Made by a program: the position numbers and the translations under genes. A stretch of DNA of 64,000 nucleotides from an uncultured Neomegalonema sp. (lineage in GTDB: Bacteria > Pseudomonadota > Alphaproteobacteria > Rhodobacterales > Rhodobacteraceae): positions 1 to 64,000 of the forward strand of contig CALKIZ010000030.1 of assembly GCA_937995735.1 (NCBI GenBank), given 5' to 3'. This document shows positions 1 through 64,000 of this stretch, piece by piece (position 1 is the stretch's first letter; each line of letters begins with the position of its first letter). A model generated the notes under the pieces. The model made no database searches. It saw nothing but the letters and a program-made list of their open reading frames with translations, and had not been told where the DNA came from.

Positions 1-819
1 AGGTGTTTCAGCTTGGCGAAGACCTGTTCGATGGGGTTCAGATCGGGACTGTAGGGCGGCAGGAATAGCAGTTCAGCGCCAGCATCCTCGATCATTTCCC
101 GAACAGCGTCGCTTTTGTGTGAGGATAGATTGTCCATCACCACGATGTCGCCGGGTGCCAGTTCGCGCACCAGAAATTGATCGATATAGGCCTGAAATAT
201 CTCGCCGTTCATCGGACAGTTGAGGGCAACCGGGGCGACGATGCGGTCATGGCGCAATCCGGCAACGAAGGTTGTCGTTTTCCAGTGCCCATGCGGGGCC
301 TTGGCGATCAGGCGCTCGCCACGCGGTGCCCAGCCGTAACGCAGCGTCATGTCCGTCGCCGCGCCCATCTCGTCTATGAAGACGAGACGCTTAGGATCGA
401 GGTCCTTCTGCCCTCGCCGCCATAGCCAACGGGCGAGCGCAATGTCGCCTCTATCCTGCTCGCTGGCGAACAGCGTTTTTTTTGAACGTAATCGACCGCT
501 TTTTGAAGAACTTCGACAGAGTTGCGGGATGGACCGATACGCCGCGATCGGCACGGAGGTGTTCTGCCAGTACATTGAGGGTCATCTCGGGATCACCGAT
601 ACGCATCGAAACCAGCCAGTCGGCATGCGCTTCCAGTCGCGACGTTGGAGCCTTGCGCGGAGGGCTTTCGATCTCACCCGTCTCGCGCCAGTGCGCCACC
701 CACCGGATCGCTGTCGCGACGCCGATATTAAAACGTTCCCCTGCTTGGCGCGCTGACGAACCATCGCGAACAGCTTCAATAACGCGACCCCGCAACTTCG
801 CTCCATACCCTCGCGGCAT
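1..819 (-). CDS. IS630-family transposase, two frames joined by frameshift, 3' end cut by window
   Basis: This is a cut-and-paste transposase of the IS630/Tc1-mariner superfamily. The first frame (819 down to the stop at 451) begins at ATG 819 behind GGAGG and encodes the helix-turn-helix half, with residues such as [19 protein letters not shown]. The catalytic half is read in a different frame from about 482 to base 1 without a stop. It carries [10 protein letters not shown] (first Asp), VVMDNLSSH (second Asp) and [14 protein letters not shown] (Glu), with 34 residues between the second Asp and the Glu, the DD34E spacing of the family. The frames meet at a run of eight A (minus strand, 476-483). 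Joining them needs a +1 or -2 shift. Programmed frameshifting is known in IS630 elements, so the element may be active; a disabling indel is the alternative. The last few residues are outside the window. Confidence 0.88.
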
Positions 820-890
820 CTGACACCTCCGATAACTCAGAAGATCACTGAATCAGAGTTCAGACCTTTGTGAACCACGTTCGCAGCAAA
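1..890 (-). mobile_element. IS630-family insertion sequence, left part outside the window
   Basis: The transposase occupies 1-819 on the minus strand and is followed by about 70 bases of non-coding sequence that should contain the element's terminal inverted repeat. The far end lies before base 1, so the inverted repeats cannot be paired and the TA target duplication of this family cannot be confirmed. The right boundary near 890 is an estimate. The element is clearly more GC-rich than the AT-rich DNA that follows, which fits recent arrival. Confidence 0.8.
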
Positions 891-1186
891 CCGCTCTAAT
901 ACATTGCGGCAGGCGATTGTGCTCTTATTAGGAAGGTCAAAAACGATCTGTAATGGATTGTTTTTGATAGGTGTCCGATCAGATCAAACGGCAAACAGAT
1001 TGCTGACTGGAGAAAGACTATTGGCTTCGGGTATGTGCTGCAGACTGCCAGCATACCTGTGATATTCGAAGCATCGCTATCTGTGTGCAAAGGTTGTGAG
1101 TAATACCTTTATCCAATAGCCTGAAGCTATAAATCATTTTACGTTGCCGAGCAGGAATTGCACCCTTCAAAATCAAGCTATACATT
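820..1186. other. Intergenic: IS end and flank without recognised gene
   Basis: Bases 820-890 hold the transposase leader and probably the IS terminus. From 890 to 1186 I see no convincing coding region. A 64-codon minus-strand frame (1090-896) has only a TTG start, no ribosome binding site and no recognisable motif. Confidence 0.5.
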
Positions 1187-1258
1187 CTAAACGATTGCCA
1201 GAAGTAACAGCCCTATAACGATGGCAAAAATAAACGTCCATGAAAATACAGCTTCCAT
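1187..1258 (-). CDS. Possible 23-residue single-span membrane peptide
   Basis: The minus strand has ATG at 1258, preceded by GGAGA seven bases upstream, and a TAG stop at 1187-1189. The 23-residue product starts MEAVFSW and continues as an uninterrupted hydrophobic stretch (TFIFAIVIGLLLLAIV), enough for one transmembrane helix with almost no soluble part. Small membrane peptides of this size often associate with larger membrane complexes, but no family is recognised and no partner gene lies next to it. The support is the ribosome binding site plus the membrane helix composition. In such AT-rich DNA a chance hydrophobic frame is a real alternative. Confidence 0.35.
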   Translation of the reverse strand: MEAVFSWTFIFAIVIGLLLLAIV

Positions 1259-1552
1259 GAATTATCTCCATATGGATCAACTGTATTTATTTTTTGTTAA
1301 TATTTGTTAGTCGTCAAGAAATTCAAACAAATATAAAGTAAATTTAATATATGGTAAATTTAAGTTTTCAGAATTAAATTCTGAAAAATATACAATTTAT
1401 ATATTATACTTCTTATTGTAAATATTATTTAAAAATTAATTACTATTATAATATAGAATATTAAAATCGACTCATGTCATCTATACTGATTGATTTTGGC
1501 CAAAATATTCAGTAACTATCTTTTTGACCCTACATCACAATGCGTTTGAGGC
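1259..1552. other. Very AT-rich non-coding stretch
   Basis: From about 1280 to 1460 the sequence is almost entirely A and T, far from the composition of the neighbouring genes, and carries no open frame of note. It lies upstream of the small hydrophobic frame and downstream of the M23 peptidase gene. It could hold promoters or be a binding region for a nucleoid protein; nothing more specific is visible. Confidence 0.5.
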
Positions 1553-2599
1553 TCAATCGTCCAGACGCTCTGATGCTGGCTGAATGAGCGTAGCGGGCAG
1601 AGTAAATGTAGTGGATCTTTTACCGATTTCTTGTCCGCCGCGATAAAAGGCAAAGCGTCCTTCGTATGTCCCTGCAGGCCAGCTTTCGAATTCGCCATCG
1701 GAGGGTTCAACACCGATATTTGCAGAAAAAATCGTTTTGTCTTCTGTGATCTCAAACCGCTCGCTGGCTAGAATTTTTCCTTCGGGAGCAAAGGCAAGAA
1801 ACCGCAACGTGTCGCCCTCTTTCACGCCCATCAAATGCGCCCAGACATAAAATGGTGCATAAGGTTCGTTTGGTTTTTCAGATAGATTGCCATTTTCCAT
1901 CGCTTCGAGATTCGGGAAGTTGCGTGTTGCTCCAAAGCCGAGAACGGCGCTTTCGGCATAGAAAATATCAACAGACTCATCCCAAAGCATACCGGCTTCT
2001 TCAGCTTCGCATCCGGTCGGGCTAACGCCGATAAAGGGGTCAATCGTCGCATTGTATGCGCGGATGGCGTAATGCAAATGTGGAAAACTCGTACCTCCGG
2101 AAGATCCAATAAAGCCAATAGGTTGGCCTTTTTCCACTTGGTCGCCATTTTGGACTCTGACGCTGCCCTCAGCGAGGTGGCAGTATTGTGATAACCACCC
2201 GCCACCGTGATTAATCATCACAGCGTTACCGCAATCAAGCGCGTTATATGCGCCTTCTTCAAATCCGTGATCCGGGCGATTGTTAATGACTTGAACTACT
2301 TTTCCCGGTGCAGTTGCCAAAGCGGAATACGGCCGCTTTAATGCGGCCCGGTTACGTAACCGAAAATCGGTTCCTTGATGATTATTGTAGGCGAGCGGAC
2401 CACATGTGAAATCCTTTGCATCCTCGCCGGGGTCCATATCGACATAATTCTGAACGAAGCAATCTTTGCCCAATGTGCAATCAATTGGCAGCCCTAATTT
2501 GATGGGTGTAAGACCTGAAGGCGTCGGCGATGCAGCAGGTAAAAACAAGATCGCTCCAAATGTAATCACAACCATCTGAGCTATTTTTGAAAATACCAT
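1553..2599 (-). CDS. M23-family (LytM-type) zinc endopeptidase, exported
   Basis: Predicted peptidoglycan endopeptidase acting outside the cytoplasmic membrane. The protein has an N-terminal hydrophobic segment (about residues 7-23) that should be a signal peptide or anchor. The LytM domain shows the zinc motif HQGTD (His74, Asp78) and the second motif PHLHY (about 173-177), so the catalytic set appears intact. Several Cys residues around the domain may form disulfides. About 150 further residues after the domain form an unrecognised C-terminal part. I start at the ATG at 2599; a frame extension to 2629 would need a TTG and has no better ribosome binding site. It is downstream of clpA but separated by a terminator, so it is probably its own unit. 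The exact substrate bond cannot be told. Confidence 0.85.
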   Translation of the reverse strand: MVFSKIAQMVVITFGAILFLPAASPTPSGLTPIKLGLPIDCTLGKDCFVQNYVDMDPGEDAKDFTCGPLAYNNHQGTDFRLRNRAALKRPYSALATAPGKVVQVINNRPDHGFEEGAYNALDCGNAVMINHGGGWLSQYCHLAEGSVRVQNGDQVEKGQPIGFIGSSGGTSFPHLHYAIRAYNATIDPFIGVSPTGCEAEEAGMLWDESVDIFYAESAVLGFGATRNFPNLEAMENGNLSEKPNEPYAPFYVWAHLMGVKEGDTLRFLAFAPEGKILASERFEITEDKTIFSANIGVEPSDGEFESWPAGTYEGRFAFYRGGQEIGKRSTTFTLPATLIQPASERLDD

Positions 2600-2677
2600 T
2601 GCAACCACTCTCGTCTTTTGACACTGCAAGAAGAATTGCCAAACGTGGTTAAATTGCCGTTAGCAAAACAAAGCGTC

Positions 2678-2713
2678 AAAAGAAAAGGCCGTTTTCGTTT
2701 CCCGACACGGCCT
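2678..2713 (-). terminator. Rho-independent terminator of clpA
   Basis: On the minus strand AGGCCGT (2713-2707) pairs with ACGGCCT (2692-2686) around a 14-base loop and is followed by a T-rich run (TTTCTTTT). It lies just after the clpA stop codon. Confidence 0.7.
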
Positions 2714-2719
2714 CACTTT

Positions 2720-5056
2720 TTAGTTAGCCTCTAGCAAAGGCGTTTTTTTCTTTCCAATTCGGGGCGGATCAGGAGGCATGATAATGAGGTCGAGTTTGCC
2801 TTGTTTTACGGCGACTTTTACGATCCCACCCTTCGCCAGCTTGCCGAATAAAAGCTCTTCGGCCAGAGGCTTTTTGATGTGCTCCTGAATGACACGGCCT
2901 AAAGGACGCGCGCCCATTTTCTCGTCATATCCTTTATCGGCCAGCCATACGGCGGCAGGTGTTGTCAGTTCGAAACTTACATTCCGATCAGCGAGCTGAC
3001 CTTCAAGCTGCAACACGAACTTTTCGACGACTTTGAGAACAACCTCTTTCGGGAGACGCCCGAAAGGTATCACCGCATCGAGCCGGTTTCTAAACTCCGG
3101 CGAGAACATTTTCTCGACGGCAGCCATATCCTCGCCTTCGCGCTGACCCCTGCCAAAGCCGATGGAGTTTTTCTCCATCTCAGTAGCACCCGCATTTGAC
3201 GTCATAATCAGAACAGCGTTGCGGAAGTCTGTTGTCTTACCCGAATGGTCGGTTAATTTGCCGTTATCCATGACTTGCAGCAGGATATTATATACGTCAG
3301 GGTGTGCTTTTTCGATCTCATCAAGCAGCAAGACGCAATGTGGATGCTGGTCAACGCCATCGGTCAGCAAACCGCCCTGATCGAAACCGACATATCCCGG
3401 AGGCGCACCGATCAAGCGTGATACGGAGTGCTTCTCCATGTATTCCGACATATCAAAGCGCAACATTTCGACGCCGAGAATCTCGGACAATTGCTTAGCC
3501 ACTTCAGTTTTTCCGACGCCCGTAGGTCCGGTGAAGAGGTAAGACCCTATTGGTTTTTCAGGTTCGCGTAGACCTGCCCGTGCGAGTTTGATCGCGCTTG
3601 CTAAAGCATCGATGGCTTTATCCTGCCCGAAGACGACACGCTTCAAACCCCCTTCGAGGTCTTTCAGCGCCTCTGCATCATCTTTTGTCACCGTTTTAGG
3701 CGGAATACGGGCAATTTTCGCCACAACAGCTTCGATTTCCTTCGCTGTCATTGTTTTGCGGCGTTTTGCTTCAGGCACAAGCATTTGCGCCGCGCCCACT
3801 TCGTCGATTACGTCAATCGCTTTGTCGGGCAACTTCCGATCGTGAATGTAACGCGCCGACAGCTCAACCGCAGATTTTATCGCGTCTGAAGTGTATTTAA
3901 CGCCGTGATGTTCTTCAAAGTAGGATTTTACTCCCTTAAGAATCTTGATCGCATCTTCGACAGAGGGTTCGTTCACATCAATTTTCTGGAACCGCCGCGA
4001 AAGAGCACGGTCTTTCTCAAAATGCTGGCGATACTCTTTATAAGTTGTAGATCCCATGCACCTCAGCTTACCTGATTGAAGCGCTGGCTTGAGCAGATTG
4101 GATGCATCCATCGCACCGCCTGATGTCGCACCGGCACCGATAACCGTATGAATTTCATCAATGAAGAGGATTGCATCTTCATGTTCTTCCAACTCGGTCA
4201 TCACGGCTTTGAGGCGCTCTTCGAAATCCCCACGATAGCGTGTTCCGGCCAGCAAAGCGCCCATATCAAGCGAAAAGATCGTTGAACCTGATAAGACTTC
4301 CGGTGTGTCGCCTTCGTTAATTTTCCGCGCAAGACCTTCCGCAATGGCAGTCTTACCCACGCCTGGATCACCAACCAGTAGCGGGTTATTTTTGCGCCGG
4401 CGGCAAAGCACCTGAATACAGCGATCGACTTCATGACTACGGCCAATGAGAGGATCAACATCGCCTGCTTCTGCTTTGGCGTTTAGATCAACACAGTATT
4501 TTTCGAGCGCCGTTTCACTTTTTGCGCTCTCGCCCTCAGCGGTGTTTTCGATTTCAGCGGTTTCTTCAGTTTCATCATCAGCGCCGCGAACCGCGCGCGC
4601 TTCGTTCAGAGTCGGGTCTTTGGCAACACCGTGCGCGATAAAGTTCTTCGCATCATAGCGGCTCATATCCTGTTCTTGCAGGAAGTAAACAGCATAGCTT
4701 TCACGCTCGTGGAAAATAGCAACGAGGATGTTTGCCCCGGTTACCTCTGAGCGCCCCGAGGATTGTACATGTGCCGCAGCGCGTTGAATTACCCGATGAA
4801 ATCCGGTTGTTGGCGTTGCTTCATTACCTTCAACATCCGAAACTAGATTGATTAACTGTTCGTCAATATACGCTGTCAGTGCAACACGTAATTCATCAAG
4901 ATCAACACCACATGCCCGCATAACCTGAGCTGCATCCTGCTCGTCAATCAGTGCAAGAAGGAGATGTTCTAGTGTAGCGAGTTCGTGTTTGCGATCGTTT
5001 GCCACCGAAAGAGCGCGGTGAAGCGCTTCTTCGAGCGTCTTAGTAAATGAAGGCAT
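2720..5056 (-). CDS. clpA: ATP-dependent Clp protease ATP-binding subunit ClpA
   Basis: Hexameric AAA+ unfoldase that feeds substrates to ClpP. The 778-residue protein has the Clp N-domain repeats (1-145), an acidic linker (about 155-185), AAA1 with Walker A GDPGVGKT (about 229-236), AAA2 with GPTGVGKT (about 510), and the ClpP-docking tripeptide IGF in NSIGFGRG. This is the full family length. The start is ATG 5056 behind AGGAGGGT with ideal spacing; an upstream seven-codon extension has no support. The adaptor gene clpS lies directly upstream on the same strand, separated by about 208 bases that may hold a second promoter. This clpS-clpA order is usual. The C-terminal tail is rich in Lys and Pro. 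Confidence 0.97.
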
Positions 5057-5264
5057 ATTGACCCTCCTTTGTGGCACAAGAGAATGGCATTTGAACCATC
5101 CGTATTGGACCTTTGGCTGCTCGATTCATGGTCTGCTTCCCGAACTTTTATCCAAGTTCAGCACGTCCAGAGACGCGCGTCACGGAATTTCGTCAGGATT
5201 TTTGAATTTCATGAAAACGCTACAAAGAAATGTGGCGGGGTGAATAGGTTATATTGGGGCGAAG

Positions 5265-5627
5265 TTACTCTTTTTCCATACGACATGTGAGCGGATGCTC
5301 ATGCCGGCGGGCGTCATCCATCACGGCTGCAACTTTCGTTTCTGCAACTTCATAGGTGAAAACCCCAACAACTGCAGCACCTTTGAGGTGAACAGTCATC
5401 ATAATCTCGACCGCTGCTTCACGCCGGATTTGAAAATATTTTTCAAGAACGTGAACGACAAACTCCATCGGGGTGTAGTCATCGTTAAGCATGATAACCT
5501 TATAGCGAGGCGGTTTTTTAGTCTTTGGTTTGGATTGTGTCAGGACACCCGAATCCCTATCGTCTCCCGGTTTATCAACGAGAAAGGGCGCTTCGTTACT
5601 GGATATTGGGTACATGTTCATCGGCAT
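5265..5627 (-). CDS. clpS: ClpS, N-degron adaptor of ClpAP
   Basis: ClpS binds the ClpA N-domain and delivers proteins with destabilising N-terminal residues. The core is clear: [20 protein letters not shown], followed by the conserved helix and the tail [19 protein letters not shown]. The start is uncertain because none of the ATGs (5678, 5627, 5621, 5615) has a good ribosome binding site. I chose 5627, which gives about 120 residues with the usual variable N-terminal extension. It precedes clpA in the same direction. Confidence 0.93.
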
Positions 5628-5797
5628 GAAACGTGAATATAACCTTTTAACACCGATAGAAAAGGTGCTCAGTATCATAAAAGAATCCGAACACCTTATT
5701 TATCTCGGCTATATCTCAAGATATACGTTATATCTTTAACCTTGGCGGATATGTTAAGCTATACAAGATTCGAAAATGTGGGGCGACGCTGGTTCTT

Positions 5798-7072
5798 ATG
5801 TTAGATTTTGTGCGCAAACGCTTGACCATACTGACGATACTGCTCGCAGCAGTGTTTGTCGCCATATCTGCTCCAAAAGCACAAGCGAATTCTAAGTATG
5901 CTGCGATTGTGCTCGATATGGACACCGGAAAGGTGCTCCACTCCAGTCGTGCGGATAAAAAGCTGTATCCGGCATCATTAACCAAAATGATGACACTTTA
6001 TATGGCTTTCGAAGCGATTGAAGACGGACGGCTCTCCCTCGATCAACATTTACCGATTTCTCGTAATGCCGCGCGCCAACCTCCTTCAAAAATCGGCTTG
6101 CGTGCCGGGCGAACCATCACTGTCCGCGATGCGATTCAGGCATGTGCGACGAAATCTGCTAATGATGCAGCGGTTGTTCTGGCAGAAGCACTCGGCGGCT
6201 CGGTCAGTAACTTTGCCGCGATGGCGACAGCGCGCGCACGTTCGATGGGGATGTCCAGCACGACTTTCAAAAATCCGCATGGTTTGACAAAACGTGGCCA
6301 GCTTTCCACAGCGCGTGACATGGGTTTGCTTGGCCGACGACTTTTTCTTGATTTTCCAGATCATTATCACGTTTTCAAACGCAAAGTATTTCATCATGGC
6401 GGCCGCAAATACCGCGCAACCAATAAGTTGTTAGGTAAATACCGCGGCGCTGACGGCATCAAGACAGGTTACACCAGCGCATCAGGCTTCAACTTAGTTG
6501 CTTCTGCTGAACAGGATGGCCGGCGGATCATCGGCGTCGTATTTGGCGGCAGATCAAGTGCGCGTCGTAACCGTCATATGCGAAAATTGCTGGATGATGG
6601 CTTTAAGATTGCACCAAAGCGAACTCTTGTCGCCGACTTGCCTGCGGTTGATTACTATTTGGAATCGCCGCTTCCCCGCCTCAGTCCAAAACGTGGAGGA
6701 TGGAAAGGCACGCCTGTTGTTCTTGCAGCTGTTGCGAGTGGCGGCAAGCAGTCTGTTGTTGAAAAAGGACTAGCTGCCCTCTCCAGCGTTATTGTGGCAC
6801 CAGCAGAAGCATCACAAGTGAACGGTAATTATGCGGTTCAGATTGGAGCGTATCGAAAGCGCTCATTGGCTGAACGGCGTCTCCGTGATGTGAAAAAGCT
6901 CTCGCAACCTGCAAATCTCAGAAAAGCAGATCCGATTGTCTCAGTGCGTAATGCCGGTGGTAGACCGCTCTATCGTGCACGACTGGCCGGCTTTGCCAAA
7001 CATGATGCCGACAATGCCTGTCAAAGATTGAAAGCAAAACGTGTTGATTGCTTTGTTGTCATTGATAACTGA
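5798..7072 (+). CDS. D-alanyl-D-alanine carboxypeptidase with C-terminal SPOR domain
   Basis: Penicillin-binding protein of the DacA/DacF group (peptidase S11) that trims the terminal D-Ala of peptidoglycan peptides in the periplasm. A signal peptide covers about residues 1-31. The three active-site motifs are present: SLTK (SxxK), SAN (SxN, in KSANDAA) and KTG (in DGIKTGYTSASGFN). A C-terminal segment beginning NYAVQIGAYRKRSLAERRL is a SPOR domain, which binds denuded glycan strands at the division septum. The fusion is common in alphaproteobacteria and suggests septal recruitment. The gene is divergent from clpS and convergent with mipZ. Confidence 0.93.
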   Translation: MLDFVRKRLTILTILLAAVFVAISAPKAQANSKYAAIVLDMDTGKVLHSSRADKKLYPASLTKMMTLYMAFEAIEDGRLSLDQHLPISRNAARQPPSKIGLRAGRTITVRDAIQACATKSANDAAVVLAEALGGSVSNFAAMATARARSMGMSSTTFKNPHGLTKRGQLSTARDMGLLGRRLFLDFPDHYHVFKRKVFHHGGRKYRATNKLLGKYRGADGIKTGYTSASGFNLVASAEQDGRRIIGVVFGGRSSARRNRHMRKLLDDGFKIAPKRTLVADLPAVDYYLESPLPRLSPKRGGWKGTPVVLAAVASGGKQSVVEKGLAALSSVIVAPAEASQVNGNYAVQIGAYRKRSLAERRLRDVKKLSQPANLRKADPIVSVRNAGGRPLYRARLAGFAKHDADNACQRLKAKRVDCFVVIDN

Positions 7073-7251
7073 CGTTTTTGTCGCTCTGATCTAGGTGTAT
7101 GCTGCGCAACAGTTGTTGTCCACCTTCTCAATTCAGATACCGAGTACCGATTTCTTTTTCGGCTGCAAAAGAGTCTGGAACATGGTGTTGGTTCCGGCAT
7201 TTCAGACCACCGCGTAACGACTCCAACGATGGTTGACTTTATAGAGTAAAT

Positions 7252-8346
7252 TTATGCACTTCGGCCAAAGCGTTCGAAGATACTGAAACGACGTTTCTTT
7301 TTCGCAGAAGGCCCCGCCACTGGAGTAGGAGGCGGCGTATCCTGTGACTTCATGTCTTCGGCGGCCTGTGCAGCCGGAGAAGGCACAATTACACGTGGAA
7401 TTATCGCTTTTTCAGATTCCGCTGTACGGGAGGCAGCGATTGTTGCCGGTTCCGGGATTGGCGCGGGTGGCGGAGCGATGCGCGGTCCTCCGACAGCAAC
7501 CGGTGTGGGAGGGGCAACGGGTGCGGGTTCAGCTTCCGGCTTAACATCGGGTAGTATGTTTAGGATATTCATTAATTCGCGCACTTCCTGCCGTGCAGCG
7601 ATCTTGGACATATCCATTTGTTCGCCGGTATCACGAAGGTCCATGAGTGTCAGACCGGACAGGAACATTTCCCGAAAAATCGGCCTTTCGCTCAAACCAT
7701 TGGCAATACGAAAGCCGATTTTGCTCGACAGTTGTTGTAACATTTCGCCAACCCGCCGTTTATTGGCAGCATCTTCAATTGGCATACGATTGCGAACGAC
7801 AACCCAATCTGTTGGCCCAAGCCCTACTTGCGCTCGCAGTTTGCGCGTGTCCCAAACCATTTCTGCGTAAACAGAAGGACCGGCAATCGAGTAAGTTTTA
7901 GGATCAATTCGGGCGAGAAGATCAAAATCAATGAAGCTGTCATTCATTGGTGTAACCAGCGTGTCTGCACGGCTATGCCCGAGACGTGATAGATTAGAAT
8001 GTGCTCCCGGACAGTCGATTAGGATGACGTCGCAGGTTTCACTGAGCTTAGAGATTGCTTCGTTGAAGCGCTCACCTTCAATAGCCCATGACTTTTCTCG
8101 ATCAGGATCATTACTGGCTTCGATGTATAAACGCTCTGGCAGGATAAGCTCCACGTCTTTGCGTTTGCACCAATCCTCGCGATTATCAATATAACGGAAA
8201 AAGCTTTTCTGCCGGAGATCCAGATCTAAAGCACCTACACGCAAGCCTCGTCGCGCTAACGCGACGAAAACATGCATTGCAGTCGTAGACTTACCGGAAC
8301 CGCCTTTTTCGTTACCGAAGGCGATGATATGGGGACGTTTGTTCAT
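7252..8346 (-). CDS. mipZ: MipZ, ParA-like ATPase positioning the division plane
   Basis: MipZ forms a gradient from the ParB-bound origins and blocks FtsZ assembly away from midcell in alphaproteobacteria. The deviant Walker A motif GNEKGGSGKST is at residues 12-22, followed by DLDLRQKSFFRYIDNR, typical of MipZ rather than plasmid ParA. Later motifs include VTPMNDSFIDFDLL and VVRNRMPIEDAANKRR. The ATPase part ends near residue 265. The remaining about 100 residues are a Pro/Ala-rich tail ending in a basic stretch (KKKRRFSIFERFGRSA) that the Caulobacter protein lacks. It follows rpmE by 42 bases and may be co-transcribed. A paired TTAAC motif sits just before the start codon. Confidence 0.93.
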   Translation of the reverse strand: MNKRPHIIAFGNEKGGSGKSTTAMHVFVALARRGLRVGALDLDLRQKSFFRYIDNREDWCKRKDVELILPERLYIEASNDPDREKSWAIEGERFNEAISKLSETCDVILIDCPGAHSNLSRLGHSRADTLVTPMNDSFIDFDLLARIDPKTYSIAGPSVYAEMVWDTRKLRAQVGLGPTDWVVVRNRMPIEDAANKRRVGEMLQQLSSKIGFRIANGLSERPIFREMFLSGLTLMDLRDTGEQMDMSKIAARQEVRELMNILNILPDVKPEAEPAPVAPPTPVAVGGPRIAPPPAPIPEPATIAASRTAESEKAIIPRVIVPSPAAQAAEDMKSQDTPPPTPVAGPSAKKKRRFSIFERFGRSA

Positions 8347-8355
8347 AAGACGAAG

Positions 8356-8370
8356 TTAACGAAGATTAAC
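8356..8370. promoter_or_regulatory. Paired TTAAC motif upstream of mipZ
   Basis: TTAAC-N5-TTAAC on the plus strand, 10-24 bases before the mipZ start. The half-site resembles that of the cell-cycle regulator CtrA (TTAA-N7-TTAA), but the spacing is one base short. A nearly identical pair occurs at 29433-29447. Assignment to CtrA is inference. Confidence 0.3.
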
Positions 8371-8388
8371 GCCGAATCAATCTCGAAA

Positions 8389-8610
8389 TTAAAAGCCGAA
8401 GCCTTTGAATTTCTCTTTAAACTTAGAAACCCGCCCGCCGGTATCCATGAGACGCTGATGACCACCGGTCCAAGCAGGGTGCGTGGTTGGATCGACGTCG
8501 AGCGCCATCTCTTTGCCCTCTTCGCCCCAGGTTGAACGCATCTGGATGACCGTACCGTTGGTCATCTTGACGTTGATCATGTGGTAGTCGGGGTGCGTGT
8601 CTTTTTTCAT
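8389..8610 (-). CDS. rpmE: 50S ribosomal protein L31
   Basis: Small protein of the large ribosomal subunit. The 73-residue product begins [10 protein letters not shown] and continues with [18 protein letters not shown], the zinc-free form common in alphaproteobacteria, which lacks the CxxC pairs. The basic tail [10 protein letters not shown] is typical. The start is ATG 8610; the longer frame to 8655 adds residues not found in L31. It lies directly upstream of mipZ. Confidence 0.95.
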
Positions 8611-8789
8611 TAGATCGGTCTTTCGCGGTGGCGCGGGGCAATAAAACAAGCGCACGCCGGTTTCAATGGCGCGCTTTACGGCGTTGCTATAGCGTTGAAA
8701 CGCTTAATTAGCAAGAATTCCGGAACGTAATTGTCATGAACATAAAAATATATCCAGGATAACTATCGTCAGAGTGTTAACCTTTTAGG

Positions 8790-9755
8790 CTAGCTTGTTG
8801 GCGCGTGGTGGAAAAGTCGTGACACAGAATCATGCCGCGTAATCGAACCGATTGCCTCTGCAAGCATTGGCCCTATCGTACATACTTTGAGTTTTTCTGA
8901 AGGAGGGCGCTGAGTTTGATCAATTGAATCGGTTACAGAAACCGTCTTCAATTCCGAAGCATCAATCCTAGACAATGCGCTGTTTGACAAAACACCGTGG
9001 GTACACATCGCATGAACGTCTTTTGCCCCTTTTTCGCGCAAGGCTTCCGCTGCTTTGCATAAAGTTCCGGCAGAATCGACGATATCGTCAAAAAGGATGC
9101 AAGTCCTGCCATCCACATCGCCGAGGACTTGCATTTGATCAACGACCCCGGCGCGCTCTCTCCTTTTATCAATAACGGCAAGATCAGCATCGATTGATTT
9201 TGCAAAGGTTCTGGCACGGACAAGACCGCCAACATCGGGGGAGACAACCATCAGGCTGTCATCGCCATTAAACAAAGTTTTCGCATGGCTGGCGAAAACC
9301 GGGACAGCGTAGAGGTTGTCTGTTGGGATATCGAAAAAGCCTTGAATTTGCCCTGCATGTAAATCGACGGTCAGCACCCGCTCGGCACCTGCTTGTGTAA
9401 TCAGGTTTGAAACCAACTTCGCGGTAATAGGCGTTCGCGGCGCGGGTTTTCTGTCCTGCCGGGCATATCCGAAATAAGGGATGACTGCCGTGATCCGACC
9501 CGCTGATGCTCTGCGCAGCGCATCGGTGATAATCAGAAGTTCCATCAAATTATCGTTTGCGGGTTTCGAGGTGGACTGGATGATGAAGACATCCTCGCCG
9601 CGCATGTTTTCTTGAATTTCTACCCAAATCTCATCATCGGCGAAGCGTTCAACGCGCGCTTTGGTCAGGGGCCGAAACAGCTTGTTACTGATGATTTCAG
9701 CAAGAGGCAGATTTGAATTGCCAGAGATTAGCTTGATGTCTGCATTTGGTTTCAT
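8790..9755 (-). CDS. prs: Ribose-phosphate pyrophosphokinase
   Basis: Makes PRPP from ribose 5-phosphate and ATP for nucleotide, histidine and tryptophan synthesis in the cytoplasm. The 321-residue protein shows the N-terminal subdomain, the flexible-loop region [17 protein letters not shown], the metal-binding stretch [12 protein letters not shown], and the PRPP loop [14 protein letters not shown]. Length matches the family. The ATG at 9755 follows GAGGGACCACC. About 200 bases separate it from panC upstream, so it probably has its own promoter. Confidence 0.97.
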
Positions 9756-9964
9756 GGTGGTCCCTCACCTGTCTCAGGAAATCGGCGCCGGTTAATTTTT
9801 CCGGCGGCTGTGCCCTGATATCCTTCGGGCAGCACCGCTTAACCATGGCCGGATATCGGCCCTGATGAAGACAGTACTGCGATGCAGCCGCGTCTAACAA
9901 TGGCAGGGGTCGAAGTAAATCGGGCTTCCTTCATTTTGGTGATTTTGCAAAAGATTTGTGATTT

Positions 9965-10753
9965 CTATCCCGTGATTGGAACATTATCAGTCAAGCGAAC
10001 ACGCCCTAGCTGTACTGCCCCAGCTAAACGCGCGGGTTTTGCAGGGTTAAACGTCGAGATTGGAGCCAGATCATAGGCCCGAAGCACCATTACATATTCA
10101 ACTGACGAGAAATTTGATTCGCTTAGAAATTTATATGTAGCCGCTGTCACGCTTTCGATCGGATTCCCGAGCGCTAAAAGTTTAGCCGAAGCAGTGAGCA
10201 CTTTATGTAAAGTCGGCGCAATGACTCGATCTTCCGGCGTCAGCAATGCGTTTCGGGATGAAACAGCAAGCCCGTCTTTTTCGCGAATAGTTGGGGCCGA
10301 AACTATCCTGATTGGTAGTGCGAGATCTTTGACCATTTGACGCAAGGTCACCAGTTGAAACCAATCTCTCTCACCGAAGACGGCAATATCCGGTTGAACC
10401 TGCCCGAATAAGCGGGCAATTTGGGTCGTTTTCGTATCGAGTGAAACCTTATCACCAGAGCCGGATGGAGCCACCTTAACTCTGGTTTTTCCCGTGATTG
10501 ATTGTGGGGCAAAGATAAGATCACAAGATGTTCGGCCCAGCAAAGCCGCTTGCGTTATGTCAACGTCGTCGAAGACAGAAACGATTACTTTTCTTGCATG
10601 GCGTTTGGCTGTTTCGAGCAAACCGGTATGCCCATCATGCGGTCCGCCATTAATAGGTGCGAGCGCTATTGTCCCGCCATCTCTTCGCCAATCGCGAAGC
10701 AATCTGCGTAACTGATTCGTGTCGCGTACGATCTGAGGTATTGAGGATTGCAT
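9965..10753 (-). CDS. panC: Pantothenate synthetase-like protein, divergent
   Basis: PanC joins pantoate and beta-alanine through a pantoyl-adenylate. The 262-residue protein keeps the nucleotide-binding features: HDGH (HIGH motif), VQPDIAVFGERDWFQL, and REKDGLAVSSRNALL (KMSKS-like). Several normally invariant elements differ. VPTMGALHEGH is here APINGGPHDGH, the segment equivalent to VNPxQF with its pantoate-binding Gln is replaced by DDVDITQ, and the loop with RPGHFxGV is missing. It is about 20 residues shorter than usual. It could be a remodelled PanC, a related enzyme with another acid substrate, or a decaying gene; the open frame is intact. panB is not next to it. Start ATG 10753 follows GAGGG. 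Confidence 0.75.
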   Translation of the reverse strand: MQSSIPQIVRDTNQLRRLLRDWRRDGGTIALAPINGGPHDGHTGLLETAKRHARKVIVSVFDDVDITQAALLGRTSCDLIFAPQSITGKTRVKVAPSGSGDKVSLDTKTTQIARLFGQVQPDIAVFGERDWFQLVTLRQMVKDLALPIRIVSAPTIREKDGLAVSSRNALLTPEDRVIAPTLHKVLTASAKLLALGNPIESVTAATYKFLSESNFSSVEYVMVLRAYDLAPISTFNPAKPARLAGAVQLGRVRLTDNVPITG

Positions 10754-10903
10754 CGACCCTCTGCATCATTGTCCTGATATGAGACAAAGCAACTATCAGG
10801 CTTTTTACGTTGAGGCTACAAACAGTTTTCCGGTGAATATACCAGAGGTTGAAATTCATATTAAGATACTGATATAAAAACGTTTTGGATTTATATTTTG
10901 TTT

Positions 10904-11269
10904 CTAGAGACTTGAGGACATGTAATCTGCAATTATAAAGTTCGATATTACCACACTGGCAGTCCAACAACAGGTCAAGGCCATGATGAAAATTGTCGGC
11001 TTGTTCGGTGACCATACAATCATTGTCGCGACAAGAGCTTGCAGCATCATTTTGGGAATAAACCAAAGCGCGCCCAGCTTTTCCTGAAGATAACGCATGA
11101 AGCCGTTTACTTCATAAGCGCCAACCTCAAGAGCCCAATTTGTTGATATCGCATCAAGAATACCGAGAATAACAAATGTCCCGGCGACCAAAGATCCTGC
11201 CCGGGCGAGTGAAGGATTATTACGTGCTTTATCCGCCTCGTGGTCATATCTGGAGACGGTAGCAGTCAT
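10904..11269 (-). CDS. Small integral membrane protein, DUF5658-like
   Basis: A 121-residue protein with about three hydrophobic segments (around residues 27-48, 68-88 and 92-114 in this numbering). The pattern DAISTNWALEVGAYEVNGFM resembles the DUF5658 family, whose function is unknown. The start is ATG 11269, with AGGA seven bases upstream; the longer frame to 11305 is less well supported. It sits alone between panC and the histidine kinase operon, all on the minus strand. Confidence 0.65.
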   Translation of the reverse strand: MTATVSRYDHEADKARNNPSLARAGSLVAGTFVILGILDAISTNWALEVGAYEVNGFMRYLQEKLGALWFIPKMMLQALVATMIVWSPNKPTIFIMALTCCWTASVVISNFIIADYMSSSL

Positions 11270-11447
11270 AATCATCCTGATGTTTTTGAGTGATACCGTC
11301 AACATTATCCGGCTGGCCCCTTAATTCTCCGTGAATATCTCATGAATCAAGAGAGCAAACAGCGCGCCATTTTGGCACGGACAATATATAAATAATTTAG
11401 TTTTGTTAATAATGACGACTTTAGCTCTCAGAACGGCGTTCAACATA

Positions 11448-12806
11448 TTACCGGGGCAATAAAAGTGTCGCTTTTAGGCCCCCAAGATCTGAAGTGCCCA
11501 GGGTGATATCTCCCCCATGGGCGCGAACAGCATCCAATGCGATGCTCAGGCCAAGTCCTGAGCCACCACCGCCATCCATATTCCGGGCAGGATCAAGCCT
11601 ATGAAACGGACGGAATGCTTCTTCATGGTGCGCTTCAGGAATTCCCGGACCATCATCTTCTACGGTAACTTTAATCCGCCGTTGTGTTTCTTCCAGTGAT
11701 ACGCGGATTTGGTTTCCGTATTTCACTGCATTACCAATCAGATTTTGAATGGCCCGCCGTGTTGTGTCCGGGCGTAATAGCAGATTGAAGTCACCACCGG
11801 TGTCCGGGTTAATGAGTGTGACAGCATGACCGGCGGCTTGTTCGGCCTCGACGATTGAAAGGATGATGTTTTCCAAGTTCGTTTCTGTCGGCACTTCTCC
11901 CTCTTCGCCGCGTGCAAAGGCAAGAAATCCATCAATCATTCGCTCCATTTCATCGACATCGTTTTTAAGTGCGTCTGCTTCGGGGTCGCCTTCCGCAAGT
12001 GCTAATGCAAGGCGCATCCGGGTTAGTGGTGTCCTTAAATCATGACTTACGCCTGACAGCATCATGGTTCGTTGACTGATTTGCCTCTCGATACGACCAC
12101 GCATTTGTTGAAAAGCGCTGGCAGCACGGCGAATTTCATCCGCTCCGGTTGGCCGGAATGGCAGGGCCGGTTGACCTTTACCGAAAGCCTCTGCCGCATC
12201 GGCCAGTTGACGAATAGGGCGCACCTGATTGCGCATGAAAATCATGGCAATCAAAAGTAATACAATCGCGGCGGCAACCATCCAGACCAATAACAAATGC
12301 GGCTTTGATGCGATCATGCGTTTTTCGCGAGGCGTCGCGTGGAGAATGCCAACCGTGGTCTCGACCTGTAAATCGACCCGTTTATTAAGGGCGACCGTAT
12401 CGATACGGACAGCACGGTCAATAGACTCATGCAAAGTTTCGGTAAGAACGCGCGGAATGATGCCATAAGCCGGGCGGCGGATACCGGGTGCGAGAACGCC
12501 TTCCGGTTCGACCCAAAACTCGTATCCGAATGTTTTTGATGTTTCCGCCAAGAGTGCTTCGCGTTTTAAAGGGTCTGTTTCTTTTTCAATTAAGGACGCA
12601 ATAAAATTGATTTCATTGGCGAATTCGGTTGCGAGTTGCCGTGTTACGCCGGTCCAATGCCTCTCAATGAATACCAATGCGACGACCACTTGTAGAATGG
12701 CGATAGGCAAAACCAGGATCATGACTGATCTGCCAAAAAGGCTCCGGGGTAAGAATTTTTTATAACGCGGCGATGAGAGTTCCATGCTGATTTTCCCAGC
12801 CTTCAT
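11448..12806 (-). CDS. EnvZ-like sensor histidine kinase
   Basis: Membrane sensor kinase of 452 residues. A first transmembrane helix lies near residues 27-47, a periplasmic region of about 120 residues follows, a second helix is near 170-190, then HAMP (IRQLADAAEAFGKGQ). The H-box is MLSGVSHDLRTPLTRMR, the N-box QNLIGNAVKYG, and the G-boxes DDGPGIP and GSGLGLSIAL, so all catalytic parts are present. The ATG at 12806 overlaps the smr stop (ATGA), giving translational coupling with Tim44-mltA-smr; ATG 12785 is an alternative. No response regulator gene is adjacent, so its partner must be elsewhere. Confidence 0.88.
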   Translation of the reverse strand: MKAGKISMELSSPRYKKFLPRSLFGRSVMILVLPIAILQVVVALVFIERHWTGVTRQLATEFANEINFIASLIEKETDPLKREALLAETSKTFGYEFWVEPEGVLAPGIRRPAYGIIPRVLTETLHESIDRAVRIDTVALNKRVDLQVETTVGILHATPREKRMIASKPHLLLVWMVAAAIVLLLIAMIFMRNQVRPIRQLADAAEAFGKGQPALPFRPTGADEIRRAASAFQQMRGRIERQISQRTMMLSGVSHDLRTPLTRMRLALALAEGDPEADALKNDVDEMERMIDGFLAFARGEEGEVPTETNLENIILSIVEAEQAAGHAVTLINPDTGGDFNLLLRPDTTRRAIQNLIGNAVKYGNQIRVSLEETQRRIKVTVEDDGPGIPEAHHEEAFRPFHRLDPARNMDGGGGSGLGLSIALDAVRAHGGDITLGTSDLGGLKATLLLPR

Positions 12807-13411
12807 CTAAAACGCTTAAGGTAGACATAAAGCGCGCCTTCACCACCATGTCGCTTATGTGCTTGATAAATGCCAACGACTGCTCCGGATAAAGCAGGTT
12901 CACGAAGCCATCTGGGAACATCGCGTTTGATCGCACCGCGTCCATCTCCGTATCCAATCGCACGTCCGCGATAATCACCCCCTTTACCGGTCACCACAAG
13001 CACACATCGCGACCCATTGGCATATTCTCTGAGGATGAATTGCATCAGGGTACGATGGGCGGAATCAAGCGTTAGGCCATGCAAGTCCACCTTTGCCTCG
13101 GGTGTTCGCTCGCCTTTTTTGAGCATTTTTGCAGTTTTGCGATCCAGCCCCGGTGTACTTTCAGTCAGAGGGTCAACCGCCGAGGCATCAGGGTAAAACC
13201 TCCGTGCCGGAACAGAAGGTGGAGGGCGCTCCGGTCCGGAAAACGCTCTTGGTCCATTCAGCCGAATGTGTGGTTTGGTCGGGGTCGCATGATTAAGTTC
13301 TAGGCGTTTTGCCTCGCGTGTCGCGACGTGCCAAAGGGCCAATTCATCATCATCAGGGTTGCGCGGGCCGCGATCCGGCTTGTCGAGTTTTGGTGGACGT
13401 CTTGTGCTCAC
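12803..13411 (-). CDS. Smr-domain protein
   Basis: The C-terminal half carries an Smr domain, related to the endonuclease domain of MutS2: VDLHGLTLDSAHRTLMQFI (Asp-Leu-His-Gly motif), VLVVTGKGGDYRGR and GEGALYVYLKR. Such stand-alone proteins are linked to RNA or branched-DNA cleavage. The N-terminal 100 residues are Pro/Arg-rich and probably disordered. The GTG start at 13411 overlaps the mltA stop (GTGA) and follows GCGGG, so the two are translationally coupled. This place behind mltA is usual in Rhodobacterales. Confidence 0.88.
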   Translation of the reverse strand: MSTRRPPKLDKPDRGPRNPDDDELALWHVATREAKRLELNHATPTKPHIRLNGPRAFSGPERPPPSVPARRFYPDASAVDPLTESTPGLDRKTAKMLKKGERTPEAKVDLHGLTLDSAHRTLMQFILREYANGSRCVLVVTGKGGDYRGRAIGYGDGRGAIKRDVPRWLREPALSGAVVGIYQAHKRHGGEGALYVYLKRFR

Positions 13412-14829
13412 GATCCCGCTCGGAACACCCGCCGCAGAGCGGAGGTTGGTGCAAGCGCAATCAACCGTCCCCGTGCTCTTGTTTCACCTGCGGCTTCTCC
13501 CGGTCCATCGCCTGACCCGAAGAAAAAGTCAGCACGTCCGGACCCCTTAATTGCACCACCGGTATCCAACGCAATAACTAGCCTTTGCATCGGTCCAACA
13601 GGGGACTGGAAGTCAATCCAAAATGGAATTCCAAGTGGATAGCTCTTGCGGTCAATCGCGATTGACCGGACCGCCGGGAGCGGTATGCCAAATGTTCCAA
13701 TTGGACCGAGTGATGGATCAGCGGCTAATTCGGGACGCTCTTCAAAGAAAACATAGGATTTGTTGCTGGCTAGAAGTTCATCCCGTCTTTGTGGATTTTG
13801 CCGAATCCATGACTTGATTGATTGAGCTGAGACTTGTTCGAGGGGCAGCTCATTCCAATCTACGAGCGTTTTACCAATTGCCGTGTAGGCGTGCCCGTTT
13901 TTTCCGGCGTATCCAACGCGGGCCACTTGGCCATCGGGTAATCGTACCCGTCCGGATCCTTGAATTTCCAGAAAGAAAGCCTCCACCGGATCATCGATCC
14001 AGAAAAGCTCTAAGCCTCGTCCAGCGAGAGCACCGCGCTGAATTTGGCTACGCTCAAAATATGGTGTTCCGGACCGCAAATCAGCCGGCTTGGAATAAAT
14101 TGGAAATTGATAAGGGCCACCACGCACTCGCGATCCGCGAAGTTCCGGTTCAAAATAAGCGGTGAAGAGTGAACCTTCTGCCTCGCCCGCTCCGTTGATT
14201 GATACCGGTTCGAACCATTTCTCAAAGAATTCCTTGCTGAGACGGGTATCAGTACGCGCGGCATCGGCACAAATCGGCCGCCAGTCGTTCGCGCGCCCAA
14301 AGACCGGCTCACCGTTGAAAGCGAGGCCACCGATACTTTGATCGGCGGCGCGATTTGAAATTTTTGGACAAGCATCGCGTAAAGTCAGCAGTACCGGAGC
14401 GTGGTCTCCTTCTGCCCAGCCGGGAATCGAAGCAAAAGTAAACCGTTGGGCAGCAGGGGCGGAAAATGCCGTTTGTAACGGAGGTTGCTGATTAGTTGGT
14501 GTCAGAGGCTGCTGGCTCGTTGGCGCTGGAGGCAGTTGATTGGCTTGCGTAGGAGGAAATTGGCTCGTTTGTGATTGAGCAGGTCCCGTAAATAACGGTC
14601 CGTCCGGGATCGTTTGAATATTTTGTGCTGGTGGCACGGAAGGGTTTGGTTGGGCGCTTTGAGTTGCTGGCGGTTGGCTCTGTATAGAGTCCGGCGATAT
14701 TTTTCTGGCTGCACAGGCTGAAACGGAGAGCGTTAAAACTGCGAGCATAGACGCGCGAAAAACCGTCTTTCGGACTGAGGACGAAAAGTATTTGTTTTCC
14801 TGTCGAACAGGCAGAAGCGCGTCGGTCAT
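13408..14829 (-). CDS. mltA: Membrane-bound lytic murein transglycosylase A
   Basis: Lytic transglycosylase that cleaves the glycan strand of peptidoglycan with formation of 1,6-anhydro ends. The N-terminus has a hydrophobic stretch ending in a possible lipobox (SVSAC, about residues 35-39), so it is probably a lipoprotein. A Gln/Pro-rich linker (about 50-120) is followed by the MltA domain and the 3D domain, whose conserved Asp residues appear in ALDTGGAIKGSGRADFFFGSG. Length (473) is longer than E. coli MltA because of the linker. The operon order is Tim44-mltA-smr-kinase, with short gaps or overlaps. Confidence 0.92.
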   Translation of the reverse strand: MTDALLPVRQENKYFSSSVRKTVFRASMLAVLTLSVSACAARKISPDSIQSQPPATQSAQPNPSVPPAQNIQTIPDGPLFTGPAQSQTSQFPPTQANQLPPAPTSQQPLTPTNQQPPLQTAFSAPAAQRFTFASIPGWAEGDHAPVLLTLRDACPKISNRAADQSIGGLAFNGEPVFGRANDWRPICADAARTDTRLSKEFFEKWFEPVSINGAGEAEGSLFTAYFEPELRGSRVRGGPYQFPIYSKPADLRSGTPYFERSQIQRGALAGRGLELFWIDDPVEAFFLEIQGSGRVRLPDGQVARVGYAGKNGHAYTAIGKTLVDWNELPLEQVSAQSIKSWIRQNPQRRDELLASNKSYVFFEERPELAADPSLGPIGTFGIPLPAVRSIAIDRKSYPLGIPFWIDFQSPVGPMQRLVIALDTGGAIKGSGRADFFFGSGDGPGEAAGETRARGRLIALAPTSALRRVFRAGS

Positions 14830-14862
14830 GAGAGTCGCCGTTTGGTTAAAAGGAAATGTGCT

Positions 14863-15564
14863 TCAGTCCCCAGTTTCAACCAAAAGCCAGCCGGGGTTAG
14901 AATCGCCAAGTGTACGCTCAAACGTCCACAAATCATTCATCCGGCGAACAAATGTAGGATCGCCGTCGACAACTTCACCTTCAGCATTACGGACTGCTAC
15001 AATCATCTCGGCGTCAAAACGAACATCAATTTGTAACTTATTTGTTTCTTCAATAAGTGTGGCATTTTCGATTTGGGCACTGCGTAAGCCGACAAAACGG
15101 GCATCAACTGACAAATTGTTGGTTGCTCTTTCATCGATAACACTCGTAAAACTGTCGAAAACATCATTGCCGAGAAGCGGGCGTAATGCGGTTTTATCCC
15201 CTGCCTCGAAGCCCATCAGGATCATTTCGTAAGCTGCTTTTGCGCCCTCGATAAACTGTTGCGCGTCAAAAGCCGGTTCATGGTCTTTAGCGGCAACAAG
15301 CGTTTCACCAATTGGCCCTTCCAACTCAACAAGCGCAGCTATATCAGCGTGCCTCGTCGCCGGATCCATTTGCTCAGCTCCGGGAAATGGAATCACCGTA
15401 TCGGAGCCACTTTCATGCCCACTCGTAGCCGATCCGCCCGACCCAAAATAATCGCTCGGGTTTTCGTGCCCGGTTCGGCGACCTAAAACGTCGCGCAGCC
15501 GGAGGACAAGGAAGCCAGCAACAGCCGCCAAGATTATAATTTCTATCATCATCGCGCCGTTCAT
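14863..15564 (-). CDS. Tim44/TimA-domain inner membrane protein
   Basis: A 233-residue protein with one N-terminal transmembrane helix (about residues 5-22), a polar linker, and a C-terminal Tim44-like domain (about 95-233) ending WTFERTLGDSNPGWLLVETGD, a characteristic ending. The mitochondrial relative links the import channel to Hsp70; the bacterial function is less clear and is thought to concern envelope proteins. It is divergent from secB across 328 bases, a common alphaproteobacterial arrangement. Start ATG 15564, with ATG 15552 or 15549 as alternatives. Confidence 0.88.
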   Translation of the reverse strand: MNGAMMIEIIILAAVAGFLVLRLRDVLGRRTGHENPSDYFGSGGSATSGHESGSDTVIPFPGAEQMDPATRHADIAALVELEGPIGETLVAAKDHEPAFDAQQFIEGAKAAYEMILMGFEAGDKTALRPLLGNDVFDSFTSVIDERATNNLSVDARFVGLRSAQIENATLIEETNKLQIDVRFDAEMIVAVRNAEGEVVDGDPTFVRRMNDLWTFERTLGDSNPGWLLVETGD

Positions 15565-15892
15565 TGCTCACTTACGAGAAAAGTTGCACTTACCAACCGT
15601 CTGTTATCAAGCCTAGCGTTTTATTACTAAACATTCCACACACGTCATGAATATAGGGCTTAAGAATACAAAACGATAGGGTTTGCCTGAAATTGAATGA
15701 AATCAGTAACCCGATGCAGCTTCATGCACACTGAATGCGCTCGAATCAAACGGTTTCAAAGGCTCATGGAAATTCCCGGCTTGGCTATAGATCACGTGTT
15801 GATGCGTTAAATCTGGCCCAGTTTACTTTGCATTGACTCTGTTCACATGGTAGCCGTGCGCCAAATTACCGTCCAGAAGGAGAGTTCTGCTT
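15565..15892. other. Divergent intergenic region between Tim44 gene and secB
   Basis: This 328-base gap should hold the promoters of the Tim44-mltA-smr-kinase operon and of secB. I see no open frame with a ribosome binding site and no clear -35/-10 pair. Confidence 0.5.
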
Positions 15893-16366
15893 ATGGCTGA
15901 TGAAGCGCCAGCTGCAGCGAAACCTGCACCCCAGCTAAACATTCGCGCCCAACTTACCCGCGCGCTAACTTTTACCAATCCCGGTGCTTTAAAACGATAT
16001 GAGAAAGCACCGACGATTTCCGTCAATATCAATGTCGATGCCAGCAAGGGCGGTGAAGAAAACTATATCGTTGGTTTGAAAATCGAGGCAAATGCTAAGA
16101 CTGAAGAAGAAGCCGTCTATAGCCTTTCTCTGGACTATGCCGGTGTATTCAACATCAGCAGCGTTGAACCAAAGATGCTCGAGCCGATTTTGCTTGTTGA
16201 ATGCCCCCGGCTCCTGTTTCCGTTCGCGCGACGGATTATCGCTGACGTCACACGGGACGGTGGATACCAACCAATGATGCTTGATCCGGTTGATTTTGTT
16301 GCGCTTTACCGCCGCGAACTAGAGCGCCGTCAAACAGCCCAAGCTGCTGACGCAACCGTAAATTGA
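15893..16366 (+). CDS. secB: Protein-export chaperone SecB
   Basis: Tetrameric cytoplasmic chaperone that holds preproteins unfolded and passes them to SecA. The 157-residue sequence shows the family motifs PTISVNINVDAS, YSLSLDYAGVF, LLVECPRLLFPFARRIIADVTRDGG and PMMLDPVDFVALYRRE. Length is typical. ATG 15893 follows AAGGAG with good spacing. It is convergent with the phyK-like kinase gene. Confidence 0.97.
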   Translation: MADEAPAAAKPAPQLNIRAQLTRALTFTNPGALKRYEKAPTISVNINVDASKGGEENYIVGLKIEANAKTEEEAVYSLSLDYAGVFNISSVEPKMLEPILLVECPRLLFPFARRIIADVTRDGGYQPMMLDPVDFVALYRRELERRQTAQAADATVN

Positions 16367-16394
16367 ACCAAATGTCACAGTTTTTAAGTCTCAA

Positions 16395-16438
16395 GAGTGA
16401 AACATGATTAACCGTACCGATTTGGGCATGTTTCACTC
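16395..16438. repeat. 12-bp perfect inverted repeat between convergent genes
   Basis: GAGTGAAACATG (16395-16406) and CATGTTTCACTC (16427-16438) are perfect complements around a 20-base loop. It lies between the 3' ends of secB and the kinase gene. There is no T-run on either side, so a bidirectional, Rho-independent terminator is only one option; a protein-binding site is another. Confidence 0.6.
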
Positions 16439-16480
16439 GATAAGTTTAACTACTGAAATTATCGAAGTAACGCGCGAGCA

Positions 16481-18223
16481 TCACTGGGCTGGCCGGGCTA
16501 TTTCCGTTTTTGGAACAATCAGCTCGATGTAAAAGCTATCGCTTGTCTGTCTGCGGTTCACAGTTCCACGCAACTGACGGGTAAAACCATCAATGAGTTG
16601 TTGGCCGATGCCGCGTCCGGCATTTTCTTTTTCGTCTTTGCTAACGGCTTCGGGGTGTTTGCTGTTTTGGATACTCAAGCAAAGAGAGTCGGTATCATCC
16701 TGCAAGATGATTTCCAATTTACCATTATCAACATGGCTGAGCGCGTGCTTGAATGTGTTCACAATGGCTTCTGTTGCGAACAGAATAAGAGGGACTGCTG
16801 TATCAGGGATCACTGTAACGGGGTTAAGATCAGTCGTTAAGGTGACAGAGTCGCTTTTTCGGGCACTGCCGTTTCGAAGATTTTCCGCAATCTCGGTTAT
16901 CAGCAGGTCTATTCGAACAGCATTGGTATTTTCTGATTCATAAATTTTTTGATGTACGAGCGCAAGTCCTTGAATGCGTTCTTGAAGGCGCTCTAATCCT
17001 AGTTTTTCCCGGTCGCTGCCTGCATCGCGAATTTGTAAACTCATCAGGCTTGAGATCATCTGTAGATTATTTTTGACCCGGTGATTGACTTCGCGAAGCA
17101 AGCCGTCTTTTTCTTGGACGGTTTCAACGAGATCCTGTTCCCGGGTTTCAATTACCTCGACCATTTCATCGAAGCTGGACCCAAGTTTAGCGATTTCTGT
17201 TGGTGCATTGCGCATACGATGCGCCCGCAATGGCCTTCCACTTCGCCCGTATGCCGTAACCAAACGATCAAGATATAGGATGTGACGCAGTGCAAGTTGA
17301 TCAACCGCAAAATATGCAACAGCAACCGCAAGACCCCACATCAGAATAGGCAGGCTTACGGTCAATAGATTGAGCCATCCCAGTGACGCTGGCACAATTT
17401 CACCGGGCCAGCTGGAAATCGCAAAAATATCTTGCTTGAACAGGGGAGCAATCGCGAAAACTCGCGTTTGACCTGATCGCGAACTAACTTCAACGATCCT
17501 CTCTGGACTTGCAAAAATAGCTCTTAACTTTGTAGCAGATGGCAACCAGTCGAAATCAGTGGCGGAGGTGCTTTGTGCAACCCCTGATCCATCGGCGGTC
17601 ACGATTGCAAAACGTGCTTCGGGGGCAAGATTTTTCGACCGGGCTACCCATTCTAAATAGCGACTTGAGATCGACATGCTAAGGGAACCACGTAGCGCTC
17701 CGTCTCGGTAGATGGGTTGATTAACAACGATGACTTGTTGACCGCTGACTTCCCCTTTTTCCCGTGCTGTCACGGCGCGGCGAGGGGATTTTAAAAAAGT
17801 CTGGAATCCGATTTGATTACTAAAATCAAGAGGTGAAGCCGGCGGGTGGGAACATTCCATCATCCCTTCAGAATCGATAAACCCAATGAAAGGGACAGTT
17901 GGTTCTTGCTCGATAAATGCATTAAGAATGCCACGGCATGTGTCGGCGTCTCCGTCGACATCAATCAATGCATCAAGCGCATTTAACGCTCCAAAAGCCT
18001 CTAGTATCGCGGCTTGTTCTATCTGACTGGCCTGAACAGCTTCGAAAGTGAATGCCTCGCGGCGTAATTTTTTTGTCTCAGCGTAATTGGTTATTCCTTG
18101 TGCGACCGCGAAGACGCCTATTGGCAGCATGGCGACGGCCAACAGAATTGCGACCTGAGCGCGCAGGCTTAACTTGCGGAGCAGCCGTTCTAAAGAAGGA
18201 AAGATTGACTCGGATCGTCGCAC
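16481..18223 (-). CDS. PhyK-like sensor histidine kinase of the general stress response
   Basis: A 580-residue membrane kinase with a transmembrane helix near residues 22-42, a large periplasmic sensor region (about 45-285), and a second helix near 287-310. The H-box is LLREVNHRVKNNLQMISSLM, the HisKA_2 type found in kinases that phosphorylate PhyR. The ATPase part includes ATEAIVNTFKHAL (N-box) and GRGIGQQLI (G-box). The GTG start at 18223 is four bases after the ecfG stop, so it is the last gene of nepR-ecfG-kinase. Its location makes PhyR the likely target; the stimulus cannot be read. Confidence 0.85.
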   Translation of the reverse strand: MRRSESIFPSLERLLRKLSLRAQVAILLAVAMLPIGVFAVAQGITNYAETKKLRREAFTFEAVQASQIEQAAILEAFGALNALDALIDVDGDADTCRGILNAFIEQEPTVPFIGFIDSEGMMECSHPPASPLDFSNQIGFQTFLKSPRRAVTAREKGEVSGQQVIVVNQPIYRDGALRGSLSMSISSRYLEWVARSKNLAPEARFAIVTADGSGVAQSTSATDFDWLPSATKLRAIFASPERIVEVSSRSGQTRVFAIAPLFKQDIFAISSWPGEIVPASLGWLNLLTVSLPILMWGLAVAVAYFAVDQLALRHILYLDRLVTAYGRSGRPLRAHRMRNAPTEIAKLGSSFDEMVEVIETREQDLVETVQEKDGLLREVNHRVKNNLQMISSLMSLQIRDAGSDREKLGLERLQERIQGLALVHQKIYESENTNAVRIDLLITEIAENLRNGSARKSDSVTLTTDLNPVTVIPDTAVPLILFATEAIVNTFKHALSHVDNGKLEIILQDDTDSLCLSIQNSKHPEAVSKDEKENAGRGIGQQLIDGFTRQLRGTVNRRQTSDSFYIELIVPKTEIARPAQ

Positions 18224-18227
18224 TTAA

Positions 18228-18776
18228 TCATTTCCGTCCCGAGCTGCCGTCAGATCCAAGGGCTGCGAGCAACTCGCCCTCTGACCCGGTACCGCCTACG
18301 GTGTCATCGTCTAGTAGTTCAACTAAACGAGCGCGGGCGCGGTTTACCCGGCTTTTCACAGTACCAACAGCACATCCGCAAACAGCTGCGGCCTCCTCGT
18401 AAGAAAATCCTGATGCACCCACAAGCGTTAGAGCTTCGCGCTGGTCTGGCGGGAGGGTGGCAAAAGCATCATTAAAATCCCGTAAGTCCATTATGCCTTG
18501 CTGGGTTGGCTTATCAGGAACCTGCGCCGCATATCGTCCATCAATATCTTCAACTTCACGGCGGTGTTTGCGAATTTCCGAGTAGAACGTGTTGCGAAGG
18601 ATTGTGAACAACCAAGCGCGCATGTTCGTCCCCTCCTTAAAGCTATCAAGGTTGCTCCACCCTTTCAGAATTGTTTCTTGGACAAGATCGTCAGCCCTTG
18701 TTTGATCGTGGACGAGGCTGCGGGCAAAAGCGCGCAAATTACTTGTCTGTGCAATCAGATCATCTTCGAGGCTCAT
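18228..18776 (-). CDS. ecfG: EcfG-type extracytoplasmic function sigma factor
   Basis: RNA polymerase sigma factor of the alphaproteobacterial general stress response. The 182 residues contain region 2 (SLVHDQTRADDLVQETILKG and NMRAWLFTILRNTFYSEIRK) and region 4 (LPPDQREALTLVGASGFSYE, then CGCAVGTVKSRVNRARARL). Its ATG overlaps the nepR stop (ATGA), which couples sigma and anti-sigma synthesis. It should recognise the GGAAC-N17-CGTT promoters found upstream of nepR and phyR, giving positive autoregulation. Confidence 0.95.
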   Translation of the reverse strand: MSLEDDLIAQTSNLRAFARSLVHDQTRADDLVQETILKGWSNLDSFKEGTNMRAWLFTILRNTFYSEIRKHRREVEDIDGRYAAQVPDKPTQQGIMDLRDFNDAFATLPPDQREALTLVGASGFSYEEAAAVCGCAVGTVKSRVNRARARLVELLDDDTVGGTGSEGELLAALGSDGSSGRK

Positions 18777-18952
18777 TTTTTAACGCCAAGACGGAGTTGC
18801 TCGAGTAATGAATTTAACTTATCGGGAAGCGGTTCGTTTGCCACGTCGTCGTACACTTGCTTCAGCGCATGTGATATGGGGTCTTTCGGAGATGTATTGT
18901 GAGGAGGGGTTTCATCCTCATCATAACCACTCGGTTCGGAATTAGTTGCCAT
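18773..18952 (-). CDS. nepR: NepR anti-sigma factor
   Basis: Small (59-residue) anti-sigma factor that holds EcfG until phosphorylated PhyR takes it away. The conserved core is present: ISHALKQVYDDVANEPLPDK followed by LNSLLEQLR, the two helices that bind the sigma factor. The start is ATG 18952, with GGAG six to eight bases upstream; the longer frame to 19018 would run through the promoter palindrome. It is first in the nepR-ecfG-kinase operon. Confidence 0.94.
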   Translation of the reverse strand: MATNSEPSGYDEDETPPHNTSPKDPISHALKQVYDDVANEPLPDKLNSLLEQLRLGVKK

Positions 18953-18983
18953 TCTCACTCCCAAATTGTTTTTACTCCGCAAT

Positions 18984-19009
18984 GGAACCAAACGTTCCTG
19001 CGTGACGTT
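18984..19009 (+). promoter_or_regulatory. EcfG-dependent promoter of phyR
   Basis: GGAAC (18984-18988) and CGTT (19006-19009) with a 17-base spacer, about 50 bases upstream of the phyR start. The match is exact and the element forms the mirror image of the nepR promoter, within a 14-bp inverted repeat (18982-18995 and 19005-19018). Confidence 0.85.
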
Positions 19010-19016
19010 TGGTTCC
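18991..19016 (-). promoter_or_regulatory. EcfG-dependent promoter of nepR-ecfG
   Basis: On the minus strand the -35 GGAAC (19016-19012) and -10 CGTT (18994-18991) are separated by 17 bases, the EcfG consensus. It overlaps the promoter for phyR on the opposite strand. Confidence 0.85.
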
Positions 19017-19059
19017 ATAACCTTACAAATAATTCAGTGATTGGGGATTTTTGAACACG

Positions 19060-19890
19060 ATGGACGAAAACGTTAAATCACCGGGCGACACGGCTGACAT
19101 TCACAATGCTGTTGCGACCCATCTTCCATTTCTCCGACGCTTTGCGCGGGCGTTGACAGGGTCACAGGAAAGCGGTGACTCGTATACAGTGGCAACGCTG
19201 GAAGCGATTATTGCAGACAATACAATATTCGATACAAACCTCTCAGCTAGGGTTGCGTTGTTCCGCTCATTTCATGCGGTTTGGTCCAGTTCCGGTTCTG
19301 CCGCAGATTTTTCATCAAAATCTACTGGTGGATTAGAAGACATCGCACAGCGCCGGATGGCAGTATTAACTCCGCCATCGCGTGAAGCGTTACTCCTGAG
19401 TTCTCTCGAAGATTTTTCGATAAACGAAATTGCAACGATCATGGATATTTCGACAGCAGAAGCGCAGATGTTGCAAGAGGCCGCTCTGTCGGAGATTGAG
19501 AAACAGACATCGGCGCGAATCTTAATTATCGAAGATGAACCGATTATCGCAATGGATATCGAGTCTATTGTTCTTGAATTGGGTCACACAAGTCTCGGAA
19601 TTGCAGACACACGTGAAATTGCCGTTAGGCTGGCAAAGGATGAGCGTCCTGATTTGATCCTGAGTGATATTCAATTGGCAGATGGTTCGTCAGGAGTTGA
19701 TGCGGCAAAAGAAATCCTGGACCAATACAGTGTGCCTATCATTTTCATCACAGCTTTTCCGGAGCGCTTATTAACCGGTGAACGTCCGGAGCCGACCTTT
19801 CTGATTACAAAACCATTTAAAAGGTCTGCGGTTCAAGTCGCGGTATCACAAGCATTGTTTTTTGGCACTGCATCGGCGATTCAACTATGA
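19060..19890 (+). CDS. phyR: PhyR, anti-anti-sigma response regulator
   Basis: Two-domain regulator. The N-terminal part (about 1-145) mimics an ECF sigma factor, with a region-4-like stretch SREALLLSSLEDFSINEIAT, and binds NepR once the C-terminal receiver domain is phosphorylated. The receiver domain (about 153-276) has IIEDEPIIAMDIES (acidic pocket), Asp203 in LILSDIQLADG (phosphorylation site), ITAF (Thr) and ITKPF (Lys). The start is ATG 19060; the TTG at 19051 would add three residues. The divergent position opposite nepR-ecfG is the standard layout. Confidence 0.95.
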   Translation: MDENVKSPGDTADIHNAVATHLPFLRRFARALTGSQESGDSYTVATLEAIIADNTIFDTNLSARVALFRSFHAVWSSSGSAADFSSKSTGGLEDIAQRRMAVLTPPSREALLLSSLEDFSINEIATIMDISTAEAQMLQEAALSEIEKQTSARILIIEDEPIIAMDIESIVLELGHTSLGIADTREIAVRLAKDERPDLILSDIQLADGSSGVDAAKEILDQYSVPIIFITAFPERLLTGERPEPTFLITKPFKRSAVQVAVSQALFFGTASAIQL

Positions 19891-20001
19891 TTTACCTAAC
19901 GGCGGTATTTTAAGAGTGGTTGCGCTGTGTTTCATGCAAAAGACGCGCAAAACAGTTCTCAAATATTCAAGATTATCTCAAAACATTTGAGGTAAATTGC
20001 T

Positions 20002-21642
20002 TTATTGAGACAGAGATTTCCCCGGTGCAATTGCACTGGATGACGTTACCACATGGATTAAAGCCGGGCGCCGCGCAGCACGAGACCGTTCGAAGGCGGC
20101 TGGAAATTCCCGGTCGTCTGTGACGATTTCACCATGAAATCCATATGCTTCAGCGAGAGGTGCAAAGCTCGGATTTTGTAACCAAGTCCCACTTACCCGT
20201 CCGGGATATTCTCGTTCCTGATGCATTCGGATTGTGCCGTACATGCCATTGTCTGAGACGATCACGATCACGTTCGCCCCTTCTTGGGCGGCTGTTCCCA
20301 TTTCTTGAATTGTCATTTGCAAACAGCCATCCCCGGCGAGGCAAATGACTTCACGGTCGGGATAACGCAGCTTGGCGGCGATTGCGGCAGGCAAACCATA
20401 TCCCATCGACCCGGATGTTGGGGCAACCTGGGTCCCGTAACGGTGAAACCGATAGAACCGATGGAGCCATCCCGCGTAATTTCCGGCACCGTTTGTCAGG
20501 ATTGCATCTTGCCGCAACACATCGCGTAAGTGCGTAATGACAGCACCCATGGTCGCATCTCCTGGCGCCTCGGGTGGTGTCTCGCTCCACGCAAGGTAGC
20601 TTTCATGGGCGTTTTCAGTTTCGTGCGTCCAACTGAGAATTTCAGGCGTGTCTATCTCCAGCGCACGGGATAAGAACCCGCCCGGAGTCGCGTTCATAGC
20701 CAGATTTGGAGCATAGATACGGCCTAATTCTTCTGCGCCGGGGTGGATATGAATAAGCATCTTGTCCGGATTCGGAATCTTAATCAGATCAAATCCTTGC
20801 GCCGGATTTTCCGAAAGGCGGCCTCCCAATAAAATCAGCAAATCGCTTTCTTCGATCCGCTGACGTAACTCAGGATTAATTCCCAGCCCGACATCGCCTG
20901 CATAGCAAAAATGGTTGTGGTCGAATAAATGTTGTCGCCGGAACGAGCATCCAATAGGCAGCATCCACTTTTCTGCCATGACCCGTAAAGCTCGAACGGT
21001 TTCTGGGTTCCAACGCGAGCCACCAACAATCACGAACGGTTTCGTTGATTGCGAGAGGAGCGTTTTAAACCATTCCATTTGCGCGGCGCTTGGTGATGGT
21101 TCTGAGACTTCTACTCGGCGCGCGGGTTTCACGTTGACCTGATCGCGCAACATATCTTCAGGAAGGACGAGTATCACGGGGCCGGGGCGACCACTCATGG
21201 CCACATGCCAAGCACGATTGATAATTTCTGGGATACGGGCGGGATCTTCAATCTGTTCGACCAGCTTGGCCATGCCGCCGAACATCAGACGATAATCGAC
21301 TTCCTGAAATGCATCGCGGCCTGTCCAACCTCGGGATATTTGTCCGACGAAAAGGATCATCGGCGTTGAATCTTGCTGAGCGACATGGACACCAGCGGAC
21401 GCATTGGTCGCGCCGGGACCACGGGTGACGAAGCATACGCCGGGGCGTCCGGTCAATTTCCCGTCTGCTTCTGCCATCATCGCTGCGCCGCCCTCTTGCC
21501 GGGCGACAACAGTTTGAACAGCAGAACCGTGCAGGCCATCGAGTACGGCTAAATAGCTTTCACCGGGGACGCAAAATACACGTTTGACCCCTTGTTCAAC
21601 GAGACACTCTACCAGCAGCTCGCCACCTGTTTGAGCCGTCAT
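20002..21642 (-). CDS. Thiamine diphosphate-dependent enzyme, acetolactate-synthase-like
   Basis: A 546-residue ThDP enzyme with the three usual domains. The N-terminal domain has the catalytic Glu in VVARQEGGAAMMAEADGKLT and the stretch VTRGPGATNA. The C-terminal domain has the metal/ThDP motif beginning GDGCLQMTIQEMGTA and ending VIVSDN. It resembles the large subunit of acetolactate synthase, but no small regulatory subunit is nearby, so a catabolic decarboxylase or carboligase is equally possible and the substrate is unknown. ATG 21642 overlaps the rhodanese gene stop. It is third in the order fghA-rhodanese-ThDP enzyme, all with four-base overlaps. Confidence 0.85.
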   Translation of the reverse strand: MTAQTGGELLVECLVEQGVKRVFCVPGESYLAVLDGLHGSAVQTVVARQEGGAAMMAEADGKLTGRPGVCFVTRGPGATNASAGVHVAQQDSTPMILFVGQISRGWTGRDAFQEVDYRLMFGGMAKLVEQIEDPARIPEIINRAWHVAMSGRPGPVILVLPEDMLRDQVNVKPARRVEVSEPSPSAAQMEWFKTLLSQSTKPFVIVGGSRWNPETVRALRVMAEKWMLPIGCSFRRQHLFDHNHFCYAGDVGLGINPELRQRIEESDLLILLGGRLSENPAQGFDLIKIPNPDKMLIHIHPGAEELGRIYAPNLAMNATPGGFLSRALEIDTPEILSWTHETENAHESYLAWSETPPEAPGDATMGAVITHLRDVLRQDAILTNGAGNYAGWLHRFYRFHRYGTQVAPTSGSMGYGLPAAIAAKLRYPDREVICLAGDGCLQMTIQEMGTAAQEGANVIVIVSDNGMYGTIRMHQEREYPGRVSGTWLQNPSFAPLAEAYGFHGEIVTDDREFPAAFERSRAARRPALIHVVTSSSAIAPGKSLSQ

Positions 21643-22058
21643 TCGACTCCCTCTACCGGCAAACCACCACGACGCCAGCCGGGATTGCTGGATGAGCCAT
21701 ACATCCCACCATCGACGCTATAGACGTTGGTGTAGCCTTGACTCTTCAGGTATTCGGCAACCCGAGCAGATCGTATTCCAGTCCGGCAGATCAATGCGAT
21801 TGGTGCAGTTTTGTCACCGTCCGACAATTCTGCAAATTTTGCATCAATCGCAGGGTCGCGCATGGCGATTAAGGCCGCTCCCTGTGCGACGCCGCTTTCT
21901 TTCCATTCATACGGCTCGCGAACATCGACCAGTGCAACTTCACCAGTATTTTTTTTCTCGTTCGCTTCGCTTGGAGAGAGGAGTTTGACACTATCTGCGG
22001 CGACCGGAAATGCGAATAGAGCGACAAAGCCTGCAAGAGTGAATCTCCGGGTGATCAT
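21639..22058 (-). CDS. Exported rhodanese-domain protein
   Basis: A 139-residue single-domain rhodanese. A signal peptide is likely (residues 1-21, ending PVAADS). The domain has VALVDVREPYEWKESGV and the active-site loop ICRTGIRSARVAEYL, with Cys as the sulfur carrier. Such proteins transfer sulfane sulfur or bind sulfur species; the periplasmic acceptor is unknown. It overlaps fghA upstream and the ThDP enzyme gene downstream by four bases each, so the three are surely co-translated. Confidence 0.87.
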   Translation of the reverse strand: MITRRFTLAGFVALFAFPVAADSVKLLSPSEANEKKNTGEVALVDVREPYEWKESGVAQGAALIAMRDPAIDAKFAELSDGDKTAPIALICRTGIRSARVAEYLKSQGYTNVYSVDGGMYGSSSNPGWRRGGLPVEGVE

Positions 22059-22891
22059 TTTAAATTCTCCGCATGAAAGGCAACATGGTCCGGCATGTAG
22101 GTCGAGACGAAGTAGTAACTATGGTCATAACCGGGCCGCATCGTGATCGTTGCTTTTTGGCCTTTGGCTTCGCAGGCATCAATTAAAGTTTGTGTTTTCA
22201 AGAGATCAAGAAAGTTATCCGCATCGCCTTGATCGACGAGAATTTCGCCCGGCCAACCGCGCGCCGTGACGAGTTCAGATGCATCAGTTTCTCCCCAATT
22301 TGCCTCATCACCCAGATATGCGCCAAGTTGTTTGCGCCCCCAGTCAGAGTCATGCGGGTTACAGATTGGCGAAAATGCGGAAAGTGATTTGAATTTGTCA
22401 GGGTTGGTCATCGCGAGAGTCAATGCACCATGTCCACCCATTGAATGGCCGCTGATACCGGAACGTGCCAAATCAATTTGTGCAAATTTACCGCCAATCA
22501 GATCCCGAAGCTCGGTGAGGATGTATGACCGCATTTTAAAATGAGGCACCCATGGTGCTTCGGTTGCATCGACATAAAAGCCTGCACCCTGACCCAGGTC
22601 ATAGGCGTCATCATTCGCAATATTTTCTCCGCGCGGAGACGTATCAGGAAAAATCACAGCAATGCCATGCTCGGCAGCGGCTCTTTGTGCGCCCGCCTTC
22701 TCCATCGCATTGGCGTGGGTGCATGTCAGGCCGGAAAGCCACCAGAGTGCCGGTACTTTTCCGGTATTGGCCTGCGGCGGCAGATAAATCGCGAACGTCA
22801 TTTCACAACCGCAAACAGTGCTGTCGTGCCTGTAAACTCCCTGTGTGCCTTCAAAGCAAACATTTTCCGAGACGATTTCCATAGCGCGCAT
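22055..22891 (-). CDS. fghA: S-formylglutathione hydrolase
   Basis: Esterase D-type hydrolase that splits S-formylglutathione to formate and glutathione, the last step of glutathione-dependent formaldehyde detoxification. The nucleophile motif is SGHSMGGHGALTLAM, with Asp in DQGDADNFL and His in GYDHSYYF; the early stretch WWLSGLTCTHANAMEKAG is diagnostic. Length (278) is normal. Start ATG 22891 (AGGA just before it) or ATG 22882. The glutathione-dependent formaldehyde dehydrogenase gene is not in the window. First gene of a three-gene overlapping operon. Confidence 0.95.
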   Translation of the reverse strand: MRAMEIVSENVCFEGTQGVYRHDSTVCGCEMTFAIYLPPQANTGKVPALWWLSGLTCTHANAMEKAGAQRAAAEHGIAVIFPDTSPRGENIANDDAYDLGQGAGFYVDATEAPWVPHFKMRSYILTELRDLIGGKFAQIDLARSGISGHSMGGHGALTLAMTNPDKFKSLSAFSPICNPHDSDWGRKQLGAYLGDEANWGETDASELVTARGWPGEILVDQGDADNFLDLLKTQTLIDACEAKGQKATITMRPGYDHSYYFVSTYMPDHVAFHAENLK

Positions 22892-22935
22892 GTTCCTGAT
22901 TCAATATTTGAAGCGATGTTGGAGCGGTAACAGCA

Positions 22936-23499
22936 TTAGGGCAAGGGGGCGATTGCGATGCAATCCTCTTCGGGCAGATCGGATATCATTTCTGTGACTG
23001 TCAGTCCAAAAACTGGATGCCGCCATGTAGGCTCGACGTCTGCGAGGGGTAATAGGACAAAAGCACGGCGGTGCATTTGGGGATGAGGAACAATCAAATT
23101 TTCGCGAGACGCCTCAGCAGACGCCGCTTCGAAATACCGCCATGTCGCAATATCGGGCGAGACCATCGAGCGGCAGGCGATAATATCCAGATCACAGGTT
23201 CTTGCTGCCCAACGATCTCCATTGCGATGTCGGCCAAGTATTGCTTCAACTTTGTGCATAGCGTCCAAAAGGCTTTTCGGCGACAGAACTGTGCTGACAC
23301 GAGCCGCGCCATTTATATAATCTGGTCCGGATCCTGCCGGCCATGCGGGTGATGTCATCCATCGTGATGTTTTTTCTACTGAAATCCCTCGCGCTTCGAG
23401 CAATGAAAGTGCAGCTTTCAACGTTTCACGGGGAGCGCCTTGTTCAGATGGTCGATTAGCACCAAGCGCTATCAGAGCAACCGTTTCTCGTTGCGTCAT
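22936..23499 (-). CDS. folK: 2-amino-4-hydroxy-6-hydroxymethyldihydropteridine pyrophosphokinase
   Basis: HPPK of folate biosynthesis; transfers pyrophosphate from ATP to the hydroxymethyl pterin. Seen motifs are LIALGANRPSEQG at the N-terminus, the signature RWAARTCDLDIIA, and VPHPQMHRRAFVLLPLADVEPTWRHP. The 187 residues fit the monofunctional enzyme. folP is not adjacent. It is upstream of and in line with fghA (45-base gap) and divergent from the NYN gene. Confidence 0.94.
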   Translation of the reverse strand: MTQRETVALIALGANRPSEQGAPRETLKAALSLLEARGISVEKTSRWMTSPAWPAGSGPDYINGAARVSTVLSPKSLLDAMHKVEAILGRHRNGDRWAARTCDLDIIACRSMVSPDIATWRYFEAASAEASRENLIVPHPQMHRRAFVLLPLADVEPTWRHPVFGLTVTEMISDLPEEDCIAIAPLP

Positions 23500-23592
23500 G
23501 GGTGCGGCACTCCAGCTGTTGATTATAAGTTCATCTGGGCTAGCGTCTCATACACTGATTACTAAGCAAATCGTATTTCAATCGGAGATTAT

Positions 23593-24168
23593 ATGTTTTA
23601 TCGCGACGACCGCCTTGCTCTTTTTATTGATGGGTCGAATCTTTACTCTGCTGCCAGAGCGTTAGGCTTTGATATAGATTACAAAAAACTACTCACAGAA
23701 TTTGCATCACGTGGAAAACTCGTGCGTGCTTTTTACTATACTGCCGTGATGGAAAATGAAGAATACTCGCCAATCCGGCCTCTGGTAGATTGGCTTGATT
23801 ACAACGGATATTCTTTGATTACAAAGCCGGCTAAAGAATACACTGATTCGGCTGGGCGGCGGAAAATCAAAGGCAATATGGACATCGAGTTGGCCGTCGA
23901 TGCAATGGAGATCGCGCCTTACATCGACCACCTCGTTATTTTCTCCGGGGATGGCGATTTTCGTTCTTTGGTGGAGGCGCTTCAGCGTAAAGGAAAGCGT
24001 GTCAGTGTTGTCTCCACAATCCGCTCTCAGCCGCCAATGATTGCGGATGAGCTGCGCCGTCAAGTCGATAACTTTATTGAAATGAATGACTTGAGCGAAG
24101 TTATTGGTAGGGCGCAACGCCCTCGAGCTGAAGGCGAGCTTGATGGTGAACACGATCTGGTTGATTGA
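23593..24168 (+). CDS. NYN-domain (LabA/DUF88) protein
   Basis: A 191-residue protein with a PIN-like NYN fold. The acidic residues expected for metal binding are visible in LALFIDGSNLY, in KGNMDIELAVDAM and in VIFSGDGDFRSLVEAL. Family members are predicted or shown to be ribonucleases; the substrate is not known here. ATG 23593 follows GGAG. Its stop overlaps the start of the uracil-DNA glycosylase gene, suggesting co-translation. Confidence 0.9.
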   Translation: MFYRDDRLALFIDGSNLYSAARALGFDIDYKKLLTEFASRGKLVRAFYYTAVMENEEYSPIRPLVDWLDYNGYSLITKPAKEYTDSAGRRKIKGNMDIELAVDAMEIAPYIDHLVIFSGDGDFRSLVEALQRKGKRVSVVSTIRSQPPMIADELRRQVDNFIEMNDLSEVIGRAQRPRAEGELDGEHDLVD

Positions 24169-24800
24169 TCGTGCTGCCTTGTAGTGGCGGGAAGATTCCA
24201 TCTCGGATCGAACCGCCATCTACGTGCCGAAAATGTGCGCGCCTTGTTGCCTTTAGACATGAAAATAAAAGGAAATATCCAGAGTTTCACAATGCGCCTG
24301 TCATGACGTGGGGTGCATCTGATGCGCCTCTCTTGATTGTAGGCCTTGCGCCGGGATTAAAGGGTGCGAACCGGACCGGGCGTCCATTCACAGGAGATGC
24401 CTCAGGCGATTTGTTGTTTGAATCGCTCTTTCGGCTTGGACTGGCGAGTAAGGAAGATGATGAAACCATCCTTCTAGGCTGTGCAATTACGAATGCCATA
24501 GCTTGTGTTCCGCCACAAAACAGACCAATCGGCGAAGAAGTGGCAAATTGTCGAGGATATTTAGCGGCAAAGCTAACTTTTCCACGAACGGTGCTTGTTT
24601 TGGGTAAGGTGGCGCATGATTCCGTGCTGAAAGCAATGGGTGTGAGACTCACCGGATATCGGTTCTCTCACGGAGCGGTTACTCAAATCGCCGGTAAAAA
24701 ATTTGTGTCGAGTTTTCATCCCTCCCGTTACAATGTCGCGACAAAACGTATCAATACTGAGATGATGGATGCAATCATCCGTGAATGTTTGAAGCCGTGA
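24165..24800 (+). CDS. Uracil-DNA glycosylase, family 5 (UDGb) type
   Basis: Base-excision repair enzyme that removes uracil and, in family 5, often hypoxanthine or xanthine. Motif 1 GLAPGLKGANRTGRPFTGD has Ala where families 1 and 4 have a polar catalytic residue, typical of family 5; motif 2 is FHPSRYN. Cys residues in STCRKCARLVAFR and in AIACVPPQNRP with later CRGYL could bind the Fe-S cluster of families 4 and 5. The start is uncertain: TTG 24165 overlaps the upstream stop (TTGA), GTG 24171 is the alternative; neither has a strong ribosome binding site. Confidence 0.88.
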   Translation: MIVLPCSGGKIPSRIEPPSTCRKCARLVAFRHENKRKYPEFHNAPVMTWGASDAPLLIVGLAPGLKGANRTGRPFTGDASGDLLFESLFRLGLASKEDDETILLGCAITNAIACVPPQNRPIGEEVANCRGYLAAKLTFPRTVLVLGKVAHDSVLKAMGVRLTGYRFSHGAVTQIAGKKFVSSFHPSRYNVATKRINTEMMDAIIRECLKP

Positions 24801-24829
24801 TATGAAACGGGAATTGAGCGGCGTAAATA

Positions 24830-25522
24830 TTATGGTTCACTGATTTCGCGAAACTTTTGATGTTGATTGATATGATAATATCCATCAACACGCGAAATAA
24901 CCCCTGCACGTTTCCATTGGTTTAGCACCCGGCTCACGTTTTCACGGCTTGCACCAATCATCGCACCGAGTTCGGATTGCGTAAGTTTGTATTCAATGCG
25001 AACGGCCCCCGTGACCATCTCCCGGCCAAATCCATCGGCGAGACGCAGCATCGCTTGGGCCAGTTGGCCCGGTAATGCTAGAAAATCGCGGGCTGCTAAC
25101 GATTCATTTGTCGCGCGCAATCGTCCAGCCATAACTTTGAGCATGTGCCGGTAGATCATGGGATGTTTATCCGCATAATCGAAGAAGGCTTCCCGCGAAC
25201 AGAAAATTACCCGGGTCGGCTTCAAGGCCGTGATTGTAGCGGAACGGGGGAATTCGTCGAAGATAGCCATTTCGCCGATAATTTCACCATCACTGAAGAG
25301 AGCGATCAATTGCTCCATTCCATCCAGTGAAAGGCGCGTCGCTTTCAAGGCTCCTACTTCAACTGCATAAAATCCGTTTGCTTCATCCCCCTCGTTAAAA
25401 AGGATATCGTTTGGATCAAGCACAAGAAATTGAGCACGTTCGCCAATGGCTTCCGATACGCCTATCGGTACACCCGCAAACATGCGCGTTCTAGCAAAGA
25501 CTTCCGCAGCATTTGATTGCAA
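24830..25522 (-). CDS. Crp/Fnr-family transcriptional regulator, CRP-type
   Basis: A 230-residue regulator with an N-terminal cyclic nucleotide-binding domain (about 15-125, GEIIGEMAIFDEFPRSATI), a long dimer helix, and a C-terminal helix-turn-helix. The recognition helix ASRENVSRVL keeps the Arg-Glu-x-x-x-Arg pattern of CRP, which reads TGTGA. There is no N-terminal Cys cluster, so it is not an oxygen-sensing Fnr. The TTG at 25522 is preceded by GGAGG eight bases away and is the best start. A perfect CRP palindrome lies 61-76 bases upstream, which suggests autoregulation. The ligand (cAMP or other) is not provable by eye. Confidence 0.9.
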   Translation of the reverse strand: MQSNAAEVFARTRMFAGVPIGVSEAIGERAQFLVLDPNDILFNEGDEANGFYAVEVGALKATRLSLDGMEQLIALFSDGEIIGEMAIFDEFPRSATITALKPTRVIFCSREAFFDYADKHPMIYRHMLKVMAGRLRATNESLAARDFLALPGQLAQAMLRLADGFGREMVTGAVRIEYKLTQSELGAMIGASRENVSRVLNQWKRAGVISRVDGYYHINQHQKFREISEP

Positions 25523-25848
25523 AGTATAAACCTCCGCGCGAATCGTTGGAGTATCCTACCTTAAAAGCTGAATAGGAAGGAATGTGATTTTGATCACAGT
25601 CACTTTCTTACTGATATGACAGTACTTTAGCCGGTAGATTTGCTGGGACGCTGGGGAGCGAGGGGCCTGGTGGATCTGCTGCTTAAGTAATGTGTAATGT
25701 ATTGGCGCAGTATGCGACCAACTTAATCTCATTCACATGAGAGTAGTGTGGAGTGTATTGTATTTTGTTAAATAGGGTGCGTCTAAATGTCTAAATTTAG
25801 TGTATCTTATTTATAAAATTTCTTGCACTTCACACTGATTCTCAAAGG
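25523..25848. other. Intergenic region upstream of crp-like gene and downstream of Sel1 gene
   Basis: The 326 bases contain the CRP palindrome at 25583-25598. The rest has no open frame with a ribosome binding site. The part nearest the Sel1 gene (25750-25848) is AT-rich and may hold the 3' end of that transcript; no clear terminator hairpin is seen. Confidence 0.5.
25583..25598. promoter_or_regulatory. Perfect CRP-type operator upstream of the crp-like gene
   Basis: TGTGA-TTTTGA-TCACA matches the CRP consensus TGTGA-N6-TCACA without mismatch. A second, overlapping Fnr-like reading (TTGAT-N4-GTCAC, 25590-25603) has one mismatch. Confidence 0.7.
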
Positions 25849-27459
25849 CTAATTTTTAATTTCTTCGCGAAGAGCCGTAAGTCGTTTCTGTGCAGCATTT
25901 ATTACAGCTTCATTCTTGCTTTCCAGTTTTGTAGTGATTTTTTCAAGCATCGAGGCCGCCGCGTCATGATTTTGCTCGGCAGCAAGTGTCAGCCACGCAT
26001 GTGCCTCTGTTAAATTTTTTTCTGTGCCTTCGCCTGCAGCATAGAGCAGGGCGGTACGGTATTGTGCGTCCGGCTCTCCTTGAGCCGCCGCTTTGCGAAA
26101 CCAACGCAGTGCTTCGGCTTTGTTCTCTGCCACACCCTCACCAGCTTCGAGCTTTAAGGCGAGGTTATATTGGCCAAGGATATGACCAGACTCTGCTGCG
26201 CTTTGATACCACTCGACAGCAACAGCGTCATTTTCGGGCAAACCTTCCCCCGAATCGAAAAAATAGCCCAGATTATTTTTTGCCAATCCACTGCCTGATG
26301 CCGCTGCAGCAAGGTACCAACGGATAGCCTTGTTGAGATCAGTCTCTACTCTTTCATCGAATTGATACATCAAAGCTAAATTGAGCTGGCCATCGGGATC
26401 TCCTTGCTCGGCGGCTTTGATGTACCAATTCAAGGCTTCCTCAGGGTCGGATTCTGCACCTTCGCCGTGTTCAAACATCCAACCTAGGTTGAATTGCGCA
26501 CGTCTATGGCCCTGCTCAGCGGCTTTCGTGTACCATTTGATTGCTGCGACATTATCCTCCGCAGTGCCATCGCCGCTGTCATATGCCCATGCGAGCGAGA
26601 ATTGCGCGTCAACGTTTCCTTGTGCCGCAGCTTTTTTAAACCAGACAAGCGCATTACTTAAGTCTTTTTCTAATGTGCCTTCGATCCCATTTTTGTAACG
26701 GCGGGCGATGTTATCCTGTGCTTCAGCATCGCCTTGTTCAGCCGCTTCGATGTACCACCGCAAGGCTTCCTGGTCATTTTGTTCTACTCCTTCACCGATC
26801 GCGAACATAACACCAAGATTGTTTTGCGCTTCTTTGAGACCGGCTTCGGCTGCGGCTGTGTACCACCGCACGGCTTCTTCGTTGTTTTCGCTTACGCCAA
26901 TGCCTTCGTCATATTTGAGTCCAAGAGCGTATTGTGCATCCCGATCCCCGGATAAAGCGGCACGCTCATACCATTTAAATGCCGTCTTATCATCTTTGGA
27001 TACGCCGATGCCTTTGTCGAATTTGTAAGCAAGATTGTATTGCGCGTTGGTATGGTTTTGAGATGCTGCTGAGAAATACCAACGAATTGACTCTAGATGG
27101 TCTTGCTCTACGCCGACGCCCTTTTCATACATCCAGCCAAGATTGAATTGAGCGTAGATATACCCTTGTTCGGCAGCTTTCGTATACCATTTCGCGGCTA
27201 GGGTATCGTTTTCTTCTATGCCCAGTCCTTTATCGTATGCCCAGGCCAATTCAAATTGAGCCTCACGGTCTCCTGCTTCAGCATTATAGACTAGCAAGAG
27301 TGAGAAAACCCGATCCTTGCCGGCAGACTTTTGCCCGATCCGCGCACCACCTTTGATCGTATCAGAGAAGCTGTGATCAATTGCATCTTTGCCGCCGCGT
27401 TCTGCAAACGCAAACGTTGCCATCGCTATCAAGGCTGTAGATAGAAATATAGTTCTCAT
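25849..27459 (-). CDS. Exported Sel1-repeat protein with twelve repeats
   Basis: A 536-residue protein with a signal peptide (residues 1-19, ending FAFAE) and twelve consecutive Sel1-like repeats of about 36 residues from near residue 62 to 490. Typical units read AQFNLGWMYEKGVGVEQD and AEQGYIYAQFNLGWMYEK. Sel1 repeats form an alpha-helical solenoid for protein binding and are often tied to envelope stress or signalling; no partner can be named. The C-terminus is a charged helix. It begins six bases after rlmN and is probably co-transcribed with it. High repeat similarity makes unit number prone to change. Confidence 0.92.
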   Translation of the reverse strand: MRTIFLSTALIAMATFAFAERGGKDAIDHSFSDTIKGGARIGQKSAGKDRVFSLLLVYNAEAGDREAQFELAWAYDKGLGIEENDTLAAKWYTKAAEQGYIYAQFNLGWMYEKGVGVEQDHLESIRWYFSAASQNHTNAQYNLAYKFDKGIGVSKDDKTAFKWYERAALSGDRDAQYALGLKYDEGIGVSENNEEAVRWYTAAAEAGLKEAQNNLGVMFAIGEGVEQNDQEALRWYIEAAEQGDAEAQDNIARRYKNGIEGTLEKDLSNALVWFKKAAAQGNVDAQFSLAWAYDSGDGTAEDNVAAIKWYTKAAEQGHRRAQFNLGWMFEHGEGAESDPEEALNWYIKAAEQGDPDGQLNLALMYQFDERVETDLNKAIRWYLAAAASGSGLAKNNLGYFFDSGEGLPENDAVAVEWYQSAAESGHILGQYNLALKLEAGEGVAENKAEALRWFRKAAAQGEPDAQYRTALLYAAGEGTEKNLTEAHAWLTLAAEQNHDAAASMLEKITTKLESKNEAVINAAQKRLTALREEIKN

Positions 27460-27465
27460 CTTCGT

Positions 27466-28647
27466 TTAGCTCGACTCCGAGGGGCGTATCTTGCGCTCTC
27501 TCTCTGTGGCACTCTTTAGTTGACCACATGCAGCCATAATGTCCTGTCCACGCGGTGTTCTCACAGGTGAGGCATACCCAGCACGATTAACGATTTCCGC
27601 AAACGCTTCGATCCTACCCCAGCTTGAACGTTTGTAAGGTGCGCCGGGCCAGGGATTAAAAGGAATAAGGTTAATTTTGGCAGGGATACCTTCAATTAAT
27701 TTGACGAGGCGTCTGGCATCTGCGTCACTATCGTTAACGTTATCGAGCATTACATACTCAAATGTAATGCGTTCAGAATTTGATAATTTTGGATAGTCGC
27801 GACAGGCCTGCATCAGCGTATCGACATTCCACTTTTTGTTAATTGGAACAAGAGTGTTCCGTACCTCGTCCGTTGTGCCATGCAATGAAATAGCAAGCAT
27901 GGTCCCAATTTCTTCACCCGCCCGTGCGATCAGCGGCACAACACCGGAGGTTGAAAGGGTAATTCGACGACGAGACAGGCTGATACCTTCGCCATCCATA
28001 GCGATTTTCATGGCGTCCCGAACGGCGTCAAAATTATAGAGTGGTTCGCCCATACCCATGAGCACGATGTTCGAGAGCAACCTTTTGATGGTGCCGGGTC
28101 CGCCGCCTTCTTCCGGCCATTCGCCCAAATCATCCCGGCAAACCATAATTTGTCCGACTATTTCTGCAGCGGTTAGGTTGCGAACGAGATTTTGTGTTCC
28201 CGTATGGCAGAAAGAACAAGTAAGAGTACAGCCTACTTGGCTTGACACGCAAAGTGTGCCGCGATCTTCCTCTGGAATGTAGACAGCCTCTACCTCGTGA
28301 CCACCTTCGATGCGCAGGAGGTATTTCCGCGTTCCGTCTTTTGATATCTGACATGTGACAATTTCAGGCCGTCCGATTTGAAATTCAGATGCAAGTGTGT
28401 CGCGCAAGTCTTTTGACAGATTAGACATTGCATCGAAATCTTGCACGCCCCGCTGATATAACCACGCCCAGATTTGACGCTCTCGCATTTTAACTTGACG
28501 TTCCGGTACGCCGATGCCCGTTAGGGCGTTTCGTAACTCTTCGCGCGTTTTGCCGATCAATGCTGGTTGCTCTGCCGTCGATTTGCGCGGCAAGGCGAGT
28601 AAATCAGGCGTCAACGCAGAAGTCTGAACAGCGAAAGGGGCGATCAT
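27466..28647 (-). CDS. rlmN: Dual-specificity RNA (adenine-C2) methyltransferase RlmN
   Basis: Radical SAM enzyme that methylates C2 of A2503 in 23S rRNA and A37 of certain tRNAs. The 4Fe-4S motif is [11 protein letters not shown] (CxxxCxxC). Other conserved parts are [46 protein letters not shown] and the C-terminal ARTPRG-like [18 protein letters not shown] with the catalytic Cys. Length 393 is normal. It heads an operon with the Sel1 gene. Confidence 0.96.
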
Positions 28648-28763
28648 GGCAGATTTCCAGTATTATCAAATATGCGCTGTTATCAGGCAGTGTGGTTTTA
28701 TATCCTAAAATTGGCTGCAGCCACAAATGTACTCCCTAAAATGTTTCGAGAGACTCCGGTAAT

Positions 28764-28791
28764 AAAAAAGCCGCCCCCACGTGGAAGCGGC
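28764..28791 (-). terminator. Rho-independent terminator of ialB-like gene
   Basis: On the minus strand GCCGC and GCGGC arms with an inner CC/GG pair around a small loop are followed by six T (28769-28764). It lies 26 bases after the stop codon of the IalB-family gene. Confidence 0.75.
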
Positions 28792-28817
28792 CAATAATGC
28801 ACAAATGTGCGACTTTC

Positions 28818-29333
28818 TTAGCTACACGCTTTTTTCGCTGCATTGAAAGCAGCCGTAAAACCGAGAAGCGAAAAGCTGTCATTCGAACGTGACCCGTTAT
28901 TTGAATGCCCTGTGATAGAGGCTTTTGCACCGGCCTTCATAGATTTGACCATTGAAGCCTCTTCCCGTCGCGTTTCAAGCCATGCGCCATCTGTCGAGGT
29001 GAAGAAAGAATATGTTTCCGAGCCAATTTTCGCTTGCGCAGTGCGCTTTTCGTCGAATTCATACCCTGAAATGATACTGATCTCGTTGTCGATTCCTCTG
29101 GAAGGCCACATCGAAACCATCAGAAACACGTCACCCCTGCTATCGCCTGAATAGTCCGTGCTAATTGGTGCTGTTGCAGCCCAGCAAACTTTGCCGTCTG
29201 GAGCATCTGCAGTGAAAGCGCTCCAAAATTTAAAGGCACCTAATCGCGTTTGATCCTGTGCCGAAGCAACAGCCGGGGCGCAGATTGCAGCGGTCAACGC
29301 CAGTGCAGCGACGGTTTGCGTCTTCCGAGTCAT
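28818..29333 (-). CDS. Invasion-associated locus B (IalB) family protein
   Basis: A 171-residue exported protein with a signal peptide (residues 1-25, ending VASAQ). The family stretch is seen in WSAFTADAPDGKVCWAATAP, then RGDVFLMVSMWPSRGIDNEI. Two Cys residues (in VCWAA and at the C-terminal KKACS) may form a disulfide. The name comes from a Bartonella invasion factor, but members are common in non-pathogenic marine alphaproteobacteria and their role is unknown. ATG 29333 follows AGGAGA. It has its own terminator. Confidence 0.88.
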   Translation of the reverse strand: MTRKTQTVAALALTAAICAPAVASAQDQTRLGAFKFWSAFTADAPDGKVCWAATAPISTDYSGDSRGDVFLMVSMWPSRGIDNEISIISGYEFDEKRTAQAKIGSETYSFFTSTDGAWLETRREEASMVKSMKAGAKASITGHSNNGSRSNDSFSLLGFTAAFNAAKKACS

Positions 29334-29713
29334 GTAATTTCTCCTAGAGATATTCGTTGCCTGTTAGTTTTATCGCGCATCAACTCAGTTTCCCCTCCCG
29401 GGTTTTGTCGAGCGGACATTGCTTTAGAACGGTTAACGAAGTTTAACCAATCTTTACACTTTTTGTTTCGTTATCCATTATTTCCCGCTTCTTGCAATTC
29501 TAATCGTACGAAATATGGCCATTCTGCGAAAGATCTGTTCACATCAGGTTTTGAACGCCCATAAATTGAATTTTTATTTTTAATATCGCCTCAAACAGAA
29601 TGTGCAAATTCTGCAGATGCTCTCACTTTCTTGGTAAATCTGTTCTCGCTTAAGCGGTTTCTTAAAACTGTCGCGTTAGTCTTCCGGTCATTCGCCCCTT
29701 TATCAGGTTGGTT
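29334..29713. other. Divergent intergenic region between ialB-like and hpt genes
   Basis: These 380 bases should hold the promoters for the ialB-like gene and for the hpt-cpa cluster. The only motif I can point to is the TTAAC pair at 29433-29447. No convincing open frame is present. Confidence 0.5.
29433..29447. promoter_or_regulatory. Paired TTAAC motif upstream of the hpt-cpa cluster
   Basis: TTAAC-N5-TTAAC, matching the pair before mipZ at 11 of 11 consecutive bases around the first half-site except one (GTTAACGAAG then T or A). CtrA-like by half-site, but with spacing one base shorter than the Caulobacter consensus. Confidence 0.3.
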
Positions 29714-30112
29714 ATGACCATCGCTTCTATCGCACAGAACAAGTTTAGTACGGATTATATCGATGAGAGTATCATTGATAGTCTGTCTAACATTATGTCT
29801 GAAAGCGCAGTTCATGCGCTCCTTTCAGATATGGAAAGCGAGCTTCGCTCTAGGTTGTACCGATTGGGCGAAATCCATGTTGCTCGCGGTTCATTAGAAA
29901 TGATCGCTCAAGACTCTCACGATCTAAGGAGCATGGGCGGCAATTTTGGTCTGAATGAATTGGCGGTTCAAGCCGGTATCGTTGAACGCGCGGCTCGAAG
30001 TGGTTGCGTCGATACCGTTCGCTCGACCGTTCCGCTGCTAATTTCTATCGCAGAAAAATCGCTTAACGCGCTCGTTGAGCGATCAAAACTTAATGGTGGG
30101 AGGGCATCGTGA
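29714..30112 (+). CDS. Hpt (histidine phosphotransfer) domain protein
   Basis: A 132-residue protein with an Hpt-like helical domain. The phosphorylatable His is probably His69 in AQDSHDLRSMGGNFGLNELA, the counterpart of the usual AHxLKGxxxxxG motif. Such proteins shuttle phosphate between hybrid kinases and response regulators; in alphaproteobacteria ChpT-like and stand-alone Hpt proteins feed cell-cycle or motility regulators. ATG 29714 follows AGG; the TTG at 29708 is less likely. It lies 103 bases before cpaB in the same direction and is likely expressed with the pilus genes. Confidence 0.75.
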   Translation: MTIASIAQNKFSTDYIDESIIDSLSNIMSESAVHALLSDMESELRSRLYRLGEIHVARGSLEMIAQDSHDLRSMGGNFGLNELAVQAGIVERAARSGCVDTVRSTVPLLISIAEKSLNALVERSKLNGGRAS

Positions 30113-30215
30113 ACCACTTAATCGCACTTTCCAAGCAAATTGAAGGCCGACGTTCGCACTTTTCTAACGTCCCTTCCGTAAAAATGTTCGAACCGGTTTC
30201 TAGAGGAGATGCGCC

Positions 30216-31304
30216 ATGCGCGGCCTGAGAGTTCTAATCCTGGTATGCGCCACCGTTTCAGCGATGGCGGCCATGTGGATGATGCGGAGTGCCCTGCAAA
30301 GTCAGGCCAACCTCCCAACCCCTGATCAACAGCTGGCGGCGGCTCAACCCGCTGAAAGCCCTGTTGAAGCACCTGTAACGCAACAGGTGCTGGTTGCCAA
30401 TCGTGAAATCCCAACGGGACGTGTCCTTGGGCCAGAAGATCTGCGCTGGCAATCATGGCCGGCGGATTCAGTTGCTGAGACCTTCTACACCGAAGGGGAG
30501 GATGTTGATGCAATCGAGACTCTCACAGGGTCCGCATCGCGCCTTGTTATTGTTGAAGGTGAGCCGATCACCAGCAATAAGATTGTAGACCTGAATGGTA
30601 CCGGTATGCTCGCGGCGCTTTTGCGCCCCGGAATGCGCGCTATCTCAATCCCGATCTCTGAGATTACCGGAGCTGGCGGATTTATTCTCCCTGGCGATTT
30701 CGTTGACATTCTCCTCACCCGTCAAATCGTCGTTGAAGAGATCGACGAGGAAACCGGTGAAATTGAGCGGTCTGCTAAGCTGAACCAGACAGACACGATT
30801 ATGAAGACGGTCCGTGTTCTCGCAATTGATCAGCAATTGAATGAAACCGTGAATGCCGCAAACGTGGGCAGCAGTGCGACGATGGAGCTGACGCCGGAGC
30901 AAGCTGAGCTGATTACCCTCACACGTCAGATGGCGCAGCAAGAGCGTGGATTTCTTACTCTCAGCTTACGCAGCTTTAAAGAGATGATTGATGAGTACGG
31001 CGACGATATCGACAAAGTTTTGCCGGTTACCGTTCTCGACCTTCATGCCTTAGTTAAAGAGCGCGTGGAAGCTGCAGAAGAATCCAAAGCCAACTACGAG
31101 AAGCACGCAAAGAAGAAATCCGCAGAAGCGAAAATTGTTGCTGCTGATGTAGCGGAAACGACGGAAACACCTGCAATTGCTGCTGCGCCACAAGCGGCGG
31201 CAGCACCGGTCGCGCCTACACCGCCGTCTACTGTGACGTTGATCCGTAATGGCAGGCCGATTGTCGTCCATACCATCACGCCAAACAGCGCGGGGTCACA
31301 ATGA
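30216..31304 (+). CDS. cpaB: Flp/Tad pilus assembly protein CpaB (RcpC)
   Basis: Periplasmic protein that works with the CpaC secretin. The 362 residues start with a membrane anchor (about 5-24), followed by an SAF-type domain (VLVANREIPTGRVLGPEDLRW) and the RcpC domain (GMRAISIPISEITGAGGFILPGDFVDILLT). The C-terminal about 70 residues are Ala/Pro-rich with a Lys-rich helix. ATG 30216 follows AGAGGAGATGCGCC. The stop overlaps an ATG in the cpaC frame. First of seven consecutive cpa/tad genes. Confidence 0.93.
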   Translation: MRGLRVLILVCATVSAMAAMWMMRSALQSQANLPTPDQQLAAAQPAESPVEAPVTQQVLVANREIPTGRVLGPEDLRWQSWPADSVAETFYTEGEDVDAIETLTGSASRLVIVEGEPITSNKIVDLNGTGMLAALLRPGMRAISIPISEITGAGGFILPGDFVDILLTRQIVVEEIDEETGEIERSAKLNQTDTIMKTVRVLAIDQQLNETVNAANVGSSATMELTPEQAELITLTRQMAQQERGFLTLSLRSFKEMIDEYGDDIDKVLPVTVLDLHALVKERVEAAEESKANYEKHAKKKSAEAKIVAADVAETTETPAIAAAPQAAAAPVAPTPPSTVTLIRNGRPIVVHTITPNSAGSQ

Positions 31305-31354
31305 GAAACCTGCTGAAAACCAATTGCGCCTTTAATGTAACTGGAGTTGAGATC

Positions 31355-33367
31355 ATGCGCCGATCCACTACCAAAGCCGCCGCCGCCATTTTGGCCATTA
31401 GCGTGGCGCTCCCGGTCCTTGCTGATGACGGTGACTATTTCATTGGTCCTGATGGGTCGGTCGAGTACCGTGACGATGCTCTAAATGCAACGACGGTAAA
31501 TCCGACATCAGTTGAATCGTTTACCGGATTAATTGCGCAAGAGCCTAACTATACTCAAGCAAGTCCGCTTGTAGATGTGCTTGATCAGGCGTTGTCGAAT
31601 CCCGTTCCGCAGGTGCAAACGTTTACGCCCGCGCCGGTTGTACAGGAATTGTCGACGGAAATTCTCGATAATGCGAGTGTTGATGTTGCGCCTGCGCCAA
31701 TTTACACGCAAACTTATGATGCTCCGGTAACTCCTGAGCCGGTATCTTACGAAGCGTACACGCAAGCACCGGTATTGTCTGAGCCTGTTTCAGTTCATTC
31801 CGAACCAACTGTTTTTCACGAAACAGCACCTTTGCCGGCAATCGAGTATGTAGATGCACCGATTGTCAGTCAGCCGGTTCAGGCGGATTTCAGCTCATTG
31901 GTTGATCCTTCTCCCCTGACGGCGATTGAGGCTTTACCGACATCGGCACCGTCCGGATTGTCTTTCGCGGAGCGCGGTGATGGCGGTTATGGCCCCAGCA
32001 CAATTGACCGTGGCGGCGAAAGCGATGCCGGTCAATCCACAGATATCTTTATATCGAAGTCGGCAATCCTGACCTTACCTGCTGAAGCGGCTGAAGTCAG
32101 CGTCGCTGACCCAACATCCGTACGCGCTGTTCTTCGCACAGCCCGGCAAATGGTGTTGATTGGACTGCGTGTTGGCTCCACGAACATCATTGCGTTTGAT
32201 GAAAATAATAATCAAATCCTAAGTCTCGATGTTAATGTGCGTTATGATCTGCGCCCCCTTCGCGCAGCGTTGAAACGTACATTCCCGGACACGCTGGTCG
32301 AGGTTGACACGCTTTTGGGTGAGGTTGTTCTGACCGGTGCTGCCAGTGGTCCGGCTGAAGCAACTGAAATCCGCAATTTAGTGCGGCGTTATCTCTTCTC
32401 GGCAGCGCTGGGTGCAGGGGTTCAAACGGACGCAGACTCCATCGAATTCGTCGACCGTCTGGCAACGGATAGTGATGACCAAATTCTGCTCAAAGTTCGC
32501 GTTGCCGAAATGAACCGGACTGTTGTTCGTACGTTCGGTGTTGACTGGAGTGTTGCGAATGCTGCGGCAGTTGGAACTGCAGCCGGTGGTATCGGTGGCG
32601 GTACAGCGATCGGGTCAAGCCTATTCGACTTTGCCCAAAGCGGCAGTACCGGTCTTCTGGCTGGTTTGAGTGGTTCGATTGCCAATACAGACTTTGGTTC
32701 ACTGGTACAGGCATTTGAGCGGCACGCAGTTATGCGTACCCTTGCTGAACCGACGCTCACGGCAGTTTCGGGTGAAACAGCCAGCTTCCTCGCTGGTGGA
32801 CAATTCCCAATTCCGACTTCACAAGAGCTGGGTGAAATTGGCTTTGAGTTCCGGGATTTCGGTGTCGCACTGGAATTTACTCCTGTCGTAGTAGGACCGG
32901 GGCGCATTAGTCTTCAGATCGCAACTGAAATTAGTGAGATCACAGAAGATAACGCAGTTACTCTCACCAGTGGCTTGCAAATCCCGGGTCTTTCGGTTCG
33001 GCGCGCAAACACTACTGTCGAATTACCTTCCGGCGGTACAATGTCGATTGCCGGGTTGTTGCAGCAAACCGATAGCGCAACACATTCAGGGGTTCCGGGT
33101 ATCAAGAATGTACCAATCCTAGGGCAACTTTTCTCATCGAGTGAATACAACAAAGCTGAGACCGAGTTAGTTATCCTGGTGACACCTTATGTCGTGAAAC
33201 ACGGTCAGGAACGTGAATTCCGCCTGCCGACCGATGGTTTTGCTCCAGCGAGTGATATCGATTTCTTCCTGCTTGGCCGCCTGCACAAAGTGTACGGCAC
33301 GGGCGAACAGGATGTAGCAGCAGCCCGTCAGGCGCTTAACGCGCCCCTCGGCTTCATCATCGAATAA
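31355..33367 (+). CDS. cpaC: CpaC (RcpA) secretin of the Tad pilus, with long N-terminal extension
   Basis: Outer-membrane secretin channel for the Flp pilus. From ATG 31355 (GGAG eight bases upstream) it has 670 residues and a clean signal peptide (1-23, ending PVLAD); ATG 31301, overlapping the cpaB stop, would bury this signal. The conserved part begins near residue 228: DIFISKSAILTLPAEAAEVS (pilus N domain), a BON-like region, then the secretin domain with FEFRDFGVALEFTPVVV and LPSGGTMSIAGLLQQ. Residues 25-228 are a Pro/Val/Thr-rich segment with loose repeats such as EPVSYEAYTQAPVLSEPVSV. Usual CpaC proteins are about 150-200 residues shorter. Confidence 0.94.
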   Translation: MRRSTTKAAAAILAISVALPVLADDGDYFIGPDGSVEYRDDALNATTVNPTSVESFTGLIAQEPNYTQASPLVDVLDQALSNPVPQVQTFTPAPVVQELSTEILDNASVDVAPAPIYTQTYDAPVTPEPVSYEAYTQAPVLSEPVSVHSEPTVFHETAPLPAIEYVDAPIVSQPVQADFSSLVDPSPLTAIEALPTSAPSGLSFAERGDGGYGPSTIDRGGESDAGQSTDIFISKSAILTLPAEAAEVSVADPTSVRAVLRTARQMVLIGLRVGSTNIIAFDENNNQILSLDVNVRYDLRPLRAALKRTFPDTLVEVDTLLGEVVLTGAASGPAEATEIRNLVRRYLFSAALGAGVQTDADSIEFVDRLATDSDDQILLKVRVAEMNRTVVRTFGVDWSVANAAAVGTAAGGIGGGTAIGSSLFDFAQSGSTGLLAGLSGSIANTDFGSLVQAFERHAVMRTLAEPTLTAVSGETASFLAGGQFPIPTSQELGEIGFEFRDFGVALEFTPVVVGPGRISLQIATEISEITEDNAVTLTSGLQIPGLSVRRANTTVELPSGGTMSIAGLLQQTDSATHSGVPGIKNVPILGQLFSSSEYNKAETELVILVTPYVVKHGQEREFRLPTDGFAPASDIDFFLLGRLHKVYGTGEQDVAAARQALNAPLGFIIE

Positions 33368-33384
33368 AAGAGGGATTTGCAGAG

Positions 33385-33774
33385 ATGAAAATCAATAAAA
33401 CCATCGTCCGCATGACCGCGCTGTCTGCACTGGCTATGCTGAGTGCCTGTGGCAGCGTCTATAATGCGCCTCAACCTCCTCAATCGGCACATGATCCGTG
33501 GGAGACGTTCAAACTCGGAACGGTATATGATTGTGATCAGATTGCGGCGCCTGACATCCGCCATAATCCGCAGAATTTACCGACACCGGATTTTGGGTGT
33601 GCGCATCAAAGCAATATTACTTTGATGGTTGCAAACCCGGAAGACATTCATACCCCTCGGGCGTTGACACCAAGTGACCCGATTAGGTCTCAGCGTATTC
33701 TCGATGCCTATCGTGCAGGTGAAAGTACAGCAACGAATGTATCTGCCCAAGGCACACAAGCGTTGATCGAGTAA
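33385..33774 (+). CDS. cpaD: CpaD-like pilus assembly lipoprotein, short
   Basis: A 129-residue predicted outer-membrane lipoprotein with lipobox LSAC (Cys at about 22). The stretch TPDFGCAHQSNITLMVANPE followed by DIHTPRALTPSDPIRSQRIL corresponds to the CpaD signature (FGCAxxxNLAxMVADPxDLxxPR). It is clearly shorter than typical CpaD (about 200 or more residues), lacking most of the N-terminal domain. It helps localise or stabilise the secretin in related systems. ATG 33385 follows AGAGGGA. It lies between cpaC and cpaE, the expected place. Confidence 0.85.
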   Translation: MKINKTIVRMTALSALAMLSACGSVYNAPQPPQSAHDPWETFKLGTVYDCDQIAAPDIRHNPQNLPTPDFGCAHQSNITLMVANPEDIHTPRALTPSDPIRSQRILDAYRAGESTATNVSAQGTQALIE

Positions 33775-33812
33775 CGGACACGTGGGCATAGCCCAAACAA
33801 GGAGAAAGCCCC

Positions 33813-35111
33813 ATGTCTCAGGCGGCACATAATTACGATTACGATGATGAGGAACAAAGTTTCGGTGGTCCAATCGAAACGCTTATTCCACGGATCGACA
33901 TAGAGGCGTTTTGCGAGTCATCGGCTTTGGCCACGGCTCTCCAAGACTCTGCTTACGATCGTCGGATGACACGGACCTCCGTAGCTGTTTCGATGGGCGG
34001 CGTGGCGAAAGCTGCGACGATGTATCAGGAGGCAACGACTCCGCATCTCCTGATCCTTGAAACAAAGGAGACGGGTCTCGCCATCTTCGACGAGCTTGAA
34101 GCGCTTGCCGAAGTTTGCGATCCGGATACGAAAGTTATCGTTTGTGGTCCGTCTAATGACGTTACACTCTATCGTGAGTTAAAGCGTCAGGGCGTTGATG
34201 AATACGTCGTCGTTCCTGCTGCGCCGATGCAAATCATCGAGGCGATTTCGACAGTCTTCTCTGATCCGGAAGAAGCGCCGATTGCACGGACAGTCGGTTT
34301 TGTTAGCGTGAAAGGTGGCGCGGGTGCGTCGACTTTATCGCATAACTGTGCTGCGATGATCGCGAATGATGAGGAAAAAGAAGTCATCCTTGTCGATCTC
34401 GATATGCAATTTGGCACAGCTGGCCTCGACTTTAACCGTGAACCAACAAGGTCTGTCGTTGATGCGCTTGGATCAATCGATGAGCTTGATGATGTCAAGT
34501 TGCAACGCCTCCTCGTTGAACATGACGATTACCTTTCGATCTTAGCTGCCCCGTCTTCGCTCGAAGTATCGAGTGAATTCGATGAAGCTGCTATCGTTGA
34601 AATGATCGAGATTATTCGCAAATCATCGGATTATGTTGTCTTTGATATTCCACATATCTGGACTCCCTGGGTCCGTACGGCAATCCTGCAAATGGATGAG
34701 ATTGTTCTGGTTTCCACACCTGAGCTTGCAGCATTGCGGAACTTGAAAGCGATGTATGACCTCCTGGTACAACGCCGCCCCAATGATACTGCACCTCGTA
34801 TTGTTATCAATCAGGTCGGTTTGCCAAAGCGTCCTGAGATTGCTGAAAAAGACATCATCGAAATTGTTGGTGCCGATGTTGAACTCTCAATAGCATATGA
34901 TGCGACATTATTCGGTTCTGCTTCGAATAATGGTCAGATGCTTAATGAGATTAATCCAAAGCACGAAACGGTTGGCTTTTTAACCGACCTCAATGATTCG
35001 CTCATCAATAAGTCCGGTGTGCTGAAGAAACGCCGGAAGGCTTCGAGCGGTGGTAAGATGAAAGAAATCTTGGCGGGCTTGCGCGGGAAGATTTCGAAAA
35101 AGAAACCTTAG
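33813..35111 (+). CDS. cpaE: CpaE/TadZ pilus localisation ATPase
   Basis: ParA/MinD-related protein that positions the Tad machinery at the pole. The 432 residues begin with a receiver-like domain (about 60-155) and continue with the ATPase-like domain: GFVSVKGGAGASTLSHN (deviant P-loop), VILVDLDMQFGTAGLD, and VFDIPHIWTPW. The P-loop has Ala-Ser where ParA has Lys-Ser/Thr, as in many TadZ proteins with weak or no ATPase activity. The C-terminus is very basic (KKRRKASSGGKMKEILAGLR). ATG 33813 follows AAGGAG. Confidence 0.94.
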   Translation: MSQAAHNYDYDDEEQSFGGPIETLIPRIDIEAFCESSALATALQDSAYDRRMTRTSVAVSMGGVAKAATMYQEATTPHLLILETKETGLAIFDELEALAEVCDPDTKVIVCGPSNDVTLYRELKRQGVDEYVVVPAAPMQIIEAISTVFSDPEEAPIARTVGFVSVKGGAGASTLSHNCAAMIANDEEKEVILVDLDMQFGTAGLDFNREPTRSVVDALGSIDELDDVKLQRLLVEHDDYLSILAAPSSLEVSSEFDEAAIVEMIEIIRKSSDYVVFDIPHIWTPWVRTAILQMDEIVLVSTPELAALRNLKAMYDLLVQRRPNDTAPRIVINQVGLPKRPEIAEKDIIEIVGADVELSIAYDATLFGSASNNGQMLNEINPKHETVGFLTDLNDSLINKSGVLKKRRKASSGGKMKEILAGLRGKISKKKP

Positions 35112-35265
35112 AGTCCGAATGTCAGGCTGACCGAACGTATCTTGCGTCATTATTTCGGTCACCTTCGATCTCGAAGAAACATCATTAAGACGTCGGTTCC
35201 AGAAGGCTCCGGCTTCACCAGCGCCCTTTTTGGGTGCGCCCGACCTAGGATTGCGGAAGGCGATT

Positions 35266-37062
35266 ATGTTTAGCAAACGCTCTGATGGTGGTGCAAAGCC
35301 ACTGAAAGTTGATCCAACTTCGCTTTCGGCGACAGCAGATCAACCCAAAAATGCTCCCGAATCTGCCCGCCGTGCGCCGCCGCCGCCGCCTCGCCCCGGT
35401 GCGGCAGGATCAAAGCCGCCACGGCCAGCGCCGAAAGTAAAGGCGCGCCCCTTGGATGCCTTGAATGTAGATTTGAGCGCATCGAAGGCCCCACAACGTT
35501 CTATCGTTGAAGGTACGTCCGATGCCATCTCGAAAAAAGCTGCTGTTGCAGAACCAATGGAATTTGAAACCCCGATGGTTCGTGAAAACATAGAAGCGGA
35601 TATTCGGGACATCGCTCGGCGTAAAGCGTCCGAAGATGCAGATACCCAAACGCTGGAACTGGAAGATAAAAGAGAAGGCGGCTTCGGGGCGAATAAAGGC
35701 AGAGGCAAAGCTAAGCTAAAAGAAGACGTTCAAGCTCCACCGGTTACTCGCGGCGATCAAGGCCGCGATGGGATGCATAACGAAGCATATTATGATCTCA
35801 AGTCAGAAATCTTTGAAGCTCTGATTGATGCCATGGATATGGGCCGTGTCGTCTCTTTGCCGCGTCCGGAAGCTGAAAACGAAATCAGTCAAATCGTCAA
35901 TGAGATCATCGCCGTTAAAGGGCATGTCATGTCGATTGCCGAGCAAAAGCGCTTGGTCGATGATATCTGTGATGATGTGCTCGGGTATGGACCGCTTGAA
36001 CCGCTTCTCGAGCGTGACGATATCGCTGACTTGATGGTGAATGGTGCTCAGCAGGTTTATATCGAGGTCGACGGTAAGATTGAACTTACCAATATTCGTT
36101 TTCGCGACAACCAACAGCTCTTAGAAATTTGTCAGAGGATGGTGTCCAAAGTTGGCCGCCGTGTCGATGAAAGTTCGCCAATCTGTGATGCGCGCTTGCT
36201 TGACGGTTCGCGTGTGAACGTTATCGCCCCGCCTTTGTCTATTGATGGTGCGACGCTCACCATTCGTAAGTTTAAGAAGGACAAGCTGAAGCTGTCGGAT
36301 TTGATTAAGTTCGGCGCAATTACCGACGAGGGCGCGGTCGTCCTTCAGATTGCAGCAGCATGTCGTTGTAATATTCTGATCTCGGGCGGTACCGGCTCAG
36401 GTAAGACAACATTGCTGAATTGTCTCTCCGGCTTTGCGGGAGATGACGAGCGTATTATTACGTGCGAAGATTCGGCTGAACTTCAACTGCAACAACCACA
36501 CGTCGTTAGGTTGGAGACACGCCCTGCCAATCTTGAAGGTAAGGGCGAGGTCTCGATGAGAGATCTTGTGAAGAACTGTCTGCGTATGCGTCCTGAGCGG
36601 ATCATCGTTGGTGAGGTTCGTGGCCCCGAAGCATTCGATTTGCTTCAAGCTATGAATACCGGCCACGACGGTTCAATGGGCACGCTCCACGCTAATAGTC
36701 CGCGCGAAGGACTATCCCGTCTTGAATCTATGATTACGATGGGCGGGTTCTCTCTGCCATCAAAGACAATTCGTGAGATGATCGTTTCGGCGGTGAATGT
36801 TGTTGTGCAGGCTCAGCGTCTTCGCGATGGTTCGCGTCGCATCACCCATATCTCCGAAGTGCTGGGTATGGAAGGTGAAACGATCATTACTCAGGATCTC
36901 GTGAAATACAAAGTTACCGGCGAAGACGATAAAGGCAAGCTGATTGGTAAGCATGTCTCGACTGGTATCGGTCAACCGAATTTCTGGGAGCGCGCACGCG
37001 GGTTTAACCGTGAAATTGAGCTTCAGGACGCATTGGCAAACATGGAAGAAGTGGTGGATTGA
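35266..37062 (+). CDS. cpaF: CpaF/TadA pilus assembly ATPase
   Basis: Secretion ATPase of the VirB11/PilT class that powers pilus extension and retraction. The 598 residues have a disordered Pro/Ala/Lys-rich N-terminus (about 1-165, with PPPPPRPG) and a conserved ATPase: [39 protein letters not shown] (Walker A), [33 protein letters not shown] (Walker B) and [17 protein letters not shown] (His box). The start is ATG 35266 behind GGAAGG; the frame to 35230 would add 12 residues without support. About 150 bases separate it from cpaE. Confidence 0.96.
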
Positions 37063-37111
37063 TCCATCCGCGCGCGGATTATCCGTGCGCAACTAGGGAA
37101 GGCGGAGCAGT

Positions 37112-38101
37112 ATGTATTCAACGCTCGCAGAAATGATCGGAACGCCGGGACTATTGGTGTGCATGGGCATTTTGACGTTCTTCACCGTTTATTCGGTGAT
37201 GTATGTCTTTCTTGCACCGAGTCCTGTGGTTTCGGGAGCCTCACGCATCAAGCCTGAATCAAAAGGTGATTCAGGTAAAAAGAATAAAGGCACTGATCGC
37301 AGAAAGCAGATTCAGGAACAGCTGCGCAAACAAGAGGAAATGCGTAAGCAATCCTCTAAAGCGCCGCTGAGCGTCTTGATGGAGCGGGCAGGTATGAAGG
37401 GAAGCGTCGCCTCTCTTTATATAAAGTTTTCGATTTTGGGTGCAATTATCAGTGCGTTGTTGATGTTCTTTGGCATTAAACCACTGTTTGCTGTAGCTGC
37501 GCTTCCATTCTGTGCTGTTATTTTGACACCAAAATTCGTCCATATGGCCATCAATCGACAGCAAAAGAAGTTCATTGCCGAGTTTCCAAATGCGATCGAT
37601 ATTCTGGTTCGTGGCGTCCGTACCGGACTGCCCGTGAACGAAGGTATGCGTGTTATTGCCCGCGAAGTACCGGATCCCGTAGCTACAGAATTTCGGATTA
37701 TTACAGAATCTACCGCAGTTGGTGTCACTCTGGAAGATGCTTTGGCTCGCTTTTACAATCGCGTTCCACTGTCCGAAGTTAATTTCTTTAACATTGTCTT
37801 GGGTATTCAAAAGCAGACTGGTGGTAATCTTGCTGAAGCAATGGGTAATTTATCAAACACACTGCGTGAAAGAAAGAAGCTAAAAAATAAAATTAAAGCA
37901 CTTTCTTCTGAAGCAAAAGCATCGGCAAGTATTATCGGAAGTTTACCTTTTATCGTTGGTATGATTTTGTTTTTGGTCGCGCCGGATTATATTTCTCTCC
38001 TATTTTCTGAAACTGTGGGGAATTATATGTTAGCCGGAGGTTTGTTTTGGATGGGTTGTGGTATTTTCATGATGAAAGCCATGATGAACTTCGAAATTTA
38101 A
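37112..38101 (+). CDS. tadB: TadB inner-membrane platform protein
   Basis: Type II/IV secretion F-domain protein. The 329 residues have a transmembrane helix near 15-33, a basic linker (KKNKGTDRRKQIQEQLRKQE), helices around 105-145, the F domain (EFPNAIDILVRGVRTGLPVN, then FFNIVLGIQKQTGGNLAEAM) and two C-terminal helices. It forms the base of the Tad pilus together with TadC. ATG 37112 follows GGAGCAGT. Confidence 0.94.
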   Translation: MYSTLAEMIGTPGLLVCMGILTFFTVYSVMYVFLAPSPVVSGASRIKPESKGDSGKKNKGTDRRKQIQEQLRKQEEMRKQSSKAPLSVLMERAGMKGSVASLYIKFSILGAIISALLMFFGIKPLFAVAALPFCAVILTPKFVHMAINRQQKKFIAEFPNAIDILVRGVRTGLPVNEGMRVIAREVPDPVATEFRIITESTAVGVTLEDALARFYNRVPLSEVNFFNIVLGIQKQTGGNLAEAMGNLSNTLRERKKLKNKIKALSSEAKASASIIGSLPFIVGMILFLVAPDYISLLFSETVGNYMLAGGLFWMGCGIFMMKAMMNFEI

Positions 38102-38111
38102 GGGGGCGACA

Positions 38112-39083
38112 ATGGATTTCTTCTCATCTCTTCCTTCGGCACAAGCTGTTTATGCGGTTGTTTTAGCTGGAGTTGCTACTTTTCTATTATGGATCGCTTT
38201 TTTCCCGGCACAGATTGGCGGCGTGAATAAGCGGCTTAAGTCGATAAATGCTCGTCGCGAGGCACTAAAACAGCATCACCAAATTGATGGTGGAAAGAGA
38301 AAAGGTAAAAAGAGACGGGGGCAACTCGATGAAGGGACTGTCCGTGTTATGCGCAACACGGTGGAAAAGTTCCGTATGGACGAATTGCTTAATAATACAG
38401 AGTTGCGGCAAAAACTGTCCCAAGCGGGATATCGTGGTCAAAAAGCTCCGATTGTTTTCTTATTCTTCCGTATTGTGATGCCGTTTTTGCTCTTTTGCGC
38501 GGCTCTGCTCTACTATTCGGTAATATTTAAAGGTGAGTTCCAACCCGCGCGTCATGGGATGATTTCTGTTGTTGTTGCTGTGGTTGGCTACGCATTGCCG
38601 AGTATCTGGTTAACGAATGTCACTCAGAAACGCCAAGTGAATATGCAAAGGGCGTTTCCCGATGCTCTGGATCTTATGGTGATCTGTGTTGAAGCTGGAA
38701 TGTCGATCGAAAAGTCTTTTCAGTGGGTTTCGGAAGAGATCGCGGCACAAAGCCAAGATCTGGCCGAAGAAGTCGCCCTGACATGCGCGGAACTTTCGTA
38801 CCTTGGGGATAGGTCCAAAGCCTATGAAAACTTCGCTACACGGACGGGAATGCCGCAGATTAAAGCTTTGACCGGCACGCTTATCCAGGCCGAGCGCTAT
38901 GGTACGCCGGTTGGTTCGGCTCTTCGGGTTCTTTCGGATGAAAGCCGGAGCGAGCGCATGTCGGTTGCAGAACGTAAAGCTGCATCTTTGCCTGCAAAGC
39001 TGACAGTTCCGATGATTATATTTTTCCTACCGGTACTTTTTATCGTAATTATCGGTCCAGCATATCTTCAGTTTCAACTTTGA
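38112..39083 (+). CDS. tadC: TadC inner-membrane platform protein
   Basis: Second F-domain protein of the Tad platform, 323 residues. An N-terminal transmembrane helix (about 12-31), a basic linker (KQHHQIDGGKRKGKKRRGQ), two helices near 117-140 and 155-172, the F domain (AFPDALDLMVICVEAGMSIE, then LTGTLIQAERYGTPVGSALR) and a C-terminal helix. It begins ten bases after tadB. It is the last gene of the cluster: tadD, pseudopilin genes, cpaA and flp are not in the window. Confidence 0.93.
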   Translation: MDFFSSLPSAQAVYAVVLAGVATFLLWIAFFPAQIGGVNKRLKSINARREALKQHHQIDGGKRKGKKRRGQLDEGTVRVMRNTVEKFRMDELLNNTELRQKLSQAGYRGQKAPIVFLFFRIVMPFLLFCAALLYYSVIFKGEFQPARHGMISVVVAVVGYALPSIWLTNVTQKRQVNMQRAFPDALDLMVICVEAGMSIEKSFQWVSEEIAAQSQDLAEEVALTCAELSYLGDRSKAYENFATRTGMPQIKALTGTLIQAERYGTPVGSALRVLSDESRSERMSVAERKAASLPAKLTVPMIIFFLPVLFIVIIGPAYLQFQL

Positions 39084-39145
39084 TCGGTTTGATAGCGCTG
39101 CGACGCAATTATACTGAATTTATGAGTCGAACGGGGCGCCTGCGG

Positions 39146-39173
39146 GGGCGGTACGAATTATTTCGTGCCGCCC
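39146..39173 (+). terminator. Hairpin after tadC
   Basis: GGGCGGTACGAA pairs with TTCGTGCCGCCC (12 bp, one G-T pair) around TTAT, 62 bases after the tadC stop. No long T-run follows at once, so it is a likely but imperfect terminator for the cpa/tad transcript. Confidence 0.6.
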
Positions 39174-39371
39174 TTAGCGCTTTTAGATCAAAATTTTGAG
39201 CCTTGTTTTACAAGTGTTAAAGCCTCAAACTGCGAAATTCTCATAACTTTACAGCGCAATGGCTTGTGAGCGAATGCAACTGGACTCACAAAATATCTTG
39301 CGCCCGCACGACGCTTGTTCTTCACTGCACCGCAACTCCGGAGCCTCTCCGGTGTAGATAGGGAGAACAAA

Positions 39372-40361
39372 ATGAAAAAATTACTGCTAGGTGCTGCGGG
39401 TGCTCTCGCGCTGATGGTTTCTTCAAATGTTGCGACAGCTGCCGAAGAGCTGACTGTTGCATACTTCCCGGAATGGCCAATGCCTTTCCAATATGCTCAG
39501 AAAAATGGGATCTATGACGAAGCTCTTGGCGTAAAGGTCAACTGGGTTTCTTTCGATGCGGGTACGGCAATGTCTGCAGCTATGGCTTCGGGTGATGTAC
39601 AAATCGCAGTTTCAATGGGTGTTACGCCATTTCTGACGGCTGTTTCTGCTGGTCAAGACATTCAGGCAGTTGATGTTGCTGTCGGATATTCCGACAATGA
39701 TAACTGCGTTGTTCGTGAAAGCCTCGAAATCGATGCTTCGAACGCGAAAGAGCTTGAAGGTAAAGAAGTTGGTGTGCCGCTTGGTACGGCTGCTCACACC
39801 GGTTTCCTTGCTCAAATGGAGCACTTTGGCGTTGATACTTCGACGATGAAAGTTGTTGATATGGCCCCGGTTGACGGTGCTGCTGCTTTTGCAAGTGGTA
39901 ACTTGGACATGGTTTGTGGCTGGGGTGGCCCTCTGCGCCGCATGAAAGAGCACGGCAATCCTCTGTTAGTTGGTGCTGAAAAAGAGTCGATCGTTGGTAA
40001 GGTTTACGACGTGACCGCAGTTGACGGTTCCTGGGCTGCTGAGAACGCTGACCTTGTTACGCGCTTTCTTCATCTGACCCACGACATGAACCGTCAGTAT
40101 AACGAAGGCCGTAAGAACGACATGCTGCCTGACATTGCTGCTCAAGCTGGTATGGACCTCGAAGGTGCGACGGCAACTGCCTCAACCTTCAGCTTCCCTT
40201 CGGTTCAGGAGCAACTAAGCAGTGAATGGCTCGGTGGTTTCATGGCGACGAACTTCAAAGAAGCAACTGACAAGCGTGCTGAAGGCGGTGAAATCACAGC
40301 TCTTGACTCCTACGAAGGCGCTGTGAACGCAAGCTATCTCGAAGCAGCTTCGAAGCTCTAA
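39372..40361 (+). CDS. ABC transporter substrate-binding protein, taurine/nitrate/sulfonate type
   Basis: Periplasmic solute receptor of 329 residues with signal peptide (1-23, ending VATAAEE). It belongs to the NMT1/SsuA/TauA fold: LTVAYFPEWPMPFQYAQKNG, GDVQIAVSMGVTPFLTAVSA, GKEVGVPLGTAAHTGFLAQM and LDMVCGWGGPLRRM. Taurine is the best guess because of overall resemblance to marine TauA proteins, but no taurine catabolic gene (tpa, xsc) is adjacent. ATG 39372 follows GGGAGAAC; the longer frame to 39315 is not supported. A terminator separates it from the ATPase gene, which would give more receptor than transporter. Confidence 0.88.
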   Translation: MKKLLLGAAGALALMVSSNVATAAEELTVAYFPEWPMPFQYAQKNGIYDEALGVKVNWVSFDAGTAMSAAMASGDVQIAVSMGVTPFLTAVSAGQDIQAVDVAVGYSDNDNCVVRESLEIDASNAKELEGKEVGVPLGTAAHTGFLAQMEHFGVDTSTMKVVDMAPVDGAAAFASGNLDMVCGWGGPLRRMKEHGNPLLVGAEKESIVGKVYDVTAVDGSWAAENADLVTRFLHLTHDMNRQYNEGRKNDMLPDIAAQAGMDLEGATATASTFSFPSVQEQLSSEWLGGFMATNFKEATDKRAEGGEITALDSYEGAVNASYLEAASKL

Positions 40362-40378
40362 GAGCTGAGGCTTGATAC

Positions 40379-40414
40379 AGAAACCGCCTGATCGTTTCCG
40401 GGCGGTTTCTTTTT
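40379..40414 (+). terminator. Intra-operon terminator/attenuator after the binding-protein gene
   Basis: AGAAACCGCC (40379-40388) pairs perfectly with GGCGGTTTCT (40401-40410), followed by TTTT. It lies 18 bases after the binding-protein stop and before the ATPase gene, so partial read-through would set the receptor to transporter ratio. Confidence 0.8.
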
Positions 40415-40475
40415 GCAGTAGGGCGCAACCATAGCGCCACCTGTCGGAATTCATAAAATATAAGGGGTGACGCGC

Positions 40476-41285
40476 ATGTCCGGTTTGCAAATCGACGACA
40501 TATCGATGCGATTCGACCTGCCCAATGGCAGCCATGTACAGGCCTTGCAGAATGTTTCGCTTGATCTGAAAAATGGTGAACTGATGTCCGTCCTCGGTCC
40601 GTCGGGATGTGGTAAAACAACGTTGCTCAACATTGTTGCGGGTTTTCTAAAGCAGACAAGCGGGAAAATCGTTTTGAATGATAAGCAGGTTGTTGGACCA
40701 AGCGCGGATCGCGGCATGGTCTTTCAGCAAGGGGCGTTGTTCGAATGGATGAGTGTTCGTAAGAACGTATCTTTTGGCCCTGACATGAAGGGTATGCCAA
40801 AAGCGCAGAGTAATGAAATCGTCGAGCATCTGCTTGATGTGGTTGGCCTTCAGGACTTTAAAGATAAAGCGGTTTATGAACTATCGGGCGGAATGCAACA
40901 GCGTGTGGCTTTGGCCCGTTGTCTTGCAAATGATCCTGATGTGATCCTGATGGATGAGCCACTCGGCGCGCTCGACGCATTGACCCGCGAAAAAATGCAA
41001 GGGTTGGTTCTGAAGCTGTGGAAAGAAACCGGCAAGACCATCATCCTAATTACGCACTCGGTGGAGGAAGCGTTGTTACTCGGTGAGCGTTTGCTGGTGA
41101 TGGCCCCGCGTCCGGGCCGCATCCATAAAGAATACCGCCTTCCTTTTGCTGAGATGGGCGTGGGCGCTGATCTTCGCGAAGTTAAAAAGCACCCTGATTA
41201 CAATACGACCCGCGAGGAAATCCTCGCCATGATTTGGGATATGGAAGAAGAGATCATGGGCCGTACTGAGGAGTCCGCAGCATGA
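40476..41285 (+). CDS. ABC transporter ATP-binding protein, TauB/SsuB type
   Basis: Cytoplasmic ATPase of the importer, 269 residues. Motifs: LGPSGCGKTTLLNIVAGF (Walker A), VFQQGALFEWMSV (Q-loop), ELSGGMQQRVALARCLANDP (signature), VILMDEPLGALDALTR (Walker B and D-loop), ITHSVEEALLL (H-loop). I start at ATG 40476, behind AAGGGG with eight bases spacing; GTG 40467 is closer to the ribosome binding site than usual. Its stop overlaps the permease ATG (ATGA). Confidence 0.94.
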   Translation: MSGLQIDDISMRFDLPNGSHVQALQNVSLDLKNGELMSVLGPSGCGKTTLLNIVAGFLKQTSGKIVLNDKQVVGPSADRGMVFQQGALFEWMSVRKNVSFGPDMKGMPKAQSNEIVEHLLDVVGLQDFKDKAVYELSGGMQQRVALARCLANDPDVILMDEPLGALDALTREKMQGLVLKLWKETGKTIILITHSVEEALLLGERLLVMAPRPGRIHKEYRLPFAEMGVGADLREVKKHPDYNTTREEILAMIWDMEEEIMGRTEESAA

Positions 41286-42553
41286 TTATTCTTGGAATGT
41301 ATATTCTGATCTTTGCGATTGCCGCATTGATCTGGGCCATTGTCGGCGCTCCTTTTGTCAAGAAAGACCCTTTCACTGCATTGAAGACGGTGACTTTCGG
41401 GGATGAGAGTGCGATCCGTTCGAACCGCTTTGCATCCGTCATCTCCGTCATTTCGATTTTCGTGATTTGGGGATCGTTTACGGGATCGACTTTGATACCA
41501 AGTTTCTTGCATGTACCGGGCCCATTCCAAGGTGACACAGGCTTCACCTATGAAGCGACTGCGCCCGATGGAACGAAAGATACCGGGACCGTGCGTGCGT
41601 TGGCGCATCCGGTCGGGGCCGTCGTTGAACTTCCCTCACTAGATGATCTTGAGGAAAGTGGCTTTGCAAAGAATTTCGCGACAACGATCCCGGCCTATCG
41701 CGCATCGACAATTATTGCCGGTAAGCTGCTTGAAGATCGGAAGGTGCAAAAGATTACGTCGATCAACGGCATTCCTATCGCACCGGAAGGCGCTGTCGAT
41801 ATCGAGAATGGCCAAGTTCGCATGAACGCCAAAGGCAGTCTGACGTTTGAGCCTGAACAAGGGATGCAGATGGCGGAGCAATTTCTGCCCGCACCTGAAA
41901 AAGTCGGAAAACGGTTCATTAGCCTTATCTTCGACGGCTATCAGAACGTCACTTTGTTCGAGCATCTTGGGCTGTCATTGTTCCGTGTACTCGTCGGCTT
42001 TTTGCTTGGGTGTCTGGTTGGTATCCCGCTGGGATATGCGATGGGTCTTAATGGTTGGTTCCGGGGTTGGTTTGATCCAATCGTAGAATTTATGCGCCCC
42101 GTGCCGCCTCTTGCGTTGATCCCGCTGATTATCATCTGGTTGGGTATTTGGGAGACGGGCAAGATTTCACTCCTGTTTTTGGCCGCACTTTGGATCATGG
42201 CAATTGCTGCGCGATCCGGTGTGTCGGGTGTGAGGATTTCTAAGGTCCACGCCGCGTATTCGCTCGGCGCATCTAAGTGGCAAATCCTGAAGAACGTCAT
42301 TGTGCCGAACTCATTACCCGACATCTTTACAGGCGCTCGTGTCGCGATGGGTGTTTGTTGGGGTACGGTGGTTGCTGCTGAACTGGTCGCGGCGCAAAAG
42401 GGCGCTGGTAAGATGATCATTGAGGCATCGAAGTTCTCACTGACAGACATCGTGATCGTGGGTATCTTGCTGATTGGTGTCGTTGGCTTTGGTATCGACA
42501 TTTTGATGCGGATACTCGAAAAATGGCTGATCCCTTGGAAGGGTAAAGGTTGA
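41282..42553 (+). CDS. ABC transporter permease, TauC/SsuC type with large periplasmic insertion
   Basis: Membrane subunit of the importer, 423 residues instead of the usual 250-280. It has an extra N-terminal helix (about 3-22), a second helix (50-70) reaching LIPSFLHVPG, then about 120 polar residues (82-205) with no membrane segment, and finally FLPAPEKVGKRFISLIF with the canonical core: SLFRVLVGFLLGCLVGIPLG, several helices, and the EAA loop YSLGASKWQILKNVIVPNSL. The insertion falls in the loop that normally joins helix 1 to the core, so it should face the periplasm. Overlaps the ATPase gene by four bases. Confidence 0.9.
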   Translation: MIILGMYILIFAIAALIWAIVGAPFVKKDPFTALKTVTFGDESAIRSNRFASVISVISIFVIWGSFTGSTLIPSFLHVPGPFQGDTGFTYEATAPDGTKDTGTVRALAHPVGAVVELPSLDDLEESGFAKNFATTIPAYRASTIIAGKLLEDRKVQKITSINGIPIAPEGAVDIENGQVRMNAKGSLTFEPEQGMQMAEQFLPAPEKVGKRFISLIFDGYQNVTLFEHLGLSLFRVLVGFLLGCLVGIPLGYAMGLNGWFRGWFDPIVEFMRPVPPLALIPLIIIWLGIWETGKISLLFLAALWIMAIAARSGVSGVRISKVHAAYSLGASKWQILKNVIVPNSLPDIFTGARVAMGVCWGTVVAAELVAAQKGAGKMIIEASKFSLTDIVIVGILLIGVVGFGIDILMRILEKWLIPWKGKG

Positions 42554-42583
42554 TCCAGCGACCACAAACTTGGATGTTTTTGG

Positions 42584-42612
42584 AAAGGCAGGGCTTCGGC
42601 TCTGCCTTTTTT
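42584..42612 (+). terminator. Rho-independent terminator of the taurine-type ABC operon
   Basis: AAAGGCAGGGC and GCTCTGCCTTT form an 11-bp stem closed by a TTCG tetraloop, followed by a T-run (42607-42612). It lies 30 bases after the permease stop. Confidence 0.9.
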
Positions 42613-42660
42613 CGTGAGCCTATGATCCCTCTATCATGCATACTGAGGGTCGAACCTTAA

Positions 42661-42747
42661 AGCGTTTTGCGATTTTGTTGAATCAGGTTTCACGCCAAGA
42701 GCCGCATGAAACCTGATCCTGACAATTCAAGGCTATCTCAAAACGCT
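42661..42747. repeat. Long imperfect palindrome, possible mobile small repeat
   Basis: The outer arms AGCGTTTTG (42661-42669) and CAAAACGCT (42739-42747) and the inner arms ATCAGGTTTCA (42682-42692) and TGAAACCTGAT (42707-42717) nest into one 87-base hairpin. It is non-coding and sits after an operon terminator, like REP or MITE elements. No other full copy was noticed in the window. Confidence 0.6.
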
Positions 42748-42849
42748 GTAGTTCGAGAGGCATAGATAATGATACAGAACTGATGTCAGATTATGTAAAG
42801 GTACATTTTGAAGGTGGTCTATGGTTGGTTAGTATTTGAGGATTGAGTC

Positions 42850-43239
42850 ATGACAATTTCTGTGACGCCGCTTTACGCTGCCTTGCTTGCCTTTCTCTAT
42901 ATTTTCCTCAGCCTTCGCGTTGCATTGGTTCGACGCAAAGAGCGAATATCACTGGGTGACGCAGACGACCCGGCCTTACGCGCGCGTATCCGTGTTCATG
43001 CGAATTTCGCGGAATATGCACCCTTCGGGTTGTTATTGCTGTTGCTCGTTGAGGTACAAGATGGGCATACAGTATTGCTACATGTGATCGGGTTGATCTT
43101 ATTTGTTGGCCGTGCCGGTCATGCGTGGGGATTGAGCCAACACCCTCAAAGCATTCCGCTGCGAAGTTCGGGAATGGTTCTGACTTTTACTTCAATGTCT
43201 ATTGCTGCGCTTGCTAATTTGTGGCTCTCCCTGTTCTGA
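42850..43239 (+). CDS. MAPEG-family membrane protein
   Basis: A 129-residue integral membrane protein with four hydrophobic segments (about 5-24, 54-68, 75-92, 108-126). The stretch RARIRVHANFAEYAPFGLLL is the MAPEG signature (glutathione S-transferase-like and leukotriene synthase family), with Arg and Asn at the glutathione-binding positions. The bacterial substrate is unknown. ATG 42850 follows GAGGA. It lies 46 bases upstream of the carboxylase gene and could share its transcript. Confidence 0.88.
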   Translation: MTISVTPLYAALLAFLYIFLSLRVALVRRKERISLGDADDPALRARIRVHANFAEYAPFGLLLLLLVEVQDGHTVLLHVIGLILFVGRAGHAWGLSQHPQSIPLRSSGMVLTFTSMSIAALANLWLSLF

Positions 43240-43285
43240 GGGGGATAAGTTTTGATATCAGATAATTATTTCGTTCGGAGAAACT

Positions 43286-45250
43286 ATGTTCCGTAAGATA
43301 CTCGTAGCGAACCGGGGCGAGATTGCTTGCAGGGTTATGCGAACCGCGCGAGAGATTGGTGTGCGGACGGTCGCAGTTTATTCTGATGCCGATGCCAAAG
43401 CTCTGCATGTTGAAATGGCCGATGAGAGTATTCGGATTGGGCCGCCTATTGCGGCTGAGAGTTATCTCAATATCCCTGCGATTATTGATGCCTGTAAGGT
43501 AACGGGCGCTGAGGCCGTTCACCCCGGATATGGATTTTTATCCGAAAACCCTGAATTTGTTGATGCTCTGGATGCTGCTGGAATCGCTTTCATTGGTCCG
43601 AGTGCCGAGTCTATCCGTGCGATGGGCCTCAAGGATGCCGCCAAAAGCCTTATGGAAAAAGCTGGTGTGCCGGTGGTTCCGGGGTATCACGGCGCTGAAC
43701 AAGATTTAGCTTTCCTTGCGAAACAGGCTGAATTGATCGGTTATCCGGTTATGATCAAAGCCCGCGCGGGCGGCGGCGGTAAAGGGATGCGTCTTGTCCA
43801 AAACTCTGACGAGTTTTCAGCGGCGCTCGAAGGCGCTCAAGGCGAAGGTCAAGCAAGTTTCGGCGATCCGCATGTTCTGATCGAAAAATTCATTCCAACG
43901 CCGCGCCATATTGAAATTCAAGTTTTTGGCGATGGGAATGGAAATGCGGTGCATCTGTTTGAACGCGATTGTTCGTTGCAACGCCGGCATCAAAAAGTAA
44001 TTGAAGAAGCGCCTGCTCCCGGCATGACAGATGAATTGCGGGCCGCAATGGGCGAGGCAGCGGTACGCGCTGCACAGGCAACAAACTATGCTGGTGCGGG
44101 AACCGTAGAATTTATTGTTGATGCCTCTGACGGGCTGCGCGCTGATCGCTTCTACTTCATGGAGATGAACACGCGCTTGCAAGTCGAACATCCAGTGACA
44201 GAAGCGATTACCGGATATGACCTAGTTGAGTTACAGATGCATATCGCATCATATGGAAATTTGCCTTTTGAACAGGGAGACCTCGCGGTATTCGGTCATG
44301 CTTTTGAAGCGCGAATCTACGCTGAAGATGCGCGACGCGGATTTTTACCAGCGCCCGGAACCTTGCATCACCTAGATTTCCCCAAAGATGTTCGTATTGA
44401 TACGGGCGTGAGAGAATGTGACACGATCACACCTTTTTATGACCCGCTGATTGCAAAAATTATTGTTCATGAAGAAACGCGAGAGCTTGCGCTTGGCGCT
44501 TTACGGGCTGTGCTTGATGAGACGCGGATAGCGGGGACTGTTACGAATATACGCTTTCTTGCGGCGCTTGCAGATAACAAAGAGTTTGCAAAAGGTATTC
44601 TTGATACCGGCTTGATCGAACGCAATTACGCAGAGCTGACAAAACCTGTTCCGCCTTCCGATGCCGCCACGGCATTAGCTATACTGAAGAATTTAGGACT
44701 ACCTCAGGAAGTTGGCAATGATCCTTGGCAAAAACTTGTCGGATGGCGGGCATGGGGACCGGCGCAACATTGTGCATTGATCGAACATAATGGCGAAGTA
44801 TTGGAGGCGAAAGTCACTCTCTATGACGCATTATCGTATGCTGTTGATATCGGAGACACCACGACGCGGCTTTGTTTTCATGATTTTGACGGTGAAGGGC
44901 TTGTGGAAATTAATGGCAAAGGTATTCGGGCAAACATCATTCCGGTCCCTTATGGCGTTGTTATTTTTATTGATGGTGTCGACTATAGTTTTAGGTTCCT
45001 TGATCAGATTGCTCCAGAAAGTGAAACGGCGAGCGGTGATGCCGTCCACGCTCCGATGCCGGGGGCAGTAAAACGAGTCATTGTAAAAACAGGACAATCC
45101 GTTGCCAAAGGAGATGCGTTGATTGTTATCGAAGCAATGAAAATGGAGCATACTTTAATCGCGCCGCGTGACGGCGTTGTGGCTGAAGTTTCTGCTGCTG
45201 AGAATGATCAGGTAGAAGACGGCGCTATGCTTGTAGCATTAAGTGTATAG
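43286..45250 (+). CDS. Biotin-dependent acyl-CoA carboxylase alpha subunit, probably 3-methylcrotonyl-CoA carboxylase
   Basis: A 654-residue protein with biotin carboxylase (about 1-445) and biotin carrier (about 580-654) domains. Seen are VANRGEIACRVMRTARE, ARAGGGGKGMRLV (glycine-rich ATP loop), ERDCSLQRRHQKVIEEAPAP, FMEMNTRLQVEHPVTE (catalytic region) and VIEAMKMEHTLIAP, whose central Lys carries biotin. Overall length and linker fit the MCC alpha subunit of leucine breakdown; propionyl-CoA or other acyl-CoA carboxylases are possible. The beta (carboxyltransferase) gene is not adjacent, which is unusual for MCC, so its partner is encoded elsewhere. Confidence 0.87.
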   Translation: MFRKILVANRGEIACRVMRTAREIGVRTVAVYSDADAKALHVEMADESIRIGPPIAAESYLNIPAIIDACKVTGAEAVHPGYGFLSENPEFVDALDAAGIAFIGPSAESIRAMGLKDAAKSLMEKAGVPVVPGYHGAEQDLAFLAKQAELIGYPVMIKARAGGGGKGMRLVQNSDEFSAALEGAQGEGQASFGDPHVLIEKFIPTPRHIEIQVFGDGNGNAVHLFERDCSLQRRHQKVIEEAPAPGMTDELRAAMGEAAVRAAQATNYAGAGTVEFIVDASDGLRADRFYFMEMNTRLQVEHPVTEAITGYDLVELQMHIASYGNLPFEQGDLAVFGHAFEARIYAEDARRGFLPAPGTLHHLDFPKDVRIDTGVRECDTITPFYDPLIAKIIVHEETRELALGALRAVLDETRIAGTVTNIRFLAALADNKEFAKGILDTGLIERNYAELTKPVPPSDAATALAILKNLGLPQEVGNDPWQKLVGWRAWGPAQHCALIEHNGEVLEAKVTLYDALSYAVDIGDTTTRLCFHDFDGEGLVEINGKGIRANIIPVPYGVVIFIDGVDYSFRFLDQIAPESETASGDAVHAPMPGAVKRVIVKTGQSVAKGDALIVIEAMKMEHTLIAPRDGVVAEVSAAENDQVEDGAMLVALSV

Positions 45251-45321
45251 AGCGTTTTTTGTCGGCTGGCGTTTATGCCAATAGCCACTTGAAAGGTAAT
45301 CTGAACGCTTCGTGAATACCT

Positions 45322-45813
45322 TCAATCAGGTGTAATCCACTCATCGAGGTCGGAGAAGACCGCTTCATAGACATGCCGTTTGAAGGGCACAATTGCGTCA
45401 ATCAATGCTGATGGCGTCATCCATTGCCATGTACTGAATTCAGCAGTCTTGGTTGCGATGTTGATATCGGTGTCTTCGCCAAGAAAGCGCATCGCGAACC
45501 ACATTTGCTCTTGGCCGCGATACTTGCCTTTCCACAGTTTCCCGAGCAGGTCATCGGGCAGTTCGTAAGTGATCCAATCGCGGGTTTGTGCAAGGACGTC
45601 AACTTTGTCTCTTGGTACGCCGGTTTCCTCGGTCAATTCACGTAAAGCCGCCTCTTCGGGCAGTTCCCCATAATCCAAACCACCTTGCGGCATTTGCCAC
45701 GCAGTTCCGGGGTTATCAATCCGTTGGCCACCAAAAACCAAACCATCGCGATTGATCAAAACGACCCCGGCACATGGGCGGTATGGCAGGGTATCAACTT
45801 TAGCTGGCTGCAC
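45322..45813 (-). CDS. rppH: RNA pyrophosphohydrolase RppH
   Basis: Nudix hydrolase that removes pyrophosphate from the 5' end of mRNA and starts RNase E-dependent decay. The Nudix box is [22 protein letters not shown] (split here as [13 protein letters not shown] then RELTEETGV), complete with all catalytic Glu residues. [20 protein letters not shown] and [12 protein letters not shown] are typical. The start is GTG 45813, with GGGAG five bases before it; the frame to TTG 45825 runs over that ribosome binding site. It is last in the run gpmI-envC-ctpA-deacetylase-rppH. Confidence 0.94.
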
Positions 45814-45834
45814 GGTTACTCCCAATGAAATGTC

Positions 45835-47409
45835 TCAGCGCGCGAGTTCGGTGATCGGAACGAATTGCACTCCCCGTTTCTCTGCTGCTTTTGCCCAGAG
45901 CGCAACCGTTGAGATTGTCCCACGCAAGGTCGTGCCCACGCCGATGGCATAGCCTTGTTGGCGTGCTTGTCTTTCTAGCGCGTCAAGGGCCTCGCGGATA
46001 GGCGCACTGCCTCGTCCACGATCAATCTTTACGACGCCGCGCGCATACGGCAGACGGGATGTCGCAGACAAGCGTTTGAAAACACTGCGCGATGTGGGTT
46101 CGTTCTCAAAGAAAAATAACCCTTTTTGTGCAAGCGCTTGTACAATCGGCGTGGCGGCGCGGGGATTAGCATTGAATTTAGCGCCAAGGTAACTGGATGC
46201 GCCATCGGCAACCGGCACACGCGACAAAGCCTGATTTAGTCGAGCAAGATTGTCTTGCGCGGTGTCTTCCACTCTAAGTGTCAAAGGGCCGGGGTCGCGT
46301 GTTCGGTTCACTGGTTCCATGGGAATTTCGACCAGTATGGTATGCCCGTCTGCTTTTGCTTCGCGCGCCAGACTCGCCACATCAGTCTTTACCGGCGCAA
46401 AAGCCAACGTAATACCGGCGGGTAGTTTTTCGATGGCATAACGGGTGACGTTTGCATTGAAGCCGGCAGCAGCAATGACAAGAGCGATTTTAGGCCCATT
46501 TTTGATCGTTAATGGTGGCCTTGCAGGTGTGGGTGCAGGTCTTACCGCTTGGGAGATGGGAAGTTGTGCTGTGACAACCGGTGCAGAGTGAGGGGCAGGT
46601 GTCACCGGTTTTGCGATGATCGACGCTTGTGGTTCTGGCAATAAAGATTCGCCTGAGTTGATGTCAGATTGTCCCGATTCAGGGGCTAAGACGTCAACAT
46701 TATCATCCACAGCGAGGGCAACAGTTTCGATTGGGGAAGCGTGATCTAACGGATCCAATAACGCTTCTACGATATCGGAATAGTCGCTTTGCGCATTGTT
46801 CAGAGAAGGATCAGCAGTGCGCTTGATGGCTATATCATCCGTGTTTTCTACGACTTCCGGTTTATTTTTGCGAAAGATGGGAACCGGTGTCTTCAATGGC
46901 GCAAGTTTGCGTGCATCGACCTCTGGTGAGGGTCTTTGAACCGCTGCTGCCTTCGGAGGCGGCGTATCTGACACGTCAGCGTAAGGGGCAATATCGTAGT
47001 TTAATTGAAGCGAGAGTACCGAAACGGACGTGGTTACGGACGGTATAACATGTAATTCAACGGTGGTTTCATCAGCGGGGAGAGGGACGATTTCCAGCGA
47101 AACGTCTTGCTCTTGCTGCATCGCGAGATCAAAGTTTGCCTTTGATCCCAGCGGAACCGCCAAAGGGTCTGCAATCGCTTCTAAAAATGCGGCTTCGGCA
47201 GCATTGCTATCGTGGTTGAGTGTCGCGATGCCTCCGGACGGTAAGATATCTGCGCGTTCCGCAATTTGTGGAGCAGAGGCGTGGGCATCGACTTGTAATC
47301 TGGCCACAAACGGTGCTGCACAAGAGCAGATCGCCAAGGCAACCATGCCATAGTCTAAAGCGGAAAACCGACGCTTTTTCGACTCGTGAGGGGAAGTTTC
47401 TGTCGTCAA
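45835..47409 (-). CDS. Divergent polysaccharide deacetylase family protein (YibQ-like)
   Basis: A 524-residue protein with one N-terminal membrane helix (about 19-37), a long Pro/Ala/Val-rich linker (about 40-305) and a C-terminal NodB-like fold: PKIALVIAAAGFNANVTRYA, TLAFAPVKTDVASLAREAKA, GHTILVEIPMEP and VGVGTTLRGTISTV-like stretches. The usual Asp-Asp metal motif of active deacetylases (GxDDxG) reads IAAAGF here, so catalytic activity is doubtful. The gene's place next to ctpA and envC is conserved in Rhodobacterales and suggests a cell-wall role. Start TTG 47409 (GGACAGAG upstream); the first ATG is at 47346. Confidence 0.85.
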   Translation of the reverse strand: MTTETSPHESKKRRFSALDYGMVALAICSCAAPFVARLQVDAHASAPQIAERADILPSGGIATLNHDSNAAEAAFLEAIADPLAVPLGSKANFDLAMQQEQDVSLEIVPLPADETTVELHVIPSVTTSVSVLSLQLNYDIAPYADVSDTPPPKAAAVQRPSPEVDARKLAPLKTPVPIFRKNKPEVVENTDDIAIKRTADPSLNNAQSDYSDIVEALLDPLDHASPIETVALAVDDNVDVLAPESGQSDINSGESLLPEPQASIIAKPVTPAPHSAPVVTAQLPISQAVRPAPTPARPPLTIKNGPKIALVIAAAGFNANVTRYAIEKLPAGITLAFAPVKTDVASLAREAKADGHTILVEIPMEPVNRTRDPGPLTLRVEDTAQDNLARLNQALSRVPVADGASSYLGAKFNANPRAATPIVQALAQKGLFFFENEPTSRSVFKRLSATSRLPYARGVVKIDRGRGSAPIREALDALERQARQQGYAIGVGTTLRGTISTVALWAKAAEKRGVQFVPITELAR

Positions 47410-47540
47410 GACTCTGTCCGGCGCATTACAATTAACAGGTGCGGACAGAAGACCCTACCGTGCTTAGTAAACCATGAATCGCTGACGTAATTTGATGAAT
47501 AAAATCGACAGTATAGCTGAATTTATCGTGTTGTATGGTG

Positions 47541-47567
47541 ACGCTCCCTCTCATGATGAGGGAGCGT
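47541..47567. terminator. Hairpin after ctpA
   Basis: ACGCTCCCTC and GAGGGAGCGT form a perfect 10-bp stem around a seven-base loop, 10 bases after the ctpA stop. No T-run follows on the minus strand, so it may stabilise the transcript end or only weaken read-through. Confidence 0.5.
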
Positions 47568-47577
47568 TCCGAGTGTC

Positions 47578-48906
47578 TTATTGCTCAGCAAAGCCTGAAT
47601 AAACCGACAATCCATGAAGCAGATCAATGGCATAAGCCAGTTGATAATCTTCTTTGCGCAACTTTTCGGTTGCGGCGTGTGCTTCCTCTTCCTTGCGGCG
47701 GATCTCTTTCTCTTCATCAGTCAGAGAATCATTCGTCAAACTGCCTCGAATTTGCGACTCGGAGTAGCGCGGCTTTTCATCTTCAGCGTTATCCTCCTTG
47801 TCGAGTTCAACCTGTTTGACCACGATATCTGGTTCAACACCAAGCGCCTGAATTGAGCGACCTGACGGTGTATAATACCGTGCTGTCGTCAGACGGATCG
47901 CGCCTTTAGAGGAGAGCGGCATAATGGTTTGAACTGATCCCTTTCCGAAGGTTTTCTCGCCAACCACGATGCCGCGACGGTGATCTTGCAAAGCGCCGGC
48001 AACAATCTCGGAAGCGGATGCCGAACCGCCATTGACGAGGACGACGACAGGCTTTCCATCCGCCAAATCACCCAGTTGTGCATTGTAACGATCAGCATTT
48101 TGCTGGTCACGACCACGGGTTGAAACAATCTCGCCTTTATCCAGGAAAGCATCAGAGACGGCCACCGCTTGTGTCAACAAACCGCCGGGGTTGTTGCGTA
48201 AGTCAACGACATAACCGGCAATGGCATTTGCGCCCAATTCTTCTTTGATCGAGGCCATGCCTGCGGCCAGATCATCGAAGGTTTTCTCCGAGAATTTTGA
48301 AATCCGCAAGTACCCGATATCGCCTTCGACGCGGTATCTTACCGCCTTGATCTTGATGGTGTCGCGCGTGATTGTCACGTCGAAAGGCTCTTCAGCATCT
48401 TTTCGGGCGATGGTCAGCTCGATATCAGTCCCAACAAGACCGCGCATCCGCTCAACGGCGTCACCAATGGTTAGGCCCAGCACTGACTCTCCGTCGATAT
48501 GCGTGATATAATCGCCTGATTTTAGACCGGCTTTGTCTGCAGGCGTATCATCAATTGGAGAGACGACTTTAACAAAGCCTTCCTCCATCGTGACTTCGAT
48601 ACCGAGACCGCCGAATTCGCCTTTGGTGTCAGCCTGAAAGTCGCCGAAATCTTTCGGCGGGATATAACTGGAATGCGGGTCAAGCGACGTGAGCATTCCG
48701 TTAATCGCAGATTCGATCAGTTCTTTTTCGTCAACCTCTTCCACATAGGCGGAACGAGTGCGTTCGAAAATATCACCAAGCAATTCGAGGTGCTCGTAGG
48801 TCGATGTTGCGGCAGTTGCCGTTCCAACCTTTGGCGTCCCAAACGCGGCGGTCAGGGCAACACCGGCTGCGGCCCCCAGCATAATGCCTTTTACTGTGTT
48901 GTTCAT
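47578..48906 (-). CDS. ctpA: Carboxyl-terminal processing protease CtpA (S41 family)
   Basis: Periplasmic serine protease of 442 residues. A signal sequence or anchor covers 1-33. A PDZ domain (about 90-165, EFGGLGIEVTMEEGFVKVVS and GLKSGDYITHIDG) precedes the catalytic domain with LVNGGSASASEIVAGALQDH (Ser) and GEKTFGKGSVQTI (Lys). CtpA-type proteases process envelope proteins and peptidoglycan hydrolases. The C-terminal 80 residues are strongly charged. ATG 48906 follows AAAGGTGAGAG. Located between envC and the deacetylase-like gene. Confidence 0.95.
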   Translation of the reverse strand: MNNTVKGIMLGAAAGVALTAAFGTPKVGTATAATSTYEHLELLGDIFERTRSAYVEEVDEKELIESAINGMLTSLDPHSSYIPPKDFGDFQADTKGEFGGLGIEVTMEEGFVKVVSPIDDTPADKAGLKSGDYITHIDGESVLGLTIGDAVERMRGLVGTDIELTIARKDAEEPFDVTITRDTIKIKAVRYRVEGDIGYLRISKFSEKTFDDLAAGMASIKEELGANAIAGYVVDLRNNPGGLLTQAVAVSDAFLDKGEIVSTRGRDQQNADRYNAQLGDLADGKPVVVLVNGGSASASEIVAGALQDHRRGIVVGEKTFGKGSVQTIMPLSSKGAIRLTTARYYTPSGRSIQALGVEPDIVVKQVELDKEDNAEDEKPRYSESQIRGSLTNDSLTDEEKEIRRKEEEAHAATEKLRKEDYQLAYAIDLLHGLSVYSGFAEQ

Positions 48907-48951
48907 GTTGCTCTCACCTTTCTAAACGTCAATCTTGTATCGATCTGTTGA

Positions 48952-50193
48952 CTATTCAAGCCAAGGGACCGGATCTATCGGGTCGCCATTCCGCCGTATC
49001 TGGAAATAGAGCGACGTTACGGCATCGGCAGGAAGTGCCGACTGTTCCACTAAAAATTCTTCACCATCTGTAATCGGACCTCCCAGATGTCCAATCGGTT
49101 CACCGCGCAAGACTGGCTCGCCTTTGTTGCGCTCGTTAGAGGCCAATCCTGCCAATATTACCTGATGGCCTTCACCAATATCTATGACAGTAACAAGGCC
49201 GAAGCTCTTCACAGGTCCGGCATAACTGATTTTGCCATCCCACGGCGCGTAAACACGGGAATACGGTTTTGCTTCAAAAACCAGTCCTTGAGCGGCGTTT
49301 CCACCTTCTCCACCATCATAACGTGCGGCAATTTGGCCAATCACAGGAGCGGCAAGATTGCCCAGTGCCTCGGCTATCGTGGGTTGGCGACGGACAGCAG
49401 GGGCTGGTTTCACTGTGAGGCTGGCAGTCCGCACAGGTTTGAGCGCAGGGGGAGGGGCGCGTACAATCGCGACATCTAACGCTTCCGCCTTGGCAGCAAG
49501 TTGATCTGCCTCGCGCTTTAGTGTTTCGGCGCGAGCAAGGTGATCTTGGGCTTCTTCACGCCGCTTGCCAACCAATGTCCAAAGCTCGCGTTCCCGTTTA
49601 CGAAGCGAAGCAATTGCTTCTTTTGCTTCATTGCGTGCAGATTTTGTCCGTTCGCGAAGATCTTGAATTTCAGTCGTTCGGCGCTGTGTTTCGCGCGCTT
49701 CATGCGTGAGCGCTGCACGAAGACCTGCGAGGGCCGTTGCGCCGCGCGCGGCTAGGGTGGCATCGCCATCATGAGCGATGATTGCCGGAGCTTGGGCTTT
49801 TGAGAGTGCTACAATAGCGGTGAAAGTCGCAGCATGTCGCCGCCGACGATTATGTAGATCATCGGTCGCATCGGCTTCGCCGCGCGCAAGGGTAACAAGC
49901 CGGTCTCTGGAATCGCTAATTGCCGCCTCAAAGCGGGTGATTTCCTTTGCGATTTCTTTGATGCGGGCTTCATCGCGATCAGCCGTCTCAAGGGCTTCTT
50001 GGCCTTTGCTTTCGAAAGTTCTAGCCGCTTCGTTTCGTTCTTCCGCACCAATTGACAAAATGGCAGCGCGATCATCATCACTAACGGGTGCACCGAATCC
50101 GCCCTCCTGCGCCGAGGACAGTGTTGTAAGGCCAAGAACGACCGAAAGTGATAAGGCCGAAACCAACCGTGTATTTTGTGCGCCCTTATCCAT
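48952..50193 (-). CDS. EnvC-like murein hydrolase activator
   Basis: A 413-residue exported protein: signal peptide (about 1-28, ending LSSAQ), long coiled coil (about 40-240, rich in Arg/Glu/Ala) and a C-terminal degenerate LytM domain (about 290-413) with NAAQGLVFEAKPYSRVYAPW and LYFQIRRNGDPIDPVPWLE. The HxxxD and HxH zinc ligands are absent, so it should activate amidases at the septum rather than cut peptidoglycan itself. The start overlaps the gpmI 3' end by eight bases. Confidence 0.93.
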   Translation of the reverse strand: MDKGAQNTRLVSALSLSVVLGLTTLSSAQEGGFGAPVSDDDRAAILSIGAEERNEAARTFESKGQEALETADRDEARIKEIAKEITRFEAAISDSRDRLVTLARGEADATDDLHNRRRRHAATFTAIVALSKAQAPAIIAHDGDATLAARGATALAGLRAALTHEARETQRRTTEIQDLRERTKSARNEAKEAIASLRKRERELWTLVGKRREEAQDHLARAETLKREADQLAAKAEALDVAIVRAPPPALKPVRTASLTVKPAPAVRRQPTIAEALGNLAAPVIGQIAARYDGGEGGNAAQGLVFEAKPYSRVYAPWDGKISYAGPVKSFGLVTVIDIGEGHQVILAGLASNERNKGEPVLRGEPIGHLGGPITDGEEFLVEQSALPADAVTSLYFQIRRNGDPIDPVPWLE

Positions 50194-51739
50194 TATGCGC
50201 CTCAGTCAGCAAAGAGCGTCCGGTCATCTCAGCCGGTTGCGCAACATCCAGCATGGCGAGCAAGGTCGGCGCGACATCCGCAAGGCGGCCTCCTTTGGCC
50301 AATCCGCCCTCATGACCAACCAGCCAAATCGGAACTTCATTCAAAGTATGAGCGGTATGAGGCCCCCCCGTTTCAGGGTCGATCATCATTTCGCAATTGC
50401 CATGATCGGCTGTCACAAGCATCGAACCACCTTGAGATGTCATTTCCTCAACGACACGGCCAAGACATTCATCGACGGCCTCGACCGCTGCAATAGCAGC
50501 GTTAAGATCGCCAGTATGTCCCACCATGTCCGGGTTCGCGTAGTTTACCACGTAAAGATTATGCGCGCCGGACTTAATTTCATCCAGCAACGTGTCCGTG
50601 ACCCCGCCCGACGACATCTCGGGCTTCATGTCATAGGTCTTCACCTTCGGACTTGGTTCCATATATCGTTTTTCACCGCTCAAAGGCGTCTCGGCCCCGC
50701 CGTTAAAGAAAAATGTAACGTGCGGGTACTTTTCCGTCTCGGCAAGGCGAAATTGCGACAGACCTGCCGCTTCGACCGTTTCACCGAGCGTATTTGCGAT
50801 AGGTTCTTTCGGAAAAAGCGTTTGCATCCATGTGCTGTGACGGTCCGAGTATTCGACCATACCTGTCGCAACCGCGAGTTTGAGCTTGCGGCGCTCAAAC
50901 CCATCAAAGTCCGGGCCAGCAAGGGCATCGAGAATTTCACGCGCTCGATCAGACCGAAAATTGACCATCAATAAACCGTCGCCGTCTTGGATACCTTTAT
51001 AGGGTCCAACGACAGTGGGCTGAATAAATTCATCGGTTTCATCGCGTTCATAAGCCCCTGAGATTGCGGCTTCGGCATGATCGACAGAAAGGCCCGATCC
51101 TTCGACAAGAGCAGCATGTGCTTTTTGTACGCGCTCCCAACGATTATCGCGGTCCATCGCAAAGAAACGCCCGCAGATTGTTGCGATGGTAGCTGCGGTA
51201 TCGCCAAGGCCCGCACGCAAGGCTGCCAGATCGTCTAAAGCGCTTTTAGGCGCGACATCCCGGCCATCTGTAAACAAGTGCAGCATGACCGGCACACCCG
51301 CTTCGGCGATCACTTTTGCTGAGGCGGCAATATGGTTTGTATGAGCATGAACACCACCCGGCGAGCACAGTCCCATAATATGGGAGGTCCCGCCGCTTGC
51401 CTTTAGCGCGTTGATATGGGCTTGGAGCGTTGCATTTGAGGCAAACGAGCCGTCTTCGATAGCATTGTTGATCTTTGGCAAATCCATCCAGACAACCCGG
51501 CCTGCACCAAGATTCATGTGTCCAACTTCGGAATTTCCCATCTGGCCTTCGGGAAGGCCGACATCAGGACCACATGTTTTCAACGTCGCTTCAGGGCAGG
51601 TTGCTCGTAGACGGTCGAGTGTGGGGGTTGTCGCTTGCGCAACCGCATTTCCTTCATGTTCTTCGCGTAGTCCCAAGCCGTCCAGCACGATCAATGCGAC
51701 CGGCTTAGAAACTCTGCTATCCGTAAGGCTTGACGCCAT
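50186..51739 (-). CDS. gpmI: 2,3-bisphosphoglycerate-independent phosphoglycerate mutase
   Basis: Dimanganese enzyme that interconverts 3- and 2-phosphoglycerate in glycolysis. ALIVLDGLGLREEHEGNAVA gives the first metal Asp, GQMGNSEVGHMNLGAGR the phosphorylated Ser, and MLVTADHGNCEMM the C-terminal metal ligands. I start at ATG 51739, giving 517 residues, close to the usual 505-515; a frame extension to 51811 adds 24 residues not seen in the family. Its 3' end overlaps envC, the typical alphaproteobacterial pairing. Confidence 0.95.
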   Translation of the reverse strand: MASSLTDSRVSKPVALIVLDGLGLREEHEGNAVAQATTPTLDRLRATCPEATLKTCGPDVGLPEGQMGNSEVGHMNLGAGRVVWMDLPKINNAIEDGSFASNATLQAHINALKASGGTSHIMGLCSPGGVHAHTNHIAASAKVIAEAGVPVMLHLFTDGRDVAPKSALDDLAALRAGLGDTAATIATICGRFFAMDRDNRWERVQKAHAALVEGSGLSVDHAEAAISGAYERDETDEFIQPTVVGPYKGIQDGDGLLMVNFRSDRAREILDALAGPDFDGFERRKLKLAVATGMVEYSDRHSTWMQTLFPKEPIANTLGETVEAAGLSQFRLAETEKYPHVTFFFNGGAETPLSGEKRYMEPSPKVKTYDMKPEMSSGGVTDTLLDEIKSGAHNLYVVNYANPDMVGHTGDLNAAIAAVEAVDECLGRVVEEMTSQGGSMLVTADHGNCEMMIDPETGGPHTAHTLNEVPIWLVGHEGGLAKGGRLADVAPTLLAMLDVAQPAEMTGRSLLTEAHNG

Positions 51740-51855
51740 TAATATTGCCCATTTCTCACCGTTCAGTGCTGTCCTATTGACGCAAGCTAAAGACGTCCAG
51801 CACCCCCGCAACCATTCTTTTACATCTTACACTCTGGAAAGGTTAACGAATGGTA

Positions 51856-52326
51856 TCAATTTCCCCGATGATAAGGATGATTGGTCGCGATTGCTGCGGC
51901 GCGATAAAGCTGTTCAGCAAGCATTGCGCGCACCATCATGTGGGGCCACGTCGCGCTTCCAAACGAGATCAAGGTATTTGCCCGCTTGCGTAACTCGGAT
52001 GTATGCCCGTCTGCGCCGCCGATCAGGAACCGGGCGCATCGCACGCCATCATCCCGCCAACCACAGATAAGGTTTGAAAAATCTTTGCTGGGATATGATT
52101 TTCCGCGTTCATCAAGGATAATGACTTGATCATCTGCGGCAATACGGCCAGCGAGCAACGCGCTCTCTTCGCTTTGTCCTTTACCGCGCGCATCAAATTC
52201 TTCGACCGTTAGCGGACCAAGGCCAATACTGCGGCCTGCTCCGTCGAATCTTTTGATATAATCATCGACCAATGAAGCTTCGGGGCCGGGCTTGATGCGC
52301 CCGACCGCGCCGATAATCAGCTTCAT
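51856..52326 (-). CDS. rlmH: 23S rRNA (pseudouridine1915-N3) methyltransferase RlmH
   Basis: SPOUT-class methyltransferase acting on assembled 70S ribosomes. The 156-residue protein has the family's KGQSEESALLAGRIAADDQV, IILDERGKSYPSKDFSNLI, CARFLIGGADGH and the C-terminal knot with LAEQLYRAAAIATNHPYHRG. ATG 52326 follows GAGGACG. It is 25 bases after rsfS, the conserved rsfS-rlmH pair. Confidence 0.96.
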   Translation of the reverse strand: MKLIIGAVGRIKPGPEASLVDDYIKRFDGAGRSIGLGPLTVEEFDARGKGQSEESALLAGRIAADDQVIILDERGKSYPSKDFSNLICGWRDDGVRCARFLIGGADGHTSELRKRANTLISFGSATWPHMMVRAMLAEQLYRAAAIATNHPYHRGN

Positions 52327-52351
52327 TCCGCGTCCTCAGAAAAGCATTAGG

Positions 52352-52690
52352 TTAGGAGGGCAATTGTCCCGAATTGGGACTCTCCCCTTCGGGCAACCAC
52401 ATACGTTCCAGATTATAGAATTCGCGGACTTCCGGACGGAAGATATGGACGATGATATCGCCAGCGTCGATTAACGCCCAATCGCCATGATCTGCGCCCT
52501 CAAGACGGGGAATCACATCGCCTTCGCGTTTCAGTCTTTCGACCAGTTTATCGACAATAGACCCGACATGCCGCGATGACCGACCACTCGCGACGATCAT
52601 GTGATCGGCGATGGCTGATTTTCCGCTTAGATCTATTGTAACAATATCAATCGCTTGATCATCTTCGAGCGACGTCAAGGCGATGTCCAA
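52352..52690 (-). CDS. rsfS: Ribosomal silencing factor RsfS
   Basis: Binds L14 of the large subunit and prevents subunit joining under starvation. The 112-residue product shows AIDIVTIDLSGKSAIADHMI, ASGRSSRHVGSIVDKLVERL, GDWALIDAGDIIVHIF and EVREFYNLERMW. The start is taken as TTG 52690 with GAGGG four bases upstream, which gives the usual length. The frame stays open 38 codons further up to a CTG at 52804 but without ATG or GTG, so a longer form would need a rare start codon. Confidence 0.93.
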   Translation of the reverse strand: MDIALTSLEDDQAIDIVTIDLSGKSAIADHMIVASGRSSRHVGSIVDKLVERLKREGDVIPRLEGADHGDWALIDAGDIIVHIFRPEVREFYNLERMWLPEGESPNSGQLPS

Positions 52691-53040
52691 AAGGCCCTCA
52701 GAAAATTTCTGTCCTGCCTCATCATTAAAGGTCGACTCGCCGATTGTACCGGCGTTTAAACCAGACGGTGCTGCAACAGCGCCGCTTTCGCGATGGAATG
52801 TCAGTTTTCAACTCCATTTAAAAAGGCGCAGTGCAAAGATTTTGCGCGCCACCATGTGATGAATATAGCGAACTAAAGCTGTTTTCGCAAACGGCTCCTG
52901 CCCGCAATGCCTCTCTTGTCCACAAGGCAGAGCCGAAACTATCGGTTGAATCGCAACCCGTAAGCGACCTTGACGGATCGTTAACCATTCTGCATCGTCC
53001 CATTATGGGGCAAAAGATCCCGCTTTAAAGGAGGAAACTG
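52691..53040. other. Divergent intergenic region between rsfS and the dehydrogenase-like gene
   Basis: These 350 bases hold the leader of rsfS (including the open in-frame extension 52691-52804) and the promoter region of the plus-strand gene, ending in a strong AAAGGAGGAA ribosome binding site at about 53027-53036. A TTAACCAT half-site occurs at 52981-52988. No further gene is seen. Confidence 0.5.
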
Positions 53041-54288
53041 ATGATCCGGCATATCATGCTGGCCGCGTTTGGTCTGGGACTAACGACGGCGACACCTGCT
53101 CTTTCACAAGGCAATTTGGAGAAACTAAGCTCGTTCAAAGGGACGGGTACGGCGATGATGCAACCAATTCCACAAGATGGAAAACGTGCTGATTCAATCC
53201 GCGAGATCCTGAAAAGGATCAAGATGCCTGCGGGGTTTGAAATTGACCTCTATGCGCTTGTTCCGGATGCGCGGCATATCGCTGTTGGCCCTCAGGGGGT
53301 TGCGGCCTTCGTGGGGACCCGCAAAAACGAAGTCTACGTCATGACGGATCGTGACAAGGACCGTGTCGCCGATGATGTGAAACGTTTTGCGCCGTCAATC
53401 GACTTTACGATTCCGAATGGTGTTTGTTTCTCGAAGGACGGGTTCCTCTACATCGTAGAGCAAAACCGCATTCTATTGTTTCCCGCTGCCGAGTTCTTTT
53501 ACGAAGGACCTGATGTCGCGGCATTTAACGTCGTCGCTCAGGGTGATTTGATCCCTGAAGACGAGGAAAGTTACAATCACACCGCGCGTGTTTGCGACAT
53601 TGGCCCGGATGACAAACTGTATGTCTCGCTCGGACAACCGTTTAACGTAGCCCCTGAAAATAAGCTCGATCTCTACAAGAAGACAGGCATTGGCGGCATC
53701 ATCCGCATGGACCGCGATGGTAAAAACCGCGAAGTCTTCACCTATGGTGTCCGAAACTCAGTCGGTCAGGACTTCCATCCCGAGACGGGCGAGTTGTGGT
53801 GGACGGATAATCAGGTCGATGGCATGGGCGATGACAAACCCGCCGGAGAGCTGAACCGTCAAACCGAAGCCGGACAACATTTCGGCCATCCTTGGTTTGG
53901 CGGCGGGACAACGCGCACGACTGAATATGAAGGCGAAGAGGTTCCGGTGGATGTGGTTCATCCTGTTGTGGAAACCGTGGCTCATGCTGCTGATCTCGGG
54001 ATGATGTTCTACACGGGGAGTCAGTTTCCGGGCCATTACAAAAACACGATCTTCTCTGCTCAACACGGTTCCTGGAACCGGACTGAGCCGGTTGGTGCTC
54101 GGATCATGGTCACTCATATCGCGGAAGACGGTACGGCTGAGATGAAGCCATTTGCTGAGGGTTGGCTGGACGAGGATACCGGGGAGTATCTGGGCCGTCC
54201 GGTTGATGTCGCGCAATTGCGCGACGGATCACTCCTCGTTTCGGATGACCTGGTTGGTGCAGTTTATCGGATTTCTTACTCCGAATAA
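53041..54288 (+). CDS. Exported PQQ-dependent sugar dehydrogenase-like protein (sorbosone dehydrogenase family)
   Basis: A 415-residue periplasmic protein with signal peptide (1-22, ending PALSQ) and a six-bladed propeller fold of the soluble glucose/sorbosone dehydrogenase family. Typical blade stretches are PAGFEIDLYALVPDARHIAV, YTYGVRNSVGQDFHPETGEL-like TYGVRNSVGQDFHPETGELW, WWTDNQVDGMG and GRPVDVAQLRDGSLLVSDD. Substrate is unknown, and PQQ dependence is inferred from family. The following gene encodes a cytochrome c, a plausible electron acceptor. ATG 53041 follows AAAGGAGGAA, one of the strongest ribosome binding sites here. Confidence 0.87.
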   Translation: MIRHIMLAAFGLGLTTATPALSQGNLEKLSSFKGTGTAMMQPIPQDGKRADSIREILKRIKMPAGFEIDLYALVPDARHIAVGPQGVAAFVGTRKNEVYVMTDRDKDRVADDVKRFAPSIDFTIPNGVCFSKDGFLYIVEQNRILLFPAAEFFYEGPDVAAFNVVAQGDLIPEDEESYNHTARVCDIGPDDKLYVSLGQPFNVAPENKLDLYKKTGIGGIIRMDRDGKNREVFTYGVRNSVGQDFHPETGELWWTDNQVDGMGDDKPAGELNRQTEAGQHFGHPWFGGGTTRTTEYEGEEVPVDVVHPVVETVAHAADLGMMFYTGSQFPGHYKNTIFSAQHGSWNRTEPVGARIMVTHIAEDGTAEMKPFAEGWLDEDTGEYLGRPVDVAQLRDGSLLVSDDLVGAVYRISYSE

Positions 54289-54302
54289 TGGCGCTACGAA
54301 TG

Positions 54303-54333
54303 ACGCCTCTTCCTTTTTAGGGGAGGGGCGTTT
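54303..54333 (+). terminator. Hairpin between dehydrogenase-like and cytochrome c genes
   Basis: ACGCCTCTTCC (54303-54313) pairs with the segment 54321-54331 over 11 bp (two G-T pairs), followed by TTT. It would reduce read-through into the cytochrome gene. Confidence 0.6.
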
Positions 54334-54391
54334 GCAATACCGATTTAAGTTTCGATCTAAAAATCACATTCAACATTAGGAGTCTGCATTT

Positions 54392-54997
54392 ATGCGGTTG
54401 ATGGTAGTTTCAGTTACAGCACTTGTGTTCAGTACAACCTTGGCTTTCGCCGGTGGTGGAACCGTCACATCAACAGAGCCGGGACCGCCGCCTCTGACCG
54501 AAGAAGCGACTGTTCAGATTCTCAGCACTGTTGGCATTGTTCCGATACCTGAAACCTTTGTGCCGATTGTTACCTATGAGCCGCCTGCGAAAGCGAAAGT
54601 GACGTACACTGCTCCTGCAAAGGCGAAGGTGACTTACACTCCGCCTGCGAAAGCAAAAATAATATATGCTCCGCCGCCGGTCGCGCCTTCTGAACAAACG
54701 AAACTTGCGACAGAGGTAAAAACTGCTGAGGCGCCGACAGGTCCGTTGAACCCGCGCGACATCATCCGGCAATGCTCGACCTGTCACGGTGTCGATGGCA
54801 TTGCCAGAATTCCTACAGCGCCGAATATTGCCGGATCATCTCGTGGGTATTTGGAAACGCAATTAAAGGCCTTCCGCTCTGGGAAGCGCGAAAACGAGGT
54901 CATGTCGGTTATTGCCGAGGGTCTTAGCAATGCCGAGATAAAGGCCGCTGCTAAATGGTACGCTGCGATTAAGGTCGCGGTGGAAGTGCCGGAATAA
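54392..54997 (+). CDS. Periplasmic cytochrome c (c553-like) with a Lys/Pro tandem-repeat spacer
   Basis: A 201-residue exported protein: signal peptide (1-20), a spacer (about 21-120) and a small class I cytochrome domain with heme motif CSTCH (128-132) and a likely axial Met (about 171, in NEVMSVIAEGLS). The spacer contains three 10-residue repeats of the form PPAKAKVTYT (residues 64-93). It may be an electron acceptor of the dehydrogenase upstream; the basic repeats could bind an acidic partner or the cell wall, which is inference. ATG 54392, GGAG about 10 bases upstream. Confidence 0.87.
   Translation: MRLMVVSVTALVFSTTLAFAGGGTVTSTEPGPPPLTEEATVQILSTVGIVPIPETFVPIVTYEPPAKAKVTYTAPAKAKVTYTPPAKAKIIYAPPPVAPSEQTKLATEVKTAEAPTGPLNPRDIIRQCSTCHGVDGIARIPTAPNIAGSSRGYLETQLKAFRSGKRENEVMSVIAEGLSNAEIKAAAKWYAAIKVAVEVPE
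54581..54670 (+). repeat. Three tandem 30-bp repeats inside the cytochrome c gene
   Basis: Units 54581-54610, 54611-54640 and 54641-54670 each encode a variant of PPAKAKVTYT. The third unit has diverged most (KIIYA). Confidence 0.85.
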
Positions 54998-55001
54998 CGC
55001 T

Positions 55002-55595
55002 TCAGCGTTTTCCTTTATCCAAGTCCTCACCCCAACGTTTTGTTTCCGGGGCCTCAAGGTCGAACAAGTCTAACACTCTGCCCACCGTTTGATTGACGAT
55101 ATCGTCAATGGTCTCTGGTTCCGAATAGAATGCCGGAACGGGGGGATATATAATTGCGCCCATTTCGCTCGCCGCAGTCATAGATCGCAGATGCCCGGTA
55201 TGAAGCGGCGTTTCCCGTGCCATCAAGACCAGCCTCCGCCGCTCTTTCAAAACAACATCGGCAGCGCGGGTTAATAGGCCGGTCGTGACGCCGCTGGCAA
55301 TTTCCGAAAGGCTACGCATCGAACACGGAGCCACGATCATGCCGAGCGTTTTGAACGAACCGGAACTGATCGCCGCGCCGACATCGCCCGCGCCATAACT
55401 GTAATCTGCGAGATCGTTCAGCGCTTTTGGATCAAGTCCTAACTCGTAATGAGCGGTTAACCGCCCAGCTTGAGAGACGATCAAATGCGTTTCTATATCA
55501 ATTTCCCGCAATATTTTTAGCAAACGCACACCATAGATAATGCCGGAAGCGCCGCTAATCCCTATGATTATCCGTGATTTACTTGCTGTGTTCAT
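55002..55595 (-). CDS. ubiX: Flavin prenyltransferase UbiX
   Basis: Makes the prenylated FMN cofactor used by UbiD-type decarboxylases, e.g. in ubiquinone synthesis. The 197-residue protein has IIIGISGASGIIYGVRLLKI, LIVSQAGRLTAHYE, MIVAPCSMRSLSEIASGV and RRLVLMARETPLHTGHLR. All expected flavin and prenyl phosphate residues appear present. It is convergent with the cytochrome gene, only four bases apart. ubiD is not nearby. Confidence 0.95.
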   Translation of the reverse strand: MNTASKSRIIIGISGASGIIYGVRLLKILREIDIETHLIVSQAGRLTAHYELGLDPKALNDLADYSYGAGDVGAAISSGSFKTLGMIVAPCSMRSLSEIASGVTTGLLTRAADVVLKERRRLVLMARETPLHTGHLRSMTAASEMGAIIYPPVPAFYSEPETIDDIVNQTVGRVLDLFDLEAPETKRWGEDLDKGKR

Positions 55596-55705
55596 ACTTT
55601 TTTACATTTAATTGTTACAAAATGGCACGATTGCTTGAACGATAGTACATGACAACACTAAAAAAGTGTGCTGACATAAAGGCCTCACAACAAAGGAGAA
55701 TGATG

Positions 55706-55870
55706 ATGAGTTTGGTATCGCATGTCGAACAACTCCAAAGGAAACATCGAACCCTAGATACTGAGATAGAGGCAGTAGAGCGACTCCCCGGAACAGATCA
55801 TTTAGAAATTCTGACGCTCAAACGACAAAAGCTGAGACTGAAAGACGAAATCAGACGCCTCGCATCGTGA
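55706..55870 (+). CDS. YdcH/DUF465-family small protein
   Basis: A 54-residue, highly charged helical-hairpin protein: VEQLQRKHRTLDTEIEAVER, then ILTLKRQKLRLKDEIRRL. The family is widespread and of unknown function. Three ATGs lie in a row (55700, 55703, 55706); 55706 has the best spacing to AGGAG. It has its own terminator. Confidence 0.85.
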   Translation: MSLVSHVEQLQRKHRTLDTEIEAVERLPGTDHLEILTLKRQKLRLKDEIRRLAS

Positions 55871-55897
55871 GTGTAACACCAAAATTTTGAGTATTTT

Positions 55898-55925
55898 CGC
55901 CCGTAGCTCTGCTGCGGGCGTTTTT
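55898..55925 (+). terminator. Rho-independent terminator of the DUF465 gene
   Basis: CGCCCGTAGC and GCTGCGGGCG form a 10-bp stem (one G-T pair) with a three-base loop, followed by TTTTT. Confidence 0.9.
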
Positions 55926-55946
55926 GTTTTTGGAGCGTAAACCTGA

Positions 55947-56678
55947 TCATGCGGTTTCAGTCTGCAGCGCAGCATGTCGGAAAAAATTGGTAATCCAGCG
56001 TCCGAACGTCTCGGAATCCGTCGTCCTTTCTAACCCTGCTAAAGCTGCATCGGCTGTTGCTTCTGGGATTGCGCTCCCGTGGCGCAAATTGATGATGTCC
56101 CGTTGAAAATCAGCGGTGAATTCGGGATGAGGCTGAATTGACATCGCCGTTTCGCCATAAGCGAGCGCCGCATAGGGGCAAAACGAGGATTCCGCCAATA
56201 CTTTCGCTCCAGGGGGTAGCTCAACGACCTGATCTTGGTGCATCGCATGAATCGCAATGGTTTCTTGCGCGCCGTCCATCCATGCAGGAGGGTCAATGAG
56301 TGAATAATCATTCACGCCGCATCCCCAGCCCCGATCAGATTTTACAACTTTCCCGCCAAGGGCCTCGGCCAGAATTTGATGCCCGAAGCAAACACCTACA
56401 ATCGGCGCACCCGCTTTATGGGCTTCACGCAGGAACACCTTTAGCGGTTCGATCCACGGATGATCTTCATAAACGCCATGCCGTGACCCTGTAATAATCC
56501 ACCCATCTGCATCTTGCGGCGAGGATGGAATTTCGTGTTTTTCGTTCACGTCCCACAAGTGTGCAGAAAAAGAAGGATCGGCACGTTGCAACATCCTTTC
56601 GAACATCGTGACGTAGGGGCCATGATGGTCAACCATTTCTGGCGGAACGGACCCCGTTTGCAAAATACCGATCTTCAT
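55947..56678 (-). CDS. Class I glutamine amidotransferase, GMP-synthase-like
   Basis: A 243-residue stand-alone GATase1 domain. The nucleophile is in IVGVCFGHQILAEALGGKV and the His-Glu pair in SIQPHPEFTADF. Such proteins resemble the amidotransferase part of GMP synthase and include gamma-glutamyl compound hydrolases; the substrate is not identifiable. It follows the cytochrome c_y gene by seven bases and is probably co-transcribed. Confidence 0.87.
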   Translation of the reverse strand: MKIGILQTGSVPPEMVDHHGPYVTMFERMLQRADPSFSAHLWDVNEKHEIPSSPQDADGWIITGSRHGVYEDHPWIEPLKVFLREAHKAGAPIVGVCFGHQILAEALGGKVVKSDRGWGCGVNDYSLIDPPAWMDGAQETIAIHAMHQDQVVELPPGAKVLAESSFCPYAALAYGETAMSIQPHPEFTADFQRDIINLRHGSAIPEATADAALAGLERTTDSETFGRWITNFFRHAALQTETA

Positions 56679-56685
56679 TATTAGC

Positions 56686-57534
56686 TCAGTTCCCGCTTTC
56701 TTGGTTTAGGTAAGCAATAATATTTTCACGGTCTTTCTCTTTACGCAGGCCGCCAAAGTTCATCTTCGTGCCGGGTCTGTAGGCTTTAGGATTTGTCAAA
56801 AAGGCTTTGATTTCTTCAGGCGTCCAGACTTTGCCCTCGGCCATCGCAGCCTTGAAACTATCGCTGTATTCAAAACCGTCCGCAGAGCCTTGGACGCGCC
56901 CGATGACGCCGGTAAGATTAGGACCAACAGCGTGTTTCGCGCCTTCGCCAACCTTGTGACATGCCCGGCACTTACGGAAAGCTTTGCGCCCTGCTGCGGC
57001 GTCGCCGGTGATAGCGGTTGCTGCAGCCGCCATTGTGGTTGCTGGCGCTGCCATTGTTGCCGCCGGTGCAGTTGCCGTCTCCGTCTGGGTTTCTGCGACC
57101 ATCACTTCGTCCGTGGATTCTTCGGTGTCGGCCTCAGCGACCTCTGCTTCGGCATCGGACTCGTCGATTTCAACTTCGACAACTTCGATGTCGGTGATCT
57201 CTTCTTCCGGTTCGTCCTTGGCCGCGGTAGTCACGACTTTGACGGATTCTTCGATATTGGCTGTCGATTCCTCAGGTTCTGCCTCTGTCTCTGCTTCAGG
57301 CTCAGCTGAGTTCGTTTCCGGGAGTGCGGCTGTCACGTCGTCAGCCTCAGCCTCGGTGTCTGTCGCGCTGACAGCGTCAGATTGACTCTCGGCGGTTTTC
57401 GATTCTGCATAGGCCACAGCATTCAATCTGGCCTGCTCTCCGGCAGAAGCAGCAAACATCCACGCGATACTGAGTAAGATTACAGTCCCTACGCCACCTG
57501 CAATGAGAATCGGTGTTGCGGATTTATCAGACAT
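56686..57534 (-). CDS. Membrane-anchored cytochrome c_y/c552 with long acidic linker
   Basis: Electron carrier between the bc1 complex and terminal oxidases, held in the inner membrane. The 282 residues comprise an N-terminal anchor (about 9-28), a linker of about 140 residues rich in Glu, Ala, Asp and Thr (35-175), and a class I cytochrome with CRACH (189-193), GPNLTGVIGR and the axial Met in PGTKMNFGGL. The design matches cytochrome c_y of Rhodobacter, but the linker is about twice as long. ATG 57534 follows AAGGAG; the frame to 57555 reads over that site. Confidence 0.92.
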   Translation of the reverse strand: MSDKSATPILIAGGVGTVILLSIAWMFAASAGEQARLNAVAYAESKTAESQSDAVSATDTEAEADDVTAALPETNSAEPEAETEAEPEESTANIEESVKVVTTAAKDEPEEEITDIEVVEVEIDESDAEAEVAEADTEESTDEVMVAETQTETATAPAATMAAPATTMAAAATAITGDAAAGRKAFRKCRACHKVGEGAKHAVGPNLTGVIGRVQGSADGFEYSDSFKAAMAEGKVWTPEEIKAFLTNPKAYRPGTKMNFGGLRKEKDRENIIAYLNQESGN

Positions 57535-57662
57535 ATCGAAGTTCTCCTTTTCCACATGACCTAACCGTCATGCGGTATATCCCTTTTCGTGCGCGACTGT
57601 AGCTGTTCCGGTTGTTGGGGCGCAAGCGCTGCAATGCATAATTCTCGGGGCTGAAATATCCC

Positions 57663-58856
57663 TTATGCTTCGCTGCTCAGAAAAGAGCTGACCGGTTGCC
57701 AGACTGACTTAATCGCGGCATCGCCAACGACCATGCCAATATGCCCTACGTCAGCTTTTAATAAAGTCGCGTTTGTTAAAGCGTTGGTAAGTGGCTCGGA
57801 CGCAGCGCAGCGGACAACCGTGTCTTTTTGTGCAGAGACGACCAAAGCTTCTTGGGTCACTTCCTCAGGAATGAAAGGGTTCCCACCGGGTGTCCACTGC
57901 CCTTTGCGTAAAGCATCGTCCGCAACCCATTCCAAAAAGCACTCACGGCCAACATGGGGCGAGAGCGGGATTCCATTATTGAGCCAATCTTCGACGGCGA
58001 CAAAACGTCTCGCCTCGGGACTCCTGGGATCAAGAGCGGCGAATTTGCGGAACTTTGATACGCCGGACTTTAAGTCGCGCAGCGCAAAGAAGGATTGCGT
58101 CATCTGTGCCGGGATAACCCCGAACAGCATGGTTAAACTATTGAGCAAACCAACGACTTCAGCCCGCCGCTCGCGCATTGCAGCATGTTCTGGGAATGCC
58201 GAGAAATCCCATGGCGCACCGAGGGTCACTATTTTGCCCACCTGTTCGGCTCCCCTTTGAGCCAGCGCCAGCATCAGCGGGCCACCCATGCAATATCCGA
58301 CTAGATGCGACGATTCTCCGGTTAATCGGGTTACGACATCAAGGGCCGGTACTAACCGTTGCTCTAAATAATGACCTAAATCGAAGCTGCGTTCCTCTGG
58401 TCCCGGCACACCCCAGTCTATCTGAAATACCCGAAAGCCTTGTCCTGCGAGCCATCTCAATGGCGATGATTCGGGGGATAAGTCCATAATCTCAGCGCCA
58501 TTAACCAGCGAAGGAATCACCAAAACAGGAGGCCCGGAGCCGCCAAAATCCAATAATCTGACAGACCCTTTTCGCCAAACAACAGGGACATTGGGGGCAT
58601 AGCGTTGGAATGGATGCGAGCGGTATTGCTCCATCCCGAGGATTGTTTCTGCGGCTTCATCGAGCGCGATAGCAGCATCAGCAAGGTTTGGATGTGGGTC
58701 TTGCAGCCCCGCAACCTTGATTGTGTGGGCATGAAGAAAAACCATGAGTGAATAGGTTCCGTCGCGACGAAACCCCGGCACTTGCCTCCTAGTTTCTGCT
58801 TGTTTGGCGTGTTTGACCTCCGTCGATCCACCCGCATTATCGTCGCAACTCTCCAT
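57663..58856 (-). CDS. PhaC-like alpha/beta hydrolase, short
   Basis: A 397-residue protein related to poly-3-hydroxyalkanoate synthases. The lipase-like box is LVGYCMGGPL with Cys189 as nucleophile, as in PhaC; the catalytic Asp is in SAQKDTVVR and the His in DVGHIGMVVG. It is far shorter than class I PhaC (about 600) and close to class III PhaC (about 355), which normally needs PhaE; no phaE is seen. It could be a polymerase, a depolymerase or a thioesterase. ATG 58856 lacks a good ribosome binding site. It is divergent from phaR, which supports a link to PHA metabolism. Confidence 0.8.
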   Translation of the reverse strand: MESCDDNAGGSTEVKHAKQAETRRQVPGFRRDGTYSLMVFLHAHTIKVAGLQDPHPNLADAAIALDEAAETILGMEQYRSHPFQRYAPNVPVVWRKGSVRLLDFGGSGPPVLVIPSLVNGAEIMDLSPESSPLRWLAGQGFRVFQIDWGVPGPEERSFDLGHYLEQRLVPALDVVTRLTGESSHLVGYCMGGPLMLALAQRGAEQVGKIVTLGAPWDFSAFPEHAAMRERRAEVVGLLNSLTMLFGVIPAQMTQSFFALRDLKSGVSKFRKFAALDPRSPEARRFVAVEDWLNNGIPLSPHVGRECFLEWVADDALRKGQWTPGGNPFIPEEVTQEALVVSAQKDTVVRCAASEPLTNALTNATLLKADVGHIGMVVGDAAIKSVWQPVSSFLSSEA

Positions 58857-59007
58857 TTTCGCATTCTAGGGTACTGCGAGGCACAACGCACTGGGTTGTG
58901 TACATTGAACAGCGAGTTTTCATGTTGTGCTGCCGCATCGCAGGTGCAACACTGATAGAGAAACTCTGGATCGCGCGTTATAAGCGATGCAGCATCGGGA
59001 GGACTCT

Positions 59008-59625
59008 ATGGCATCCGCTGCAAAGACCACTGCCGCCGACGGGACAGAAAAGCCTGAGACGATTACGATTAAGAAATACGCTAATCGTCGGCTTTATAAT
59101 ACTGCAACCAGCAGTTATGTGACCCTCGATACATTGGCTCAGATGGTCAAAGACGGTGAAGAGTTTTCGGTTTTCGATGCGAAATCCGGCGAGGATATTA
59201 CCCGATCAGTTCTGACACAGATTATCTTCGAAGAAGAAGCCAAGGGCGAAAACCTGCTCCCGATTAAGTTTCTGCGTCAGCTTATTGGGTTTTACGGCAA
59301 CGGGATGCAGCAATTCGTTCCCGGTTATTTGGAAATGAGCCTTGAAAGCCTTGCGAAACAACAAGAAGAGATCGGGCGCGCGTTTGGTGGTGAAGCGGCT
59401 GTAAATGTCATGAAGACCATGACGCAGAAGAATGCCGAAATCTTTCAGAACGCTATGAAAATGTTTGAACCTTTTGGCGGTGCGGCGATGCCTTTCGCAA
59501 AGACAGCGGAGTCAAAGCCCGATGCTGAAACGACGACTAAGCCCGATGACGAGTTAAAAGACCTCCGCGCACAAATGGAAGAAATGCGTAAAACGCTCGA
59601 GGCAATGGGCAAAAAGCCTTCCTGA
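59008..59625 (+). CDS. phaR: Polyhydroxyalkanoate synthesis regulator PhaR
   Basis: DNA-binding repressor of PHA genes that also binds PHA granules. The N-terminal domain is diagnostic: ITIKKYANRRLYNTATSSYV and TLDTLAQMVKDGEEFSVFDA. A following region has TQIIFEEEAKGENLLPIKFL. The C-terminal part is a coiled coil (DELKDLRAQMEEMRKTLEAM). 205 residues, slightly above average. ATG 59008 follows GGGAGGACTCT. No phasin gene is next to it. Confidence 0.94.
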   Translation: MASAAKTTAADGTEKPETITIKKYANRRLYNTATSSYVTLDTLAQMVKDGEEFSVFDAKSGEDITRSVLTQIIFEEEAKGENLLPIKFLRQLIGFYGNGMQQFVPGYLEMSLESLAKQQEEIGRAFGGEAAVNVMKTMTQKNAEIFQNAMKMFEPFGGAAMPFAKTAESKPDAETTTKPDDELKDLRAQMEEMRKTLEAMGKKPS

Positions 59626-59795
59626 TCAGCCATGCTGTTGGTTGTGTTGAACGTAGCGTAATGTCGCAGTTTCGCGATATTTTCTACAGTTTGTCAAAAT
59701 TGAATGATTGGGGCCTTGTGGCACGGTCGAATGGGAAGTTGACAAAACGAGTTTTGCGGTAAGCATTGTACCCAACAAACAGGGAGATCCACTTT

Positions 59796-60551
59796 ATGAA
59801 ACAGACATTCATGGCGGCGGTGGCCACCATTCTCATCACCGGTGCGGCGAGCGCCGAAACGCTTAAAGTCTGCGCCGAGGGCGCTTATCCTCCATTCTCC
59901 GTGACAACCGAATCCGGTACATTAGAGGGATTTGATATCGATATTGCGAATGCCCTTTGCGATGAGCTCGGTATGACATGCGAAATCCAAGCGACAGAAT
60001 GGGATGGCATTATTCCGGCGCTGCTCGAAAAGAAATGCGACGCGATTATTGCTTCCATGTCGATTACGGAAGAGCGCAAAAAGCGTATCGACTTTACGAC
60101 GAAATACTACAACACACCTGCGAAATTTATCGCGGCGGATAATGCAGATTTTGAGATTTCTGCCGAAGGCCTCGAAGATAAAGTCATCGGTGTTCAGCGT
60201 GGAACCATCCATCAGGACTTCATGGAAGGTGAATACCCCGATGTTGAGCTGAAACTCTACGGCACGCAAGACGAGGTTTATCTTGATCTGGCCGCTGGTC
60301 GGGTTGATGCAATTATGCAAGATTCGATTGCTGGTAAAGAAGGCTTTCTGGATCAAGATCAGGGCAAAGGTTTTTCCTTTATCGGCGGGTCGTACTCCAT
60401 CCCTAAATATCACGGTGATGGTGCAGGGATTGGTGTCCGTAAAGAAGATAAAGCGCTGAAATATGCTTTATCAGCGGCGATAGAAGCGATCCTGAAAAAT
60501 GGTCAATACGGCTTCATCAATGCCAAATACTTTGACTTTCATATCTACTGA
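59796..60551 (+). CDS. Polar amino acid ABC transporter substrate-binding protein
   Basis: Periplasmic receptor of the Lys/Arg/ornithine/His class, 251 residues with signal peptide (1-20, ending ASAET). Motifs: VCAEGAYPPFSVTTESGTLE, GFDIDIANALCDELGM, WDGIIPALLEKKCDAIIASM and KRIDFTTKYYNTPAKF. Basic amino acids (arginine, ornithine) are the likely ligands. ATG 59796 follows GGGAGA; the longer frame to 59766 is unsupported. A terminator follows before the permease genes. Confidence 0.92.
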   Translation: MKQTFMAAVATILITGAASAETLKVCAEGAYPPFSVTTESGTLEGFDIDIANALCDELGMTCEIQATEWDGIIPALLEKKCDAIIASMSITEERKKRIDFTTKYYNTPAKFIAADNADFEISAEGLEDKVIGVQRGTIHQDFMEGEYPDVELKLYGTQDEVYLDLAAGRVDAIMQDSIAGKEGFLDQDQGKGFSFIGGSYSIPKYHGDGAGIGVRKEDKALKYALSAAIEAILKNGQYGFINAKYFDFHIY

Positions 60552-60589
60552 GTATCCGTCTCAGTGATGATTTAAGTCAGATGATATTT

Positions 60590-60617
60590 CCTCCACGCTC
60601 AGTGGGGGGATTTTTTT
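60590..60617 (+). terminator. Intra-operon terminator after the amino acid receptor gene
   Basis: CCTCCAC (60590-60596) pairs with GTGGGGG (one G-T pair) around GCTCA, followed by seven T. It lies only 10 bases before the permease start codon. Confidence 0.8.
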
Positions 60618-60627
60618 ACCGGGGTCG

Positions 60628-61380
60628 ATGAAGAATACAGATAGAATATTGCACATTGTTGCCCCGCTTGCTGTCTTTGGCGCGCTGGCTTGGCTGTTGG
60701 CCTTTGGGGTTGGCGGTTATACAGCGAGCCTCCTCAAAGGCGCTGCTATTACTTTGATGCTCGCCGTATCGTCGCTCGTTCTCGCAACTGTGCTTGGTTT
60801 GCTGGGCGCTTGGGCGAAAGTGGGCGGCGGTCTCATTCTGCGCAGCATTGCCAATGTTTATACAATTATCATTCGCGGGGTTCCCGACCTCGTTATGATC
60901 CTTTTGATCTATTACGGCGGTCAACGCGCGGTGAATCAGGTCGCAACGAGTCTTGAGTATGAACCCTTTGATGTCTCGCCGTTTCTTGCCGGGTTTTTTT
61001 CGATTGGGATTATTTACGGCGCATATCTGACGGAAACATTCCGGGGCGCTTGGCTCGGGATACCGCGTGGCCAGATTGATGCGGGTAAAGCGCTGGGCCT
61101 TCCGCCGATGCTCAGTTTTCGGAAAGTGTTGATGCCGCAATTATTGCGCTCTGTCCTGACGGGGTACGCGAATGTCTGGCAAGTGCTGGTCAAATCGACG
61201 GCAGTTGTTTCCGTCATCGGATTGAGTGACCTTGTTGGCCTTGCCGATAAAATCGGCAAATCAACGCGCGAACCGTTCGTCTTTCTTATGGTAGTGATGC
61301 TGTTTTATCTCGTGATGACGATTGTCAGCGAGAGAGGCTTTAAGTGGCTCGAACATCGTAGTGATCGGTGGGCGGCATGA
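60628..61380 (+). CDS. Amino acid ABC transporter permease, HisQ type
   Basis: Inner-membrane permease of 250 residues with about five membrane helices. Characteristic parts: ITLMLAVSSLVLATVLGLLG, IIRGVPDLVMILLIYYGGQR, and the EAA-like loop GKALGLPPMLSFRKVLMPQL. It pairs with the next gene product. The start ATG 60628 is only 10 bases after the terminator T-run. No ATP-binding subunit gene is found in this cluster. Confidence 0.92.
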   Translation: MKNTDRILHIVAPLAVFGALAWLLAFGVGGYTASLLKGAAITLMLAVSSLVLATVLGLLGAWAKVGGGLILRSIANVYTIIIRGVPDLVMILLIYYGGQRAVNQVATSLEYEPFDVSPFLAGFFSIGIIYGAYLTETFRGAWLGIPRGQIDAGKALGLPPMLSFRKVLMPQLLRSVLTGYANVWQVLVKSTAVVSVIGLSDLVGLADKIGKSTREPFVFLMVVMLFYLVMTIVSERGFKWLEHRSDRWAA

Positions 61381-62189
61381 ATTTCGACCTCGCGTTTAAG
61401 CATTGGGATCTTTTCGCGCAGGGTGTCTGGATGACCCTGCACCTGACGGCGTTGTCCCTATTCATCGGGATGATGATCGCAGTGCCCACCGCCTTTGCAA
61501 TGCTGCGCGGCGGTATCGCGGGGAATGTTGCTCATGGGTATGTGTATTTATTTCGGGGCACACCGTTGATCGTTCAGACCTATCTGCTCTATTACGGCCT
61601 GAGTCAGTTTGAAGTGATCCGCGATAGTTGGTTTTGGCGTCCGCCTTCTTACTTGCGCAAAGCCTGTTTCGAAGATTTTCTCTATTGGAAAATTTGTGTC
61701 GCTGATTTTATCCCGAGCCTGCGCAGTGCGTGGTGGTGTGCCGTCATTGCCTTTTCGCTAAACTCGGGAGCCTATGTCGCAGAAATTCTGCGTGGTGCTT
61801 TGAAGAATACACCGAAGGGTGAATTGGAAGCGGCGCGGGCGATGGGCCTGACCGATAAGCAAGTGCGTAAGTTGATCCATCTGCCTTCGGCCATTCGTCG
61901 TGCGTTGCCACAATACGGGAATGAAGTGATCTTCATGTTGCACGGGTCATCAGTCGCGAGTGTGATCACGCTTCAGGATATTCTTGGAACGGGGCGGACG
62001 ATCAACGCGAAATATTACGTCGCCTATGAAGGCTTTCTAAGTGCCGCGTTTTTGTACCTCTGCATCACCTATATACTGGTGTTCTTATTCCGAGCTGTCG
62101 AACGGCATTACTTGAAGCATTTAAACATCGCCGAGCCAAGCGCCAAACGGGGATGGTTTGGACGAACTGTGGCAGTGCCAGCGCGATAG
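61377..62189 (+). CDS. Amino acid ABC transporter permease, HisM type
   Basis: Second permease of the importer, 270 residues. Motifs: WMTLHLTALSLFIGMMIAVP, YLFRGTPLIVQTYLLYYGLS, and the EAA loop ARAMGLTDKQVRKLIHLPSA. ATG 61377 overlaps the previous stop (ATGA). It contains an extra segment (RPPSYLRKACFEDFLYWKI) between helices, as is common in HisM-type proteins. It ends 10 bases before the convergent gpsA. Confidence 0.92.
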   Translation: MNFDLAFKHWDLFAQGVWMTLHLTALSLFIGMMIAVPTAFAMLRGGIAGNVAHGYVYLFRGTPLIVQTYLLYYGLSQFEVIRDSWFWRPPSYLRKACFEDFLYWKICVADFIPSLRSAWWCAVIAFSLNSGAYVAEILRGALKNTPKGELEAARAMGLTDKQVRKLIHLPSAIRRALPQYGNEVIFMLHGSSVASVITLQDILGTGRTINAKYYVAYEGFLSAAFLYLCITYILVFLFRAVERHYLKHLNIAEPSAKRGWFGRTVAVPAR

Positions 62190-62199
62190 CTGATGAGTT

Positions 62200-63168
62200 T
62201 TATCCTTCGGCGATCAGGGGGCGCGTGAGCAGTTGCTCGATTCCGCCTCTCACATCGACCTCGCCAGACAGGATCGCGTGAACCGTTTCGCAAATCGGCA
62301 TTTCGACAGTGTGCTTTTTCGCAAGGGCAACTGCGGCGGCGGCGGTGTGTGTTCCCTCGCTGACACCAAGTGCGGCGGTTGTCCGGTTTGGGTCGCCGAG
62401 CTTTAATCCGGTTGCAAAGTTACGCGATTTTTCAGACCCACAAGTGAGCACCAAATCTCCCATGCCCGACAACCCTGCGAGGGTTTCGCGGCGCGCGCCG
62501 AGGGCCAGTGCAAGCCGGGTCATTTCTGCAAATCCGCGTGCGACCAGCGCAGCGCGGGCGCTTTCTCCTAAGCCTCGCGCGACGACAATTCCGCACGCAA
62601 TGGCGAGGACATTCTTGATGGCCCCGCCAACCTGCGCGCCGATTTGATCATCGCTGGCATAGGGACGAAAACTTTGCGTCCCCAAACGCTGTTGCAGTGC
62701 AGTGGCGTCTTGCAAAGTTTCAGCAGCAATCGTCACAGCCGTTGGTAAGCCGCGCACGACATCGGCGGCAAAACTGGGACCGGAAAGAATGGCAAGTGGG
62801 TTCGGCGTCACTTGCGTCGCAATCTCGCTCGGTAAGGCGCATGTCTCACGTTCCACGCCTTTTGAACACAACACGAGAGGGGCTTGGTCGGAAAAATGTG
62901 GGGCGAGCATTGTTAGGCTGTCTCGCATCCCTTGGACCGGCACGACACAAAGTAATGTATCGGCTTGGCGCAGTACCGTGGGATCACCAGACGCTTCGAT
63001 AGCATCATGCAAAGCAACCTCCGGCAAATAGGTCGAACGCCGGTTTTGCATAATATCTTCGGCGGCTTCGCTGCGTCTCGCCCAAAGGACAGTAGGCGTT
63101 CCACTCGCCGCACAAAGCTGTGCCAGAGCGACGCCCCAACTGCCCGCGCCAATCACACCAATCGTCAT
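62200..63168 (-). CDS. gpsA: NAD(P)-dependent glycerol-3-phosphate dehydrogenase
   Basis: Makes sn-glycerol 3-phosphate from dihydroxyacetone phosphate for phospholipid synthesis. The 322 residues have the Rossmann motif IGVIGAGSWGVALAQLCAAS, VLCSKGVERET, AILSGPSFAADVVRGLPTAV, the catalytic Lys region VGGAIKNVLAIACGIV and LSGMGDLVLTCGSEKSRNF. ATG 63168 follows GGGGAGC and overlaps the tsaD stop (ATGA); the frame to 63228 lies within tsaD. The tsaD-gpsA order is common in alphaproteobacteria. Confidence 0.96.
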   Translation of the reverse strand: MTIGVIGAGSWGVALAQLCAASGTPTVLWARRSEAAEDIMQNRRSTYLPEVALHDAIEASGDPTVLRQADTLLCVVPVQGMRDSLTMLAPHFSDQAPLVLCSKGVERETCALPSEIATQVTPNPLAILSGPSFAADVVRGLPTAVTIAAETLQDATALQQRLGTQSFRPYASDDQIGAQVGGAIKNVLAIACGIVVARGLGESARAALVARGFAEMTRLALALGARRETLAGLSGMGDLVLTCGSEKSRNFATGLKLGDPNRTTAALGVSEGTHTAAAAVALAKKHTVEMPICETVHAILSGEVDVRGGIEQLLTRPLIAEG

Positions 63169-64000
63169 GCTTTTGCTCCCCGTTTGCCGTATCCGACGAC
63201 GGGTTTTGATGTTTCGTCTAAAGGCCAACGGGGGCGTGGGGTGAGGCTGAGATCATCGGTATGACCCCGCGCAAAGCGCTCCAATCCAGACCACGCAATC
63301 ATCGCGGCATTATCGGTGCAAAGCGCTAAGGGTGGCGCGACCAAAGAAAATCCATGATTGCGCGCGGCGGCCTCTAGCCCTGAGCGGACCGCTTTATTTG
63401 CCGCGACCCCGCCAGCGACGGCCAAAACGGGAGCCTCAATTTGTGGATGCGACTCGCAAAAGAGAGCCATTGCTTTGCCGCTCACACGGGAGAGTGCCTC
63501 GACACAAGCGGCTTGAAATCCGGCACAGAGGTCGGCTTGATCCCGTTCACTGACGGGACCTTGCGCGCGTAGCCCATCCAGCTTGACGCGCAAAGCCGTC
63601 TTCAATCCTGAGAATGAAAAATCACACCCTTTGCGGCCAAGGAGCGCACGAGGAAAATCAAACCGCGCCGGGTCGCCGCCTTCCGCTTTGCGCTCGACCG
63701 CTGGTCCTCCCGGAAAACCCAAACCCATGAGTTTCGCAGTTTTATCGAAAGCCTCTCCCGGTGCATCATCCAAAGTTGTCCCGAGGCGGCGGTAAACCCC
63801 TGCCGCCTCAACGCTGAGTAACTGGCAATGTCCGCCAGAAACGAGGAGCAGCAAAAACGGATAGGCCACGCCATCGGTCAAACGTGCGGTCAATGCATGA
63901 CCCTCCAGATGATTGATGCCAACCAGCGGTTTATTTGCGCCAAGCGCCAGACCTTTTGCGCAAGAAACCCCTGAGATTAGTCCCCCAATCAACCCCGGCC
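63165..64000 (-). CDS. tsaD: tRNA N6-threonylcarbamoyladenosine synthase TsaD, 5' part outside window
   Basis: Catalytic subunit for t6A37 of ANN-decoding tRNAs. The visible 278 residues begin within PGLIGGLISGVSCAKGLALG and include the metal ligands in GINHLEGHALTAR, LLLVSGGHCQLL, FPGGPAVERKA and a C-terminal VAGGVAANKAVRSGLE with LCTDNAAMIAWSG. The frame is open to base 64000, so the start codon and about 80 residues lie beyond the window. Confidence 0.95.
   Translation of the reverse strand, partial: PGLIGGLISGVSCAKGLALGANKPLVGINHLEGHALTARLTDGVAYPFLLLLVSGGHCQLLSVEAAGVYRRLGTTLDDAPGEAFDKTAKLMGLGFPGGPAVERKAEGGDPARFDFPRALLGRKGCDFSFSGLKTALRVKLDGLRAQGPVSERDQADLCAGFQAACVEALSRVSGKAMALFCESHPQIEAPVLAVAGGVAANKAVRSGLEAAARNHGFSLVAPPLALCTDNAAMIAWSGLERFARGHTDDLSLTPRPRWPLDETSKPVVGYGKRGAKA

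Follow-up and report, generated by a model that had tools for sequence, protein, structure and literature searches.

The phyR/nepR-ecfG locus and its inverted repeat

In the window, which is the whole 64-kb stretch of DNA that was analysed, phyR is divergent from nepR and ecfG, and the PhyR product combines a sigma-like domain with a receiver domain, which is the arrangement of a PhyR-NepR-EcfG locus (Table 1). The Pfam matches agree with the names that the first-pass annotation had given to the three flanking genes. The phyR gene starts at the ATG at 19060, and an in-frame TTG is present at 19051. The longest nepR reading frame starts at an ATG at 19018, inside the palindrome described below; the likely start of nepR is the ATG at 18952. 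The sensor histidine kinase gene that follows ecfG is a candidate for the kinase of PhyR. An acetolactate-synthase-like reading frame, whose identity was read from its translation, lies just downstream of phyR (window 20002-21642), and on the D. shibae plasmid pDSHI02 an acetolactate synthase gene is found about 2.2 kb downstream of phyR.

Table 1. Genes and putative promoter elements at the locus, in window coordinates.
Feature	Position	Strand	Basis
phyR	19060..19890	+	PF22029 PhyR_sigma2 1.6e-24; PF00072 Response_reg 1e-12
nepR	18773..18952	-	PF18557 NepR 1.1e-11
ecfG	18228..18776	-	Sigma70_r2 5.3e-16; Sigma70_r4_2 2.1e-16; overlaps the nepR stop
HWE/HisKA_2 sensor histidine kinase, downstream of ecfG	16481..18223	-	PF07568 7.8e-21; PF07536 2e-09
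Inverted repeat holding two putative interleaved EcfG-type promoters	18982..19018	.	Repeat and motif search
phyR promoter, -35 GGAAC	18984..18988	+	Motif match
phyR promoter, -10 CGTT	19006..19009	+	Motif match
nepR-ecfG promoter, -35 GGAAC	19012..19016	-	Motif match (GGAAC 19016-19012)
nepR-ecfG promoter, -10 CGTT	18991..18994	-	Motif match (CGTT 18994-18991)

A single inverted repeat was found within 18700-19300. Its arms (18982-18995 and 19005-19018) are 14 nt long, 100% complementary and separated by a 9-nt centre, as the first-pass annotation had described. Its further claim of an exact GGAAC-N17-CGTT on each strand also holds, with both matches present and both spacers N17, in agreement with the EcfG (ECF15-type) consensus GGAAC-N16/17-(C/G)GTT. 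Each -35 box was said to lie beyond the opposite -10 box, and it does so by 2 bp on both sides, with 11 bp between the two -10 boxes; the footprint that the promoters share, measured from GGAAC to GTTCC, is 33 bp and not the 35 given earlier. Promoter elements are present on both strands of the same DNA, as in a bidirectional promoter. The motif matches support a reading of the repeat as two putative EcfG-type promoters, one per transcription unit, that are superimposed on each other. The phyR transcript is predicted to start at about 19014-19018 and the nepR-ecfG transcript at about 18982-18986. The consensus, together with the analogy to the mapped locus of S. meliloti, suggests that both promoters would depend on EcfG; in S. 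meliloti, the mapped starts of rsiA1 (nepR) and rsiB1 (phyR) are reported downstream of RpoE2-dependent promoters (PMC3616915).

The consensus alone is weak evidence, since 1.84 matches to GGAAC-N16..18-CGTT are expected by chance per window, and since the N16/17 form has fewer matches in the whole genome (49, with 18 forward and 31 reverse) than its reversed control (131, with 67 and 64). The 64-kb window contains exactly two matches to GGAAC-N16..18-CGTT, both at the inverted repeat. What stands out is the superposition, not the consensus alone. In the 3.69-Mb genome the fully specified mirror has a single occurrence, and a chance palindrome can be rejected because the interleaved geometry appeared in 0 of 4340 dinucleotide shuffles of the same intergenic regions.

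Conservation of the promoter pair in related genomes

Of the 247 unique PhyR-coding places that were gathered, 217 are accompanied by a NepR core motif in divergent orientation. A mismatch cost, with spacers of 15-18, was used to score promoter pairs, which were then classed by the offset between the two promoters; an offset of 6-8 corresponds to the geometry of the window and is called the mirror. Under the score cut-off, a locus in which one box is badly mismatched still counts as single-sided, and two such loci, L184 and L234, are degenerate mirrors. Three items stand outside the counts, namely the family PhyR fragments G406 (the same as L307/L308) and G331 and a second copy from the window's genus (G010). 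The 92 family places include second copies from some genomes. The Neomegalonema locus L032 (Rhodobacterales) comes from the contig that is also listed as G007; it was assigned to the genus and left out of the 25 named loci of the order.

The mirror is present at 108 of the 217 loci with a divergent nepR. In the window's family outside its genus it occurs at 76 of 92 places, which is 76 of the 88 with a divergent nepR, and in the family mirrors 1-3 bp separate each -35 box from the opposite -10 box, which lies further in. The remaining 12 of the 88 comprise eight with the nepR-side promoter only, one with the phyR-side promoter only, two with neither and one with a pair at a 2-bp shift; by the cut-off, 8 of the 88 are without a phyR-side promoter, including the degenerate mirror L234. 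Within the window's genus (20 places) the mirror is found in six, all of them primary loci (6/14). The phyR-side promoter is missing from the other eight primary loci, seven of which keep the nepR side and one of which falls below the cut-off on both, and none of the six second copies has the mirror. When the genus is included without its second copies, the mirror is present at 82 of 102 family loci, and the exceptions are 15 loci with the nepR side only, one with the phyR side only, three with neither and one at a 2-bp shift. These exceptions include the degenerate mirrors L184 and L234, and 7 of the 15 nepR-only loci are from the window's genus.

In the rest of the class the mirror was found at 4 of 56 places, 25 of which are without a divergent nepR. 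Among named loci it occurs in 22 of 79, all within the 25 from Rhodobacterales (22/25); of the three that remain in the order, L054 and L096 have the nepR side only and L068 is cut by a contig end. The mirror is also plasmid-borne in Dinoroseobacter shibae DFL 12, Gemmobacter fulvus and Roseicitreum antarcticum, and a plasmid of Ketogulonicigenium vulgare carries it with one mismatch. A consensus pair was not found in the phyR/nepR region of Roseobacter litoralis.

A scan without spacing limits located GGAAC...GTTCC at a total span of 30-33 bp in 77 of the 88 family loci, and of those 77 loci, 58 have an exact CGTT at 16 or 17 bp from GGAAC on the plus strand and 48 on the minus strand. A strict pattern (2-bp gaps and two inner lengths) was searched for in 199 genomes of the family, including 91 with a PhyR match. 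It occurs in 43 of the 199, at exactly one place in each, with 0 matches for the reversed control. Of these matches, 42 are within 250 bp of a PhyR match, and the 43rd (G406) is near a contig end between NepR-like and PhyR-like frames, as read from their translations. Since all 43 strict matches are at phyR, this form of the element is locus-specific in those genomes. A looser mirror pattern matched four of 387 class genomes, three from the family at phyR and one elsewhere in G199 (control, 3 genomes). The mirror in G199 (L309:1501-1532) lies upstream of a gene for a single-domain response regulator (Response_reg), not phyR; it could mark a GSR phosphorelay gene or be a chance match.

The boxes hardly vary among the 108 mirrors, in part because the scoring selects for them, and the sequence of the inner spacer is almost random. 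The gaps range from 1 to 3 bp and the inner length from 9 to 12 bp, and the distance from GGAAC to CGTT stays promoter-like; this distance was restricted to 15-18 by the scoring, and the unrestricted scan agrees. Judged from this conservation, both putative promoters are under selection.

Distribution and other promoter geometries

When 246 PhyR rows are placed on a FastTree tree, the mirror is distributed throughout the PhyR clade of the family with scattered losses, and the named Rhodobacterales fall inside this clade. Family f36 (L152, L155 and L156), which lies far from this clade, has a similar but weaker pair, and L141 (f131) has another. An independent origin of these pairs is likely, a grading that reflects a quick tree with long branches.

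Outside the family a back-to-back arrangement is found, in which GTTCC and GGAAC are 6-9 bp apart (12 of 31 non-family loci, a set to which the named loci do not belong). Back-to-back EcfG-type pairs with a fixed 33-bp offset are present at L117, L122, L131, L133, L135, L136 and L138, and the S. meliloti locus (L301) is also back-to-back. The back-to-back pattern matched 17 of 387 class genomes, 9 at phyR and 8 elsewhere as judged by comparing coordinates (control, 2 genomes). Six genomes of the window's genus carry second PhyR-NepR loci (L247 and L265-L269). The PhyR of these loci groups with rows outside the family, near L133, and their promoters are back-to-back in 4/6 and weak in 2/6. The second GSR locus of the genus looks horizontally acquired.

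The named loci outside Rhodobacterales, nearly all of which are from Sphingomonadales, have the nepR-side promoter only in 49 of 54 cases. As in the window, nepR in Sphingomonadales diverges from phyR behind an EcfG-type promoter. Unlike in the window, most of these loci have ecfG beyond phyR, and no phyR-side consensus promoter reaches the cut-off, the sole match being GAAAC-N16-(N)GTT with a 2-bp shift. This match is possibly fortuitous. The shift-2 pairs of Sphingomonadales seem to arise from the near self-complementarity of the EcfG consensus: among shuffles that give a pair, shift-2 is the commonest class (21/34). Three loci of family f31 (L146, L147 and L148) have GGAAC-N16-GGTT on both strands at a 2-bp shift, with the -10 box and the opposite -35 box sharing letters; shuffles place them in the class that is most easily reached by chance.

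A proposed shared bidirectional promoter and its relation to known systems

PhyR, NepR and EcfG are described as the parts of a partner switch, and according to two papers both transcription units are usually driven by EcfG (PMC4814048; PMC8103513). The reading preferred here, to which a probability of about 0.74 is given, is that the element serves the general stress response (GSR) sigma factor EcfG as a compact bidirectional promoter, with two complete interleaved promoters that lead into phyR and into nepR-ecfG. The leftward promoter would drive nepR-ecfG and probably also the kinase gene behind it. From the geometry, the two holoenzymes would have to bind an identical stretch of 33 bp, and only one polymerase could do so at a time. 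Joint occupancy by two holoenzymes appears sterically implausible, so the choice of orientation would set the relative output of the two units. PhyR and EcfG/NepR would be produced from one site in a ratio determined by relative promoter strength, and there would be a ceiling on total initiation, while interference might arise only under strong induction of the response. EcfG is inactive at rest and is freed under stress. Interference, if any, would thus be expected under stress.

A broader proposal is that the GSR switch of Rhodobacterales is run from a single obligately bidirectional ECF promoter, that the orientation in which polymerase binds determines how much PhyR is made relative to NepR/EcfG and limits the positive loop when stress is strong, and that other Alphaproteobacteria reached the same coupling with back-to-back promoters. 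This proposal is speculative and rather unlikely. Balanced two-way control everywhere is disfavoured by the loci that keep the nepR side only (15/102) against the one that keeps the phyR side only (1/102), and by the 8 of 14 primary loci of the genus without a phyR-side promoter. In R. sphaeroides, membrane stress increases ecfG mRNA in a PhyR-dependent manner and does not raise phyR mRNA, singlet oxygen, superoxide and diamide increase phyR mRNA 2-3 fold and not ecfG mRNA, and dRNA-seq maps the nepR-ecfG promoter to DNA opposite the coding sequence of phyR (PMC5830050). For at least this species of the order, the mRNA data argue against the two units being controlled jointly. The R. sphaeroides data also count against the preferred reading, as do the 8 of 14 genus loci and the 8 of 88 loci in the rest of the family that are without a phyR-side promoter, the missing consensus pair of Roseobacter litoralis and the behaviour of the E. 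coli bidirectional promoters described below.

It is quite possible, at slightly under even odds, that both promoters are real and needed while the overlap itself has no role, and that their tight packing is simply frozen. An indel that separates the promoters would break one of them, so the geometry would be inherited, and lost rather than loosened. In keeping with this, no separated pair is present among the 102 family loci (82 are interleaved, one has the 2-bp shift and the rest are below the cut-off), and the trait tracks the PhyR tree. The EcfG boxes are near reverse complements (GGAAC and GTT), so superposition would be easily reached. Warman et al. report no polymerase competition at basal activity for five bidirectional promoters of E. 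coli (PMC12825309). However, the narrow back-to-back geometry (5-9 bp) in some other Alphaproteobacteria hints that close coupling may be favoured, a pattern that is suggestive only.

It is distinctly improbable that the nepR-ecfG promoter alone works, with the phyR-side match weak or vestigial or with phyR transcribed mainly from another promoter. The tendency of degraded pairs to keep the nepR side (15 vs 1 of 102, with 7/15 from one genus) is in line with such a loss, and in R. sphaeroides phyR mRNA shows no rise under the only stress that raises ecfG mRNA (PMC5830050). Nevertheless, the phyR-side boxes hardly vary among the 108 mirrors, which were selected for having them, and are exact in the window; a simple consensus scan of 18900-19120 found no sigma-70-like promoter; and rsiB1 of S. 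meliloti is reported as RpoE2-dependent (PMC3616915).

Perfect 14-bp arms around a 9-bp centre would also suit an operator for a dimeric regulator in place of two promoters, but the selected symmetry and fixed arm spacing of a palindromic operator were not found, and this reading is very improbable. Two 2-bp gaps are present in 62 of the mirrors, and 16 of these have complementary gap bases, compared with 15.75 for shuffled ones, which puts the symmetry between the boxes at chance. The arm spacing differs among relatives, whereas the GGAAC-to-CGTT distances cluster at 16-17. The closest relatives retain both promoters, some with one altered -10 base, and their perfect repeat is broken. The first-pass annotation had treated the palindrome itself as important and had suggested looking for it in related genomes; on both counts it is the two promoters that stay and not the perfect repeat. 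Inverted repeats can fold, but a transcribed hairpin or terminator can practically be dismissed, as the predicted starts at the outer edges of the repeat would leave it out of both transcripts and 18900-19120 is without a terminator-like site. Since the promoter pair is conserved and the palindrome is not, the element is classed as a bidirectional ECF-sigma promoter.

The genes, their layout, the sigma factor, the consensus and the autoregulation of both units are all shared with the divergent phyR and nepR-ecfG promoters of earlier accounts, whereas interleaving is not described in the parts of these accounts that were available (PMC4814048; PMC8103513). The S. meliloti locus differs in that its -35 boxes are placed back-to-back, 5 bp apart. 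The divergent layout is known, and the interleaved geometry is new so far as searches of one open-licence library show, which listed no description of interleaved phyR/nepR promoters. Sigma/anti-sigma positive loops require a controlled ratio of their parts, and, if the bidirectional reading is true, one 33-bp site alternating between the activator and the sigma/anti-sigma pair would be a simple way of setting this ratio. The interest is limited to the extent that exclusion and its consequences are inferred. The element is small, conserved and locus-specific and is present in tractable strains, where polymerase competition can be addressed by point mutations.

The bidirectional promoter proposed here resembles the sigma-70 bidirectional promoters in its pseudo-symmetrical DNA, in the two orientations open to RNA polymerase, in divergent transcription and in that one binding event would preclude the other (PMC12825309; PMC10268837). 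For the sigma-70 promoters, Warman et al. report that strong activation in one direction represses the divergent RNA and that noise is lower under interference (PMC12825309). The sigma-70 type has a shared -10 element, with starts that are usually 18 bp apart and that are defined as 7-25 bp apart (PMC10268837). The window element is not of this subtype, because its -10 boxes are separate; it has two full ECF -35/-10 sets, and its predicted starts are about 28-36 bp apart. The element is best regarded as a bidirectional ECF-sigma promoter, a variant of the known sigma-70 bidirectional promoters; with it, the class would no longer be confined to symmetry of the sigma-70 -10 element but would take in an ECF promoter that is fully interleaved. 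It also differs from them in that the products of both directions regulate the same sigma factor.
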